Source: Falciphora oryzae (lineage: Eukaryota > Ascomycota > Sordariomycetes > Magnaporthales > Magnaporthaceae). From it: a DNA stretch of 64,000 nt. Below the pieces are notes generated by a model, which was given only the letters and a program-made list of their open reading frames with translations, had not been told where the DNA came from and made no database searches. Made by a program: the position numbers and the translations under genes. Positions 1-64,000 of this stretch are shown one piece after another. Where the stretch lies: the NCBI GenBank assembly GCA_000733355.1, contig JNVV01000062.1, positions 28,661-92,660 of the forward strand, in the 5' to 3' direction. Position 1 is the stretch's first letter; every line of letters begins with the position of its first letter.

Positions 1-2458
1 TTACCCGCTTCTCGCAATATTCCATCACGATATAGATCATTTTCTGGAACGGCCGTTGGCTAGGACGCCTCCTGCGAGCTGCAGGCCTGTGTCTGACGCT
101 AGACTCCGACTCACTCTCTCCTTCGTCGTCATCTTCATCTTCATCTTCATCTTCATCTTCATCTTCGTCGTCGTCGTCGTCGTCGTCGTCGCCTTCGCCA
201 TCGTCGTCTTCGTCATCGCCGGACTCGCCCGAGTCATCGTCATCTTCCTCCTCGTCCTTGTCGTCGCCGTTTTCAGTGGCTGCATCGTCGTTATCGGAGT
301 CGTACCCAAACTCGATTCCATGCCGGCTCGACGAGACAAAGTCCAGCGCGCCGTGGCTCGGTCCAAACTCGAGAGAGGATCCTACATCCCGGGAAGAGAC
401 CCCTTTAGAGAAGTAGCCACCCGAGGACCCATCGCCTGATTCGAAACCATCGACGACAATATCTTCGATCCAGGCGCCGAAGTAGCGAACGACGGAGGGG
501 TGGCTCATCCTGCTGAAGACGGAAATCTCACTGACGACGGGCGTGAGGCTTTCATCGGCTCGTAGACGGATCTTTTTGACGGCGTAGACAACACTCTCTA
601 CTACGTTGCGTGCTTTGACAACTTCGCCGAATCCGCCCTTGCCAAGGCGACTCTCTTCAATCCACTCGCGCGCCCACCGGGACGGGATTGCGGCAGTGTG
701 GTTCATGGAGCCACGTCGTGCCCGCGGTCCAGTATAGCGCGGGATCGAGGAGAGCGAATCTGAAACCACGGCCGACGTGTCCTCGGCCAGGACCTTGGCG
801 TTGGTAGCAAGAAAGTGATTAGATGCAAGGTCGAAAGCGCGTTTACGCTTTGCCGGCTCCGCGTTGAAGAAGTTGGACACGAGCTCGCCGAGCTCCGGCG
901 AGAGCGAGAGGGACGCTTTGAGATCGCTGGGTGACTGATATTTCTGAGGCACGTCGAGGCCGAAGACAGTCTGCAGGAACATGACACCAAAGTCCCAGAT
1001 GTCCGTTTTTTGCGTATAGTGCGGCTTTGCAGTGCCCGCAATCTCCGGGGCGAACCAATAAGCCGACTTAGCCTCCCGCATCGACGGCACCGCCCGAGTG
1101 CTGAGGCAAATGTCATGGATCTCCTTCTGGAAGCCGGCATCAGCCAACTTGGGCGTGATCGAGCCGGTGGCGTCGCGGAACAGCAAAACATTGCTCGGAT
1201 GGATGCTCTTGTGGACGATGCCATTGGTGTGCAGAAAGTTCAAGCCTTCGAGCAGGTCCCTGGTCCAGCTTCGCACCTTGTCGATGCTAATATCGCCGGC
1301 AATCTCGAGCAAGTCCTGGAGAGAGCCACGCTCCGCAAAAGGCGTAAGGATGCTGAGAATCCAATCCGAGGAAGATGCCCCAGCCCCTGAAGCATCGTCG
1401 CTCCTCTCCATCCGGAACTCCATAACGTCCAGGAGGTTGTTGTGGCGATTCTTCTTGGCTTGCTCGAGTTGTGACTCGAGCAACTGCAGCTGCTTCTTGA
1501 ACTGGGCGGCATCCTTACCACCGGACTTCAGCTCAGCCTGCTTCAGGGCAAGATTTGGTCGAGGAAGGCCAGCAGTGAGCACTGGGCGCACCAGGCAGAT
1601 GCTAGAGATGGGCCCGGCCCGGAAGAGGGTCCTTCCCACAACGGTATTAAACCGTGAGTCGTTTCCGGCCGCATCAACTAGCCTGCACGGCTGGTCGAAA
1701 ACAATGGCGGCAACGTCGGAGGAGGCATCATCGACAGCGCGGTCTGGAGGCATCTGGCTGCTCCTGTTCTTCTTGCGGATCTCCAGTTTCTTTGCGCGTT
1801 GACGGTTTATCTCATCCTCGACTCTGCCGCTCAGGACGCGTTCTTCCTCCTTGGTCTCCTCGAGACGCTTTTGCTCCTCGCGGAGCCGCTCCTCCTCCGC
1901 CTGGCGAGCTAGCTCGGCCTCGTGGGCAGCGCGCTCCTCCTCGAGGGACGGCAGCTCTAGCCCCTGAGCCTTGGCCTGGGCTGCGTCCTCCAGAATCTCC
2001 CGGATGCCCTCGACGATGACGTCGATCATGACCTCCTCCCGCTTGGCGAAGGACTTGGGCTCCCTCTCAACATACTTTTGTACCTTGAAGAGGGTGGACT
2101 CCCGCAGGCCGTCACAGTCCTTGAGGGTCAGGATAGGGGGTGACTTGGGATAGGTGGCAGTCATGATAACGCCCAGCACAAGGCTGACGTCGTGGTCAGA
2201 GGAGGTCCTGATGTGAATGTCGAATTTGGGCTCCGCCTTCTTCCAGGCACCATGCGGGGCCTTTTGCTGGACAAAGTCGTCGGCGTAGACGGCCCTGAGC
2301 ACAGTCAACTCGTTCTCCTGCACCTCCTCGTACTGGGTCGTGGTATTGTTTGGCCCACCGGCGGCCGGCTTGAGGCCGGGGAAGCTTTTGTCTTCATTGG
2401 TATTGGTCCGAAGGCGCTGCTGCTGGGCCTGCTTGGGTGCGGGTTGTTTGCCTGTCAT
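1..2458 (-). CDS. cpc-3: Gcn2-type eIF2-alpha kinase, 5' part (819 codons, runs off left edge)
   Basis: The reading frame is open without introns from an ATG at 2458 to base 1; the C-terminal part lies outside the window. Order of parts seen: an RWD domain (about residues 40-160, with the NELTVLRAVYADDF start), a charged coiled segment (about 165-225), a degenerate protein-kinase-like domain (about 230-560), then a true kinase N-lobe from about residue 605 with the glycine loop LGKGGFGEV and the lysine in YAVKKI. A long acidic insert lies between the N-lobe strands, and the hinge VMEYCEKR ends the fragment. RWD plus pseudokinase plus kinase is the Gcn2 order; known Gcn2 proteins go on to a HisRS-like domain that senses uncharged tRNA and phosphorylate eIF2-alpha under amino-acid starvation. 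The symbol is the Neurospora name of the orthologue. The catalytic loop is off the window. Confidence 0.93.
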   Translation of the reverse strand, partial: MTGKQPAPKQAQQQRLRTNTNEDKSFPGLKPAAGGPNNTTTQYEEVQENELTVLRAVYADDFVQQKAPHGAWKKAEPKFDIHIRTSSDHDVSLVLGVIMTATYPKSPPILTLKDCDGLRESTLFKVQKYVEREPKSFAKREEVMIDVIVEGIREILEDAAQAKAQGLELPSLEEERAAHEAELARQAEEERLREEQKRLEETKEEERVLSGRVEDEINRQRAKKLEIRKKNRSSQMPPDRAVDDASSDVAAIVFDQPCRLVDAAGNDSRFNTVVGRTLFRAGPISSICLVRPVLTAGLPRPNLALKQAELKSGGKDAAQFKKQLQLLESQLEQAKKNRHNNLLDVMEFRMERSDDASGAGASSSDWILSILTPFAERGSLQDLLEIAGDISIDKVRSWTRDLLEGLNFLHTNGIVHKSIHPSNVLLFRDATGSITPKLADAGFQKEIHDICLSTRAVPSMREAKSAYWFAPEIAGTAKPHYTQKTDIWDFGVMFLQTVFGLDVPQKYQSPSDLKASLSLSPELGELVSNFFNAEPAKRKRAFDLASNHFLATNAKVLAEDTSAVVSDSLSSIPRYTGPRARRGSMNHTAAIPSRWAREWIEESRLGKGGFGEVVKARNVVESVVYAVKKIRLRADESLTPVVSEISVFSRMSHPSVVRYFGAWIEDIVVDGFESGDGSSGGYFSKGVSSRDVGSSLEFGPSHGALDFVSSSRHGIEFGYDSDNDDAATENGDDKDEEEDDDDSGESGDDEDDDGEGDDDDDDDDEDEDEDEDEDEDDDEGESESESSVRHRPAARRRRPSQRPFQKMIYIVMEYCEKRV
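122..262 (-). repeat. Hexamer/trinucleotide microsatellite coding an acidic tract in GCN2
   Basis: On the + strand the tract reads as tandem cttcat units followed by cgt units. On the coding strand these give runs of Glu and Asp within the kinase-domain insert (about residues 733-780). Large inserts at this point of the N-lobe are a known feature of eIF2-alpha kinases. The tandem units make this stretch prone to length change. Confidence 0.8.
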
Positions 2459-3691
2459 CGTGACGGGGGCAGCCGCTGCTCATGGTCGGCACATGGGGAA
2501 GGGGTTTAGTGACACCTCTGCACGACCGTCGATATCTCCCTCGTATCTTAAGATAAGAAGCTGGTAGGTAGGGGCAGCTGACGATGAGTGGTAACTCGGA
2601 TGGTCAACTATCGAAAGGAAGATCACAGCCTGGGCAGGCTGCGGCGACCTAGCACAGGGACGGCGAGATCATTGTCTTCATAGAGTCGATGAACCAAGTA
2701 GGTGTGGCTTGATGAGAGGTGAAGGGAGGAGAGCTCTATGACTCCGCGGGCGCCCAGTATGCAGCTGCTTCCGCCTCTCATCTCCAAGACGGCGACATGG
2801 CGGGGCAACAAGACAGCTTGATTCCCTGATAGGCAGGACCGCTGTGCATTTGGGCACGGTGCGGGGCAGTTATGGCCGAGGCGAGTTGGACAGTGCCAAA
2901 TTGAATATGGCGTTTGAGAGCGAACCATCAAGACGCAAAGCAATTTTTAGCAGGAGAAAGCAGTAGGAAATTGTAAGTAAAAGCGAACAAAATTTCAGAA
3001 AGAAAAGGGGCGAAAATCGGGAGTAAAAGGAATGTTCGAAAGGAACACAAACAAGAGGAAAGGAAAAGAGATGGGGATTCTGGCCAAGTAACACAGGTAA
3101 CTAGCGGAACGTATAACAATCACAAACTCTGCTGCCCCCTCTCACTTTGTATATCCTTGGGAATATCTATAGGGGATATGATAATAGTCCCTGGTCGATA
3201 AGCTAACGCGGGCGCTGCACGGGGCAATCTGCCCGTATGCAGGACTGATGCATGTTTGCTTCTTTCGAATCAGAGGCAATGACGTCCTGCAGGGCAAATG
3301 CGATGGCTGTTGATTTTAACCTCTGGCAGACAGGTGGCAGAGTGACCGTGTTAAGTGGACGCGGACTGTGGTCGCACCGTGCCTTGTCGTGTCCCGCGGG
3401 TCTCGACGCGCTTCCCTAGTTGCGGGGCTGTCAAGTAAACAATCGGGCTGGAGCTCCAGCGCGACCCAGGGAAGCAGACCCCTGCTCTTGCTCCTGCTTC
3501 CATACCGCCAGCAGCGAAATCGACAAACGGCATGGCATAGCGATCTTGACAAACCGAGTCAACAACATTTTGGAAGCACTGCAATATCGGTACAGCAGCA
3601 GGCGCATTTTCTTTCTTTTTCGTACCCTGCATGTTTAGCAACCTGCATCGATCAGAGCCACGACGACGACGACGACGACGTCCGGGGCAAG
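2459..3691. other. Divergent intergenic region GCN2 / CUT12
   Basis: About 1.2 kb between two divergently transcribed genes, so it should hold both promoters and 5' leaders. Short reading frames on both strands have no recognisable content. A (GAC)n run lies just upstream of the CUT12 start (3659-3680). No further gene is supported. Confidence 0.6.
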
Positions 3692-6509
3692 ATGCTCGGC
3701 TGGATGTTGAATCGCGGCGGGCGCGCGTCAGAAGTTCCAGGTTGGTTCTGCCTCGCTATTCCTACGACCCTAACGCACGGGAACTGGCTGACGAAGCTTT
3801 GGTGTTGTTCAACTGCCTTCAGATGACACTTTGATCGAGCAGCCAGACACGCCTGCGCCCGTGTTTGCCGCCCGCGCCCTGAAGTCCGCTCTCTTCGGCA
3901 CTCCAGCGCCCGCCGCCACGACGAGGTCGGAGAAGCCCAAGAAGCAGCCGCAACAACAACAGACCGCCTCGAACGCCGCCTCCAAACCCTCCGCCAACGC
4001 GCCGACCCTGGGCACACCCGCCAAACAGCGCCCCCAGAGCATCCTACTCACCCCTGGCGTTGGCACGGCGCGTCGGAAGCGCGTGTCCTTTGGCCACGAC
4101 GTCGCCCCCGCCGACGGCAAGAATGGAAGCAAAAGCGGCCTACCAGACGACTGCCCTGGGAAGTTCCCCAGTCCCTGGGTGGCCCCCGCCCCAGCCGACG
4201 ACGGGGAGGATTCGACAGCTTCCAGGCGACCCCGAACGTCGCTGACTGAGAAGCTCGAAAACTCTCGCAAATTCAAGCCACAACCCCGACAAAACGATGC
4301 CGATAGCGATAAAGCGAAGCCCGCACCCGCTGCGTCTATATTCTCCACAAAAAGCACCACTGAGCACAAGACATCAGATCTCGCAGAGGCCATATGGGAG
4401 GACGATGACGACCAGCCCGACGCGTCGGACCGCGAGCGCGACGTCACAGTTGACCTCAACGAGCCACGCTCGGGCTCGGGCCGGTTCTGGAAGAGCGAGT
4501 ACACGCGGTACCACGACGACGCGCGCGCCGAGATGGAGAAGCTGGTCCGATACAAGAATCTAGCAAAGTCATACGCCAAAATCAAGGATGGCGAGGCCCT
4601 GGAGCTGAACAAGCGCCTGCGTGAGGAGCAGGCCAAGGTCGCTGCAATGGAAACCCAGGTCGCGGAGCTGACACGCCGCATTGCCAAGAGTCACATGAAT
4701 GGGACCGGCGGCGGCGGTGCCAACGATGATGGGGATCAAGCCGAGATCCTCAGGGATCTCACCAGGCAGGCAACACTAGCCACACAGTATCGAACCCAGG
4801 TTAAGGAGCTGGAGGCGATCATCAAGGAGGGCCAGGCCGCTGCCGCTACTTCGCCCGATCCAGAGACCCCGAGGCGGAGGAACGGCAGCCGCGTCGTCTC
4901 ACCGCGCGCAAACCAGGCGCTGATTGAGTCGCAGCGGCAGCTTAAGCGCGCGCGCGAGCAGGTCAAGGAGCTGGAGGGACTCAAGTCGGACCTCCGGGCC
5001 GTGGAGAGGCGCGTGGATGAGATCCAGACCGCCAAGGAACGAGCCGAGGCCGAGCTGGATGAGTCCAAGGCCAAAGCCAAGGACGCGGCGGCAAAGCTGG
5101 CTGTCGTCGAGGAGCGGGCCCGGCGCAAGTCCGAGGCTCTCGAGCAGCTGCAGGAGGACCACAGCAAACTCCGGGAAGAGTCCAGGAAGGCTGCCCGGGA
5201 GGCCAAGGCAGAGCTGAGGGCTAAAAACGAGGAAATAGCGAGGCTGAAGAAGGCCCTCGAGAGCAACAAGCCGGATTCCATGTCGGCGGGTCAGGCGTCA
5301 TCGGAGCATAGCGACGATCTCCTCACGCCGTACACGCCGGGCCCCGCGGACGTGGACTGGACTGTCAACGTTACACAGATGGAGCTGGAACAGGGTACTC
5401 CCAGTAGGATGGTGGTGGGCCGAAGGCACAAGGCTACAGAAGCGAGCCAGCCCGCGACGCCGGTGCGGGAGGAGCAAAGGACTAGGAGGCAGGCCAGAGC
5501 CGCGGCAGCGGTGACTTATGAGGAACCAAAGGCGCCTGTGGACGATGCACCCATCAATATGGACGATTCCACTCCGAAGGCGAACCGGCACGTGCCAGAC
5601 CCTGACGACTCGCAGCCCACAGAACGGCAGCAGCGAGCAGGTCGGAGGGCCACGACTAATGATGTGGCCATCGATAAGGAGGACTGGACTCAGAGGCTGG
5701 ATCAGATCAAGCAAAACCTGGACGACCCACAACCTTCAGAACGGCAGCAGCGGGCAAGCCGGAGGACCACGACCAGGTCCGATGCCCCAGAGGAGGTCAA
5801 GCCAGCCGCGACACGCAACTTGAGACGATCTTCCGCAGCCGCGAGTGACGATGAGGCATTGGGCGGCGGCGAGTCAACCCTCCGGGAACGGCTCCGTTCG
5901 CATTCTCGCACGGCACAACGTTTCTTCACAACCGCTGCAACAAGCACAACGACCCGATCACGGCGTAGAAGGGACTCAGCCACGGCGCTGTCTGAGCGAG
6001 ATGACCAGAATGAAGGCGCAGGCGCCCACGACGACGATGATGATCTTTTCAAGCCGAGGCCAGTGCGCCACTCGGCCGACGCAAGCGTCCTGGGAGGATC
6101 GACACCCCGCCCCCGCCTTACCACCAGGAGGACATCAACGTCCAGGCCCGTCAGCTCCGTGGAGCCGTCCTCGCGCCCTGCTGATGCCGAGTTCGACCGA
6201 CGGATGACGCGAACGGCACCCGCTGCGACGAACGCTCGCGCCGCGGCACCAAGCCGCCACGACGCTGATGATGAGGAGCCGCAGATCGACCTGCTCGCGG
6301 ATCGGTTTGCGCGGCTCGGTGGTGCCGCCGCCGCAAAGCCTGTTCCTCGGGCTGAAGCCGTCCCCGACACTAGCATGGCCGCGACGGTCGGAAACACGAC
6401 GCGGGGCACGACACTGCCACCTGACCGACATGCGGCGGCGATCGCGCGGCTGCAGAGGAGGAGAGAGGAGAGGAGGAGGGCCCTCGACAAGGAGAACATC
6501 CGGCCATGA
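3692..6509 (+). CDS. cut12: Spindle pole body protein Cut12
   Basis: Two exons: 3692-3740 and 3823-6509. The 82-bp intron has GT at 3741, AG at 3821-3822 and a CTGAC-like branch site. The join keeps frame and gives 911 residues. The first exon supplies MLGWMLNRGG; exon 2 opens with the diagnostic ETPAPVFAAR-like stretch (here QPDTPAPVFAARALKSALFG), followed by a basic LLTPGVGTARRKRVSFGHDV patch. The conserved block GRFWKSEYTRYHDDARAEME (near residue 240) opens a long coiled coil to about residue 500. The remainder is basic and low complexity. Cut12-family proteins sit at the spindle pole body in fission yeast and promote bipolar spindle formation together with Plo1 and Cdc25. The short first exon is easily missed, and without it the start would be called too late. 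Confidence 0.92.
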
Positions 6510-7402
6510 ACTGTGTCGTGTGACTCGTTATGTTTCTCCGGGAAAGCTCGCAGCGTAGCATTGCTGGAGGGGCTAGGAGTGTGGTGTTTGTTGTTTTTCT
6601 ATCTTACCTAATTTTTTGTGTTTTCATGAAGGATGACCCTGAGAGGGTGTTTTAGGATGGGCATGTTTCGCATTGTTTGGTGTTTGGAGTACCTACCAGG
6701 CTGACCGGGCGGGAGGCGATACCCCACCTCGGTGACGAGAATGGATACCTCATGGGATTGGAAGTACTGGTTTGCATCATTTTATTCTTTTGCTTCCTGT
6801 GTCGTTTTTCACAGCAGTTGTTGGTCTCGCCGGATTGAGGGGGCGAATGGCTGGGCCAACATTGGTCTAAAGGGATATATCTGGGGGTTTATTTCTTGTT
6901 GATAGCTTCCCCTCTTCTACACATCTTGATGGCGAGCGATGGTGATGTTCTGGCCTTTTCTATTATTGGTCACAATTTCATGTGCAGGCGCGCGTGACTG
7001 TCTGATGGATTCCCAACAGCTCCGCACCGAATGAGATGCTGCATCACCAAGTGGCAGTCTCCTCGTGCATGCATGTGCCGGGGGATGTTGCTGGGTTTTG
7101 GCGCCTACGGGAAGGCGTGCTTGAATCGCCAAGACTTGCGGGCGAGTCGAGATGGGCGACGTCGCGGAGCTGCCAAAAAGTTGCCGAATGTGCCACTCAT
7201 GTGCCCCCTTGTCAAACAATCGTGACGTTGACGCCGGACTGTCCAGCGCAGCCGGCTAATGCAACCGAGATTCATTCATACCACACATCTGCTCCCGAGT
7301 GATCAAATAAAAGGGCTGCATGTTTACAAAACCCTTTTGGCATCCGCGAAAAAGGGAAAATAGAGAACTCAAGGCCGGCAGCTCTCAAACTGTAATTCGA
7401 CC
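6510..7402. other. Intergenic region CUT12 / UREF
   Basis: About 890 bp holding the CUT12 3' end and the UREF promoter. T-rich stretches follow the CUT12 stop. I see no gene or repeat here. Confidence 0.5.
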
Positions 7403-8410
7403 ATGTTGACCACGCTACCGCCACCAATCGACCACCCGAACGGGTACGACCAAATGGACCTGGGCGTCACAGAGGACGAGGCCCTCGAGCGCGAGATCTC
7501 GGAGCTCGAGAAGCGCCTCGACAAGGCCCGGGCCAGGCTAAAGTCGCGGCGGCCAGACACGCCGCCCTCGTCCGACGGCGACGCCTCGGACCTCGCACCG
7601 CCATTCCCGCTCACCTCCTCCCTCCCGCCCGCCACGCACTTCCTCCTCCTGCTCTCCGACTCGGCCCTCCCCCTGGGCGCGTTCGCCTTCTCCTCGGGGC
7701 TCGAGTCGTTCCTGGCGCACAACAACTCGCCCCGCTCGTCAAAGTACGCCTCGCCGACCGCCGCCTTTGCCGCCTTCCTGCCGGCCTCCGTGTCCGCCTT
7801 CGCGTCGGCGTCGCTGCCGTTCGCGCTGGCCGCCCACCGCGACCCCGCGCGGCTCGCGTACCTCGACGACGCGCTGGACGCGACCGTGATCTGCACGGTT
7901 GCTCGCCGCGCCTCGGTCGCGCAGGGCCGCGCGCTGCTGTCCGTGTGGGAGCGCTGCTTCGCGCCGGCCCTGCTGGCGCCGCACAACGACCCCTCAGCCG
8001 CAGCGACAGCCATAGCCGGCTTCGCAGCTACTATCAAAGCCTCCCCTTCTTCTGCTACTGCTGCCACCTCCCCCTTCTCCGACGACGACCCACCGCCGCC
8101 GCCCTCGGCCCACCTGGCCCCGCTCTTTGGCGCCGTGTGCCGTGCCGCCGGCTTGGGCGCGCGCGAGGCGGCCGCCGTGCTGGTCGTCGGCCACGTCAAG
8201 GCGCTCGTGTCGGCCGCCGTGCGCGCGGGCGTCTTCGGCCCCTACCAGGCGCAGCGCCTGCTGGCGGGGAGCCGGGTGCGCGAGCTCGTCGACGCCGCAG
8301 TCGCCCGCGAGTGGGACACGCCCGTCGAGCTGGCGGGGCAGAGCGTGCCCGTCATGGACCTGTGGTTCGGCAGGCACGAGCTGCTGTACTCGCGCATATT
8401 CAACAGCTGA
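7403..8410 (+). CDS. ureF: Urease accessory protein UreF
   Basis: Single exon, 335 residues. The UreF core begins near residue 70 with FLLLLSDSALPLGAFAFSSG followed by LESFLAH, the family signature, and continues as an all-helical protein to the C-terminal LWFGRHELLYSRIFNS. UreF acts with UreD/UreH and UreG to load nickel into urease in the cytosol. An N-terminal extension of about 65 residues (EDEALEREISELEKRLDKAR, heptad-like) precedes the core and could form a short coiled coil. The central region has a loop rich in Ala/Ser/Pro. It converges on CWC2, with 205 bp between the two stops. Confidence 0.95.
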   Translation: MLTTLPPPIDHPNGYDQMDLGVTEDEALEREISELEKRLDKARARLKSRRPDTPPSSDGDASDLAPPFPLTSSLPPATHFLLLLSDSALPLGAFAFSSGLESFLAHNNSPRSSKYASPTAAFAAFLPASVSAFASASLPFALAAHRDPARLAYLDDALDATVICTVARRASVAQGRALLSVWERCFAPALLAPHNDPSAAATAIAGFAATIKASPSSATAATSPFSDDDPPPPPSAHLAPLFGAVCRAAGLGAREAAAVLVVGHVKALVSAAVRAGVFGPYQAQRLLAGSRVRELVDAAVAREWDTPVELAGQSVPVMDLWFGRHELLYSRIFNS

Positions 8411-8426
8411 GGGAGAGCGAGGGTTT

Positions 8427-8447
8427 CTTTTTTTTTTTTTTTTTTAT
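8427..8447. repeat. Poly-T tract after UREF
   Basis: A run of T residues directly after the UREF stop codon, in the convergent UREF/CWC2 intergenic spacer. It probably lies within the transcript 3' region. Confidence 0.6.
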
Positions 8448-8615
8448 CCCAAAAGTTCTTGATTTTATGATTCTTGGTATCATGATGCAAAGCCCGCTTC
8501 CCGAGATATGTATATACAGCATAACAGTGCACACAATTTGGTTTTCGAGTATTGTTTACCGTCCTTTATCATTATTTACCCACCCTCACTGGAACAAAAC
8601 AAACGCATCCTGCCA

Positions 8616-9846
8616 TCAGTCATCGCTATCGCTGTCGTATGCTACCAGAGGGCCTGCCGCGGACGCTGGTTTTGTGTGTGCAGAGACCCTGACCCTAGCC
8701 GAGCTCAGCGCCGCCAACGTGCTGCTCGAGAAAATCCCGGGCTCTGCTTCTTCGGCGCCAAAGATGGCCTCCCTGACCGGAACATCCCCGCCGCCCGCCT
8801 CGAGCAGCAACTGCTGGTCTGAAGGCTCCTCCGTCTCGTGGCCCCTCCTCCCGACGGGGTTGACGGCGTGGGCGCCCCTAGCGAAGTGGACCTCGTCCGG
8901 CGCCTCGTAGCCCTGCAGGCCGTACGAGCTCTCGACCTTGCGGCGCTTGCGGGCCTCGGGGTCCCGGCCCTCGATCTCGGCGACGAACTCGGCGGGTAGG
9001 GCGCGCCGCACGGCCTCGGCGGCCTGCTCCTCGACGCGGCGGGCCTCGCGGGCCTGGGCCATGGGGTTCGGGTCGGCCGTGGCCCAGCGGACGTTGAGGA
9101 CCTCGTTGTGGTCGAGCGACTGGTGGGCCATGGCCTCCTTTGCGAACTGGGCGTTGGCCTCGTTGGTGTAGGTGACGAAGGCGACCCCCCGCGTGTTGAG
9201 GACGCGGCAGCGCTCGACCTGGCCCCACTCGGCAAAGTGGCGGGCCACGACCTCCTCGATGTCGTCCGACGCGTGGATGCGGCCGACGTAGATGGTGCGG
9301 TTCTGGCGCATGAAGGAGCCGACGCCGCCCATGTCGTCGCGGTAGTCGGAGAACTTGTCGCGCCCGAAGCAGTCGACGTTTGGGTTGAAGAGGTCGTGCA
9401 GCGTCGGCAGCCGGTGCAGGTACTCGCAGTCCTGACCCTTGGGGCACACGCCGCGCGCGAAGAAGAGGCAGAAGAACGAGCCCGACACCTGGTCCGCGCG
9501 CGTGTAGCCCGAGTCCCTGGCGACGTGGCAGCGGCCCTTTGCCGCCGTCTGCGATGCGTACTTGTCTTCGCGGTCGCCTCCCGCCCATTTATTGTACCTG
9601 AGGGGAAATCAAGGTTAGCAGTAGCCCTGAACTAAGGTGTCTGTCGGGCTAAGCGGCCTATGCGTACCAGATGTTGAACGTCGTGCCCGTCTGTGGTGGT
9701 GGCTCCGACTTGACTAGGGCCGGGTCGATCTGCGGCCTTGCTGGGCGCTTCTTCTTGACGCGTATTATCTTTTTGACCTTTTTGTCGGTGTTGGTCGGCG
9801 CCAGCGCCGTGGCGTCGGCCGACTGCCTCTCCTCCGTGTCGGACAT
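8616..9846 (-). CDS. cwc2: Pre-mRNA-splicing factor Cwc2 (RBM22-like)
   Basis: Two exons on the minus strand: 9846-9668 and 9597-8616, with a 70-bp intron (GTACGC...CCTCAG). The phase fits exactly and gives 386 residues. The N-terminal FNIWYNKWAGGDREDKY block spans the join. It is followed by a CCCH zinc finger (C-X7-C-X5-C-X3-H) at FFARGVCPKGQDCEYLH, a Torus-like region, and an RRM with RNP motifs TIYVGRI and GVAFVTYTNEA. Cwc2 belongs to the NineTeen complex and contacts U6 snRNA in the activated spliceosome. The C-terminal tail is acidic (DSDSDD). It is divergent from the RBG2 gene. Confidence 0.95.
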
Positions 9847-10250
9847 TTCTGCTGTGTTCTGGAGCCTGGTGGAGCGGATGGGCGATGAGCAGAATGGACC
9901 GAATTGACGGCGGACGCGTTTGGAAATCCCGCCTGTCGCGGACCCAGGTGCGACAGGTGTGGCTCGTGTCGGCTCGAAATTTTGGCGGTGAGGTCAGATG
10001 TGGCGCACTTGGTCCCCGCTCGCCATGGAGCCAGAAATTCTGCCGCTCCAGTCGCGGGGTCAATCAGGAACCGAAGCCGAAGCAAGAGCTCTCATGAGCG
10101 CGTGCAGAGAGCTGCGAGGCCAACTTCAAACAATCCCAAAAAGCCGTCAGCATCGAGCGGGCTCGTCCTGAGGAAGGACAAACTGGAGTTATCTCCTCTG
10201 CCTTTTGACCAGTGTGCGCCGCAGGACTTCCTGCGACCAGCCTGCCCAAG
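9847..10250. other. Divergent promoter region CWC2 / RBG2
   Basis: 404 bp between two divergent start codons; it must hold both 5' leaders and promoters. No other coding content is seen. Confidence 0.6.
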
Positions 10251-11868
10251 ATGGTGAACATCACAGACAAGATCAAGGAGTGCGTCGCCGCCTGCTCCAC
10301 AGCTGCCAAATCCCTGCCCGCGCTCACTGCTGAACCCAAGCTAAGCTCGCATCGCGAACCCCGGCAGGATTGAGGAGGAGATGAGGAAGACCCAGAGTAA
10401 GGAAGGTCCCTAGACATGATATTCAACTCTGTATGGTGTGTCTGACCTTTTGTCCATTTAGAGAACAAGGCGACTGGTACGTCAAAGTGCTGCACTGCTC
10501 GGGCGTGATTTAAGGGGTGGCCCCTGAACGGCCCGGCCCCATCGCCGTACCTTGTCCGTCAACAAACCATTGATATCTTGTCAACCCAGAGTATCATCTT
10601 GGTCTCCTAAAGGGGTAGGCATTGTCTTTATGCCCTTCCTTGACTCCTTTCTCCTTCTTGTCCGTCATCCGCTCACATTCGACCTCCACAGCAAACTTGC
10701 ACGACTCCGTGCGCAACTGCTGGAGCCCGGCCCTGGCGGAGGCGGCGGTCCGGGCTCCGGCTTCGATGTTAGCAAAAGCGGCGACGCAAGGATATCACTC
10801 GTTGGCTTCCCGTCCGTCGGAAAGTCCACCTTCCTGTCAAAGGTGACCAAGACAAGATCCGAGGTCGCCGCCTACGCCTTCACCACCCTGACGGCCATTC
10901 CCGGTGTTCTCGAGTATGGCGGCGCCGAGATCCAGCTGCTCGATCTGCCCGGAATTATCGAGGGTGCCTCCGAGGGCAAGGGTCGCGGTAGGCAGGTCAT
11001 CTCGGCCGCCAAGACGAGCGACATGATTCTCATGGTGCTCGACGCAACCAAGAAGGCGGAGCAGAGGGCCTTGCTCGAGGCTGAGTTGGAAGCCGTCGGA
11101 ATCCGCTTGAACCGGGAGCCACCGTAAGATCCGGCCCTTTGGGGTTTCCCCGCCCTGTCTTGTTTATGTGCTGAGCCTACTTTTCCGGTCATCTAGCAAT
11201 ATCTATCTCAAGGTGAAGAAAGCTGGCGGCATGAAGATCACCTTCCAGTCACCACCCAAGAGGATGGACGAGAAGATGATTTACAACATCTTGCGCGACT
11301 ACAAAATTCTGAACTGCGAGGTACTGGTGCGCGATGAGAACGCCACCGTCGATGACCTGATCGACGTCATCATGAAGGATCATCGCAAATACATCAGGGT
11401 ATGCCTCTTGCTCCCCCTTCCATTACTGCTGCAGAACCGGCAATATTTGACATACGCTTCAAGACATTAACAAGCGGTAAATAGTGCCTCTACGTTTACA
11501 ACAAAATCGACAGCGTCTCGCTCGACTTCCTAGACCAACTCGCACGTGAGCCGCACACGGTCGTCATGAGCTGCGAGCTCGACCTGGGCATCCAGGACGT
11601 CGTCGACCGCTGCTGGAAGGAGCTATCGCTGATCCGCATCTACACCAAGCGCAAGGGCACCGACCCGGAGTTCAGCGAGGCCCTCATCGTGCGCAACAAC
11701 AGCACCATCGAGGATGTCTGCGACCGCATCCACCGCACCCTCAAGGACACCTTCAAGTACGCGCTCGTCTGGGGTGCCAGTGCCAGGCATGTGCCCCAGC
11801 GCGTTGGTCTCGGGCACCCTGTCGCCGACGAGGACGTCGTCTATATCGTGAGCGGGTGGAAGGCTTGA
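10251..11868 (+). CDS. rbg2: DRG-family GTPase, Rbg2/DRG2 type
   Basis: Seven exons: 10251-10279, 10368-10396, 10462-10476, 10590-10614, 10692-11123, 11197-11398, 11485-11868. All six introns are GT-AG and the total (1116 bp) is in frame, 371 residues. The N terminus reads [19 protein letters not shown] and then [20 protein letters not shown]. The G domain shows G1 GFPSVGKS, G3 DLPGIIEG and G4 NKID, followed by a C-terminal TGS domain (VRIYTK-like, [18 protein letters not shown]). The [15 protein letters not shown] stretch favours the Rbg2/DRG2 branch over Rbg1. DRG GTPases associate with translating ribosomes through a DFRP partner (Gir2 for Rbg2). The first 33 codons are spread over four tiny exons of 29, 29, 15 and 25 bp, so automated annotation could easily miss the N terminus. 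Confidence 0.95.
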
Positions 11869-12465
11869 GCGGTTCGTTCTTGTGTAAACGAAATGGCAGA
11901 GGCATCACGAATGTAATGAGAGATGCGGTCATCAATTTATCCCATTAGAAGTGTGGTCATCAAGTCGTATCGTTACCAAACTTCCCAATACCCGATCCCA
12001 GTGGACATTCGTGATAACCTTCCCGTGCCTATATCCAGCAAGAATGTCCCACTCAAGTTCCTTGGTGCCCTTTGCTGTATCCTGCTCCAGGCCAGACGAG
12101 CAATCCAATCTGGAAAATCATGAGGCGGTGGGCAGCGCCTAAGGCTCGCGCGAAACATGCTGCTGCGTCGGAAGCAGGGGGGGAAGACAAAAAAGAAAAC
12201 AACAGTAGTGGAAAGACACAAGAAAGAAGTAGAAAAAAAAGGAGGGAAAAAAAATAATATGACAGTAAGAGGACCAAGGGGCTCGCGAATACGAGCCCCA
12301 CGAGAACGCCGCGAATCCAGATGTTGATCATGATCCCTTTCCTGAGGCCAAGACAGTCGTGAGTGGTACAAGGGGGTGGAAAATCACCCCCGCAAGGCGA
12401 CACGGGGGTAGACCTCCCTGGTATTAGGTAGTTGGGGGAGGAAGTGGAGGAGAGATCAGCAATTC
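11869..12465. other. Convergent intergenic region RBG2 / SPO12
   Basis: About 600 bp between two convergent stops, with A-rich tracts near 12190-12260. Nothing else recognised. Confidence 0.5.
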
Positions 12466-12979
12466 TCAGATGGCGCCCTCCTTGGTGGTGGAGGTTGATG
12501 GCGAGACGGGCTTGGCGCCGAAGAGGCCCTCGCCGCTGCCGCTCAGCTTCTTAGACGAGGCCTGGGCGAAGAGGGACTTGGGCTTGGCCCTGTTTTGGTT
12601 TGGCAGTCAGCAAAGCTGGTCGCGGCGGATGGGGGAGAGGTCGCGGCATCTCGCTACTTACTTTCCGACCTGCTTGTTGCGGTAGGCGTTGAGCTTGGCG
12701 CTGCACGGGCTCATGATGTTGTCCGAGGGGGAGATGTACTGCTTGGTCCTGTAGAGGGATGCTTTTGTCAGTGTTTCTGCTCCCGGCCCCGGAGTGCTTG
12801 GCGAGCCGCGGGGCAGGGACGACGTACTTCTCCTCCTCCATCTTGGAGGCCAGGACCTGGCGGTGGTAGTCCATGCTCTTAAGATTGGGCTTGTCGGCCG
12901 TCGAGGCGTCGGCGGCGGCGGTCATGGGGGCGTTGACGTCCCTGGCGGCCAGGACGTTGTGTGCTGCGACGGCGGACAT
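12466..12979 (-). CDS. spo12: Spo12-family mitotic exit protein
   Basis: Three exons on the minus strand: 12979-12828, 12748-12662 and 12589-12466. Both introns are GT-AG (GTACGT...CTACAG and GTAAGT...AAACAG) and the joins keep frame, 120 residues. The second exon carries the Spo12 signature ISPSDNIMSPCSAKLNAYRN. Spo12-family proteins are short, nucleolar/nuclear and act in the FEAR pathway of Cdc14 release in yeast. The serines in the SPSD and MSP sites are the known phosphorylation-type sites of the family. The rest is low complexity. No single reading frame covers more than half of the protein. Confidence 0.9.
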
Positions 12980-14666
12980 TTTTATGTTTGTGTGGGTGTG
13001 GTTTCTCGCTGCAAGGCACAGACGCGAGGTCGGCTCTCGGAGATGGAGGGCTTGTCAGTCTCGTAGAGAGAGAGAGAGAGAAGCGACTGGTGTTTCCGAT
13101 GCGCGAGTGTAGATATGATTTGCGGCAAAGGTGGTCTAGCTGAACAGGACTGGCGATGATGGTAATTTTTTTTTTTTTCTTGGTGCGAAGAGGGGCGCAG
13201 GAGTGTGCTCGGAGTTCGGATGCGTTGAAGAAGGACGGATTGGTGCAGTTCCAAGGTGGTCCTGCTCGTCATTTAATCTCAGAGCGATCCACCGCACAAG
13301 ACTCAGCTCGGTAAACAGATTCCCCAGCCAGGCAATTGGCGGGGCAACGGGGAGAGGAAGCTGCCCAACGACTCGGACGTCGCTGTGGGATCCACATCCA
13401 CTCACTGACCAGCCCATAACAAACAGGAACAGACGCACTGCCAAACAGCTAGGGAAGGTGTTAAGAGTGGAGGAAAAACAAGCTGAACCAAATGGCATGC
13501 AGCTGCCCAATGGATCTCTGCAAGGCACGCATGGGTCCGGCAGCCGTGCGACGGCTCACAGGAATCCTGGAGCCGTGCACGAGGGAATGCAGGGTTTGTT
13601 TTTTTCTTTGTTTGCATGACTGTGCTCCACCCAACAAACACCTCGTTCGCCAGTCACTCACTGGCTGGTGCGAAGGAAACGAAACAGGGACGGGCCTGCG
13701 TCATCAGAGCCAACCTGCCTCCCAAAGTACAAGTCCCGGGGATCACAGACGTTATTCCGGCGGATCTTTTCCGTAGTGGGTCCTGTATCCGGTACACTTT
13801 TCAGTATAGAAAATGGCACGCAAAGCTATGTATCTTTGCACCGTCTCCACTCAGCCAGATACCTTGGCTTGCTTTTGAAACTTGTGTGCTAAGCTACGTG
13901 CTCTCCTGGCGAGGTCAAGGGGGCCCACCAGAATAACGTTTGTGATGCCTGGGACTTGTACCTAGTCGAGCAAGCACACAGCACACATTGTCCTTGAAGC
14001 AAATCCGGAGGCATGTCGTGCAAATAATATTCTTTTCTTTTTTGGAAAAAAAAAAAAAAAAAAAAAATTTATGTAACGCACCATTGAGCTTTGAAATGAT
14101 TAGCTGATGTTATATATATTCTGTTCCAAAGCGATCGAGCCACCAGCGTCTGGGAAGCGAAGACGATTGGTCTCAGTCGCCTCCTCGGTTCCAGAGCTGG
14201 GATCAGGCATTTGATTCTGGCGCTTGTGTGCTTGAGGGTGGTGTAGAGTGCGGTTTAAGGATCTGAAACCAGGAGAGACTTGCTCTGTATTTATAGCAAG
14301 CTTCGCTCAACTCAATGCACCAACATACCTTCAGTGAACGCAGTGTTTCTGGTGAATGCGATCATGATTGTGATTGGGGTCTCCTAGTGAAAGGGTTTTA
14401 CTTCTGTTCATAGCGTGCTTTATGACCAGCTACCACGTGGCGCAGAGTCCGTCACTCGCTTCCCAAACGACCACAACGCTCACTTCCCCGGAGATCACGC
14501 TGCTAGCTTCCCAAAAGATGACACTCATCTTCACGGCAAAAAGACAGGGGAAATTAGACAAACTCAAAGATCTCCTCAAGGGAGACAAGGAAAAGAAGAG
14601 AAAGATGACAAAAAGAAGCATGAGCAGGAGGCGGGGCCCAGCACAGATGTCAGAAAAGGACCGCCC
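12980..14666. other. 1.7-kb intergenic region upstream of SPO12
   Basis: Holds the SPO12 promoter, a GA-repeat (13065-13080), a T-run near 13165 and an A-run at 14045-14067. The frame in front of the next pseudogene is open and Lys-rich from 14391 but lacks an ATG, so it may be a leader or a lost upstream exon. No intact gene is seen. Confidence 0.5.
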
Positions 14667-15283
14667 ATGTCTAAAGTCAGTCAATTGACGAGTTCAGAGC
14701 TGGAGTCCGGACTGACCCAGATTAACTCCACCCTCCAAGCCGCCAAGATCCCCTACGCCTGCTTTGGCGGGGTCGCTATCGCGAAACTTGGTCCCTCAGG
14801 CGGCGGACGACGGACTTCGGCATCACCGTCAACAACAACAATCACATCTAAGCTGCGCAGGCACTGGCTTCCCATGGCGGCGACATTGGGAACGCCGTTA
14901 TCTTTGGTGACACAAAGCTTTGGTACAACACGAACGGGAAGGCCTACCAGATCGGATTTCCCGAGCCCGGTTTGTTGGGCTCTGTATTCGATCTAACCCC
15001 TGGAAGCAGCGACACGACGGTCACCAACGGAACCCCTGTCCTTTCCCCAGTACGGCTTCTTGACAGGAAGTGCTACTCCTGGAGGAACCGGATGAGCGAG
15101 TCAAAGACGAGACAGGACGGAGAAGACATTGAACTTTTGATGGGCTATCTCAAGCAGCGAGGCATCAAGCCAACAAATGAAGCTCTTCCCCACGCCACTC
15201 CCGAGTTTCTTACAGCCTGGGTACAAGCAAGCCCCAACGACAAGACGCTGGGGGTATGGAAGGAATGTGGGTTTACTAGCTAA
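14667..15283 (+). pseudogene. Decayed nucleotidyltransferase-like gene
   Basis: An ATG at 14667 starts a frame with IPYACFGGVAIAKLGPS, the GG-X-A-X3-LG-X2-R pattern of the minimal nucleotidyltransferase fold. The reading then has to shift by one base near 14804 to continue as RRTTDFGITV, where the fold expects T-D-x-D. It next meets an in-frame TAA (near 14850) before running open to the stop at 15283 (QALASHGG..., KAYQIGFPEPG..., ATPEFLTAW). One frameshift, one stop and a Gly where the second metal-binding Asp is expected all argue for an inactive gene. The family call rests on motif pattern only. A sequencing error could explain the frameshift but not all three defects. Confidence 0.55.
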
Positions 15284-15391
15284 GTAGGTGAAATCCAGAT
15301 AGTTTCTCGACGTGGGAAAGGTTTAGCTCGACGCCGCTTCTCCGTTTTTGGCGTCCTCCTCCATTATCCGCGCATAATATTGTAGAATCCT

Positions 15392-16170
15392 CTAAGAATT
15401 CAGATGGCCTAACTTGATGTCTCCGTGATTTGCCTTGGCGACGATATCGCGATGAAGTCGACGGAACTTTGGCGGCAGCTTCAGCTCGGGGTCAAGCGTT
15501 TGTTGCACTTCCTGATATTCCAGGTACTCGTACGCTTGGAGGGTGATAAGGGAAAGCTGGCCCCGAAAGTTGACATCATCCTCCTCATCCGTGCTGAAGT
15601 ATGTCTCGAACAGGCTGGTGATGAACTTGTCGCAGGTAGGAAACAAGCCATCGCGAGGGTCCGGCCCTGTTGGTAGCCGGCAGTAGAAGCGGTCGCAGCC
15701 AGCAGGATGACTTGACGAGCAGCCCCTTCCTTCGCTTCGGCAGACTCGGGTTCTCCGGCGGGCGGGGCGTCGAGGACGGTCTGGAACTCGCAGATGTCCT
15801 CCCATTGCCAGTTGACCCTTGTTCTGCCGTAGCCTGCATGGACGAGAGCCTCTGCTGCCTCCTCCGGGTCCCGGACGAGGACGGACATTGGGACGTTTGG
15901 GTTTTTCACAAAGGGGACGCCGAGGTGGATGAGAGCGTCGTCTGCCCATAGGGAACACGGGATTCCTGCGCTTTGGAGGATGGTGCATGCTTTGGGAGTA
16001 CGGCTGGCCGCGGGTTCGTCATCGGCCGGGCTGGAAGGCGCTGCGGCAAGGTAGGGCATGTTTCGCGAAGAGGGTGTGGAGGAACAAAGTCCGAGGGAAA
16101 TTGCAAGCATGTCCATTGGAGACAAGTTTGGGGCACTGAACACGGCGAAGGCGGAGAAAAGCAAATCCAT
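15392..16170 (-). pseudogene. Frameshifted hypothetical gene, nucleotidyltransferase-like N-terminal half
   Basis: The minus-strand frame starts at 16170 (or at Met 16059) and reads TILQSAGIPCSLWADDALIHLGVPF and then VPMSVLVRDPEEAAEALVHAGY. This pattern is common in uncharacterised fungal proteins with a nucleotidyltransferase-like fold. After VILLAAT near 15700 the sense continues one frame over as RFYCRLPTGPDPRDGLFPTC, then DKFITSLFETYFSTDEED, and ends at 15392. No GT-AG intron bridges the two frames, so this is a one-base indel, either real decay or a sequence error. It is convergent with the preceding pseudogene, 108 bp away. Function not known. Confidence 0.55.
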
Positions 16171-17308
16171 TAGGAAAAGAATTCGTTGTTAATTGGGTGC
16201 GATAGTTTCCCTGTTTATACCTACCAGCCACATCTACCCGACACACCTGTGTAGAGGTCGCACACCTGCGCAGATGCGGCGTCAACCAAGGTGGAAGTCT
16301 GGTGGCTTGGCAACGCAACCAACAGCCCCCGACCCCGTCCACGCAGCCCGGGCGACATCAATAACCGAGGCCGCCAACTCTATTTGATCCCACCAGCACT
16401 CGCTGGCGTAGCGAGGTTGGCGCATCGTACCTGGACCTGCCCTCAAACACTGCGAGGCGGGACAGGCGGATGATTTGTCCCTGAGGATATCTCGTCAGAC
16501 GGGTGAGCGTAGATCTGGAGCTCGCACGGCCTCGTCGTGCTGTGCTGCCCAGCACCATTCAGCCCTGGCGAGAAAATCGGGTTCATCCTCCCCGCAGGCC
16601 GGGATTTCAGCTCTCGGGATCATCCCTGACCTCCATCCTTCCGGCCAAACTCCCGGACGGACCCCACGACCTTGTAGTAGGGGCTAGGGTCCCGGGAACC
16701 ACTTTAGTGAAAAGGATATGTCATGTTTCATGGAAACGGGCTTCCACTGGTGACTCACGGTTGCCCCGAAGTGCGTGCTCCCCTTTCGTTCATGCTTGCG
16801 TTTTTGTTGTTGGTCTGGCACCTCGGCCTGGCCAGCGCGGTGCGACGTGCCTCGTGGGAGCTTGCGTGAATGTGAAGGGCTGAGCCGACCTTGTGCACCG
16901 TCTGCCATTGATTGGTCGCTGCCATTAATGATGGACCTTCTATCCCAACCCAATATGCTTTTTTATCGGCGTATTTTTTTATCCTTCCCTGGTCTAGAAA
17001 ATACATCGCAAGCCCCCAGCCTGGTCCGGGCGCCGACCTGATACTCTGTTTCTCGGGCGCCGCCAGGAAAACACACACCTACAGATGCCGTGATGAATAC
17101 AGAACCTTCCGCCCAAACACCAACCGTTCCGCAAACAAGGCCGACAATGCATCCCATTTTGTTCCCACCCTTCATGCTTTGAAGCACCCAAGACTATGTT
17201 TCCTGGTATCATTAAACACAATAAACAATATTGAAGAAAGCGTGAAGCGGGGAACACGAAGGACAACAAACAAGACAAGAAAAAGCGAGGAGAATTCCGC
17301 CGGCCCCT
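16171..17308. other. Intergenic region upstream of the deubiquitinase 3' end
   Basis: 1.1 kb with only short, low-content reading frames. No repeats or RNA genes recognised. Confidence 0.45.
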
Positions 17309-20305
17309 TCACATGACGACGCACTCGCGCTCAGGTTCGCCCCCGTTTGCCTTCCGGTGGTGGCCAAGGTGGTGCTTCTTCTCCTTACCCTCCTTCTCGG
17401 GCTTGCCATTGTCTGATTTGCTCTTGATCTTCTCCTTGCCCTCTTTCTTGCCCCCGTTGCCACCGCTGGCCGCTGGTGTATCTCCCGGCACAGCGGATAA
17501 CGGTGGCGATGAGGACGCTGTAGCTGGGGCCTGCTGCTCGACGTGTTGCGACGACCCCGCCTCGCCCTCGTAAGAATCTTGCACCGTAGTCGAGGACGCC
17601 TGATCCGACAACGACGACACCGACTCTCGCAGCGGCTCTTTGCTCGTGCGCATGAGTCCGCCTAATCGCGACATGGTCAAGCTCATCCGGCCCTCGCCTG
17701 CCTGGCTTGCTGGCCGGCTGGCCCGCTCCTTCTCCTTTGATCCTTCCTTGTCGCCCCTTTCCCTGGCCTTGGTGAACCGAGCCGCGGCCCTCGACAAGCG
17801 ATGCGTAGTTGTGGGCTCCTCATTGGCCGCCACGACGCCTGCAGGCGGTTGTGCTTCTGCTGGCGGACGAGCGTTTAGAATGCCCCTGACCTCGGAAAAT
17901 GGCACGCTACTACGCCGCGACGAGGTGGCGTGCAGGTGGACGTCTGGAACACCCGTCTCCAACTCATTGTCCAAGCTCAGCCGTGCTGGCCTATCAAGCT
18001 CTGACGAGAAGCGAATGCTCGGCCCTGTCGAGCTCCCCGGCGTCGCCCCGTCGAAGTACCCACTGGTCTGCCTCGACATATCTGGCCGTTCGCTGTCTGT
18101 ATTTGTGGTCGGCGAGTACGAGGAAGGTGCCGTACCCGACGTGGTCGCCGTTACGTTAATAGTCGAGTCGTTGTATGACGGCGGTTCCGTCGACGTCGTC
18201 TCGTCGGCTGAGGCCGCCGTCACGTCCATCATGGGGACTATTTGATAGAAGAGTAGGTATGGCATCTCATCCTTAAGCGACTCCTTGATGTCGTCCACGT
18301 ATGTCACCCGGTTCTCAAGTTGGAGGTCGTCGAACATGACCCATTGGGCGTCTTCGTAGTCTGGCGGCGGGTCTTTGTCGTGCCGCCGGTTGTCCGTTAG
18401 CAGCTTCGGTGCCACGCGCGAGAAGGCAACGTAGTGTCCGCTGTGCAGGGACTCGCCGCGGTGACACACCACCGACTGGAGGACGAGCTTGTACTCGGCA
18501 CTGAGTCCATTAGACTCCTCGACTTTTGCATCGTCCACGAGCATGAAATGCGGTAGCCTCATGCTGTCTGGTATGTCGATGAATGTGTTCTGTCTCCTGG
18601 GCTGGCCAAGTTCTGTCATCATGTACCTCTTCAGGCAGATTCCAACCACTGGTCGGTTGTTGAGATGCCTGGCAACGTCGGTGTCGTTCAGGGGCTCGTC
18701 CTTTCCAGTACTGTGCCATGCTGTTCCGCGGGCGTTAGCGCTATAGGCACCTTTGTGGCGAGACGGCTCCCACTACTTACGAATCAACCTGAAGAATTGC
18801 CACGCCGGTATTGTAACAGCCTTGACCACCGTAGAGCCCTGCCTCCTGACCTTCTGTAGGAGCGTCGAGGCGTCAGCGTCCGTAGGCTTCCCTTCGGCGT
18901 CCAAAACCACCCTCTGAATGATGCTGGTGGACCGAGTGCGAGGCGATGGTCGCGTCTCTGGCCGCTCTCGGGTCGGGGTCGAGGAGGAAGACGCGGGGGA
19001 ATCAATGCTGGTCCACCGCCGCTGCAAAGGTGTTAGGTTTTCGACCCTGTCGTGGGCCTCGTCGCGCTCCTCCTTGTCCATATCTGTCACGACCCTGATA
19101 GTGTTTCTGGGTCCCAGCACGCTGGTGACCGGGCTGTCTGGTGGCTTGTCTGCTCCTTTCTTGTCGTCTGGACTGTCGCGCAGGACATCGACTCGGGTGT
19201 TGAAATACTCCTCCAGGCAGTCCTCTAGCTTGACTCCTTTACCCTCTGGGTCAGCCGGCACCGCGAGATTAAGTAGCCGCTCAAAGACGACTTTGTGATC
19301 GTCGGCATCTCTTTTGCCCTGGTGAAACAGGTCGACCTGGAGTGTGAGGAGAGGTAGTTGTAGCGTTTCCGTGATGAAAGCAAATGCCTCCGAGGTGTCT
19401 TGCTGCTCCAGAAGACTCGCGTCACTCCAGCCACACGCAGCAAGGGCATTTTGGATATGCTCGGTCTAGAGAAGTGGGGGTTAGTGAAAGCCCGAAGAAA
19501 CCACGACCCCAGAGCATCGCCGGTTCTACATACCATATCCACTCGTATCAGCTTCCCGGATCGCAGCATGTTTACCCACAGCCGTAGCAGCGCGGCCAGG
19601 TTGCGGTGCGCCTCGTCGGGGTATTCGCGGCGCATCAGCATACACTCGAAAGCCTCCATTTTGGCGAACATGGCGAACAGCAACGAGTCGAGGTAGCAAG
19701 TGACCGCGCCGCGGTTCTCGGCGCCCAACATGTGCATGTTGGCGTTGTACGGCAGCAGTATGCCTTCGAATGCCTCGGACTGCAGCTTCAGGAGCTCTTT
19801 GGCCTTGGGGATGTCGCCCAGGGAGTACTGCGAGGATAGCACGTAGCGTATCTGGTCGCGTGTCACGCCCGGCAACCCCTCTCCGTCGACCCATCGTGCA
19901 AGTTCGTCGATCTAGCGATGCGGTCAGAAAGGACGTGCTAGCCACTAGCGGTAGTGTCGGGCGTTGTGCGAAGGGGATTATGTGAGAGTTAACCGCAAGA
20001 GAAACGCGGTGAAAGCAAGAAGAGAGAAGATTCGGCGCACTTTTTGGTTTGACTCTTTTTCCTCATTTCCCAGGCCGCGGTCTCGGAATATGGCGAAGAA
20101 GGCATCGGCGGCGAAAGGACGCTATTTTCGCGCCAGCGGCACGCGACAGAGGTTAGTCCATAGCCATACTCCCCCGAGATAGCAAGATATCGCGTCGTAC
20201 CTTGTGGTTGTGGGGATCCGACGATTTACTTCTTCGATGGGCGCCACCGGTTTTGTCCCTGTCGCGGAGCGTGAGGAACCGCTTGGGGAGGGTGGTTCTC
20301 ATCAT
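17309..20305 (-). CDS. Ubiquitin carboxyl-terminal hydrolase (USP, peptidase family C19)
   Basis: Four exons on the minus strand: 20305-20201, 19911-19534, 19465-18781, 18720-17309; the total of 2580 bp is in frame, 859 residues. Intron 1 is long (289 bp); the others are 60-70 bp. The Cys box is GAENRGAVTCYLDSLLFAMF (Cys107) and a second conserved block is LLEQQDTSEAFAFI. The His box is GESLHSGHYVAF (His485), followed by WVMFDD. LIPW spans intron 3, and the PVVGICLKRYMM strand is typical of the family. The last 300 residues are disordered and Ser/Pro/Lys-rich. The enzyme removes ubiquitin from proteins; the substrate is unknown. The MMRTTLPKRFLTLRDRDK start is inferred from phase and the lack of an upstream Met. 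Confidence 0.9.
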
Positions 20306-23015
20306 GGCTGGCGGCGCCGCATCGGATGGAATCGGGAGGACGTTGAAGCGGGCGAGTTGCCGTGATGTTCAACCTAAGGAGCGGCGTCGAGAGAGCGGCG
20401 CTGGCTGGGTCCCAATGGCACCTGTGCCGCGGCTTTTACGGCAGGTGGTAGGGTGATTCGGGGGCGATCGCAGACAACAGCGTTGGGTGCTGGCGGGCGC
20501 CTCGACTCGAAGGTTTGCGTTTCCCTGTGCGATGCGACAGCCGCTTCGCGAGCCCCGCCGAGTTCCCAGTGGCAGCCAGATGGAAACAAGCACAGGCGGA
20601 GGGCGCGACCAGCTGTGGAAGAAGATGATAAAGCCAATGACGCTTTCCCCAAACCTTGAAGCGGCTGTGCTCTCTTGTTTTCTTCTGATCTTTTGTGTTA
20701 CTTTCCTCCTGGGTTTTTGGCTCGGCGAAGTCTCTGAGGGAGCGAACGGGCGATTGATTCTTGTCGTCGGAGGGGCAGTTGGTGCAGTGCTGGGGCGTGT
20801 TTGGCGCTCGCCACGGCCCCCCCTGGTCAAGGGACCTGGCCAGTCATCGATGCAGGGACCAGATTCCGCCAGCGGACGAGTGAGCTGCTGGTGCCACGCC
20901 TTGTAGGATGTGGAGCGTCGAGTTGGAGCCGTCTTCGGATTAGCGCTGCTCTCTCATGGAGGCAGGAAGGCCAGTCGAGCGGAGAGTCTCCTCGCAAACG
21001 CGGCGGCTTGATGTGGGTGCTGGTAGACAATGGACGACGCTGCTGGCACAAGCCGTGGCTGCCCACGTTCCCGTGCTGCCCCTCTGGGCTGGACCGATTC
21101 CAGGCTGCCAAATAAAAGCACGAATTGATGACGATGCCCGGCTGACGACGGCGGCCCGCACCAGGCAGAAGGGTGAGCAAAGGATTCGCGCTTCGCAACG
21201 AGTTGAAAACTGGGGTTGAGGGCGCGCCTATTTGTTTTGTTCAGGCTGTCCAGGGCCGCGCATCCGGCAGATGGTGGTGTGCCAAAAGCGATTCCGATCG
21301 ATGGCAGTTTGACAGAAGGTGGACGCCCGCTCGGTTTCCAGGTTTGCGGTGCAGGGTTGGGTTACTCCACGGTGGAGTGCTTCTGCGGCTGGGTGGTGTG
21401 TGCCGCCCAGGGTCTTGGCGGGCCATCAGCGTCATTGGCACGCACCGACCAGCAGTCGTGGAGGGGCTGCGGCCCCACTTCTCTCCCGCCGCCATCTAAA
21501 AATGGGCCAGACCTCGTTGCATGGTGATGGCTTGACATCACCGAGCACCTAGGAGGCTAGAGGCGCGAAAAAAGCCTCAGCTCTCTGCCCATTCAGTGTC
21601 ACTGGAACAGCACGAGCACACCCTCGAACACCAGCTGCACTTTTTTTTTTCTTTTTTTTTTCTTTAGCTTTTATGATACTCGTGGATCCAAATACAACAA
21701 TATCTTGTTTAATTTGCTCTTGTCACCCATCTGCTCTGGTCAAGAATCCTGAAAGACGACGTGACGTAGGATCCGGAGCCGCTGGCAGCCTAGATGGGCC
21801 GGGGTGACGCGAGCACGTGTCATTGCCAGTGCCGATTGGAGTTATTCTTAGGACTTAAAAAAGGCTGACTGGGAGAAGGAATAGTGTTCAGAAGCTATGC
21901 CCACCGACTCATGATGCCGACAAGTGAGGTTGGCGCGGGGTGTAGTTCCCATGTGGCTTGCAAGATAATAAAAATCGAATCCAGGGATTCCTCCCTAGTA
22001 TTATTTAAAGGATACGAGGAACAGGAGAGAATAGAGGAAGAGAAAAAGAGGTAGGAAAAAAATTAAAGAAGAGAATCGAGGCAATTTTTTTTTTTTTTTT
22101 TTTCGTTTTTTTTTTTTTTTTTTCGTCGTAAACGAGCGAGGGTGGTCGATACAATGTCACAGAACAGCTCGAGCTAGCATGTCTTGTTCACGGTAGGACC
22201 GCTGCGACTTTCGTCTCGTGTTGTCATGGACCATCCTCATATGCACGTTTTCCAACATCTCCATCTGATCGCTTTTATACATGATCCCGCCCCCGGCCAT
22301 ATCTACAAAGAGGCTCTGCCAGCCGAGATCTCTTCTCAAAATCTGCATCACAGAACGTCCAACCGCTTCCGACCCTATACCCGTCCCTTGCCGCATTTTT
22401 ATTCAGGCCGAGTAAGATCATCGAGTAAACTTCTCGAGATGTCCTCCCCAGACACAAACCCGCCCAAAATTCGTCTCGCGTTGCTGCCGCAGTCGAATCA
22501 CCATGCCACGGCAGCGCCCGAACATCTATGATACACTGACACCTCCCCCGCGACCGCTCTTCTGTCCAGCTTCCGAACCAAGGTAGGTACCGAGAATGCT
22601 GGATGCGGTAGGCCTAGAGGGGACCCAGATGTGCTGTTTCGGTAAAAGGGCCCCGAGTCTGGAGTCGTTAGTTGATGTTGCAAAAAGAAAGAAGAGGCTG
22701 TCTATCGTTCGTCAAGGGATATGCAGATCAGGTAACACCGCCGTTTTTGTTCCACCCGCCACGCAATTGGACAATAATAAAACAAGAGAGCAAGAAGCAG
22801 AAGAAAAGAGATAAGAGTGAAACCCAAGCGCGTGCGTTTATAGGCAGGTTTCCGTTTGCATATTCCAGAGATCATTATTAGGGTCAGAGGGACGATCATC
22901 AACTCTGAAGAGCGGGCTGGAGCGGGGAGGATGTGGTTGTTGCGCGAATGCCGTATCGCCTGCCCAAGTGGCTGCCGGGGGCTAGCCCAAATAAGGCAAC
23001 GAAGGTCGTAACAGA
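20306..23015. other. 2.7-kb region without a supported gene
   Basis: Lies between the 5' end of the deubiquitinase gene and the 3' end of TOM40. Reading frames on both strands are short and of no recognisable family. Homopolymer tracts occur at 21641-21664 and 22086-22124 (two long T-runs separated by a CG). A promoter for the minus-strand USP gene must be at its left side. A non-coding transcript cannot be excluded. Confidence 0.45.
22086..22124. repeat. Twin poly-T tracts
   Basis: Two T-runs of about 19-20 bases separated by CG, in otherwise non-coding DNA. Confidence 0.7.
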
Positions 23016-24289
23016 TTAGAAGGGGATGTTGGGCGACTCCTGGGCGCCCGAGCCCATAGCCTCCTGCTGCTCCTGGAGCTCCTCGCCGCCAAGGTCCAGA
23101 GAGATGCTCACGCCGAGCTTAGAGTTGCCCTGTGGAAACCAACGTGTCAGCTTTACTCGGGTTGGAAACAGTGACCAAATCCACATCCAAGGAGATCTGG
23201 CTCAACCCACAGTCGGGTGGTCAATCTCAGCAGCGACCGTCATCATAACGGGTCCACCAACACGCTTCTCAACCAAGCAGCCCATCTTGCCCTTGGTATC
23301 AACCTGAGCGCGGAACGTCGACATGCGGAAGTCGTACTTGACTCCAGCGGTCGTCACACCCTGGGTGGTGAGGGCCGTGGGCGCTCCAAACATGGCGGCT
23401 TCGGGGTCGGCGGGGGCGACTGAGAGCGTCATGTCAATGCCCGCCTGCACCTTGTCCGAGATTTTCCTCCAAAAAGTAGTGTTGATCTGGCCTTGGCCCG
23501 AGAGCTGGCCCGTCGCAATCCAGTCGTCCGTCTTGTACTTGGCCACGTACGACATGACCGTCTCGGGGGGAGTGGACAGGCTAGCACGCTGCCAGACACC
23601 CTCGAGGCCCAGGGCCAGCTTCTTGGTGAGGGACTGCATGTAGCTGCCGACGTAGATGCCCGAGATGCCACCCTCGAGGAAAGAGGGGTTGAGAGCCTTG
23701 ACTGAGGCCGAGAAATCATTGCCTGTGTAGTCGTTCTCGATCTGGACCATATCCTGGCCCTGGCCGCCTCCGAGCTGGAAGGACGACTTGGTGACGAAGG
23801 CGTTGGACCACCGCCAGTTAAAGCGTGTGCTAACCGCCATCTCATTGTCGACGCTACCCTGCATAAAAACCTGTTGCGCGTTGCTGTTTAGCACCCAGCA
23901 TGTCTCGTGCTTGGCCTTTTCCGTATCCTTCCGGCCAGCGTTCCGGGAGAGCGCCGAGAGGGGCCAAGACAAAAGCGCCGCCGTACCTTACTTGAGCCGT
24001 ACATGGCGGCAAACGTATAAGGGTTGATGCGCTCGCCAACGGCGAACTGGTGCGAGACTTGGAAAAGCGGGTTCAAGCTGAAGACCTTGGTCAGGTCTGC
24101 GCGCAGGCCGCTGAAGGAGTGGTTGTTGAGGAAGACATCGCGCTGGACCTCCTTGGCTAGGTTCTCGGTGGTGCCCGGGTTTGACAGCCCCAGCTTTGCG
24201 CGGCGCTCCTGGAACGAGGCATATAGGTCGGCCACGCCCGCCGTGAGCGGGTTACTGCGCACGGGGTCTAATGAGGAGGCGGAGGCCAT
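23016..24289 (-). CDS. tom40: Mitochondrial import receptor subunit Tom40
   Basis: Three exons on the minus strand: 24289-23987, 23870-23211 and 23129-23016; introns GTACGG...CAACAG and GTGGGT...CCACAG, both phase 0, 358 residues. The N-terminal [20 protein letters not shown], the middle [14 protein letters not shown] joined to [11 protein letters not shown], and the strand-rich body ending [20 protein letters not shown] match fungal Tom40, a 19-strand beta-barrel that forms the protein-conducting pore of the TOM complex in the mitochondrial outer membrane. Length equals that of known fungal Tom40. A false donor (GTAAGG) lies five bases before the true one and would break the frame. Confidence 0.96.
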
Positions 24290-25996
24290 CTTTGCTGCTG
24301 GGACAAAAGAAAGGGTCGCGAGGCTAGGCTCGGAGGGCAGCGCTGGCACGGGCCGATCGCGAACACAAAAGAGGGGGAAGTATGACGAAAACCAAATCAG
24401 TCAATCAAATCGTACAATTAGGCCAGCCAGGCTATCGAATATGGACGGGCGCAATGGATCCGTGTGGGTTCAGATGGCTGGTCCTCGTGGCCCTCGGGTT
24501 GTGAATAGGTGTGTCGAAAGTCGGGGGAGCTCGACTCTGCGAAGGCCAAAAATTTCACCAAGCACATTTGGCAAAGCTCCCGTGTCCCTGTCCCAATCGC
24601 AGCGCAGGCGCTGGTGGGAGTGGGTATTTTGCGCCAGCTGGGCCCTGGCAAGAAGGCAAGGCGGGCTGAGTCGGAAAAACTGAGAGCCTTTGGCCGACCG
24701 ACCAATCAAGAAGCTTTTTGGGTCCAGCGATGACTGGAAGGCCATGGTGGGGCTGGCAATGGGTTTTCTGTTCACGGCAGCACGGGAATGGAAGTCACAC
24801 CTCCCCTGACCGAGCTCGAATACAAAAAACTCGTCTGTCTCAGTATAAAGGGGAGAATACGAATAGAGAAACAACAAAAGGGGCAAAAGAGAAAGAATTG
24901 AGAACACGGAGTCGTCAACCCCTCTCCTCTGCTTTCTCCCAGCCGGCATCCTGGGCACTCCGTCTAGGTAGAGAGAGGCACGACTATGGTATTAGAGAAG
25001 ATGCTGTCCTCAGGCAAGAGCTGCCAGCCTATCCCAGGTTCGATGCAGCCCAGCACGGATTGAAGTTCGGGAGCCAAGTTCGTGTTTCGTCACCCAAGGC
25101 TCAATGCAGGGACGCTTAAGTGCCTCAACTAAAGCTCCGTCAGCAGCCGCTTTTTTTTCGTCTTCGTTCTACAGGTGACCGCGCGCGGATCCGGAGGCGG
25201 TCTGGTGGGGGGAAATTACGGACCGAGTCAAATTCGACGCTTTGCCCGTCAACTGCGCGGGAGTTTTTCTCTGCAAACCGCTCAATATCGCAACTCCGAT
25301 TGCTCAGTTTTGCTCCTTCCTACTATCCTCGAACCTCGGCTTCTTTCGAGCAGCCCTCCCTAAGGCCGTATGCAGCCCTCCTCCTTTTGGCTTTCTCCCA
25401 ACACAGAACCAGGCATCCCACTTAGGTATCCCCGCGCGGACGGATGTGCCTCCCGTCGCAGTCAACAGACGCCTACCTATCTTCCCAACAGGTGCCGACA
25501 GATTGTTGCTGAACCCGAGAGCCCGGATATCGAGGCTGATCTCCATCCTCCTCCACCCACAATCTCTCATCCGCAAAATAGCAGTATATAGCAGAACTTC
25601 GCTGGCCCCATCCCCCGGCAGCATCCCCCGAGAGAAAAGGGGCCGCGACTTGGCAGCGTGCATTTATACGTGTATGCCGTTGGGAGTATTTCGGCCCCGC
25701 CAAGCCTTCCTTTGACGACCGACTGCCATCCACTTGCAGCCTTTTTCACCGCGTGAATCCGACACGATGGATACTCTCCTGTGAGTAACCTCCCTCGTCC
25801 GACTGTTTCGTGACCCTTGCCAAGTCACCTCCGCACTCCCGCTTCCCCAATTAGAACCCCGTCGGCCACCTTCCCGGCCACAATCTGCGTCCACAAGGCT
25901 TCACCGCCGCACCGGCAATTCAAACCTACTGCCCGCCCCACAACCCCGAATACCCCCAAACCGGTACGGCGCTAGCTGCCGATCCGGGCACTCGAA
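24290..25996. other. Divergent region TOM40 / PFK2 with long PFK2 leader
   Basis: 1.7 kb between divergent genes. The right third is pyrimidine-rich and probably transcribed as the leader of the PFK2 gene. It contains the upstream open frame described at 25767-25975. Confidence 0.5.
25767..25975 (+). other. Spliced upstream frame in phase with PFK2, closed by TAG
   Basis: ATG at 25767 codes MDTLL, a GT-AG intron (25781-25854, GTGAGT...AATTAG) follows, and the frame goes on for about 40 Pro/Thr-rich codons (including PTARPTTPNTPKP) to a TAG at 25973-25975. This TAG lies seven codons upstream of the PFK2 ATG at 25997 and in the same frame. It is either an upstream ORF, or an N-terminal extension cut off by a nonsense mutation, or spliced in a way I cannot find. 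Confidence 0.5.
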
Positions 25997-28196
25997 ATGA
26001 TACACAACAATGACCTGGAGCCTTCCTCCAGCTTGGAGGAGGCCGTAACCGCGGAGGATGGCATCACTGACTATGACGACAGCACCGCCGAGATCGCGGC
26101 CAACGCGCCCCGGTATCGCCGCAAGAGCTCGACTTTCATCGATGGCATCCACGATGTGCCCGAGAAAGGGAGCCTGGCGCCCGCCCAGCTCTACAGCACC
26201 ATGTCTGGCCGGCTTTTCCACTCGGGTCGTATCGCCATCGTGATGGTCGGTCTTCCCGCCCGTGGCAAGACGTGCGTACGCCCTCGGTCCCAGCCCTCTT
26301 CTCATGGCTATAGATGGATCACACAACGAGGCTGACGCATGTATAACAGCCATATCTGCGTGTCCATGGCCCGCTACTTGTCATGGTGAGAAAAAGCCCC
26401 AGATCCCCATCTAGCTCGCATGTGGCTCCGCGGGCTGTCAAGGTAAAATAGCTAACCGGCGATGTTACTGCTGCCCAGGCTTGGAGTCAAGTCTCGGATC
26501 TTCCACTTGGGCGACTACCGGCGCGCCACCGTTGGCCCTGGTGGCTCTGTCCCAGAGGATTACTTCTTTCCCAATGCCAGCCCAAGATCAGTCATTCTGC
26601 GGCAAAAGATCCTCAAAAAGTGCCGAGAGGACATCTATTCGTGGCTCAACCATGACAACGGCCAAGTTGCCATCTACGACGCCGTTAACCCTACTTCGAG
26701 TGGCCGGCGGTCGCTTGCGAAAGAGTTTGCCAAGCACGATATCCAGGTAGGCAGACCACGCAGTGACCCTAGTCTATGTTCCCTACCTTCCCTTCTCTCC
26801 TTGGACCCCTGCCCCTTTTACGATAGAATTCGATACTGATTCTTGCCATACAGACGCTGTTTCTGGAGTCATATGTCGACGACGAGCGAATCTTGACCGA
26901 GAATGCGCGGAACGTCAAGATCTCATCTCCTGATGTAAGTAAGCTCGGCCCTAAATGCCTTGGGCGCGTGTTGACTCTCGACCTTTGCGCAGTTCGCTGG
27001 CATGGACCCTGATGAGGCTGCCCGCTCGTACCTGCGGCGGATCGACATGAAGATCCCCGTGTTCGAGACGATGCAGGAGCCCGAGCTCAACTACGTCCGG
27101 ATGATCAACGCGGGCCGCAAGTTCTTCTACAACAACGTGTCCTTCAACTACCTCGCGCACCGCATCGTCTTCTACCTGACCAACCTGCACATCAAATCTC
27201 GCACCACCTTTTTCGTCCGTGCCGGGACGGGAAGCGAGGAGGACTCGTCCAAGAACGACTGCCCGCTGTCGGAGGAAGGGGTTGCGTTCGCGGCAAAGAT
27301 GACAGAGGCCCTCATCAAGCACCGCGAGCAAGAGCACGAGCAGCTCGTGGCTCGCGACGGCGACAAGGCCTCGCCCATGCGGCCTCTCACAATCTGGACG
27401 TCTACGCGGCTACGTACCATACAGACGGCCCAGTTCCTGGAGGAAAAGGGGTACTCGGTCAGGCAGCGCTCGCAGATGCGCCAGATCAACCCGGGCGTCT
27501 GCGAGAAGATGTCGGCACGCGCCATTCGCGCCTTGTATCCGGATGAGGTCCTCAAGCACGAACAGGATCCCTACCACCACCGTTACCCTCGCGCTGAGGT
27601 GAGTTCTTCTCCTCTTCCCTTCCACACTTGCTCCTTCACTTTCCTACTTCCCTCTAACGCTGTCCTAGTCGTACCATGATCTCGCCGTCCGGCTAGAGCC
27701 TATCATTCTGGAGCTGGAGCGCGAGCAAAACGACCTGCTCATCATCGCGCACGAGTCGGTGCTGCGGGTGCTGTACGCGTACCAGATGCACTGCAGCGCC
27801 ATGGAGATCCCGACACTCAAGTTCCCGCGCGACGAGATCATCGAGATCATCCCGGCAGCCTACCAGAACGAGGCCAAGCGGATCCACATCCCCGGCCTGG
27901 ACCCGCGCATCGTGCCGGGGAGCCCCGAGGACATCCGCCTGGCGCAGCGGTGTGGCACCGGCGGCAGCATACCCGGCAGCGGGGCCCTGACGCCCATCGG
28001 CGCCCTCTCCCTGCCGCCGCCGGAGCTGGACGCGGACCAGCAGCTGCCACAGCCCGAGTTCGACACGCGCGAGGCCGACCAGTCCGCGGTGGCGGAGGCG
28101 TCGCCGCCGGGCTCGCCGCCTGTCCAGCGCCCGCCAGCCAAGGTGCTCAACACTTCGGCAGATGCGGTTAAGGATAAACTCGCGGACGAGGACTGA
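25997..28196 (+). CDS. pfk2: 6-phosphofructo-2-kinase with degenerate fructose-2,6-bisphosphatase domain
   Basis: Six exons: 25997-26271, 26350-26385, 26479-26746, 26854-26934, 26993-27598, 27669-28196; all introns GT-AG, total in frame, 597 residues. The kinase domain has the Walker A GLPARGKT (residues 85-92) followed by HICVSMARYLSWLGV, then HDNGQVAIYDAVNPT. The phosphatase-like half has AHESVLRVLYAY but its phospho-acceptor motif RHG reads RAG (Ala297 in FFVRAGTGSEE). The family makes and breaks fructose-2,6-bisphosphate; without the catalytic His this enzyme should be kinase only, as is known for yeast Pfk26. The C-terminal 90 residues are Pro-rich and disordered. The start at 25997 was chosen because an in-frame TAG lies just upstream. 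Confidence 0.92.
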
Positions 28197-30094
28197 GTGG
28201 GTTGCGATTGTGCTGCAGGGGATGGTAGCCCCATATTGGGCACTCTTGCCTCTTCTCTTTTTTGTTCCCCTTTGCTTCCCTGGAAAAACAAGGTAGATCG
28301 GATGCGTTGCTTTTTGTTTCAATTTTTATTTTTATTTTTTATGTTTGTTTTCCTTATCTCTCGGACCCCTCGATAATTATGCGCGATGCAAGGACACGAC
28401 TCTCGTCGTCGTTGGTCAGCTGTCTTTGGGCTGGAACATGATTCTTCTCATTGCCCCTCGGGCATGTATGCCATTGGGGATTCGATAGATTAGGTAGTAT
28501 TTGTTGTATCGATGTAATTTATTGTGGCCACTAAAGCCCGGCTGGTCTTCCAGACGGAGGACGCCCAGAAGCGAGGCTTGTTCGCAGAAGTCTGGGCAGG
28601 CCAGCCAGGGTCAATTATTTTGATGCATCATCAGGTTGCCGTGATCGGGCAGGTCGGCTAGCAGAAATTCGGGATTGATTCAGAGGAGAAGACGCCAGTT
28701 CTCGTTTGTCATAGCATCGTAGTAATCAGCCCACAGGGTTCTCGCCGTCGCGGTGTGGTGGGTCTCGCCTTTAGCTGGTCCCTGGATTGCAACCCTGGGG
28801 ATGGCCTGGCCAGGCTGGAACACGGCCTGGGTGGCCGTAACGACAGGGACGGGACTTTTGATGACGACATTCGGCTGTCAGCCCGGGCAGGTTCCCGTCG
28901 TCTTGTGCCGGTAGTCAATTTTTTTTTTCTCCTCTTCTCTTCTTGATGTGTCCTGGAATTTCGCGGTGTCTTTTGGGCGATGTTCAGACATCAAGTCAAA
29001 GCTGCACGCACAGCTAAAAGCGCCAGCCCGAACAGGCAGTGTCGGCAGGAGATTCTACGCTCTGATTGGACAACGAGGGCGGTTCTGGGCTTCCATGCTC
29101 GTCCGTGCCAACATCAAATGAATTGATAATTTTTTTCTGCAGTGGCCTGAGTCCCGACAGCTGGAGTTGTGCGGCATGTCCGAGTGAAGAAAGCGAAGAC
29201 AGTCAGCCCAAAAGCGCCAGATGCCGCCAAACCGCGGCCCAAGTCCCTCCCTGGTGCGTCCGTCTCCACACATCTGAGTGGTGTGGTGGCGGCGACCGAA
29301 TCAGCCCCCATCCATGCCAAAACTGGGGGGCTGCCCCTCGCCGTCACGTCAGACCCCAAACTCCGACATCAGGCGCTTCCGATTTCTGGATTCCTGTGCT
29401 CCCTTCTATTTTCCTCCTCCCTCTCCGCGCCTAGAATTAAAAAAGTAAAGAAGCGCCAGAGAAGTTTCCCTAGACTAAACGAACTAGTGATTTTTTTTCT
29501 TTCTCTTTTTCCTTCTTGGCTTCTCCGCGCACCGCCCTCATCCCTTTTTTTTTTTATTTCCATTTCCTAGAGTTGTGCACGTATTCCAGCATCGCTTCCA
29601 TTTATTTCATTACTCCCGTCGATCCTCCGCTTTTTATTGACACCTCCTCCCAGTCGGGAAGCCTCGGTTCACTGGTTTCCCGTTCTTGCCGTTTGCTTCA
29701 AAAAAGCCGTGCACGCTTTGCCTCCCCCAAGGCTCCTTCCTGACACTAGTGGAACACCTCAGCCGACACCTGCCTCCAATTTCCGTTGACGACCAGCCGC
29801 ACTTTTTTTTTTTTTTTTTTTTTCGGGGACCTGATCTCGTGCCGTGCGGTCTGCCTAGGTGGTCACTCCGTCGCCCACCCATTTCCATTTCAGCCCTCTC
29901 TGGTCGGCGCTCGATACCACGCGGCACAGTTCCGACGCAGCCAGCCTGCGCTTTCCAGTACACTACCATCTATCGGCCAGGCCCGCGAGCAGCCGAAACC
30001 GGCCACGACCAAGGACGCCAAACCGCCCCGACCTGGGCAACAGGACACACCGCCCCCACGCGAGCGATACGACGAGCTACCCATACCAGCAGCA
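28197..30094. other. 1.9-kb intergenic region PFK2 / CDC34
   Basis: Contains the PFK2 3' end and the CDC34 promoter and leader, the latter with pyrimidine-rich tracts and a T-run at 29803-29823. No further gene supported. Confidence 0.5.
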
Positions 30095-30934
30095 ATGACG
30101 CGATCCGGGGCCGGCGCCAGGCAGCGCCTCATGACGGAGCTGGCGAGCCTGCAGAAGGAGAAGTGGGTGAACTTTGAGGACGACACATCGAACCTGTTCA
30201 GGTGGCGCTTTGCTCTGATGGTTATCAACCCGGACTCGGCTTTCAATGGCGGCTATTTCAGGGTAAGTCGGCTGTCTGCCTCCATACTGACTTTGCTGTC
30301 TGCACTCTGCACCTGCTTGTGAATGTGAGCCGACTGACACGGACGTGCGTCCCGCTCGACTCGACAGGCTGAAATGTCCTTTACCGAAGACTACCCATAC
30401 TCGCCGCCCAAGTTCAAGTTCCTGATCCCAATCTACCACCCAAACATCTACCCCGACGGCCAGCTGTGCATCTCGATCCTGCACAAGCCCGGCGAGGACC
30501 TGATGTCGGGCGAGGAGGCGAGCGAGCGCTGGTCCCCCCTGCAGGGCGTCGAGTCGGTGCTCCGCTCCGTGCTGCTGCTGCTCGACGACCCGGAGATCAA
30601 CTCGCCTGCCAACGTGGACGCGAGCGTCCTCTTCCGCGACAAGCGCGATGCCTACAACCAGCGCGCCCGCGACACGGTCGAGCGGTCCAAGAACCACATC
30701 CCCGCCGGCTTCGTCATGCCCACCAGCTTCGAGGCCGCCCCGCCGCCCAAGGTCGAGGACGACGACGCCTTCTGGGCCGAGAGCGACGAGGAGGACTTTG
30801 ACTTTGGCGGCAGCGACACGGACGACGACGCCGAGGCCGAATTCGAGGAAGGCGAGGGTGAGGGTGAAGAGGATGATGAAGAGGATGACGACGAGGACCG
30901 GGCTGACCGGCAACGCAAGTCTGGCGACAGCTGA
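30095..30934 (+). CDS. cdc34: Ubiquitin-conjugating enzyme E2, Cdc34 type
   Basis: Two exons, 30095-30262 and 30368-30934 (intron GTAAGT...CGACAG, phase 0), 244 residues. The UBC fold shows HPN at 80-82 and the active-site Cys90 in DGQLCISIL. The 12-13 residue acidic loop typical of Cdc34/Ubc7 follows (HKPGEDLMSGEEASERW). The stretch HIPAGFVMPTS is Cdc34-like. The long C-terminal Asp/Glu tail (from about residue 175) is also a Cdc34 trait, used to bind cullin-RING (SCF) ligases. It drives ubiquitylation of cell-cycle regulators. The same frame is open upstream of the ATG to about 29786, but that stretch contains a poly-T-coded Phe run and is read as leader. Confidence 0.93.
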
Positions 30935-32041
30935 GCGCCGTCCTCACCGCACACGAACCTCGTCTGTGGGTCAGTCAGTATAGGAACTGGCCGGGGACGA
31001 ACCGCGCGCGTTGGAATTACTGACACGCGACTTTTTTTTTTCCCTCTCTTTTTTCTTTCTTTCCCATGTTCTTTTTCTTTTTCTTTTTCTCTCTTATTCT
31101 TTACGCCTGTTACGCGCCTCTCTGACACATTCTGGCCCTGGCTTCCCCTGCTTTCCTCACGCCTCTCAGAAAGTCAAGTCAACATTGTTTATGAATTCTA
31201 GCAACACATATTCGTTCGTACATGGCATAGCGTTATCAGCAGCCGGTATGAACGGCCGGCTGCGGGGGAATACGGCGTTAGGAGAGGTCGACATATATTG
31301 GGACGCTTTTTCCTTCTCAGTTCCAAACCTTTCGTCCATGTTCTCACCAATATATACCAATTTTTTTCTATGGTCTGCTGGATGTCTCCCCCACCTTTAT
31401 GGGCCAACCTATGGTCTGTCCTCCACGAGATTGGCCAGTCCCACGATCTCACTTGGTATTACACTGCCTTCCATACCACAACCTACAGCCCGGTTTCCGC
31501 TGGCCCGTTTGCCTCAACAGCAGGAGACACATCGGTAGGTAGGAAGCAAGTGAAAAGTGCCTGGGCGGGTTTCTTCGGGGCTTCTCTTTCTGAAGGCGCT
31601 GGTTATGATAGTGTTTAATCGCAATACCCGTACCACCCAAACCAGCCGCGTGCCCCGCGAACACGGCACTTGTGCACATTCAGAGGCGGGGCGCGGGGGG
31701 GCGACCGACCATTTCGCAGGGTTCGGCGGAGCCGGCCGGGGTCCTGCAGGGGGCACGCTACCCTATCGCCGGCTTGCTCACTGCGTGTCGTGGCGTGACG
31801 TGCTGTCTGAAGAGCCACGCTGCAGCATCTTCTCGGCGAGTCCACGGCAGGTCCCAGCTGCGTTAGAGCTGGATGTCAAGGCTGAATGAGCTAACGGAAG
31901 CGACGTGAAGGTTGCCACGGCCGATTCACCTGCTCACGCACTCTCTCGGGACTAGTAGGTCGGTAGCGGAGCTTCCCATTTGACAAATCCACATGGTCGG
32001 GCAGGGACATTACCGAGAACAGCCGGAGACGTTCGCGGATT
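30935..32041. other. Intergenic region right of CDC34
   Basis: 1.1 kb with pyrimidine tracts (31030-31100) and short frames only. This is the edge between the conserved block and the accessory region. Confidence 0.4.
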
Positions 32042-32476
32042 TTGACGCGTAGGCAAGTCTTGGCTCCAATACAGAAATTGACTGGCGACACGGACCAACC
32101 AGGGGATCCGCGACCTCGCTTCTGGAACTTACACCTGCCGCCAGAACAATGGACAGCCGAGTGCCCCGTTTTCCTCCGGGACCTGCCCAAGAAGAGCATG
32201 GACGTGCTCACCCTGACGGACGACGAGTTCCGCAAGATCAGGCCCGCCCCAGACTGGGCTGGCCAGCATCCGCTCCCAGCGTGGGTGAATATGTGGTTTG
32301 GTGTTCAAAGCGCCGACGAGCGGTGGGAGGAATGTTTGCCAGTCGCGTAGATATCGACGCCACGGTTACACAAGCTTCACGGGGACGTGGTTCCCGAGTT
32401 TCCCGCCTTCGACAAGAAGGAGTTCGTGGGAGCCGGTCCGAAGAAAGCCGAAGCTGCCAAAGCATACAGGGCGTAG
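32042..32476 (+). pseudogene. Gene remnant resembling GIG1/DUF3605 N terminus
   Basis: A frame without a clear ATG reads FWNLHLPPEQWTAECPVFLRDL, which resembles the opening of fungal N-acetylglucosamine-induced protein 1 (DUF3605: PYW-x-V-N-V-P-x-x-Q-R-T-x-E-C-P-x-F-L-R-N-L). It stops at 32350. A second frame from about 32360 (LHGDVVPEFPAFDKKEFVGA...) ends at 32476 and may be its tail after a frameshift. The family match is weak beyond the first 40 residues. No function can be given. Confidence 0.3.
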
Positions 32477-32605
32477 TTATAAGCTGAACTTTTAGCATTC
32501 ATCCAAGCACGGTTTGTTCCCTGTGCTTTTCCAGTGTGAATCCCCCATTTTTTTTTCACCTCTTTCTTGTTTTGTCCATATTTCGCCCCATTCTTATAGT
32601 TAAGA

Positions 32606-33625
32606 ATGTCAGCTACAAAGGTCATCCAGAAGCCGGATTGCGTTCATGCCAAGGCGGAACCGCCCCAGTCTGCCATGTCCCAGCACTACGCCGGCGGAGC
32701 CAACGCCCCGGGAGGATGGCTCGATCACGTCCCTGCCGCCTGGCTCGCATACATCCAGCTCTCACGCCTCAACCCGCCGGCCGCCGGCGTGTTCCTGATT
32801 TACACCCCGCACCTCTTCGGCGTCTTCCGCGGCGCCATCAGGCAGCACCGGCGGCACGTCGATGCCTGGGAGCTCGCCCGCGTCTCCGCCGTCCTTCTCG
32901 GCGGCTCCCTGTTCTTCAACAACGCCAGCCACGCCTGGAACGATCTGATCGACGCCCCTATTGACCGGCAGATCACTCGCACCAAGAACCGGCCCGTCGC
33001 CCGGGGCGCCATCTCCCCGCGCGCCGCCCTCGTCTTCACCGCGACGCAGGCGCTCGGCGCGGCCCTGTTCCTGCTGCTGCTGCCGCCGGCGACCGCGCTC
33101 GCCGTGGTGCCTACCATCCTGGGCACGGCGTACTACCCCTTCGCCAAGCGTCACACGCACCTGGCGCAGGTCGTGCTCGGCTTCTGCCTCTCGTGAGCGA
33201 TCATAGTCGGCGCCGCCGCCGCGGGCGCCGACGCGCCGTGGCGGGACCCCTCGGCGCTGGCACTGGTGGTCGCGTCGACGCTGTGGGTCGTGGTCTACGA
33301 CACCATCTACGCGCGCCTGGACCTGGCCAGCGACCGCAAGATCGGGGTCAAGAGCATGGCGGTGCTGCTCGCCGGCCACCCTCGGGGCTGGATGGGGGTC
33401 TTTGTCGGCTGCATGGCTGTCGCGCTGGTCGCTGCGGGGCGTCTGGGCGAGATGGGGCCGGCTTACCAGGCAGTGAGCGTGGCGGGATCGCTCGCCTCGG
33501 TTGGCTGGATGGTGGCCGCCGTGGACCTGGACAACGCGGCCAGCTGTTGGGCGTGGTTTTCCAAGGGGTATTGGCTCACGGCAGCGGCCATCCTGGGAGG
33601 CTTGGTTGCGGAATTCCTCGCGTAG
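32606..33625 (+). pseudogene. UbiA-family prenyltransferase interrupted by one in-frame UGA
   Basis: A 339-codon frame runs from ATG 32606 to 33625 with a single TGA at 33194-33196. Both prenyl-diphosphate binding motifs are intact: NDLIDAPIDRQ (first Asp-rich motif) before the stop, and YDTIYARLDLASDRKIG after it. Multiple hydrophobic helices fit a membrane enzyme of the UbiA superfamily, such as 4-hydroxybenzoate or meroterpenoid prenyltransferases. The codon before AIIVG would plausibly be TGG (Trp). A GTGAGC...CATAG pair at the stop spans only 14 bases and would break frame, so it is not an intron. No other biosynthetic genes are adjacent. Readthrough is possible but not supported. Confidence 0.75.
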
Positions 33626-34047
33626 AGCAGCTGAGAAGGCTTGCAACTGGCATTGGTGGACTTAAGGGAGCTTAAATTTTTGGGTAAAGGTGAATTTCGT
33701 CCCGGCTTCAATAGTTTGTCATTTCTCACAAGTTGCGTTGGTGATGTTACGTGAGTTTGGTGATCCAGCAAGCGGCTCACCGGTGACTACCTTTAAAAAG
33801 AGCCGAAGATACGATTATTGATTGTGAGCCCGGAGAACTGAGGTCCAGTAGCCCATTGTCTTTGACAGAGAGCGGTGGGATACTGAGTAGAAGAGCTCCC
33901 TGCTACACATTGGGGCCCCTACACATTCATTTGTTGCAACACCTGATTCAACCTAAGCTGTATCCTCTCGAGCCCCCCACGTTTTGTGACATATGCCTTG
34001 GTAATGTCACAGGGGAGGTGAATACCCCGGGACTGTACCAGCCTTGG
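33626..34047. other. Spacer between UbiA pseudogene and solo LTR
   Basis: About 420 bp, no coding or repeat signal recognised; ends with the CTTGG target duplication of the next element. Confidence 0.4.
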
Positions 34048-34314
34048 TGTTGGGAGGAGTCTGTCTCCTATGGGCTCGGAGATCTCCTAAAGCGATATAC
34101 AACGATCGATCGTATTTGTGAGAAGAGTCTCCTTATTGTGCATGAGTGGAGAGGAATTTATCTGTAAGAAAGGGAGCAGGGGATCGGTATATATACACGA
34201 AATAGATCACCAAAGGCCCAATTCCCTGCTCCCTTCCTTCGGGTCCCGTGGATCCCGTGATCCCGGACCCTCCGGGTTCCTCCGAGTGCATGCGCCAGAT
34301 AATGATATCCAGCA
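34048..34314 (-). mobile_element. Solo LTR, reverse orientation, TSD CTTGG
   Basis: Read on the minus strand it starts TGCTGGATATC and ends CTCCCAACA, with a TATA-like GTATATATA and the GGAGATCTCCGAGCC block near its end, as in the other LTRs of this window. Both flanks carry CTTGG (34043-34047 and 34315-34319), a 5-bp target duplication. It is closest in layout to the solo LTR at 53107-53384 and only related to the complete copia LTRs. Confidence 0.85.
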
Positions 34315-34319
34315 CTTGG

Positions 34320-34680
34320 GTTAGTATCACGAACTTCGCCAAGGTCACGGATGCTCCTTGATAAGTTTGTACAGAGTTTCCAGGCTGCCCTGAAGTAGAC
34401 CCCGTCACTCCAGCAAACTCGTGTATCTAGACCCAAAGGGTCTCCTACGATCTGCCACACTCATTTCAATAGGTCAGGGGCACAGGTCGATCTTCTAGGC
34501 CTACTGCGTGCTCGCTCTACTTGTAACAGAACATTGAATTCAGAATTTGTTTTGTTGACAGAGCGGCGCCTAAAGCCAAACAGCTTATTCACTGGCATGG
34601 ATGATGAGCACTGAGCTTCATTGGTCAACACAGAAAACGAATCACAGAATGCACCACTCCATCCATGAGAAAAAAATATA
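34320..34680. other. Spacer between solo LTR and pogo element
   Basis: About 360 bp without coding content. Part of it (about 34570-34670) may be a diverged copy of 55780-55880, in front of the direct repeat. Confidence 0.35.
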
Positions 34681-35045
34681 TTAGGGCAGGTTTGGTGGTA
34701 AATGGTTTTTTGGTTTTTTATTTTTTGCTAGTTTTTTGGTGCTTGGAAACCCCTTTACCAACAAGTGCATTTAAAAGCTTAAAACGTTTGGTTAAAAAAG
34801 AACTAACGTGGTTCACAAGCGAGTGGCGCACACAAGCGAGTGGCGCACTTGAAAAATGCATATTAAACAGCGTTTTTTTTCAATTAAATAACTCGCTCAA
34901 TTTGCGGCTAAATTCTACTAAAATTTAAACAGTTATATTTAACTGTAACGTGGTTTATCAGTGAGTGGCGCACATCAGCGAGTGGCGCGTTTTCTATCGC
35001 GATTCGCGTTTCCCACTTCCAACTTCAATTGCTTAACAACCACAA

Positions 35046-36663
35046 ATGGCATTAATATCCAACGAAGCTAGAATTGCTTTTGTAATACGGGCAATGCAAT
35101 TTAATGCGCAATTAAGCGTGCGTTCGGCCGCTAAAATCTACGACGTCCCCGGAACCACGCTACGTCGCCGACGCGCCGGCTAACCCGCTCGACGCGACAC
35201 GATGCCCAAATTACGGAAATTAACGGAATCCGAAGAGGAGGCGTTTGTTAAGTACATATTCGAGCTGGATTCCCGCGCATTTCCTCCCCGGCCTTTTGGT
35301 GTTGAAGATATGGCTAACCGACTGCTCGCCGAACGCGACGCGGGCACCGTTGGCAAGTGCTGGGTCGAAAGGTTCGTTAAACGCCGCGCAGAGCTTGGTA
35401 CGCGCTGGATTCGAAAGTACGACTACCAGAGGGCTAAGTGCGAAGATCCCAAGCTCGTTTTTGTATGGTTCGACTTTGTGCGGAACATTATCGACAAATA
35501 TGGCATTTAAGATAACGATATTTATAATTTCGACGAAACCGGCTTCTTTATGGGCATGATCGCGGCCGTTATGGTTATTACAACATCGGAAGGCCGTGGT
35601 AAAGCAAAGCTAGTCCAGCCTAGCAATCGGGAATAGGTTACAGTTATCCAAAGGGTCAACTGTTGCGGTTGGGCGATCCCCCCTTTTATTATCGTTAAAG
35701 GGCAGTACTATTTAGCCAATTGGTATTCGGAAACCGACCTTTTACGCGATTGGGTTATCGCAACAAATTCCAACGGGTGGATTACGAACGAGCTCGGCCT
35801 GGAATGGATCCGGTATTTCGATAAACACATTGCAGCTTATTTTACGGGGTTACATCGTTTGTTAGTGCTGGATGGCTACGAAAGCTACTATTTAACGGAT
35901 TTCGAGCTTTATTGCCAAGAATATAACATTATTACGCTTTGCATGCTTCCGCATTCGTTTCATTTCTTTTAGCCGCTTGACGTTGGGTGCTTTAGCCCAA
36001 TGAAAAAGGCGTACGGTCGATAAATCGAAAACCTAATAAGGTCGTACGTTAATTACGTGATTAAAGTCGAGTTCCTTTCGGCGTTTAAAGCGGCATTTTT
36101 TGCTTCTATAACTAAGGAAAATATCCAAAGAGGTTTCCGAAGGGCTGGCCTTATTCCTTTTAATCCGGATTTGGTTTTGGAAAAGCTGGATGTGAAGTTA
36201 CGGACTTTAACCCCTTTAAGGACGCCTTTAAACGATCCCGAACTTTGGATTTCCAAAACGCCCCGGATAGCTAGGGAAGCAATTTCGCAATCCGAATACA
36301 TTAAAACTCGGATTTCCAATTACTAGGGCAGCTTTCTAACATCTATGCTAGCGGCTGTGGACCAGTTTGCGAAAGGGGCTAAGGTAATTATGCATCGGGT
36401 TAACCTTTTAAAGGAAGAGTGTTTTAGGTTACGAAGGGCGAACGAAGTATTAAGCAAACGCCGGAGGGCTAAAAAAACACGTGTCCGATTTGGAAGGTTA
36501 CTTACTATCAACGAGGTACGAGATGTTTTGGACCAATAGGAGCTGGATGGATAGTTATAGTAAAAAATGCGCGATTATAGGGGTCAAAAAAGGAGGGCGA
36601 CGACGATTCGTCGGCGATGTGGCACTTGCGGCAAAACCGGACACAATGCGCGTACTTGTTAGG
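35046..36663 (+). pseudogene. RIP-damaged pogo/Fot transposase
   Basis: From ATG 35046 the frame shows a psq-type helix-turn-helix (SVRSAAKIYDVPGTTLRRR) and a CENP-B-type HTH. The DDE domain follows (DIYNFDETGFFMG; LLVLDGYESYY; PLDVGCFSP), and a C-terminal CCHC knuckle CGTCGKTGHNARTC. At least six in-frame TAA/TAG codons interrupt it, several where the family has Gln (CAG or CAA changed to TAG/TAA), the pattern expected of RIP. It cannot code an active enzyme. Confidence 0.85.
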
Positions 36664-36813
36664 AAGAAGTAGAAATGTCCGATGTATATAGTTCTGAGTA
36701 GTTTGAATGGATTCCTGGCGTTGTTGGGTTGGTATGCGCGTCGATTGTCGAATGGTTGAATTTGGGTGCGCCATTCGCTGATGTGCGCCATTCATTGATG
36801 AACTACGTTATAG

Positions 36814-36963
36814 TAAATCTAAATTAATTTTTTCAGATTTTTATTTTTACTTTTTTAAAGTTAGTTTTGCAAAATTGTAAAAAATTCACAGTGTTTTACA
36901 CAGTGTTTGAAACTAACCTTAAAAAGGAAATAATAAAAATCTGAAAAAATTAATTTAGATTTA
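36814..36963. mobile_element. 150-bp MITE-like foldback element nested in the right TIR
   Basis: The first and last 32 or so bases (TAAATCTAAATTAATTTTTT... / ...AAAAAATTAATTTAGATTTA) are perfect inverted copies and pairing continues with few mismatches to about 55 bases, leaving a loop of about 40. It interrupts the right terminal repeat of the pogo element: the left copy of that repeat lacks it. A TA duplication at the ends would fit a Tc1/mariner-type MITE. No coding capacity. Confidence 0.8.
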
Positions 36964-37260
36964 TTACATAATTAAATATAACTGTTTAAATTTTAGTAGA
37001 ATTTAGCTGCAAATTGAGCGAGTTATTTAATCGAAAAAAAACGCTGTTTAATATGCATTTTTCAAGTGCGCCACTCGCTTGTGTGCGCCACTCGCTTGTG
37101 AACCACGTTAATTAACAGTTAAAAATTTGTTTTTATTAAGTTTTGCAAAAATTACATCAGATTTAAATTTGGAAAAAACCGTCGGTTTATAGCTTTTGTA
37201 TGGAAAAAACAAAAAACACCTTTACCACCAAACACGCCCTTATTATAATAAAGTAGGTCC

Positions 37261-37437
37261 GTCCATCATTTGGGTGTTTTAATTTTTGAAACGGATTAAG
37301 TATCATCCTCAAACACTGCCCAAAGAGTTGATTTCCAGCTCAGTAACAAAGACAGCGAGTACCAGGTTATATCGATACCGGCCTTTGAACTCTAGGCCTA
37401 CCGAACGGTTGCATCGTTAAGACACGCCCCGAAACAT
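37261..37437 (+). repeat. Direct repeat, copy 1 (second copy 55895-56069)
   Basis: About 175 bp, roughly 80% alike by eye to 55895-56069, sharing the blocks TTTGGGTGTTTT, CACCAGGTTATATCGATACC-like sequence and CTACCGAACG. Each copy lies upstream of a plus-strand gene (HET gene; small gene at 56104). It may be an old segmental duplication or a shared leader. Confidence 0.75.
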
Positions 37438-37499
37438 TAATGTACCTACATGCTTTTCCAGCGCATTTTCCACGCCACCTACGGAATAACGTGGTTGCG

Positions 37500-37668
37500 A
37501 AAGAATAGTCTTTAAGCTTGATGTGACGTAGCGGTAATGAGTACCTAATTTATAGTGCCTATCCGGTGCCCGAGTTCGATTCCGGCTGTTGGTTCCGAGT
37601 AATTTTCCACCCACCGTTCCAGCAGTTCTAAGGCCTGGAACAGGTGGTGGAAGGGGCCCACTTTTTTA
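37500..37668 (+). mobile_element. tRNA-derived SINE-like segment
   Basis: An A-box-like TGACGTAGCGG (37525-37535) and a B-box-like AGTTCGATTCC (37574-37584) stand at tRNA spacing. The body behind them has an inverted repeat (about CCACCCACCGTTCCAG with CTGGAACAGGTGGTGG) and a T-run at the end. The A box looks like TGGCGCAGCGG with C-to-T/G-to-A changes. It does not fold into a complete functional tRNA. Ends not determined. Confidence 0.5.
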
Positions 37669-38012
37669 TTAGCTGGGATTTTCACAACCTAGCCTTGCAG
37701 AATCAACAAGCCTTGTTTAGCAAACATTTCTAATTTTCTGAACAAGCCTTGTACACCTCTACAGGTCTTGTTGGACACCTTTCATTTCCGAGACGGTGCT
37801 ACCTAGATGGTAGCACAGCATCCATACCGGCCTTTTGTCGGTAGAATTACCCCTCTTCCAGATAATATGTGCTCTTCCAAGGGATGACCCCGGCCCCCTC
37901 CAAACCTCAACACCAACATCCAATATTTGAGCCCAAACCCGGCCTTCGTTGACGTTCGATCAAAGAGCTTACTGCTATAGATCTATTCCCGTTAACCATT
38001 CAATCCAGTATA

Positions 38013-39009
38013 ATGGAAGCAGCTCGCCAGTATCTCGCATCTGGTAGGCACGGCCGCTATGGTATTGTGCCAGTCCGTGCCGCCCATACCATTGAGCCCA
38101 GCCAACCTGGGCACTCTTTTTCGCCCAAGCCCAGCACTTCGGACTACCGGCTTTGTGGAACATGTGTGCAATTAGACATGGAACACCTGCGGGAGCTCAG
38201 CGCCACGGGCGACCACGGTGGCACGCTTCTGAACCACAGGCTTGGCGGTATTTACAAGAACCGCGAGATATGCGACCTGTGTTGCGTCATGGACCAGGCC
38301 ATCAAAGACTATAGGGATACCGGACTTCATCCTCTCTGGGAATTCCCGCCACAATTTGTCATGGGATTTTATTCGGCCCTTCCAGATGACGCCAGAGTCC
38401 TCCTTCGGCTCCATTGCCTTGGCGGGCGCAGTTTTACCTGGTTTGGGGATGAAAGCTGGCGACGGAACTCCACATACGATCCCTGGAACCCAGGCTTTGC
38501 TATCGAAATCCTCGCGGAGGTCTCATCTGATCCCAAAAACCCAGAATTTCTACTCACTGGGATGATCAGCTTGTATCTCCGAGACGCCAAGCCAGGTATT
38601 TTCAAATCCCGCTATTGCTTCAAGATTTCCTTTCGGAGACCCAATCGGGATGTTTGAATAACAACTTCAATGAAAATGACACAGAAGACGAAATCTCCCA
38701 TATCGTCCCAAAACGCGCAAAAACCTCTCCAGATTCCGAAGAGACTATGCGCACAATAAAGTCCTGGTTGGATGTGTGCACCAGGAGCCACGGAACTTGC
38801 AAAGCAACGCGGAGACACCAAGCACCGCCACGGCTGATTGAAGTCTCGCCAGATCACAGCCTGGTCCGGTTGGTAGAATCGAATAATCTCCAGGAGCCGT
38901 TTTGCGCCCTGAGTTATTGCTGGGGAAACGTCGAATGCCTTACCACATCAAGGTCCAACTACCATGCTCTCCTCCAACGGATCCCTGTGGAGAAACTATG
39001 CCTTACTAT
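38013..39009 (+). pseudogene. HET-domain protein gene, 5' half (split by transposon)
   Basis: ATG 38013; probable exon 1 to 38595, GT-AG intron 38596-38684 (phase 1), exon 2 to 39009. The N-terminal part has Cys pairs (CGTCVQLD, CDLCCVMD), then the first HET box FCALSYCWG and RIPVEKL. At 39010 the coding stops at the terminal repeat of a Mutator-like element, preceded by the target duplication CCTTACTAT. The rest of the gene resumes at 49779. HET proteins take part in heterokaryon incompatibility and other nonself-triggered cell-death reactions in filamentous ascomycetes. The gene is disrupted here. Confidence 0.88.
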
Positions 39010-39294
39010 GGGAGTGTCTATCCAGCCCCTGCGTTTGGCTATTTGGCCCCAAGATAGTGGATCCACTGTGCGGATTATAATTAGATTCGACTTTTCATGT
39101 ATTTCCCACCCAAATAATCCCTGCTCCCGAATCCCCGGATGTACCGATCAAAGCGCTACGGTCTATCGCCTAACTCCTTACTTTTCCAATTAAGATTTTC
39201 CCCCACAACAACGCATGCACAACAACAACAACCCTCCGTACCGCCTTTTTGAAGCTATTCCCACGCACCCACGCACGCTAACAACGCTATCGCT

Positions 39295-41719
39295 ATGGAG
39301 TTCCCTGCTACTTACGCGACCGCCGACGAGGCTACGGCCGCTTTAAAAAGCCAGGCGCACGCTGCAGGCTACGAGATAATCCTCCGGGACAAGTACGTCG
39401 GCGCTGACGGCGTCGTTTTTTGCGTTCGATTCCGGTGCGGGAGAGGCCGTTCCGTGGCCTCCTCGGCCTTGCCCGCCACCTATAAGAATAAACGTTGGCG
39501 GACGGCGACTAAGATGACAGGCTGCCTTTTCCGCACGAGTATTAAGCGCTTGAATACGGGCAAATGGGTCGTCGAGCTTCCGAGCGGAGATTACAACCAT
39601 GATCTTGCCGATTTTTTAGCCTCGTTTTTTGCCTACCGGCGAAGCAATTTCGAAAAGCATAAGCAACGGATATTGCCTTTTTGGAGGGCCGGCGCGCGCC
39701 TTAAAGCGATTATCGCGGCCTTGGAGGAGGAGGCAAAGGAGATAGGCCGGCCCGTTGCCTTTACCTATAAGGATTTCGTTAATTGCCTGCAAATCTATCG
39801 GCGAAAGGAGCTTAAAGGCAGAACCCCAATTGCGTGGCTTTACGACGTAATCCCCTTTTTTCCTTTTGCTATCGCTTTCCCTATTAAAATATATGCTAAC
39901 CTATATATCCTAATAGCAATTAAATAATCCCGCTAATTACTTTTATCGAAATTTCCGCAACGAATAAGGCCGCGTTTTGTGCCTTTTTATCGCGCCCAAA
40001 TCGGCCTTCCCTTTCTATCGATCCGCCCCTAACCTCCTCGCTTTCGATTGCACTTATAAAACGAACCGATTTAACTTTCCCCTGCTTAATATTTGCGGTA
40101 TTTTGCTTTATAAACGAAGCTTTTTTTTAGCTGCGGCGTTCGTTAACGCGGAAAAGGAAAAACAATATCGTTGGGCACTCCGGGTGCTGGGAGAGTATTT
40201 GCAAAAGGAGGACCTACCGTACCTAAAATTCGTGATTACGGATCGAGAGTTGGCCCTAATTAACGCCTTTAAACGCAACGCCGGCTTCTATTTAGTGCCA
40301 CGTATCCTTTGCCGTTAGCACGTTAATATAAACGTGCTCGCCAAAACCAAGCGCTTTTTCCCGCCCGCCCAAAGGCAGGCTGACGGCTCGATCGAGCGGC
40401 ACCCTCGTTTTTAGTCGTTTTTGCAAGCGTGGAACGATTTTTTGGCCTTACCTACGGAAGCGGTTTACGAAAAGCGTTTGAAAGATTTCCAAAGGCCCGG
40501 TAAATACGCGGAGGGCGCTATGCTTTATACCGTAAGCACGTGGCTTAATCCTTATAAGGAACAACTCGTGGGCGCCTGGGTTAACGCCTTACGGTACTAC
40601 GGATACCGCACAACCTCGATCGTTAAGTCCCTTTACGCCGGCATAAAAACCTTTATCAATAAAGCCGGCGGCGACCTGGCAACGGTTTATAAAAGGTTGC
40701 GCCTTTATTGGAGGACCTAGGCGAGTACTGTCGAGTTATTGCGAGCAACCCAGTTTAATAAAATGCCGTTTAGCTATAAAATAGTGCTATTTTTTACGGT
40801 AAGGACTCTTTTTGTGCACTAAGCCCTCCGCCTCGTTAAGATAGAAAAGTCGGCGATCCCCGATCAGCCTCGCAGTAACCGGTGGGATCTGCCACCGCTT
40901 ACGCCGGGCAACGGCCTATGCGATTGCACGATTACGGCAACCCACGGCCTGCCCTGCCGCTACGTTGTTTTCCGCCATTTGCAGGAAGATCTGCCGTTGG
41001 AGATTACCCAATTCGATCCTTTTTGGTGGTGGCACCCTTATGAGGGACAGGGAGCCAACGAGGTAAGCCCTGCTTCCTTTAACGACGAAGGACATTTATC
41101 GCCACCTCCGCCACCGCCTGGACCTATAGATCCGTTGGTTATCCGGAATAAGGGCAGGCCTAAGGGCTCGATCGCAATAGGGCCGGGGGCTAACTTAATA
41201 AGGCGGTTGCCAAATGCCTACGAGATTGCGGGCCTCGAGGAGGCCCGGGATGCTTTGCCGCCCTTAACGGCCCCCTTTGCAGTAGGCAGGGCCCTTGTTA
41301 GCAGGGGATCTTCCCTGGCACGTAACGAGGCCCCCACGTCGTCTGCCCCTGAACTGGGCCTGCTTAAACCCGGGCCCGAGTTACGCCCTGCTAATTTGGC
41401 AGGGCGCGCCTCCGCCGTTGACCTGACAAGGTTAAGCCGACCCCCAGCCTTAAAGGATCTCTCCCACCCCCTCGATCTCTACGAACCAGGCACGGCCGCA
41501 TTACGGCGCTTAGCACGCCTTTTTGCCCGCCTCGCCGACGAGGTTGACGACGAGGTACTTGAGGCCGCGTTTTCGCAAATGACGCTTCCAGATAATGAAT
41601 ATAACGATATTCCGGTAATAAACGAGGGGGATTTTGACCGTATAGTTGAAGAGGCGCTTTTACAGGCTAAATTGGGCGCCCAGGAGACCCAGGAATGCAT
41701 TGTTGTTGAAGCCTTTTAG
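39295..41719 (+). pseudogene. MULE transposase (FAR1-like), broken
   Basis: Starts MEFPATYATADEATAALKSQ (39295) with a FAR1-type DNA-binding region (GVVFCVRFRCGRGR, KMTGCLFRTSI). The MULE core includes LLAFDCTYKTNRFNFPLLNI and FVITDRELALINAFK, and a SWIM-type zinc finger CDCTITATHGLPCRY follows near 40920. A Pro-rich tail ends at 41719. It is broken by in-frame stops and frame changes near 39925, 40317, 40412 and 40718. Similar two-finger organisation is known for fungal Hop-type MULEs. Confidence 0.85.
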
Positions 41720-41750
41720 AAGATGACTTTGAGCATAAAAAGATTATTAC

Positions 41751-42050
41751 TGTTGGATTGCACTGGCCTGTGCAGGCAATCGGCAGAGCTCAGAAAGGGC
41801 CGGATCCTCCTGTCCCGTGATCTCTGATCACGGGATCCGAGGACCCGCAAGCCCGCGGAGGTTGGGAGCAGGGGAGGGCCCCTTTGGTAATCTGGATCGT
41901 GTATATATAGCCTCCCTTCTACTCCCTCTCTGGCAGATAGATTCCTCTCCTCTGTATGCACAAGAATAAATTGATCCTCTGATATAAAGGATCATTGTTC
42001 ACCTTCTTTGGAAATCTCCGAACCCAACAAAAGTACCACTCCTACCAACA
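41751..42050 (+). repeat. 5' LTR of copia element
   Basis: 300 bp, TGTTGG to CCAACA. A TATA-like GTATATATA stands near 41910. It differs from the 3' LTR at 18 sites; at six of these (all in its inner half) this copy carries A where the other has G. Confidence 0.95.
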
Positions 42051-42379
42051 CTAATCAGTATTGCCCCAAAGCAATACAGAGAAGCAAGGTAAAGGGTCCC
42101 TTTGGAAACCCCGACCTATCCTGCAGGCCAAAGCGGTTTCCGACTGGATCTGGAGCAAAAAACCCCCAATCTCCCGCTCGGTAGCGCATTCAAAGAAAAC
42201 CGGCAAAACTCTCCTAAAAACCCCGACCTGTCCGGCAAGCTCGAGCGGTTTCCGGTTAAAAGATTTAACGATTTTCGCGGAAGGCGTTGCGTAATCCCCG
42301 GAAACCCCGACCTATCCTGCAGGCTCGAGCGGCTTTTGGATCAAAAAATCACCCCAAGCAATATCGCTTGCCAACCCCC

Positions 42380-45300
42380 GATAACATATCCGGATTAACC
42401 AACCCGGACGATAACGAGCGCAAAAAGCAAAAGATTTTGGATTAGGAGCTCCTAAACGCACTTAAGGACTTTAGTCTGCCGAAAACTATCCTCGCCGTAT
42501 GCGATCTACAATTTTACAACGAGCAGAACTTTACGCTAGGATACTTACCAAACAACGCATCCAACGAGCGCCGAAACACTTGGATCATTAAAACGATAAT
42601 CGCAAACAAACCATACAAAAGCGAAAACCTATTTGCTACTTACCTCAAAAACTTTAAAGGATGAACCCAGCAATACTTTAAAGATATTGATATCCGGATT
42701 ACACGAGCGTTTAAAGCCTTTTTAACAAAAAAAAGGATCACCTTCCCAGGCTATACAACGCTCAAAATTACCATCCGTTTCGCAAAACTCATTACAAAAA
42801 CAGCGGTACAAAACGCGGCGATCGAAAAAACATAAAACCCCCAATTTCCCAATCACAAAACGAACGTAAAAACCGAAACCAATCAACTGGCCGAAGCCTT
42901 TACTTCGGACCAACCCCTTCAATTACCGCCCTTTTTAAACCCCAAACGGTTAACAAACGAAATACCGATTTCGCAATCCCATAAACCAAATCGCGGTAAT
43001 CCTACGACGGGTGGAACTAGCCCATAGCTAAATTTGCCGACCCAACTTTAGGCAACCCTACCACTGCTTCGACAACTAAAAGAAAAAAGGTTTACAAATT
43101 ACAACGATTTCGGTAACCCTTTCCAAAAACAGACGAAACCCACGGCCGCGGCGGTCAGCCATAAACGCCACCACCAGGCGTACTTGGAAGCCTAGGCGCG
43201 GCTAACCGACGGAATAACGCGCTAACGATTACGCCTCGAAACCCCAATGCCAGCCCGGTACGAAACAACACCTCCACCACTATCTAACTACCGGAAGCTC
43301 CCACCGGTTAAAATCCCTAATGCTATAATCGATACGAGCATAATAAAGGCGTTTAAATAAGTATAGGATAAAAAGCATAGCTACACAAAGGAATAGTACG
43401 ATATCCTCGATAATAAGGTCCTATTTTTCACGGACACATGCGAAATGCTTGGGATTCCCCTTCCACAACTCCATACGCTTTTCCCATTAACCTTACGGGG
43501 CCGTATTGCTTGATACTTTACCTTTAAGATAAGTAAAGGTTATACCTTTAAAGCGATTTACCTAGCCTTCTAAAAGCATTTCGACACTAAGGTTAACAAA
43601 CAACAATACTACACAAATTGGAGCTCGATCACCTTCCAAACTGTACGTTTTAAAAGCGGAAACGCAGATAAATCCAATATAAAAGTATTGCAAATCCTGC
43701 TCGATAAATTCCAAATTTGCCAACGAGCATTAGGACCTGCTTACTAAAAAGATCACTAGCTCGTAACAAGCACCATCCGTATAATCCAAGGAATTCCTAA
43801 GCTAAAAATGGCCCTTTCCAAACCCGAAAAAACCTTTAAAGGCTTGGCCTCCCAGTTTAAAAGCACGATGCAAATGGAAAAAAACGTTAGTATATTAGGC
43901 ATCCATTTTGTGGAACGACGATTCGGAAACGCTACTCGCCCCGATTACCGCACAAGCATTCGAAACAACTTCCGATCCGGAAAACCCGGGAAGCGAAAGC
44001 TAAAGTGCTGGACGTGCGGCAAACTAGGATACCGTTCTAAAAATTACACGCCCAAAGAACAAAAGCAAGCCAAAAAGCTGTAGAAACGAAGGCGAAAAGC
44101 TCGCGGCGAGCCAAGGAAAGGGTACAAATAATTCTTCGCAATTTACGAATTTAATAGCAGCGACGAGGAAGACTAGGAAACCGCGTTTAAAAATACCCCC
44201 GATTATACAACGGATAACGAATATAATTTAGTAAATACCCATTTTATAACACTAGCTACGGTAATATACTTCGCTAATAAAGCTTTCCTATACCGCCTTT
44301 ACGGTACCAAAACGCCGAATTTAAATAAAAAGGAACCCACGGTACTAATAAAGCAGGTACTTGTCCAATACATGCTTATAACCACCGACAAATGGTACGG
44401 CATCATCCCCGACACCGGCGCGGTAGAAGTATCAACTGCCGAAACGACCCAATTCCAAACTTTGTAACGCTATTTGCCTAATTTTTTTTTAGATACCACC
44501 AGGAAGAAAAAACGCGTGCGCTTTGGATCCGGAAAAGCCATTTCCAGCATAAGAAAAATCATCCTACCGACCCCGATAGGCACTATTACATTCCATATAA
44601 TGCCTACGCCAACCCCGTTCCTCCTTTGCATCGACGATATGGATACGTTCGAGGTATACCTTAATAACACCCGCAACGAGCTAATAACCAAGCAAGGCAA
44701 GCGCGTTCCAATTATAAAACGCTACGGCTACCCTTAATTCTTTCTAAACGAAATTAGCTACGTTACGATAAGCATTTCGTTTATAATAAAACCAAAAAGC
44801 GTAAAAGCAACGTATTTTACGGAAGCTAAGCTTAAACGCGTTCACAAACGCTTTAAGCACCCCTTTATCGAACGACTTTGGACTGTTTTCCAACGAACTG
44901 GCTACGAAACTAATCGCAACGCTTTGGAAATAATTAAACGCGTATGCCATTTCTACCAAATCAAAGCACCCGCACAATAACGGTTCCGGTTCACGCTTAA
45001 AAAAAACATCGATTTTAACTATAAAATTGTCGTTAACGTAATATATCTAAACGGCAAACCAATATTTTATATAATCGATACGAACATAGCATTTAACGCC
45101 GCAACGTTCCTAAAGGACATAAGCGCAAAAAAAACTTAGGAAGCTTTCAAACGCTGCTGGTTGGATACTTATTTGGGGCCCCCAAACGTTATATCTTACG
45201 ACGTAGGTACTAACTTTATAACGAACGAATTCCAAACGGAAACAAAGCTTTTTGGGATTACCTACAACCAAATCCCGATCGAAACGCATTAATTAATAAG

Positions 45301-47840
45301 TAAGGTGGAAAAATACTACGGACTACTCCGCTAAGCTTACGAAATAATCCGGAAGGAATGCCTTGATTTGCACCCCGATTCCGTGCTTTAAAAAGCTATC
45401 AAAGCCATAAACGATACGGTAGGACCTAACGGCCTTATCCTTACGCTGCTCGTTTTCGAAGTAATGCTACGTATTAATAACAACTTTCCCCCAACAAAAA
45501 GCCAGGTTTAAAAAGCGGTAGCGATTACCAAAGCTATAGGAGAGCTCCGAAAGCTCCATGCCAAACGCAAAGTATAAAACGCCCTGAACACGCGCAACGG
45601 GCCGAACACGAAAAACACTTTGCCCAACGCGCTAGCTCTAAAAACAAAAATGTTAATGCATAAGGAAAACGGCGAATAAAAAGGACCGTATAAAATCCTT
45701 TAGGTAGCAAATAACGAAGTAACGATCGAAACTGTCAACGGCCTTTCAACGTTCCGGAACATTGCTTGTAAGCCATACCACAAAGCGTAAAAGCAGGAAA
45801 TTGCAATAACGGAAAAGCAACCAGCTCCGTTCGAATATCCACTACAAACGGAACCAAAACGGAAAAGGAGACCGTTAAAGGTTACGAAAACAATGGCGGC
45901 AAACGCGTCCAGCGATAGCAAAGCCTTTTCCGAAATCGAAATTGCACCCCCACCCGTACCCGCTAGGCCCGGTAAACCACGGAAAGCACTTGCCCAAAAA
46001 GCACCGGCACTAACGGTACCTAAGGCACCAGCCCCTAGACGACGAGGACGACCCCCGCGCTAAACAGCAACGGCATTCCTAGCTTAAAAAGAAAAAAAAT
46101 CCCTACGTTTGGCGCTTTAATACCGACAAAAAGGCAAAATCAAAGCTCCCGGACGCCTATTTGAAGAATCCGACTGGCTTAAAATCGAAGCACTTTTTGC
46201 CGCCGGAGTGATTAAACCGATTAAACTAAACGGCATTGGTAGCGCGAAAATTTTTAGGTCCCGCTTTGTTAAAGAAATTAAAGGCACTAATTCGATCCCT
46301 TATGAGAAATCGAAATTTGTAGTGCAAAAATATAGCGATTGGAAAAAGAAAAGCCTTTTTACCCAATCCCTAACGATTATGCGATGCAGCTAACGCCTAA
46401 TCCTCGCGCTTAGCCCGTCCTTTATAGAATAAAGCTTTATGCTAATAATCAAAAACATCAGCCAAACGTACACCCAATCCGAAACAAAGCTGCAAAGGGA
46501 GGTTATTTTGCGCCTTCCTAAAGAATTGGAATATCGGTACCTAAAGGGCACGGCCCTTCAACTGATCAAACCGCTTTACGGATTAGCCGAGGCAAGGCTG
46601 CATTGGTTCGTCACGTACTAGAGGCATTATAAAGAACGATTGGATTATTCCACTTCGGAATATAATCCGTATTTGTTTATTTTAAAAATCGGCTAAAGCT
46701 TTGGAATAGTTGGCATATAAACCAATAACATTTTAAACTTAAACAACGCCGAATTTATGCAAAAGGAGGAAATAGCGTTTTAGGAAGCCGGGTTTAAAGC
46801 GAAACCAAAATCGATCCTATACCCCGGAAACGAAGGCAATTTTAACGGATGCAAGATTTTGGTTAGACAAAACGCTGTTACTATGCAGCAAAAAGGACAA
46901 GCAAATCGTTTAAAGCTGGTAACTACGGGATTAGATGATACCTAATAGCAATACGTCGTATAACGCGCACGAAAAGCATATGTAAGCTCGATATGCCAGC
47001 TAGAAGCCGCTTTCGACTACTTTATGACTGCATAAGCTAAAGATCCTATAAACACAAACGTATTTAAGCTTAACAAAAGGATCTAATAGCAAATCGACAA
47101 CGCAAACAAAGGCTTAAACTACGTGCAATTAAATCTATAAACAACCAGCTTATATGTATTTGTAAACGGGTCCTTCGCTAATAACTAGGACCTTAATTCA
47201 CAAATCGGCTTTATAATCGTTTTAAATAACGAAAAAGCTACAAAGCAAAAAAATAGCTTCCGGGTTACCGGCAACATCCTGCACTGGAACTCCGTAAAAT
47301 ATAAAAGGGTTATAAAAAGCGTTTTAGCGAGCGAAATTTACGGCATGGTTAACGGCTTCGATACCGGCTATATCCTAAAAACAACGCTCGCAACGATTTA
47401 TAAAAAGATAAATCTGCCCCCTTGCAAATTAATCATTTGCACCAACAGCTTTTCGCTTTACCAATGCTTTATTTAATTTGGAACTACTACGGAAAAACGC
47501 CTTATAATAAATATTATAGCTTTCCGCGAATCCTACGAAACGCGCGAAATCGACGAAATCAAATAGATCGCAGGGGCAAATAACCCGGCCAACGCTATAA
47601 CAAAAAAGCTGCTAAATAAAGCTTTAAAAAACCTTATAAGCAGCAATTTAACTACCGTAAAAGTGGAAAAATAGGTAAAGCGGGATTACAAATAAAAAAA
47701 AGCTAAAGAATGCATACAAAATCGTTTTCCATAATACCAAAACGCCAAAATCCCTAAAAACAACGCAAAAATCGACAAAACAAAAATGCTTAAATCAAAA
47801 AAGCAACAAACGACTATAACGAAACAACAAACGATTTTAT
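42380..47840 (+). pseudogene. Copia gag-pol, heavily mutated
   Basis: Pieces recognised in order: a zinc knuckle CWTCGKLGYRSKNY near 44007 in which the His and last Cys of CCHC are both Tyr; protease motif IIPDTGAVE (near 44406); integrase with the D, D and E residues in YIIDTNIAF, SYDVGTNF and KVEKYYGLLR (45070-45335); reverse transcriptase LIKPLYGLAEARLHWF (near 46563); RNase H ILHWNSVKYKRVIKSVLASE (near 47277). Dozens of TAA/TAG codons interrupt the frames, many where Trp (TGG) or Gln is expected. No function remains. Confidence 0.88.
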
Positions 47841-48296
47841 AACCAAACTTTTTCCAAATATCCCATCAAACTTTCCTTTACTCCTCCTTCTTGTTATTTT
47901 TGCCATTTCCCAACCAAACAGCTTCGTATATCCTCAAAACGGCCGCGCGGCCCGCCGCCTTCCGCTCTAATCGCGTTATTATTAAAAAGTCGGCATTAGC
48001 ATCCTCCTAATCCCTATCCTTAACCGTTAGCTACAGTATGCATTTGATAGTAATACGCCACTTATTAAAGGTTTAAGGATTATAAAAAAACACGTTAGCA
48101 AACGCACCTAAAGCACTAAATTAAAAGAACAAACTTACCTTTTTATCGCGATTATCGCGACCCCATTCCATTATAAACTTAAGCGCCGGACGCAACGCGA
48201 TTAAAGGATTAGAAAATAATTAAAACGAATTTTAAAAAAAATGTGGGAAAATCGAAATGCTTACATGGGCTAACAAATGTAGCCCGACGCGCATAG

Positions 48297-48755
48297 CTAA
48301 CAGCGCTTTTTAACCGGGATTATATCCCGACAGCTATCGCCCTTTTTCATTTTGCCGGCGAAAGCGGATTTTAAGCAACCCAAGCAAAGGATAACGCGCA
48401 AAGCGCCCTTTCCACCGCGCGGACCCGGTGCAAAAACCGTCTTGCCACCAACAGCAGGCCTAACGATCTTAATAGCCGCCTTCTTCTTCTTATCCGACGA
48501 AGCAGGCGCAAAATCGGCGTTCTCAAAATCGAAATCATCATCAAACGGGTCAAGGAACTGATCGACAACGGCGTCGGCAGCCGCGGGCGCAAACGCGACC
48601 GAAGGTGCAAAAATGGCCATCGCAAGATCGAAAGCCTCAGCGGCAAAGCCTTAAAACCGCTTTAAAGATCTGCCACCGCTACGCGCGACAAATCGAAACT
48701 TCCGAACCTTTTTAGCGACCGCACCAAACTTAATATTGCCCTTCTTATTACCCAT
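48297..48755 (-). pseudogene. Antisense extra ORF in the copia 3' region
   Basis: On the minus strand a frame from ATG 48755 (MGNKKGNIKFG..., Lys/Arg-rich) runs to 48297 with one in-frame TAA at 48651-48653. Parts: basic N terminus, Ala/Asp/Phe-rich acidic middle (FLDPFDDDFDFENADF) and a Cys-containing end (CLGCLKSAFAGKMKKGDSCR). This stretch is richer in G+C than the pol region around it. No family recognised. It is not needed for a standard copia element. Confidence 0.5.
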
Positions 48756-49281
48756 AGTAACGAAAGCGACCAAAAAGTCAACCGATAAAAAACTAATCGA
48801 ACAAAGCGGGTAAAAAATGCTACAAACAAAAAGCAATACAAGCGGACGATCTGGATCAACGAAGTTTACCAAATCAAATTGCCCGACCTTTCAAAGGCCG
48901 GAAGGAAAGCTCTTTATAAAACCTAAACCCGGCCTGCAAAAAGTCCTTAATCTACGTTCCTATTATCCCGCATTAAATCACAATCTAAATAGCCCGTTAA
49001 AGTTATTCACTACTATTGTACTTTTTAATTGCACCACCCACCGCTCTACCCGCGCACCGCAAACCAAATCCGGTGGACCCCATCACGTCATCGTTCCTAT
49101 TATCGTTATTAAAGGCGACAAGCCGCTTTAAAAGCGGCTATTCAATCTTTTCCTAATCCGGACTATTTGGTTCGGAGATTCCCTTTGTTATTAACCTTAC
49201 AAAATCCAATAAAGCTAGGATCACGGGATTTGTCACGTAAAGGGATCTCCCAATTGCCTGCACAAAAAAAAGAGTTGCCGG

Positions 49282-49581
49282 TGTTGGATTGCACTAGCCT
49301 ATGCAGGCAATCGGCAAAGCTCAGAAAGGGCCGGATCCTCCTGTCCCGTAATCTCTAATCACGGGATCCGAAGACCCGCAAGCCCGCGGAGGTTGGAAGC
49401 AAGGGAAGGCCCCTTTGGTAATCTGGATCGTGTATATATAGCCTCCCTTCTGCTCCCTCTCTAGCAGATAGATTCCTCTCCTCTGTATGCACAAAAATAG
49501 ATTAATCCTCTGATATAAAGGATCATTGTTCACCTTCTTTGGAGATCTCCGAGCCCAACAGGAGTACCACTCCTACCAACA
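49282..49581 (+). repeat. 3' LTR of copia element
   Basis: 300 bp, same ends as the 5' LTR, same length, no indels. It carries A in place of G at 12 of the 18 differing sites, all within its first 223 bp. A purine run precedes it (about 49264-49274), possibly the polypurine tract. Confidence 0.95.
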
Positions 49582-49778
49582 ATTACGGCTTTTTTTATGG
49601 TGTTGAGCTTTTTTGATTTTCTACGATCCATAGGGCTGATATGAAATACCTCCAGATCTTTCGCCATTAGGTGGAAATTTGGCAGAGGTACCGAATCCGT
49701 GTGTGGTGGCACTGTGGACCCGCAATCTTGGGGCCAAATAGCCAAACGCAGGGGCTGGATAGACAGCCCCCTTACTAT

Positions 49779-51235
49779 TCAGCAGGCCATCAACATTACA
49801 CGCCGCATAGGTTACAAGTACCTATGGGTTGATGCCATTTGTATAGTGCAAAACGACAAGGACGATTGGAAACGACACACTCTTATAATGGGGTCGATAT
49901 ACGCCAACGCAATCCTGACGATTGCTGCTACCTCGGCCTCCAGCGGTGAGGAAGGGTGCTACTTACCGAGCTCCGAAGCTTCCGCAGGCGAGGTGTCACT
50001 ATTTACATACGAAGCCCGTGTCCCCTGCGTCTTCTCTGGCCGGTACGTGGGAGACATGTTTATCGTTCCGTTCCACAGGCACTATGACGGCTTGCACACA
50101 GGACTTGCCACCGTAAAGCCGGATTTTTACACCGACCTACGAGCTAGCCGTTGGAGCAATCGCGCCTGGGTGTTTCAGGAGCGGTTCTTCTCACGCAGGA
50201 TTGTCTACTTCGCCAAAAGTCAGGTCTACTGGCAGTGTGAAACATGCATTGCCAGTCAAACCTTCCCCTGGCTAGAATCTTTGACGGAGCGAGCTGTTAA
50301 AGACAGCGACAACCGCTGGAAAGACCTGAAAAACTTGAAGCAAACCTGGGGCGCTTTCCTCCAATTATACACCCGCGCGGGCATCAGCTATTCTTCGGAT
50401 CGCCTTCCAGCCCTCGCGGCTATAGCTCGAGAGGCTGAGCGAGTCCATGGACACAGCTACGTGGCAGGACTCTTCGCGGATACGCTCCCGCAGGCTCTAC
50501 TGTGGATGGCGAACAATCTAGAAGAGAAGCTCCGAGCCCCTGCGGGTGTGAGCCCCCTGGAACGAGGTACGTTCGATCTGAGAACAGTCCATGACTGTCG
50601 AAGACAAGATTTGAGACTTGGTGCTGCTGCTTACTGACAAAATTTGCAATTCTCTTCAGCCTCAAGTTGGAGCTGGGCACATTGGGAAGGGCCCATCAGC
50701 ATTGTGCCCGTCCCCAACAGTCCAGCTCCCAATCACATGGGATCAAAGGACATCAGAATACTTAAATTCGGGCATGACGACAGTCACCACCAGTCTGCAT
50801 TGGTTTTCTCTTCATTAATGAGCAAGGTTACTCGCTCTTCCTGCCCCATGGCCCGCGATGAGCTCCGAATGCTCAACCACAACCTGGGCTATAGACATGG
50901 CTTCCTTAGAGGGAGCCCTATGCCACGTCATTCTCAGCCCCACAGACCATGGTTTTCTGGTTTTCGACGACCCAGACTCTGCCCCGCTCGACTGCGGGCT
51001 GATTTACATTTGCCAAGTCCCCTTTACTGGCTTTCCGTCTCCCCGTGGCCGCGCCGAGGGCGAGATAGATCTATCGCTGGTTGTGGAATTGGTCGAGAAG
51101 CCTCCTGAGCTTGAAAGTCAAAGCCCCAAACTTCCCTGCTACAAACGCCTCGGGGTGGCCTATCAGATCCGAGATCATTCAGAGAGCACGGAGATAGCAA
51201 TACCCACTCCGCCCCGAGAGATCATCCTCGTATGA
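49779..51235 (+). pseudogene. HET-domain protein gene, 3' half
   Basis: Resumes in the frame left at 39009. It carries the second HET box (LWVDAICIVQNDKDDW) and the third (RAWVFQERFFSRRIVYF, VYWQCE). A GT-AG intron at 50567-50659 joins ERG-type sequence to ASSWSWAHWEGPIS, the usual HET C-terminal WSW motif. After about 50826 the sense changes frame. GTTACT...CTATAG would fit by position, but the phase is wrong by one base, so this is an undetected intron or a frameshift. The last part ends at 51235. With its 5' half 10.8 kb away the gene is dead as it stands. Confidence 0.85.
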
Positions 51236-51827
51236 GTCTTCTCACGCCGCGTCATTGGTTATTGTCCACAGAAAAGGGCATACGCGTAAGTATCGACATA
51301 CAAAACTCTATGCGTGTGGTGTCACGGACGAAGAGGACCGGGAACGGCTAAAAGCCGACAGCTCATGAGTATCAAGCAGGGGACGTTTTTCTAGCTGCGC
51401 CGAGCGAAGCTGACCGGCGATGGGGAAAGCCTAATCCGCAATGGCCCGAGCCACGAGGCTGCTGTCAGATCCGAAATGTTCAGACGACCAGAGATTCTGC
51501 TCAAGCAGGAGAAGATATTTTGGCGCCAGAACTTGAACGCAAAGATCACAGTCCCGAGAATAGGGTTTCCACGGGCATATGCAGTACGGACAAACCACCT
51601 TTCGGACTATTCGCCAGCCAGCCGGTAAGCCGGATCTACCTGCCTGACAGAGCGCAGGAACTCCGACGCAGTCGGGTGCCCGGAGTAGTGGCGACCAGCT
51701 CGGCTCAATTATAAGCACATCAAAAGGTGGTCGGTCACGCAAAGACCATGTTGGAGGCCTTGCCAGGTCACCACCGCCTTAGGCCTTGGTGGGATCCAAT
51801 CTTCGCTCGCTTTCTTTCACCACCGCA
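51236..51827. other. Intergenic region upstream of GH76 gene
   Basis: About 590 bp, GC content back to normal, presumably the promoter of the following gene. No other content seen. Confidence 0.45.
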
Positions 51828-53021
51828 ATGCGGCACATCACTCTTGCCAAACTCCTCTTCGCTGTGTGCGCAGGCTTCGGAGGCCTTGCGGCCGCGGCGC
51901 CCGCCACTCACGCCGTGGAGCAGCTCCAGGCCCCCGCCCGCCAGCAGCGGCAGCAGCAGCAACAGCGGCGGCGGCAGCCGCGCGACGACGCGGCCGCCAT
52001 CGCGCAGGAGACGCCCAAGTCGGCCATCGACCGGCTCAACGGCGGCTACTACAACCAGGCGCAAGGGCTCTGGTCGCCGTCGGACCCGTGGTGGCTGACG
52101 GGCAGCGCGCTGCAGAGCACGCTCGACTACATGAACACGACGGGCAGCCGCGAGTACTTGTCGCAGGCGCGCAACACCATTGACCGCAACAAGGGCGTGC
52201 TCCCCTCGTGGCCGCAGGGCGCAGGCCTGTTCCGCAGCGGCTCGACCGACGACACGGCCTGGTGGGCGCTGGCGCTGGTTCGCATGCACGACGTGACGGG
52301 CGACCAGCAGTACCTGGACATCGCCGAGCTGGACTTTGAGTACATCCGCGGCTACTGGGACGCGTCGTCGTGCGGCGGCGGCGTGATCCAGGAGCTGGAC
52401 CCGGCGCGGGAGCGGTACAAAAACGCGATCAGCAACGCGCTCTACGTCAAGCTGGCCGCGTCGCTCGCCATGCGCGACCCGACCGACCCGCAGTACCTGC
52501 GGCGCGCCATCGAGGGCTGGGAGTGGTTCCGCAAGTCGGGCATGATCAACGCCGACGGGCTGGTCAACGACGGCATCGACTCCCGGTGCAGGAACAACGG
52601 CCAGATGACGTGGACTTACAACCAGGGCGCCGTGATCGGGGCGCTGGTCGAGCTGAGCCGTGCGTCGGGCAACAGGAGCTACCTCGAGCCGGCCAAGGCC
52701 GTCGCCGACGCGGTGATGAAGAGCCCCGAGCTGATGCGTAGCGACGGGGTGCTCAAGGAGTCGTGCGAGGTGGACCGTGGCGACTTTTGCAACGCGGACC
52801 AGTCGGCCTTCAAGGGTATCTTTGCGCGCAACCTGGCGGAACTCGACAGGGCGCTGGACGGGAGCCCGTACCGCGCGTTCCTGCGCAAGAACGCGCAGGC
52901 CGCGTCGGGGCCCGGCCGGGACAGCTCCAGCAACTACGGGTTGAGGTGGGCAGGGCCTTTCAACGGGACGTCGATGAGCGCCCAGTCCTCTGCGGTTGGG
53001 CTGCTTGTGGCAGCTTTGTAG
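51828..53021 (+). CDS. Secreted glycoside hydrolase family 76 protein (alpha-1,6-mannanase-like)
   Basis: Single exon, 397 residues from ATG 51828. The start gives a signal peptide (MRHITLAKLLFAVCAGFGGL then AAAAPA). A Gln/Arg-rich linker (QQRQQQQQRRRQ) follows, then the GH76 (alpha/alpha)6 domain. The catalytic Asp pair lies in GSTDDTAWWALAL (Asp141, Asp142), and MTWTYNQGAVIGALVEL and NADQSAFKGIFARNL are typical family blocks. GH76 enzymes cut alpha-1,6-mannan backbones or, in the Dfg5/Dcw1 branch, transfer GPI-proteins to the wall. There is no clear GPI signal at the end here, so a free secreted enzyme is more likely. The gene looks intact despite lying between transposons. Confidence 0.9.
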   Translation: MRHITLAKLLFAVCAGFGGLAAAAPATHAVEQLQAPARQQRQQQQQRRRQPRDDAAAIAQETPKSAIDRLNGGYYNQAQGLWSPSDPWWLTGSALQSTLDYMNTTGSREYLSQARNTIDRNKGVLPSWPQGAGLFRSGSTDDTAWWALALVRMHDVTGDQQYLDIAELDFEYIRGYWDASSCGGGVIQELDPARERYKNAISNALYVKLAASLAMRDPTDPQYLRRAIEGWEWFRKSGMINADGLVNDGIDSRCRNNGQMTWTYNQGAVIGALVELSRASGNRSYLEPAKAVADAVMKSPELMRSDGVLKESCEVDRGDFCNADQSAFKGIFARNLAELDRALDGSPYRAFLRKNAQAASGPGRDSSSNYGLRWAGPFNGTSMSAQSSAVGLLVAAL

Positions 53022-53106
53022 GATAGATAGGAGACCCCGCCGCTTTTGGCGAATCAACGATAAGGGCCAAAGAAAAAAAACATAGCTTTAACGTAAATAC
53101 TCCTTC

Positions 53107-53384
53107 TGTTGGATTATTATTCCAGCATTATTCTGGCGCATGCACTTAAGGGATCTGGAAGCCTGGAAGGCTTGGGAGGCCCGGGCCCTCCGGGGCCCCC
53201 GTGACCTGGAGGGCTAAGCCCTGTTGGCAATGTATATAAAGGGCTTGGTTGCCCTCCCTTCTAACAGATAGATCCCTTTCCTCTTCACGTGCACAATAGG
53301 TTATGATTCCTCTGATATAAGGGATCATTGTTCACCTCTTTTGGAGATCTCCGAGCCTGACAGGAGTACCAACTCCTACCAACA
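53107..53384 (+). mobile_element. Solo LTR, TSD CCTTC
   Basis: 278 bp starting TGTTGGATTATT and ending CTCCTACCAACA, with TATA-like GTATATAAAGG and the shared tail block GGAGATCTCCGAGCC. CCTTC flanks both sides (53102-53106 and 53385-53389). It lies right after the GH76 gene, whose stop is 85 bp upstream. No internal region remains, so it arose by LTR-LTR recombination. Confidence 0.9.
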
Positions 53385-53525
53385 CCTTCTATTGTTAGCA
53401 TAAGGCGTCGACCATTTACTCTGCACGGGAAAGAAGCAACCGCTGCCCGCTTCACCACAACGGGTGCTCCGCTCTCCCACGTCGTGCGTCGAACCAGTCC
53501 TGCCGCGGCAGGTTACATTGACTTA

Positions 53526-55378
53526 AGTCGGAACACCCCATGACCGCGCACCCCCATGACCGCGCACGAGCGTACGGATCCGCACCACCAACAACGCCGT
53601 TTTATATCTGCAAAATGAAGCTATTAACAACCCACAACGATGCAATCCTGGGTATCTTCCTGCTCAGGATCGTTTGGCGATTCCAATGATGCCTCAGGCT
53701 CCTCCAAAATCCCACGTCTTTTTTGGTAAATCCGCCTCCCAGATACAAACGTCTCGTTCGGGTCCGGCTTGACTGCCTTCCTTTTCCGCCCCTGCAGTGC
53801 CTCCAATTGTGCCTCCAACGCCTTGATTTTTTGCGAGGCTACAGTGATTTCTAAATCCTTTAACTCGTAGCCTTTGCGGACTTTCCTAAGCCAAAGCCGC
53901 TTGGTGGGGGTGGTCGGGATTGTACGGCTGAAATCCTCTATCTGGGAGGCCAACTTTCGACTTTGCTTGGGAGTGCTCCAATCTCTTTTGGCGGCGTTAG
54001 GCAACCTCGGGGGGTTCTTTTGTCGCCCCTGTTGCCTCGTAGGGGTTTTGGGAGCCTCGTGATCGTTTTTGTTAGAGTTTTCGAGCAAAAGCCTGCTTAT
54101 AAGCGGCTTTGTTAAACGCACCGGCTATAAGCTAAATGCATACCAACCCGCTTTGATATTAACTACCGTAATGCCTTTATTTCGTGCGTGCTTATATGCT
54201 TTTAAAAACTTTCGTTTGCCTACCGCCGTAGAGCAATAAAAAAGGGCTAGGGCGAAAATTACGGCCCTATACGCCCTTTTCAGGGGTGAGAAAACCGCTA
54301 AGTCAAGTGGCTGCAAAACGTGCGACGAGTGGGCCGGCAAATAAAGGAGAAAACGTCGTTTTGGTAGCAAAGGAACTAAAAACGCTTTGTAACGTGAGAT
54401 CCGTGGCCATCCAAAATTAGGAGGCGTTTTGAGGGAGGGTCGGGGCGGGTGGCCGGGAGGTAGATCTTTTCGAGCCACTTAACGCCGGTGCGGTCCGTAG
54501 TCCACCCGTTATCCGTATAAGTGAATTCCTAATCGTTAAATTGGCCGTTTTTTTCGGGAAACCATTAGTTTTGCACGTATTTTCCCTTAAATATAATGAG
54601 CGGCCGAAGCCTTACCCCCGTAGCGGAGATGCACTCGATAAAGGAGGTCCAAGTGCGTTTCCCTGGTTTTTTTTTTTTGCAACGGCCGGGTGCCCGAAGC
54701 ACTTAAAACGAGGCCGTTGCCCGTGCGGCCCTTTTGGAGGCCGCCCTCGTCGACGTTCTAGCGGTATTGGGGAGGAATCTTTTTAATTTCCGGTATTTCG
54801 AGGCGGTGCTACCACTCTTTGATTACGGCCGTTGTAGCCCCGTTAACGCGTTCCCTTTCCATGCCCCGGCCTTTGTGGATTTGGATTTCCGGATGCCGCT
54901 GCAAAAAAGCCGCCGGCCAACGTTTCCCTAGAGGCGTAGAGTCGCCGGCGGCTTTGAGGATTTCTTGCGCGTAGTAGCGTAACTCTCCGTGCGTTGGAGG
55001 AAGCCCCAGAGCGGTTTGCAGGCGTACCCAAGTAGCTAAATGCTTCTTTTGTACACCGGAAAGCCGTTGCCGTGGTTCTTTTGCTTGCCGGGTAGCTTCC
55101 GCGCCGTGAACCCGGCCCCGGAGGGTGGACTCCGGGATCGCCATTTCCCGGGCGGCACCACGGATTGACTACCCCCGGCGGAGTAAATCGAAAGCTTTAT
55201 TGATATTTTCTTCTGTATAACGAACGGGCATCTTCCCGCCTACAAGATGCACCAAAAACTAGATTAAACGGATGAAAATTGATCGAACGGTGGAAATAAA
55301 TTGTGTGCGCGTTGCACTGGTGGTGGAGGTACGCTCGTGCGCGGTCATGGGGGTGCGCGGTCATGGGGTGTTCCGACT
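53526..55378 (-). mobile_element. Second pogo-type DNA transposon (1.85 kb), TA target
   Basis: Ends are inverted copies starting AGTCGGAACACCCCATGACC, about 50 bp long, and flanked by TA on both sides (53524-53525 and 55379-55380). Each terminal repeat contains a tandem CATGACCGCGCAC unit. It codes a damaged transposase on the minus strand. It is unrelated in its ends to the element at 34681. Confidence 0.9.
53624..55231 (-). pseudogene. pogo-type transposase, broken
   Basis: Minus strand from ATG 55231 (MPVRYTEENINKAFDLLRRG) with psq HTH, a CENP-B HTH (RQRLSGVQKKHLATWVRLQT), part of the DDE domain (HSSHVLQPLDLAVFSPLKRA near 54330) and a coiled C-terminal region (KIKALEAQLEALQGRKRKAV). Stops and frame changes lie in the middle (54500-54810), so it is inactive. 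Confidence 0.8.
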
Positions 55379-55894
55379 TAATATCACGCAACGGTATGTG
55401 AATACGCGGTGAAATCACCAAGGACTACCTGGAAGATTGACTCATCCGTAGGCAACTTCACTCCTTCTGACTTGGAGGGATGAGACGGCTGCCACCTTCG
55501 AGAACAAAGGCAGCCGCCCACTTGTCTGCTACAAGGCAGGCGACAATCAACACGCCCGATAGTTCTACAGACAACAAGACTCCCCACACCAAAAAGGTCC
55601 ATCCGAGCCACCCTCATCATTGCAAGCCACAGGAGGCTTCCCCAGCCATGAGGCTGGGCGTATCCCACTGTCTTTGTTGGGAATTAGTGCTTGGGTGGAG
55701 GACCCGGTCAGGCAGCGTTTGGTAGCTGAAGGGCGTTGGTGAATCTTGAAGTCAACTTCATTGATATTTTAAGACCGAAAGCGCATGTTCGGTGATGGGC
55801 AGTGAGCTTTATTTGATGAATGCAGCAAATGAATGACAACAATGTACACGATCATTGCATCGATGTGAGAGGAGCTTGCTATAAGAAAGGGAGT
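55379..55894. other. Spacer right of second pogo element
   Basis: About 500 bp; no gene recognised. It leads into the direct repeat copy 2. Confidence 0.35.
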
Positions 55895-56069
55895 GTCCAC
55901 TTCGTTTGGGTGTTTTTGAAACGGACTCAGCATCATCCTCAAGCACCGCCCAGAAACTTGATCTCCAGCTCAACAACATAGACAGCGCACACCAGGTTAT
56001 ATCGATACCGGCCTTGGAGCTTTAGATCTACCGAACGACTGCACCGTCAAGCAAAAAACACGTCCCGAA
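55895..56069 (+). repeat. Direct repeat, copy 2 (first copy 37261-37437)
   Basis: Matches 37261-37437 in the same orientation; it ends 35 bp before the start of the small gene at 56104. The two copies lie 18.6 kb apart and enclose most of the transposon island. Confidence 0.75.
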
Positions 56070-56103
56070 AGGCGACGGCAACTCTCGCCCTTTGGCAGCT
56101 AAA

Positions 56104-56568
56104 ATGGCGCAGCCCGTGGCGCAATTTACAAGCCCGCTGCGGACGTATTCAAACGGCCCGCCAACGGTACTCTACGGGCCGACGTATAACGTCACGACCG
56201 GTACCATTGTGCATGGTGAAGGTGTCGCCGTTGCCATCCAAACCTATATAAAATGGTGGATCGTGTGGGCTTCGGGACAGTTTCCATCCTTCATCGGGGT
56301 CGTTAATCCCGAAAATACCAATTTTAACCTGGCATTTACGTCTGCACCTTTGAGGTTGCAGGCCGAGGACCCACAGGGCATCCTCTGGGAGCTCTGCTAC
56401 TACAAACCCACAGGCAAAGTTACCGAGGAAACCCGGCTCCGTATACAACGCGAGCTAGTGAATTGCTACAAAGAGCTTGCCTACGGGCCGGACGGCGAAT
56501 TTATCCCGGATATGTGGACCAAAATCGCGGCGAGAGTCAAACTGTTGGTTGCGGACTTGGCAAACTGA
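56104..56568 (+). CDS. Hypothetical protein, 154 residues
   Basis: Single frame from ATG 56104 (MAQPVAQFTSPLRTYSNGPP) to TGA 56568. No signal peptide; a Trp-rich hydrophobic stretch (YIKWWIVWASGQFPSFIGVV, residues 49-68) is too polar at its edges to be a clear membrane helix. The C-terminal half is amphipathic and helical (EETRLRIQRELVNCYKELAY). I do not recognise the family. It is preceded by a repeat also found in front of the HET gene and lies at the edge of the transposon island. An in-frame Met at 56092 is a possible earlier start. Confidence 0.5.
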   Translation: MAQPVAQFTSPLRTYSNGPPTVLYGPTYNVTTGTIVHGEGVAVAIQTYIKWWIVWASGQFPSFIGVVNPENTNFNLAFTSAPLRLQAEDPQGILWELCYYKPTGKVTEETRLRIQRELVNCYKELAYGPDGEFIPDMWTKIAARVKLLVADLAN

Positions 56569-57879
56569 AACCAATCGTTTTCACTGCCTAAACGCCGGGG
56601 GCTCGATCGCTTCGGATTACGCGATGCTCCGGTGGCAGGGACGTAGATAGAGAGGAAGGAGCTGGGGAGTCGAGCAGAGGGAATGAGCTTGGCATTAATT
56701 GGCTTAAAACTCCAGCTTCGTCATCTCTCCGCCTCTAATTAATTAGTTTCAAATTTGTCATTCCGATAAGACGGCGTTGTTCTCGCCACTGTTGGCAACG
56801 TAAACTCTGTGGCCCACCGGATACGGCGGAAGTTACCTTGGGCAGTTAGGCTTGCTCTGGATACGGATCTCTTCAGCCATAGTGCCAGAACCCACGATTG
56901 TCGGATGTCCATTATCCCAGGCTGCGCCGATTCCGGTTCTCTAAAGAGGCAAGCCTGCAGCCCTGCAGGTCGGGTAGTAAACACAGCTCTGGATAGCTTC
57001 CTTGCGCCAGAGATAGGCCACCCATGGCGGCTTGCTACCAAGCGAGTGGTCCCTTAGATCCGGGGCGGGCAAGAGCTTCTGTGTTCTCGACCCTCGACTA
57101 CCCCGACGCCTTCTTGCGGAACATGCGCCACTGTCGAGTAGATTAGGATCGAGGAATCGGTGCTAATTAAGCTTGGTCAAGATCAAGTCTCATGGATGGT
57201 GGCAAATCGGGTGCCGGGTCTGTACTCCGATCAAACTTTGGTCTACACGAAGAAGGCCCAAGACTCAGCTCAGCTCCGCCAGCCATGAGCGTCCCTTTTT
57301 AATTCGAGCTGCGATCCTTTCCTCCGCTAACACCATCCCGGCATGATACCATGCGCAGGTCCATCTCGCGGCGGTAGGGGACCCGCTTGGCATAGATGTG
57401 GGCGTGATCCCCAGAAAGACCGGCGCCTGCGTGGGCGTTTTTAGCTCCCACAAGCCGCATCGTGTCTTTCTCCTCAGCTCGTCCGGGCACCGCCGGCTCG
57501 CGTGCTTTTACGGTGGGCTCCCCGAGCCCGCTAGCGATGGTGAGAGAGTCAAGTCCGCCTAGCGAGTAATTGGAGGGGAACCTTCGTCCATGTTGACGGA
57601 AGGGAATCGCGGCGGGAAGAAATCTGTATAAATGGGCTGCCCTAGCTGACCTGTCAATCCAGATGTTGATACCACATTCACACACAGGCAATCTTCTCTT
57701 CACTCCTTGGGGCCAGCCTGCTCTTGTAGGCTTGGTTAGCTTCTTTTGTGTTCCTGCACGAATCTTCTCTTCCTGTCTATCTCTCTCAAGCCCCTTTTCT
57801 GCTCCCTGAGCTTTTTCCCTGCTGTCCTCAAGTAGCAACACTTTACTCTTCAACTCGGTTCAACCCTCCGGTCCCGGAA
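56569..57879. other. 1.3-kb intergenic region before the CBM18 gene
   Basis: No intact gene or repeat is recognised. The last 200 bp are pyrimidine-rich and likely the leader of the next gene. Confidence 0.45.
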
Positions 57880-59157
57880 ATGGCTTTCAAGCTTGTGGCT
57901 GCCCTTGTTGCCCTCGCGGCTGTCGCGGGTGCTGTTGTCTCGCCCGACATGAGCTGCGGTGGAACCAACAAGTACACTTGCCCCGACGGAGCCGACGCCA
58001 AGTGTTGCAGCTCCTACGGGTGGTGGTATGTCGCCACGGCCGTCGCTTTGCAGCATCCATCTCAATCTTTACCCATCCCGTCTTTGCTAACACGTACACC
58101 CACCACGCAACAGCGGCTCCGGCTCGGCCTTCTGCGGTGTGGGCTGCCAGAGCGCCTTCGGCAAATGCGACAACGTCAAGGCCTCGGCGGCCAACGCCAG
58201 CCCTGACGGCACCTGCGGCGGCAAGACAGGCTACAACTGCAAGGGCACCGCCTACGGCGAATGCTGCAGCCCCTACGGCTACTGCGGCTCGTCCGTCTTC
58301 CACTGCGGCCAGGGCTGCGACCCCAAGTACGGCACCTGCACCACCGGCAGCTCCAACACCAACGGCGCTCCCACCGTCAGCATGGACGGCACCTGCGGCG
58401 GCGAGAACGGCTTCACCTGCGCCGGCTCGACCGTGGGTTCCTGCTGCAGCTCCTACGGGTACTGCGGCGACAGCGACGCGCACTGCGGCGACGGTTGCGA
58501 CCCTAAGTTCGGAAAGTGCAACCGCGTCAGCGGCGGCGCTGGCAACTCCACCGAGCCCGCCGCGAGCCCTTCATCTTCCAGCACCGCCGGCAAGGTGTCG
58601 CCCAATGGGACCTGCTCCGGGAACAAGGGCTACGTCTGCCCCAAGAGCCAGTGCTGGTAAGTCGCTTTTAACGCCTGAAAAAAATTGCTACTCTCCCCTA
58701 GTTCCTTTCCGACATGATACACTAACCCAACCCTCCCCCCAAACACAGCTCCTCCAGCAACACCTGCGGCACGGCCTCGACCTTCTGCGACTGGGGCTGC
58801 CAGTCGGCCTTCGGCCAGTGCAACGCCTGCCCGGGCAGCTCCTGCGACGGCACCGTGGCGGCCAACAAGGCGGTCGCCTGCCCGGCCGACAACAACAAGT
58901 GCACGACGCGCTCGAACCGCCGGTTCCAGATCAACTGCGGCGCCCTTGCCGTCGCAAGCACCACGCTCATCACGGCCTCGGCCACGACGCTCGATGCGTG
59001 CATCAACGCCTGCGCCGCAAACGCAGAGTGCGTCGCCGCCAGCCTCACGAGCGGCGCCGAGCCCGTCTGCGCCCTGCTGGCGACCTACGGCGGCCCCTCT
59101 ACCCTCGCCAGCGCCATCGGCACCCACGCCTACCTCAAGACGGGCACCTGCGCTTAA
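57880..59157 (+). CDS. Secreted chitin-binding protein with four CBM18-type modules
   Basis: Three exons: 57880-58025, 58114-58656, 58749-59157; both introns split a Cys codon after TG (GTATGT...CAACAG and GTAAGT...ACACAG), 365 residues. Signal peptide MAFKLVAALVALAAVAGAVV. Four hevein-like modules follow, with patterns such as CCSSYGWCGSGSAFCGVGCQ, CCSPYGYCGSSVFHCGQGC and CCSSYGYCGDSDAHCGDGC; the fourth (SQCCSSSNTCGTASTFC) lacks the aromatic ligand residues in part. A Ser/Thr linker lies between modules three and four. The C-terminal 95 residues (RRFQINCGALAVAS..., CINACAANAECVAASL) resemble a PAN/apple-like Cys domain. No catalytic domain, so a lectin-like chitin binder is likely, possibly shielding or masking fungal wall chitin. 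Confidence 0.9.
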
Positions 59158-59406
59158 GCTAGCGAGGAAGTTCCTTGTGGTTGGGGGCATTTGTTGGAAG
59201 TAGGTGGTCGATGGTGCGAGAAAAAAAAGGAAACGATCTTTTGGTTCATGTAGACGTGGGGAGTTGAGTGGGAGGTGTCTTTCTTTGGCTTCTACACCAC
59301 AGGCGTCTCGACAGGCAACGCAAAAATATTAGGCTTTTTAGAAAAAAAAAACGTGCACAGGCGTCTAGACAGGTAACCAAAAATTTGCAAAAATAAGAAC
59401 ATGGGA

Positions 59407-59480
59407 TGATCGAACCCAGGATCGAACTGAGGACCTTGAGCGTGTTAAGCTCACGTGATAACCAACTACACCATCCGACC
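59407..59480 (-). tRNA. tRNA-Val (anticodon AAC)
   Basis: Minus strand, 74 nt, no intron. The acceptor stem GGTCGGA pairs with TTCGATC (two G-U), discriminator A. The D arm has GTG/CAC, the anticodon stem TGAGC/GCTCA is perfect with loop TTAACAC (AAC at 34-36), and the T arm is CTCAG-TTCGATC-CTGGG. A T-run follows within 20 nt (59385-59392 on the other strand), a fitting RNA polymerase III terminator. Confidence 0.95.
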
Positions 59481-59889
59481 CTTTGTTCTCGAGTCAGCAT
59501 CGCGGAGTCGCACATCTTAACCTCGATTCTCGCGACGTATTGTTACGCCTCCACAGCACTTACGATTCAGGGGCTGGGCAGTAGGGAGTCGAGACGCGGA
59601 AGATCACGCGGAACGGTCTGAGATGTCCCGCAGTATCACCTGGCATTAGGCTCAGGACGAGGCTTTTGGGTCTTTTAGGGAGTGTGTCAAAGGGTACGTT
59701 CTGCGCACACAGCCGCCACACATTGTGCCGCTGATCCATTTGCTTTCTAGGCCATCGATACGCCAGGTTCATTCTCCCGTCTGCCCTGCTACGACAACCG
59801 GCAATGCGTCTCTGACTGTATTGCTCCCTCCAGGAGCTTGACCCATCTACATGCGAAGCGTCGCTCGTCAGCCATAAGATATGCGTACA
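59481..59889. other. Spacer between tRNA-Val and GFA pseudogene
   Basis: About 410 bp; low-content frames only, perhaps including the decayed tail of the GFA gene. Confidence 0.35.
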
Positions 59890-60420
59890 TTCTATGCAGC
59901 CGGTTACATACCCAATCCTCCCCCCCACAAAGTTCGCTCCCTGCGGCGGGCGCGAAGACAGCACCTCGTCGTCGTCGAGGATGCCGGCCTTCACGAACCA
60001 GAAGTCGGGCGCGGCGCTCGAGCGTGGAGCCGCGCGATGTGCAGAAGTGGCTCGTCATGCGGCTGCCGCTGTTGACCGCCGTAACGAATGTCCCAAGGCT
60101 CTTGTCCTCGCCCTTTGATGTCACGGTCGCCAAGGCGGCGTTGACGACCCGGTTCGGACCAAAGACGCTGCCGGATATCTCGATCGCCGAGCGTGGTGTT
60201 AGTACGACTCCCTCGTCAGCAGTTAGAGGCTTGGGGATTACTTCACCTTGCGGCAGTCGCGGCAGTGGCAGGTGACCTATCGAAGTAGAACGGAGAGGTC
60301 AGTATCTGACGTCGCGCCTAGCCGCCATACCCGAAGCCCGCAGTCAGGATCGCGGATTGGGGAAACGTGAAGCATAGGCGATAGGAATCACCACACCCGC
60401 AGGCGCACCCGAGGACGATA
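59890..60420 (-). pseudogene. GFA/CENP-V-family zinc protein, decayed
   Basis: On the minus strand the pieces come in order: CACGCGDSYRLCF (about 60400), VTCHCRDCRKV (60274-60244) after a possible acceptor TTCGATAG, IEISGSVFGPN (about 60180), NSGSRMTSHFCTSRGSTLE (about 60060) and FVKAGILDDDEVL (about 59990). These are the landmarks of the glutathione-dependent formaldehyde-activating (GFA) fold, in the right order. They lie in three frames with stops between them, so the gene is decayed. The second zinc site reads C-T-S-R where CxxC is usual, another defect. Confidence 0.65.
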
Positions 60421-61216
60421 TTTCGGCGGCACCACAATAACACGAGCCGGTAGGCATTTTGCGTGGCTGGCTGAGGTGGTATGGTTTTATCGTGTAGAAC
60501 CAGAAGGCGGTGCGTCCACAGGAGGGTGGCTTCGAGGGATTGGCTTGAAAATGGTGACAGTGGACGGAATTGCTTCGTTATTGCTACCGGCACGCTTCTT
60601 CGCTCCCTTTTAGATCAGGTGCCCAAACGGCTGCAAGTTCCATTATCTAGGACGGCGGAAGCTTCTCGGGGTCTGGATCTGCAGGTCGGGAGCGAGCTTC
60701 ACGGTGTTCGGCGCCATCGACCTACATCTTTGCGCCGTCACTAGTCCTTAGAAACCTGCCCCTTTCGACGCCATGCATGCCTATCGCCCCACCATGCATT
60801 CTCTCAAGCTGCACTCCATCTTTTTCCAGCTTTTCTTGCGGCTGAAAAGCTGGTAGCGATTACCCCCTTGCATCCACCCTGCTGGCGACGAAACGGGCGG
60901 TTTTCTGCGAGCTTCCCAGCTTTTTCAGCTACCGCACGCTTCCAGTTTCCAGTCAGGGGAATTTTGGACGAGATTGGATAAGAGAAAATTTTGTGATGAT
61001 ATTGCAGCCAAGGAAAAGCACGATAGCACTTCCGCTGTGGTATGGAGCGTACAGTTCCATTTAATGCCACGCTAACCTGTTTGCCACCAAACACAGACCG
61101 CTCGTAACGCCATGGACGAACAGAATCTGGCCGTCGTCTCAGAACCCCACCCGTCAGGTGTCAGACCAAAGACGCAAAGCAGCAGCTTGACCTGACAGCT
61201 TTGGGAGACCAGTTAA
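60421..61216. other. Intergenic region
   Basis: About 800 bp with no recognised gene or repeat. Confidence 0.4.
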
Positions 61217-61910
61217 TCACTTTGGAGTCTGTCCCGCGGGCTGCTGTCCTGCGGGCTGATCTCCCGCCTTGGCCGGTGGTGCCTTTTCCGCCGGCTTCTT
61301 GGGCTCAGCAGGCTTCTTATCCATCTTCGCCTGCGCCTGTTTGACGTCCTCGGGCTTAGACTTGCATGTCAGCGTGCGGGTAGTCCCGTCTGGGCAGTTG
61401 AGGCCAGCGCATATCATTGTCGGCATCTTGAAACTCGTTATCTCCTCGATGATGCATTCTGCACCTTCAGACACGCACTGGACACCATGATGCCGTTAGT
61501 CTCTTCCCGAATCATCAGGGGAGCCGTACTCTGATATGTTCGGCGTGCTGCTCCACCTCGGGGTCACTCACCGGATCGTTGCACACGGGGTTAGAGGGCC
61601 TGGGCTCCTTGAAGTCTAAGAGGAGGGGACCACCCCGCGATGATGTGAAGGGGGCGATCGCTCCTGGAGTCTTAGGGCGGCACTCCCACTTCCCGTCTGC
61701 ACCATCGCGCTTGTGGCACGCCTGTTCGGAGGCCTCTGGTTAGCAAGAAGGATCACTAGCCATCATGCATTATCTGAGCAAAGGTAAATTTTGGAAACTC
61801 ACGCCAGCATGGAGCCTGTTGTTGGTGGTTGCCGGGTTGAGGAAAGGGACTGCTGACACTAGAAGTGGAAGCAAGGCCAGGAAAACGGCAGAAGCGGCTT
61901 TAGTCTGCAT
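61217..61910 (-). CDS. Small secreted cysteine-containing protein (176 residues)
   Basis: Three exons on the minus strand: 61910-61803, 61733-61572, 61477-61217; introns GTGAGT...CCAGAG and GTGAGT...GTCCAG, both phase 0. Signal peptide MQTKAASAVFLALLPLLVSA. The mature part has about nine Cys (ACHKRD, WECRPK, VCNDPCVSEGAEC, MICAGLNCPDG, LTCKSK) and then a Lys/Pro/Ala/Gln-rich tail (KKPAEPKKPAEKAPPAK). Family not recognised. Size, signal and Cys pattern fit a fungal secreted effector-like or wall-associated protein. The first intron uses the second of two overlapping AG acceptors; the first would shift the frame. Confidence 0.75.
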
Positions 61911-62444
61911 GGTGATCAAATAAGGCGAAGCTGTTTTGTGGTGCTTTTTGGTTTGCTTTTTTGGGGATCGAAAACTGGTTTCAACGTTGGGAGATGATAA
62001 TCGGTGGGCAATAAAAGGCCCAAGGTGTTCTCATGATCAACAACCTTATAACTACATCACGTTGCGTGGTTCACAGGATTCGAATTACTCTAGGACCACA
62101 ATACATGTAAATTGTTGCGGCACTGGCGTTAGTCACAGCTTAATCCCCATAAATCCTTTGCCGGCGCAGACTGATGGTTTTGAGATCAATGAACGCAGGC
62201 CCAGTTGAATCAACCGACTGCTGCTTACTTTCCATGCAGGGTTCCCGCCATTGATACACGGTCGCGACCGCCGTAAAGCGGCGCCTCGCTACGCTGGAAA
62301 TGCATGGTGCCGTCTAGCACAGCCGCACAAGGGCGAGTAAGCCATTGAGGCTCTTCCATATTCGTCACATTGAACTCCATGCTAACTGTGCCGGAGCTCC
62401 CTCTATCCACGATCCTCCGACTCTTCCGTCACCAGCTTCGAGCC
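61911..62444. other. Divergent spacer before ankyrin pseudogene
   Basis: About 530 bp between a minus-strand and a plus-strand gene; presumably promoters. Nothing else recognised. Confidence 0.4.
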
Positions 62445-64000
62445 ATGAAGCAATTCCATTTCAACAAGCTCTCCCCTGAGCTCGGCCACGCGATTCTGGT
62501 CGCGGCGGTGCGCGCGCCCTTCGCCTGCGTCTGGTCTCGCGCGCGTTCGCCGAGGCGGTCACCATCGCCATCTTCGACTCGGACATGCTCTATGCCTTTG
62601 GCGACGACTACGTCCCGCCGATGCTGCGCTACTATCTGGAGTGGCACATCTTCTCGCGGAGCAGGGCGCTCAAACCCCACCTTCGCCTCTTCAAGCAGGT
62701 CGCCACGAGCATCGCGCGATATCGCCTTCAGCGGAGCGGACAGGAGGACGACGACGAGCGCCTCAATGCCGAAGTTGCGACCTGCGTCAGGGCCCTGTGC
62801 CAGGCATTCCCAGGCCTTTGGCGCCCCGCACCGCTTGTGCACGCCTCAGCACCTGGAGGCCCCATGCGAACTGCGGTGTCTTCGGCTCACCGCCCGACGC
62901 CGCCTCTCCGCCGGTCGATGAGTCAGACCTGGAGTTCAAGCAAACGCTGCTGTCGGCTGCGGCATACCTCGACGAAGTTGATTTGGTGGTCGACCTACTG
63001 CGCCAGGGCGCAGGCCACGATTACTCGGAGTACGCTTTGCTCTCAGAGCCCCCGTGTACCAGTTTGATTTCGCTGTGTTCATTCCCGCACAACACCCGCT
63101 GACCTTGAGGACTCATCTCTGTGGCAGCAACCTGTTCTTAACGCCAGTCGAGGCTGCTGCAAGCGGAGGAAGTGTCCGGACTGTATCCTTTCTGCTCGCT
63201 GGGGAAGTCAGCCCAACACACCTCCTAAATCCTTATACCGTAAACCATGGCAGTTGTCTCCGAGAGCAGGCCATTAGGAGCGCACTGCTCGGGGATAGTC
63301 CAAACGCACTTGAGATCGTCAATCTCGTTCTAGCCATCCCACCGCCTCTCCGCAAAGATCCCCTTCTCGTGGTGGACAGACGGGCTTGGGCAGAAGGGCT
63401 GTACCGCTGCGGGATGGTACTGGATGCCCTTGAGACCGCACCGCCCAGTCTAGCCTTGGCGACAGCGCGTCGCTGCCTGGATTTCCTGCTCGGACAGCCA
63501 TTTCTGGGCACACCACACCCTGGCTGCGTGTGCAAGCAAAACGAACAGAAGTTTAAAAGGCGGCGGATGAGACGGCGGTGGATGTTGGCGCGCCGCCGGA
63601 TGGGTGCGGCGTTCTGCGCCAACGCGGAGGTGATGGCCTACGTGCTCAACCGGTACTGTTGTGAGCCCGGGAGCGACGGTGCCCTCCCGACAGCGGACAA
63701 GAGCTGGCCACCCGGAGACCATGTGCTCTACATGATGCTTGGCGAGGCCGCGCAACAGGGGCGCGCTGAGGCGGCGACCTGGACCCTTTCGAACACGGCG
63801 GCGGATCACACGGTGGATGTCTCGTGGCCTTCGTTCCTCGAGCAGGCCACGCGCTACATCGAGGGGCCTTACGTGGATGAAGAGCTGGTCAGGAAAGATG
63901 GTGCCTAGTCGATCCTCAGAAAGGCCGCGCGAGGCGGTTCCCTCCGAATCTTGGAGATGGTACTGGCTGTGTACGAGGAGAAGATGGGAGAGCCGGAACG
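62445..64000 (+). pseudogene. Ankyrin-repeat protein gene with frameshifts, right end off window
   Basis: ATG 62445 gives MKQFHFNKLSPELGHAILVA (F-box-like opening). The sense shifts frame near 62510 to RLRLVSRAFAEAVTIAIFDS, shifts again between 62800 and 62930 to DLEFKQTLLSAAAYLDEVDL, then crosses a proper GT-AG intron (63054-63127, branch GCTGACC) into NLFLTPVEAAASGGSVRTVS with ankyrin-type repeats. An in-frame TAG stands at 63906-63908, after which ankyrin sequence goes on (LRKAARGGSLRILEMVLAVY). Two frameshifts and one stop suggest a pseudogene, unless the sequence has indel errors. Confidence 0.65.

What the first reader, a model, noticed from the sequence alone, without database searches (positions are those of the whole stretch)
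38013..51235. HET gene split by a MULE that is itself split by a copia element, with all target duplications readable
CCTTACTAT (9 bp) flanks the MULE at 39001-39009 and 49770-49778; ATTAC (5 bp) flanks the copia at 41746-41750 and 49582-49586. The HET frame before 39009 (codon phase: AT of the last codon) fits the T at 49779 exactly, so one duplication copy plus the insertion removed restores a continuous HET box 1 - box 2 order. This gives the order of events: HET gene, then MULE, then copia. Loss of a HET gene by transposition matters because such genes set vegetative compatibility; other strains may carry the intact or empty allele.
Basis: seen in the sequence. Interest (0 to 1): 0.85.

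Follow-up and report, generated by a model that had tools for sequence, protein, structure and literature searches.

The report
Fungal HET gene split by nested transposons
In this fungus a self-recognition-type gene was cut in two by one jumping gene, which was later cut by another; the gene is still uninterrupted in a related species, so this is a cleanly readable but ordinary kind of gene loss.

Summary
A HET-domain gene (38013-51235) is cut between HET box 1 and box 2 by a 2,925-bp Mutator-like element (MULE, 39010-49770), itself cut by a 7,831-bp LTR retrotransposon (41751-49581). In the uninterrupted relative RB599_010400 of Gaeumannomyces hyphopodioides the left half ends at residue 246 and the right half starts at 248: only the codon split by the insertion lies between. 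Three other full MULE copies in this genome lack the LTR element, so the MULE came first. Corrections: the MULE duplication is 8 bp (CTTACTAT), not 9; the HET gene also changes frame near 50,903. Both elements bear RIP-like mutations (the four close MULE copies differ by transitions only); the HET flanks show no such signal. In the same genome a MULE copy splits an NLR gene, a related MULE lies before a second HET domain, and a Tc1/mariner-type element splits a third HET gene. This hints at recurrent hits on allorecognition-type genes, but the enrichment test is weak. With about 150 HET domains here, an effect on vegetative compatibility is unknown. New member of a known kind.

The parts
38013..38595 (+). 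HET gene exon 1 (ATG at 38013; the orthologue gene models begin at a later Met)
   Evidence: with the left part of exon 2, 68% identical to P0152 over 247 aa
38596..38684 (+). HET intron 1 (89 nt, GT-AG)
   Evidence: spliced product matches P0152 without gap across the site
38685..39009 (+). HET exon 2, left part, with box 1 (ALSYCWG); cut inside a codon after 39009
39002..39009 (.). MULE target-site duplication, left copy (CTTACTAT, 8 bp)
39010..39071 (+). MULE left terminal inverted repeat
   Evidence: (I2)
39010..41750 (+). MULE left part, with transposase region (weak FAR1 match in 39253-39927; MULE-domain frame about 39917-41023, 5 stops)
41746..41750 (.). LTR element target-site duplication, left copy (ATTAC)
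   Evidence: single ATTAC in MULE copies C20 and C61, ATCAC in C17
41751..49581 (+). LTR retrotransposon (Ty1/copia-like by motif reading only), frames broken throughout
41751..42050 (+). 5' LTR (TG...CA)
49282..49581 (+). 3' LTR; 18 of 300 sites differ from the 5' LTR, all A/G
49582..49586 (.). LTR element target-site duplication, right copy (ATTAC)
49587..49770 (+). MULE right part, ending in the right terminal inverted repeat (49709-49770)
49771..49778 (.). MULE target-site duplication, right copy (CTTACTAT)
49779..50566 (+). HET exon 2, right part, with box 2 and box 3 (Pfam HET 9.1e-22, profile 36-146)
50567..50659 (+). HET intron 2 (93 nt)
   Evidence: product matches P0152 without gap
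50660..51235 (+). HET last exon, with one change of frame near 50,903 relative to two orthologue models
51828..53021 (+). Neighbouring GH76 gene (synteny marker)
   Evidence: PF03663 2.3e-51; 87% identical to Gaeumannomyces tritici GGTG_07234 over 87% of the query

Best explanation
A HET-domain gene beside a GH76 gene, shared with Gaeumannomyces-like fungi, was inactivated when a cut-and-paste Mutator-like element inserted inside a codon between HET box 1 and box 2, duplicating 8 bp. An LTR retrotransposon then inserted in that MULE, duplicating 5 bp. RIP-like C-to-T mutation hit both elements but shows no sign of spreading into the HET flanks. The HET remnant also has a frame change in its last exon. 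Shown: structure, join, order of the two insertions, type of mutation. Inferred: loss of function (no transcript data), RIP as the cause of the mutations, the class of the LTR element, when the frame change arose, and when the mutations fell relative to the LTR insertion.
For: Uninterrupted relative P0152 (699 aa): left half 68% over 247 aa up to residue 246, right half 73% over 318 aa from residue 248. Paralogue C79 is consistent with contiguity at the same point. Synteny: M. poae HET MAPG_01868 (P0153) and GH76 MAPG_01867 (P0082) have consecutive tags; P0001 and P0032 both lie on contigs of 3,645 bp from one source. Order: copies C20, C17 and C61 are 2,925 bp, as long as the window MULE without its LTR element, and colinear without gaps. 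MULE identity: FAR1 2.2e-6 and MULE transposase PF10551 2.3e-20 in copy C61. RIP-like: 152, 163 and 164 differences between the window copy and C20, C17, C61 over 2,736 bp, 0 transversions, 0 gaps; against C17, C-to-T falls on CpA 66, CpT 46, CpC 7, CpG 4, where all of C17's 2,925 bp holds 179, 185, 304 and 240 such sites. HET flanks show no RIP signal (TA/AT 0.51 and 0.68). DNA-methyltransferase domains at two places.
Against: No reads, other isolates or transcripts could be examined, so assembly artefact and strain polymorphism stay open. RIP was not observed; CpA and CpT are hit about equally, whereas PMC1805685 (passage) states a CpA preference. The frame change near 50,903 could be a sequencing error. 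Mutation is uneven: 164 differences from C17 in the left 2,741 bp, 1 in the right 184 bp. The gene neighbourhood of P0152 was not seen, so its orthology rests on similarity and on the M. poae tags.
Confidence: 0.95

Rival explanations
1. The two HET halves still work as one gene, with the 10.8-kb insert spliced out as a giant intron, or as two separate genes.
For: Both halves keep open frames up to the insert.
Against: The cut is inside a codon of an exon that is continuous in P0152 and in paralogue C79; the last exon also changes frame; the left frame meets a stop in the MULE at 39,193.
Confidence: 0.03
2. Assembly artefact: repeated MULE and LTR copies joined unrelated stretches.
For: Both elements are repeated in the genome, and no reads could be checked.
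Against: Exact duplications at both levels, a codon-exact match to P0152 on both sides, and the HET right half followed by GH76 as the M. poae tags suggest.
Confidence: 0.02
3. Transposons in this genome are drawn to, or are kept preferentially in, HET and NLR genes, so this locus is one case of recurrent turnover of allorecognition-type genes.
For: Of 8 MULE-family copies with both ends held, 3 lie in or directly before HET or NLR coding sequence: window (HET), C17 (NACHT-HEAT NLR), C75 (HET). If gene bodies are 2.5 kb, P(>=3 of 8)=8.6e-5, or 0.0028 with the window copy left out. A DDE_1 element with TA duplication splits a third HET gene at C24 directly before box 1. HET domains within 1 kb of a listed element: 4 of 149, 0.99 expected, P=0.018.
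Against: HET against P450 is not significant (4 of 149 and 0 of 84, Fisher P=0.30); NACHT alone is not (1 of 85, P=0.43); within 300 bp HET is 1 of 149 with 0.57 expected; within 10 kb P=0.13. Noticed after the fact. Insertions in needed genes are removed by selection, which by itself favours survivors in dispensable families. Copy C4 splits a frame of no known family and C27 lies in a retroelement. That the C75 N-terminal exon and HET domain are one gene is inferred.
Confidence: 0.2

Closest known systems
Podospora anserina het-v (PMC9262711; passages seen)
   Same: An allorecognition locus where transposons occupy the place of functional genes (strain Y: about 12 kb with five genes replaced by a cluster of Tc1/mariner-like, Copia and Gypsy elements).
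   Different: There genes are replaced and the incompatibility role is proven; here one gene is split with both halves and all duplications kept, and its role is unknown.
P. anserina NWD pseudogenes (PMC1805685; passages seen)
   Same: Members of the non-self recognition repertoire lost by RIP (NWDp1, NWDp2) or beside a transposon relic (NWDp3).
   Different: Here RIP-like change is seen in the inserted elements and the HET gene is broken by the insertion.
Mutator-like elements (PMC6446971; passages seen)
   Same: FAR1 and MULE transposase domains, 62-bp inverted repeats, 8-bp duplication (8-11 bp stated for MULEs).
   Different: No tree was made, so the subfamily is not assigned.
HET gene RB599_010400 of Gaeumannomyces hyphopodioides (P0152)
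   Same: 66% identical over the whole 430-residue right-half query; same exon joins.
   Different: Uninterrupted and in one frame there.

Membership tests
HET-domain gene (PF06985) | HET domain over curated cut-off | tested here: met
   Right half 78.4 bits against 22.5, profile 36-146; box 1 lies in the left half, which alone has no Pfam match but matches P0152
HET-domain gene (PF06985) | Controls vegetative incompatibility (only some HET genes do) | not testable with these tools
   Needs barrage or heterokaryon tests; about 150 HET domains in the genome
Mutator-like element | MULE transposase domain | tested here: met
   PF10551 2.3e-20 in copy C61, colinear with the window copy; the window copy itself has 5 stops in that frame and was not matched to PF10551
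Mutator-like element | Terminal inverted repeats | tested here: met
   62 bp, 90%
Mutator-like element | 8-11 bp target-site duplication | tested here: met
   8 bp in 8 of 8 copies with both ends held
LTR retrotransposon | Paired LTRs TG...CA and short target-site duplication | tested here: met
Ty1/copia superfamily | Integrase before reverse transcriptase, shown by domain match | tested here: inconclusive
   No meaningful Pfam match to the broken pieces; motif order read by eye, motifs recalled
RIP | C:G to T:A transitions in repeats with a dinucleotide preference | tested here: met
   CpA and CpT about equal
RIP | Occurs in the sexual cycle, needs RID or DIM-2 (recalled) | not testable with these tools
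   PF00145 at two places, not assigned to RID or DIM-2
Starship giant element | DUF3435 captain nearby (recalled) | tested here: not met
   None of 26 matches listed is on contig C62

The most novel reading that the evidence does not exclude
Cut-and-paste elements in this lineage repeatedly and preferentially break HET and NLR genes, because loss of allorecognition genes is tolerated or favoured, so that transposon insertion works as a switch creating null alleles in the self-recognition repertoire.
Probability: 0.15. Interest if true: 0.6.

Novelty: new member of a known kind. Interest (0 to 1): 0.35.

Why it matters
It is a complete, ordered example of how a HET-domain gene is lost, with an uninterrupted relative as proof. 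It also offers a presence/absence marker: if intact and split alleles co-exist in the species, one can test whether the gene matters for vegetative compatibility. The wider pattern (three HET genes and one NLR gene with a transposon in or directly before their coding sequence in one genome) makes a testable question of whether transposons drive turnover of allorecognition genes.

Tried and rejected
A 9-bp MULE duplication was rejected. The A/G-only differences between the two LTRs (18 of 18) first looked like editing during reverse transcription; four other LTR pairs show both strands hit (48 of 49 differences are transitions, 1 is a transversion) and MULE copies likewise, so strand-biased RIP is the simpler reading. 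A Starship captain was sought; none of the 26 matches lies on C62. RIP leaking into the HET gene was looked for and not seen. A preference of transposons for HET genes was tested and is weak. I first read the change of frame near 50,830-50,905 as an intron; two orthologue models code through it. The exon-1 protein found no relative elsewhere in the genome at E 0.001. P0001 does not reach the junction. Paper searches: no title or abstract start in the listings concerned this locus, and one search listed none; the library lacks most subscription journals. I saw passages by term search, not whole papers, of PMC9262711, PMC6446971, PMC10890737, PMC1805685 and PMC12258605. In one search the element lists are capped; I used 47 of the 90 rows and 40 of the 42. 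The rows left out are short end matches or, as far as I saw, lie within about 0.6 kb of rows used. The repeat was not used.
Full report
What is there. The outer element carries 62-bp inverted repeats (90%) and the inner element two 300-bp LTRs, TG...CA. The window lies in a 50.18-Mb genome, contig C62:28661-92660. The neighbouring GH76 gene is 87% identical to Gaeumannomyces tritici GGTG_07234 over 87% of its length, which places the fungus near Gaeumannomyces and Magnaporthiopsis; the species was not identified.

The split gene. The left half (exons 38013-38595 and 38685-39009) is 68% identical over 247 residues to RB599_010400 of G. hyphopodioides (P0152) and ends at its residue 246; the right half (49779-50566, 50660 on) is 73% identical over 318 residues and starts at residue 248. 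The one residue between is the codon cut by the insertion. In the closest paralogue of the same genome, C79 (50%), the right half starts at base 1794; the left match stops 11 bases short of 39009 and, continued without a gap, ends at 1793. Synteny supports orthology: M. poae HET (MAPG_01868, P0153) and GH76 (MAPG_01867, P0082) bear consecutive locus tags, and P0001 and P0032 (relatives of the HET right half and of GH76) lie on contigs of the same length, 3,645 bp, from one source; that these are one contig is inferred. The neighbourhood of P0152 was not seen.

A second lesion. Against both P0152 and P0153 the right half changes frame once near 50,903, in sequence that both models code through. 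It may be decay, before or after the insertion, or a sequence error. No premature stop was seen in the rest of the matched HET sequence.

The MULE. Copies at C20, C17 and C61 are 2,925 bp, as is the window copy without its LTR element. Copy C61 has FAR1 (2.2e-6) and MULE transposase (2.3e-20) matches; the window copy has a weak FAR1 match (0.0037, below cut-off) and 5 stops in the MULE-domain frame. Duplications are 8 bp in 8 of 8 copies with both ends held: window CTTACTAT, C20 TTGTTGAA, C61 AAAATAAA, C17 TTTACCAA, C4 TTTATCAT, C27 TTTTTTAA, C18 CTAAAGTT, C75 TTAGAAAG. C20 and C61 exclude a ninth base; C17 does not decide. The ninth C in the window is read as the element's own end base next to a host C. 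Copies C24 and C32 were held at one end only.

Order of events. C20 and C61 read GATTATTACGGC where the window has the LTR element, and C17 reads the same with one T replaced by C; the window has ATTAC on both sides of the element. Hence HET, then MULE, then LTR element.

RIP-like mutation. The window MULE differs from C20, C17 and C61 at 152, 163 and 164 of 2,736 sites, with no transversion and no gap. Against C17 over 2,741 bp there are 123 C-to-T, 38 G-to-A and 3 in the other direction; C-to-T falls on CpA 66, CpT 46, CpC 7, CpG 4, where the whole C17 copy holds 179, 185, 304 and 240 such sites. The right 184 bp carry 1 difference. Window and C20 share 90 changed sites where 44.5 are expected if independent, so part of the mutation may predate their separation, or some sites are hot. 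The LTRs differ at 18 of 300 sites, all A/G. Against other LTR-element copies, 11 of the 16 aligned stretches over 400 bp have 0-3 transversions and 5 have 6-16. With no transversion among four MULE copies the upper bound is about 2.6e-4 per site and lineage, so these copies look young by a clock that ignores RIP; no date is given because no rate was tested. HET flanks show no RIP signal (TA/AT 0.51 in 38001-39000 and 0.68 in 50001-51000). DNA-methyltransferase domains occur at two places.

Other genes hit. C17's MULE splits a gene with NACHT (3.1e-13) on one side and HEAT repeats (3.2e-16) on the other. At C75 a related MULE (67% identical to the query over part of it) lies between a probable N-terminal exon and a HET domain (1.3e-27); that the two belong to one gene is inferred. 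At C24 a DDE_1 element (8.3e-9) with TA duplication lies directly before HET box 1, and the flanks, read by eye, give one HET frame. C4's MULE lies between two open frames with no Pfam match, and C27's in sequence with chromodomain and integrase matches. At C33 a frame next to a stop-bearing HET match runs into an LTR of the inner element's family that has no simple duplication. Among 149 HET loci outside C62, 4 are within 1 kb of a listed element against 0.99 expected (P=0.018), 1 within 300 bp (0.57 expected), 5 within 2 kb (P=0.023), 8 within 5 kb (P=0.017) and 9 within 10 kb (P=0.13); NACHT 1 of 85 within 1 kb (P=0.43), P450 0 of 84; HET against P450 P=0.30. The element lists were capped at the best candidates and partly used (see Tried and rejected).

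Meaning. The genome has about 150 HET loci (more matches existed than were listed), so loss of one is not by itself a compatibility change. Precedents for transposon or RIP loss of allorecognition genes exist in Podospora (PMC9262711, PMC1805685; passages seen). I file this as a new member of a known kind, unusually well documented.

Noticed in passing
window 53523-55381; L073 (C24) about 529-2685: A DDE_1 (Tc1/mariner-type) element with 53-bp perfect inverted repeats and TA duplication; other copies 89-97% identical and a group near 70%. The C24 copy splits a HET gene directly before box 1.
   Followed up: partly
window 34801-37113: A low-GC element with 142-bp inverted repeats (98%) around a core of about 1.9 kb; 40 scored candidates, main matches 79-92% identical, several near contig starts. 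Family not identified.
   Followed up: partly
window 53107-53387: Solo-LTR-like stretch related to the 300-bp LTRs, with relatives of about 72-89% identity in the genome.
   Followed up: no
L005 (C17): A MULE copy splits a NACHT-HEAT NLR gene with 8-bp duplication TTTACCAA.
   Followed up: yes
P0153 (Magnaporthiopsis poae MAPG_01868): The gene model jumps from the end of exon 1 to box 2, lacking box 1; either a faulty model or an independent lesion of the same gene.
   Followed up: no
window 39010-41750 and LTR copies: RIP-like mutation hits CpA and CpT about equally and is strand-biased in single copies (123 C-to-T against 38 G-to-A in the window MULE compared with C17).
   Followed up: partly
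genome list: 14 of the about 150 listed HET domain matches contain in-frame stops, which may be pseudogenes or introns.
   Followed up: no
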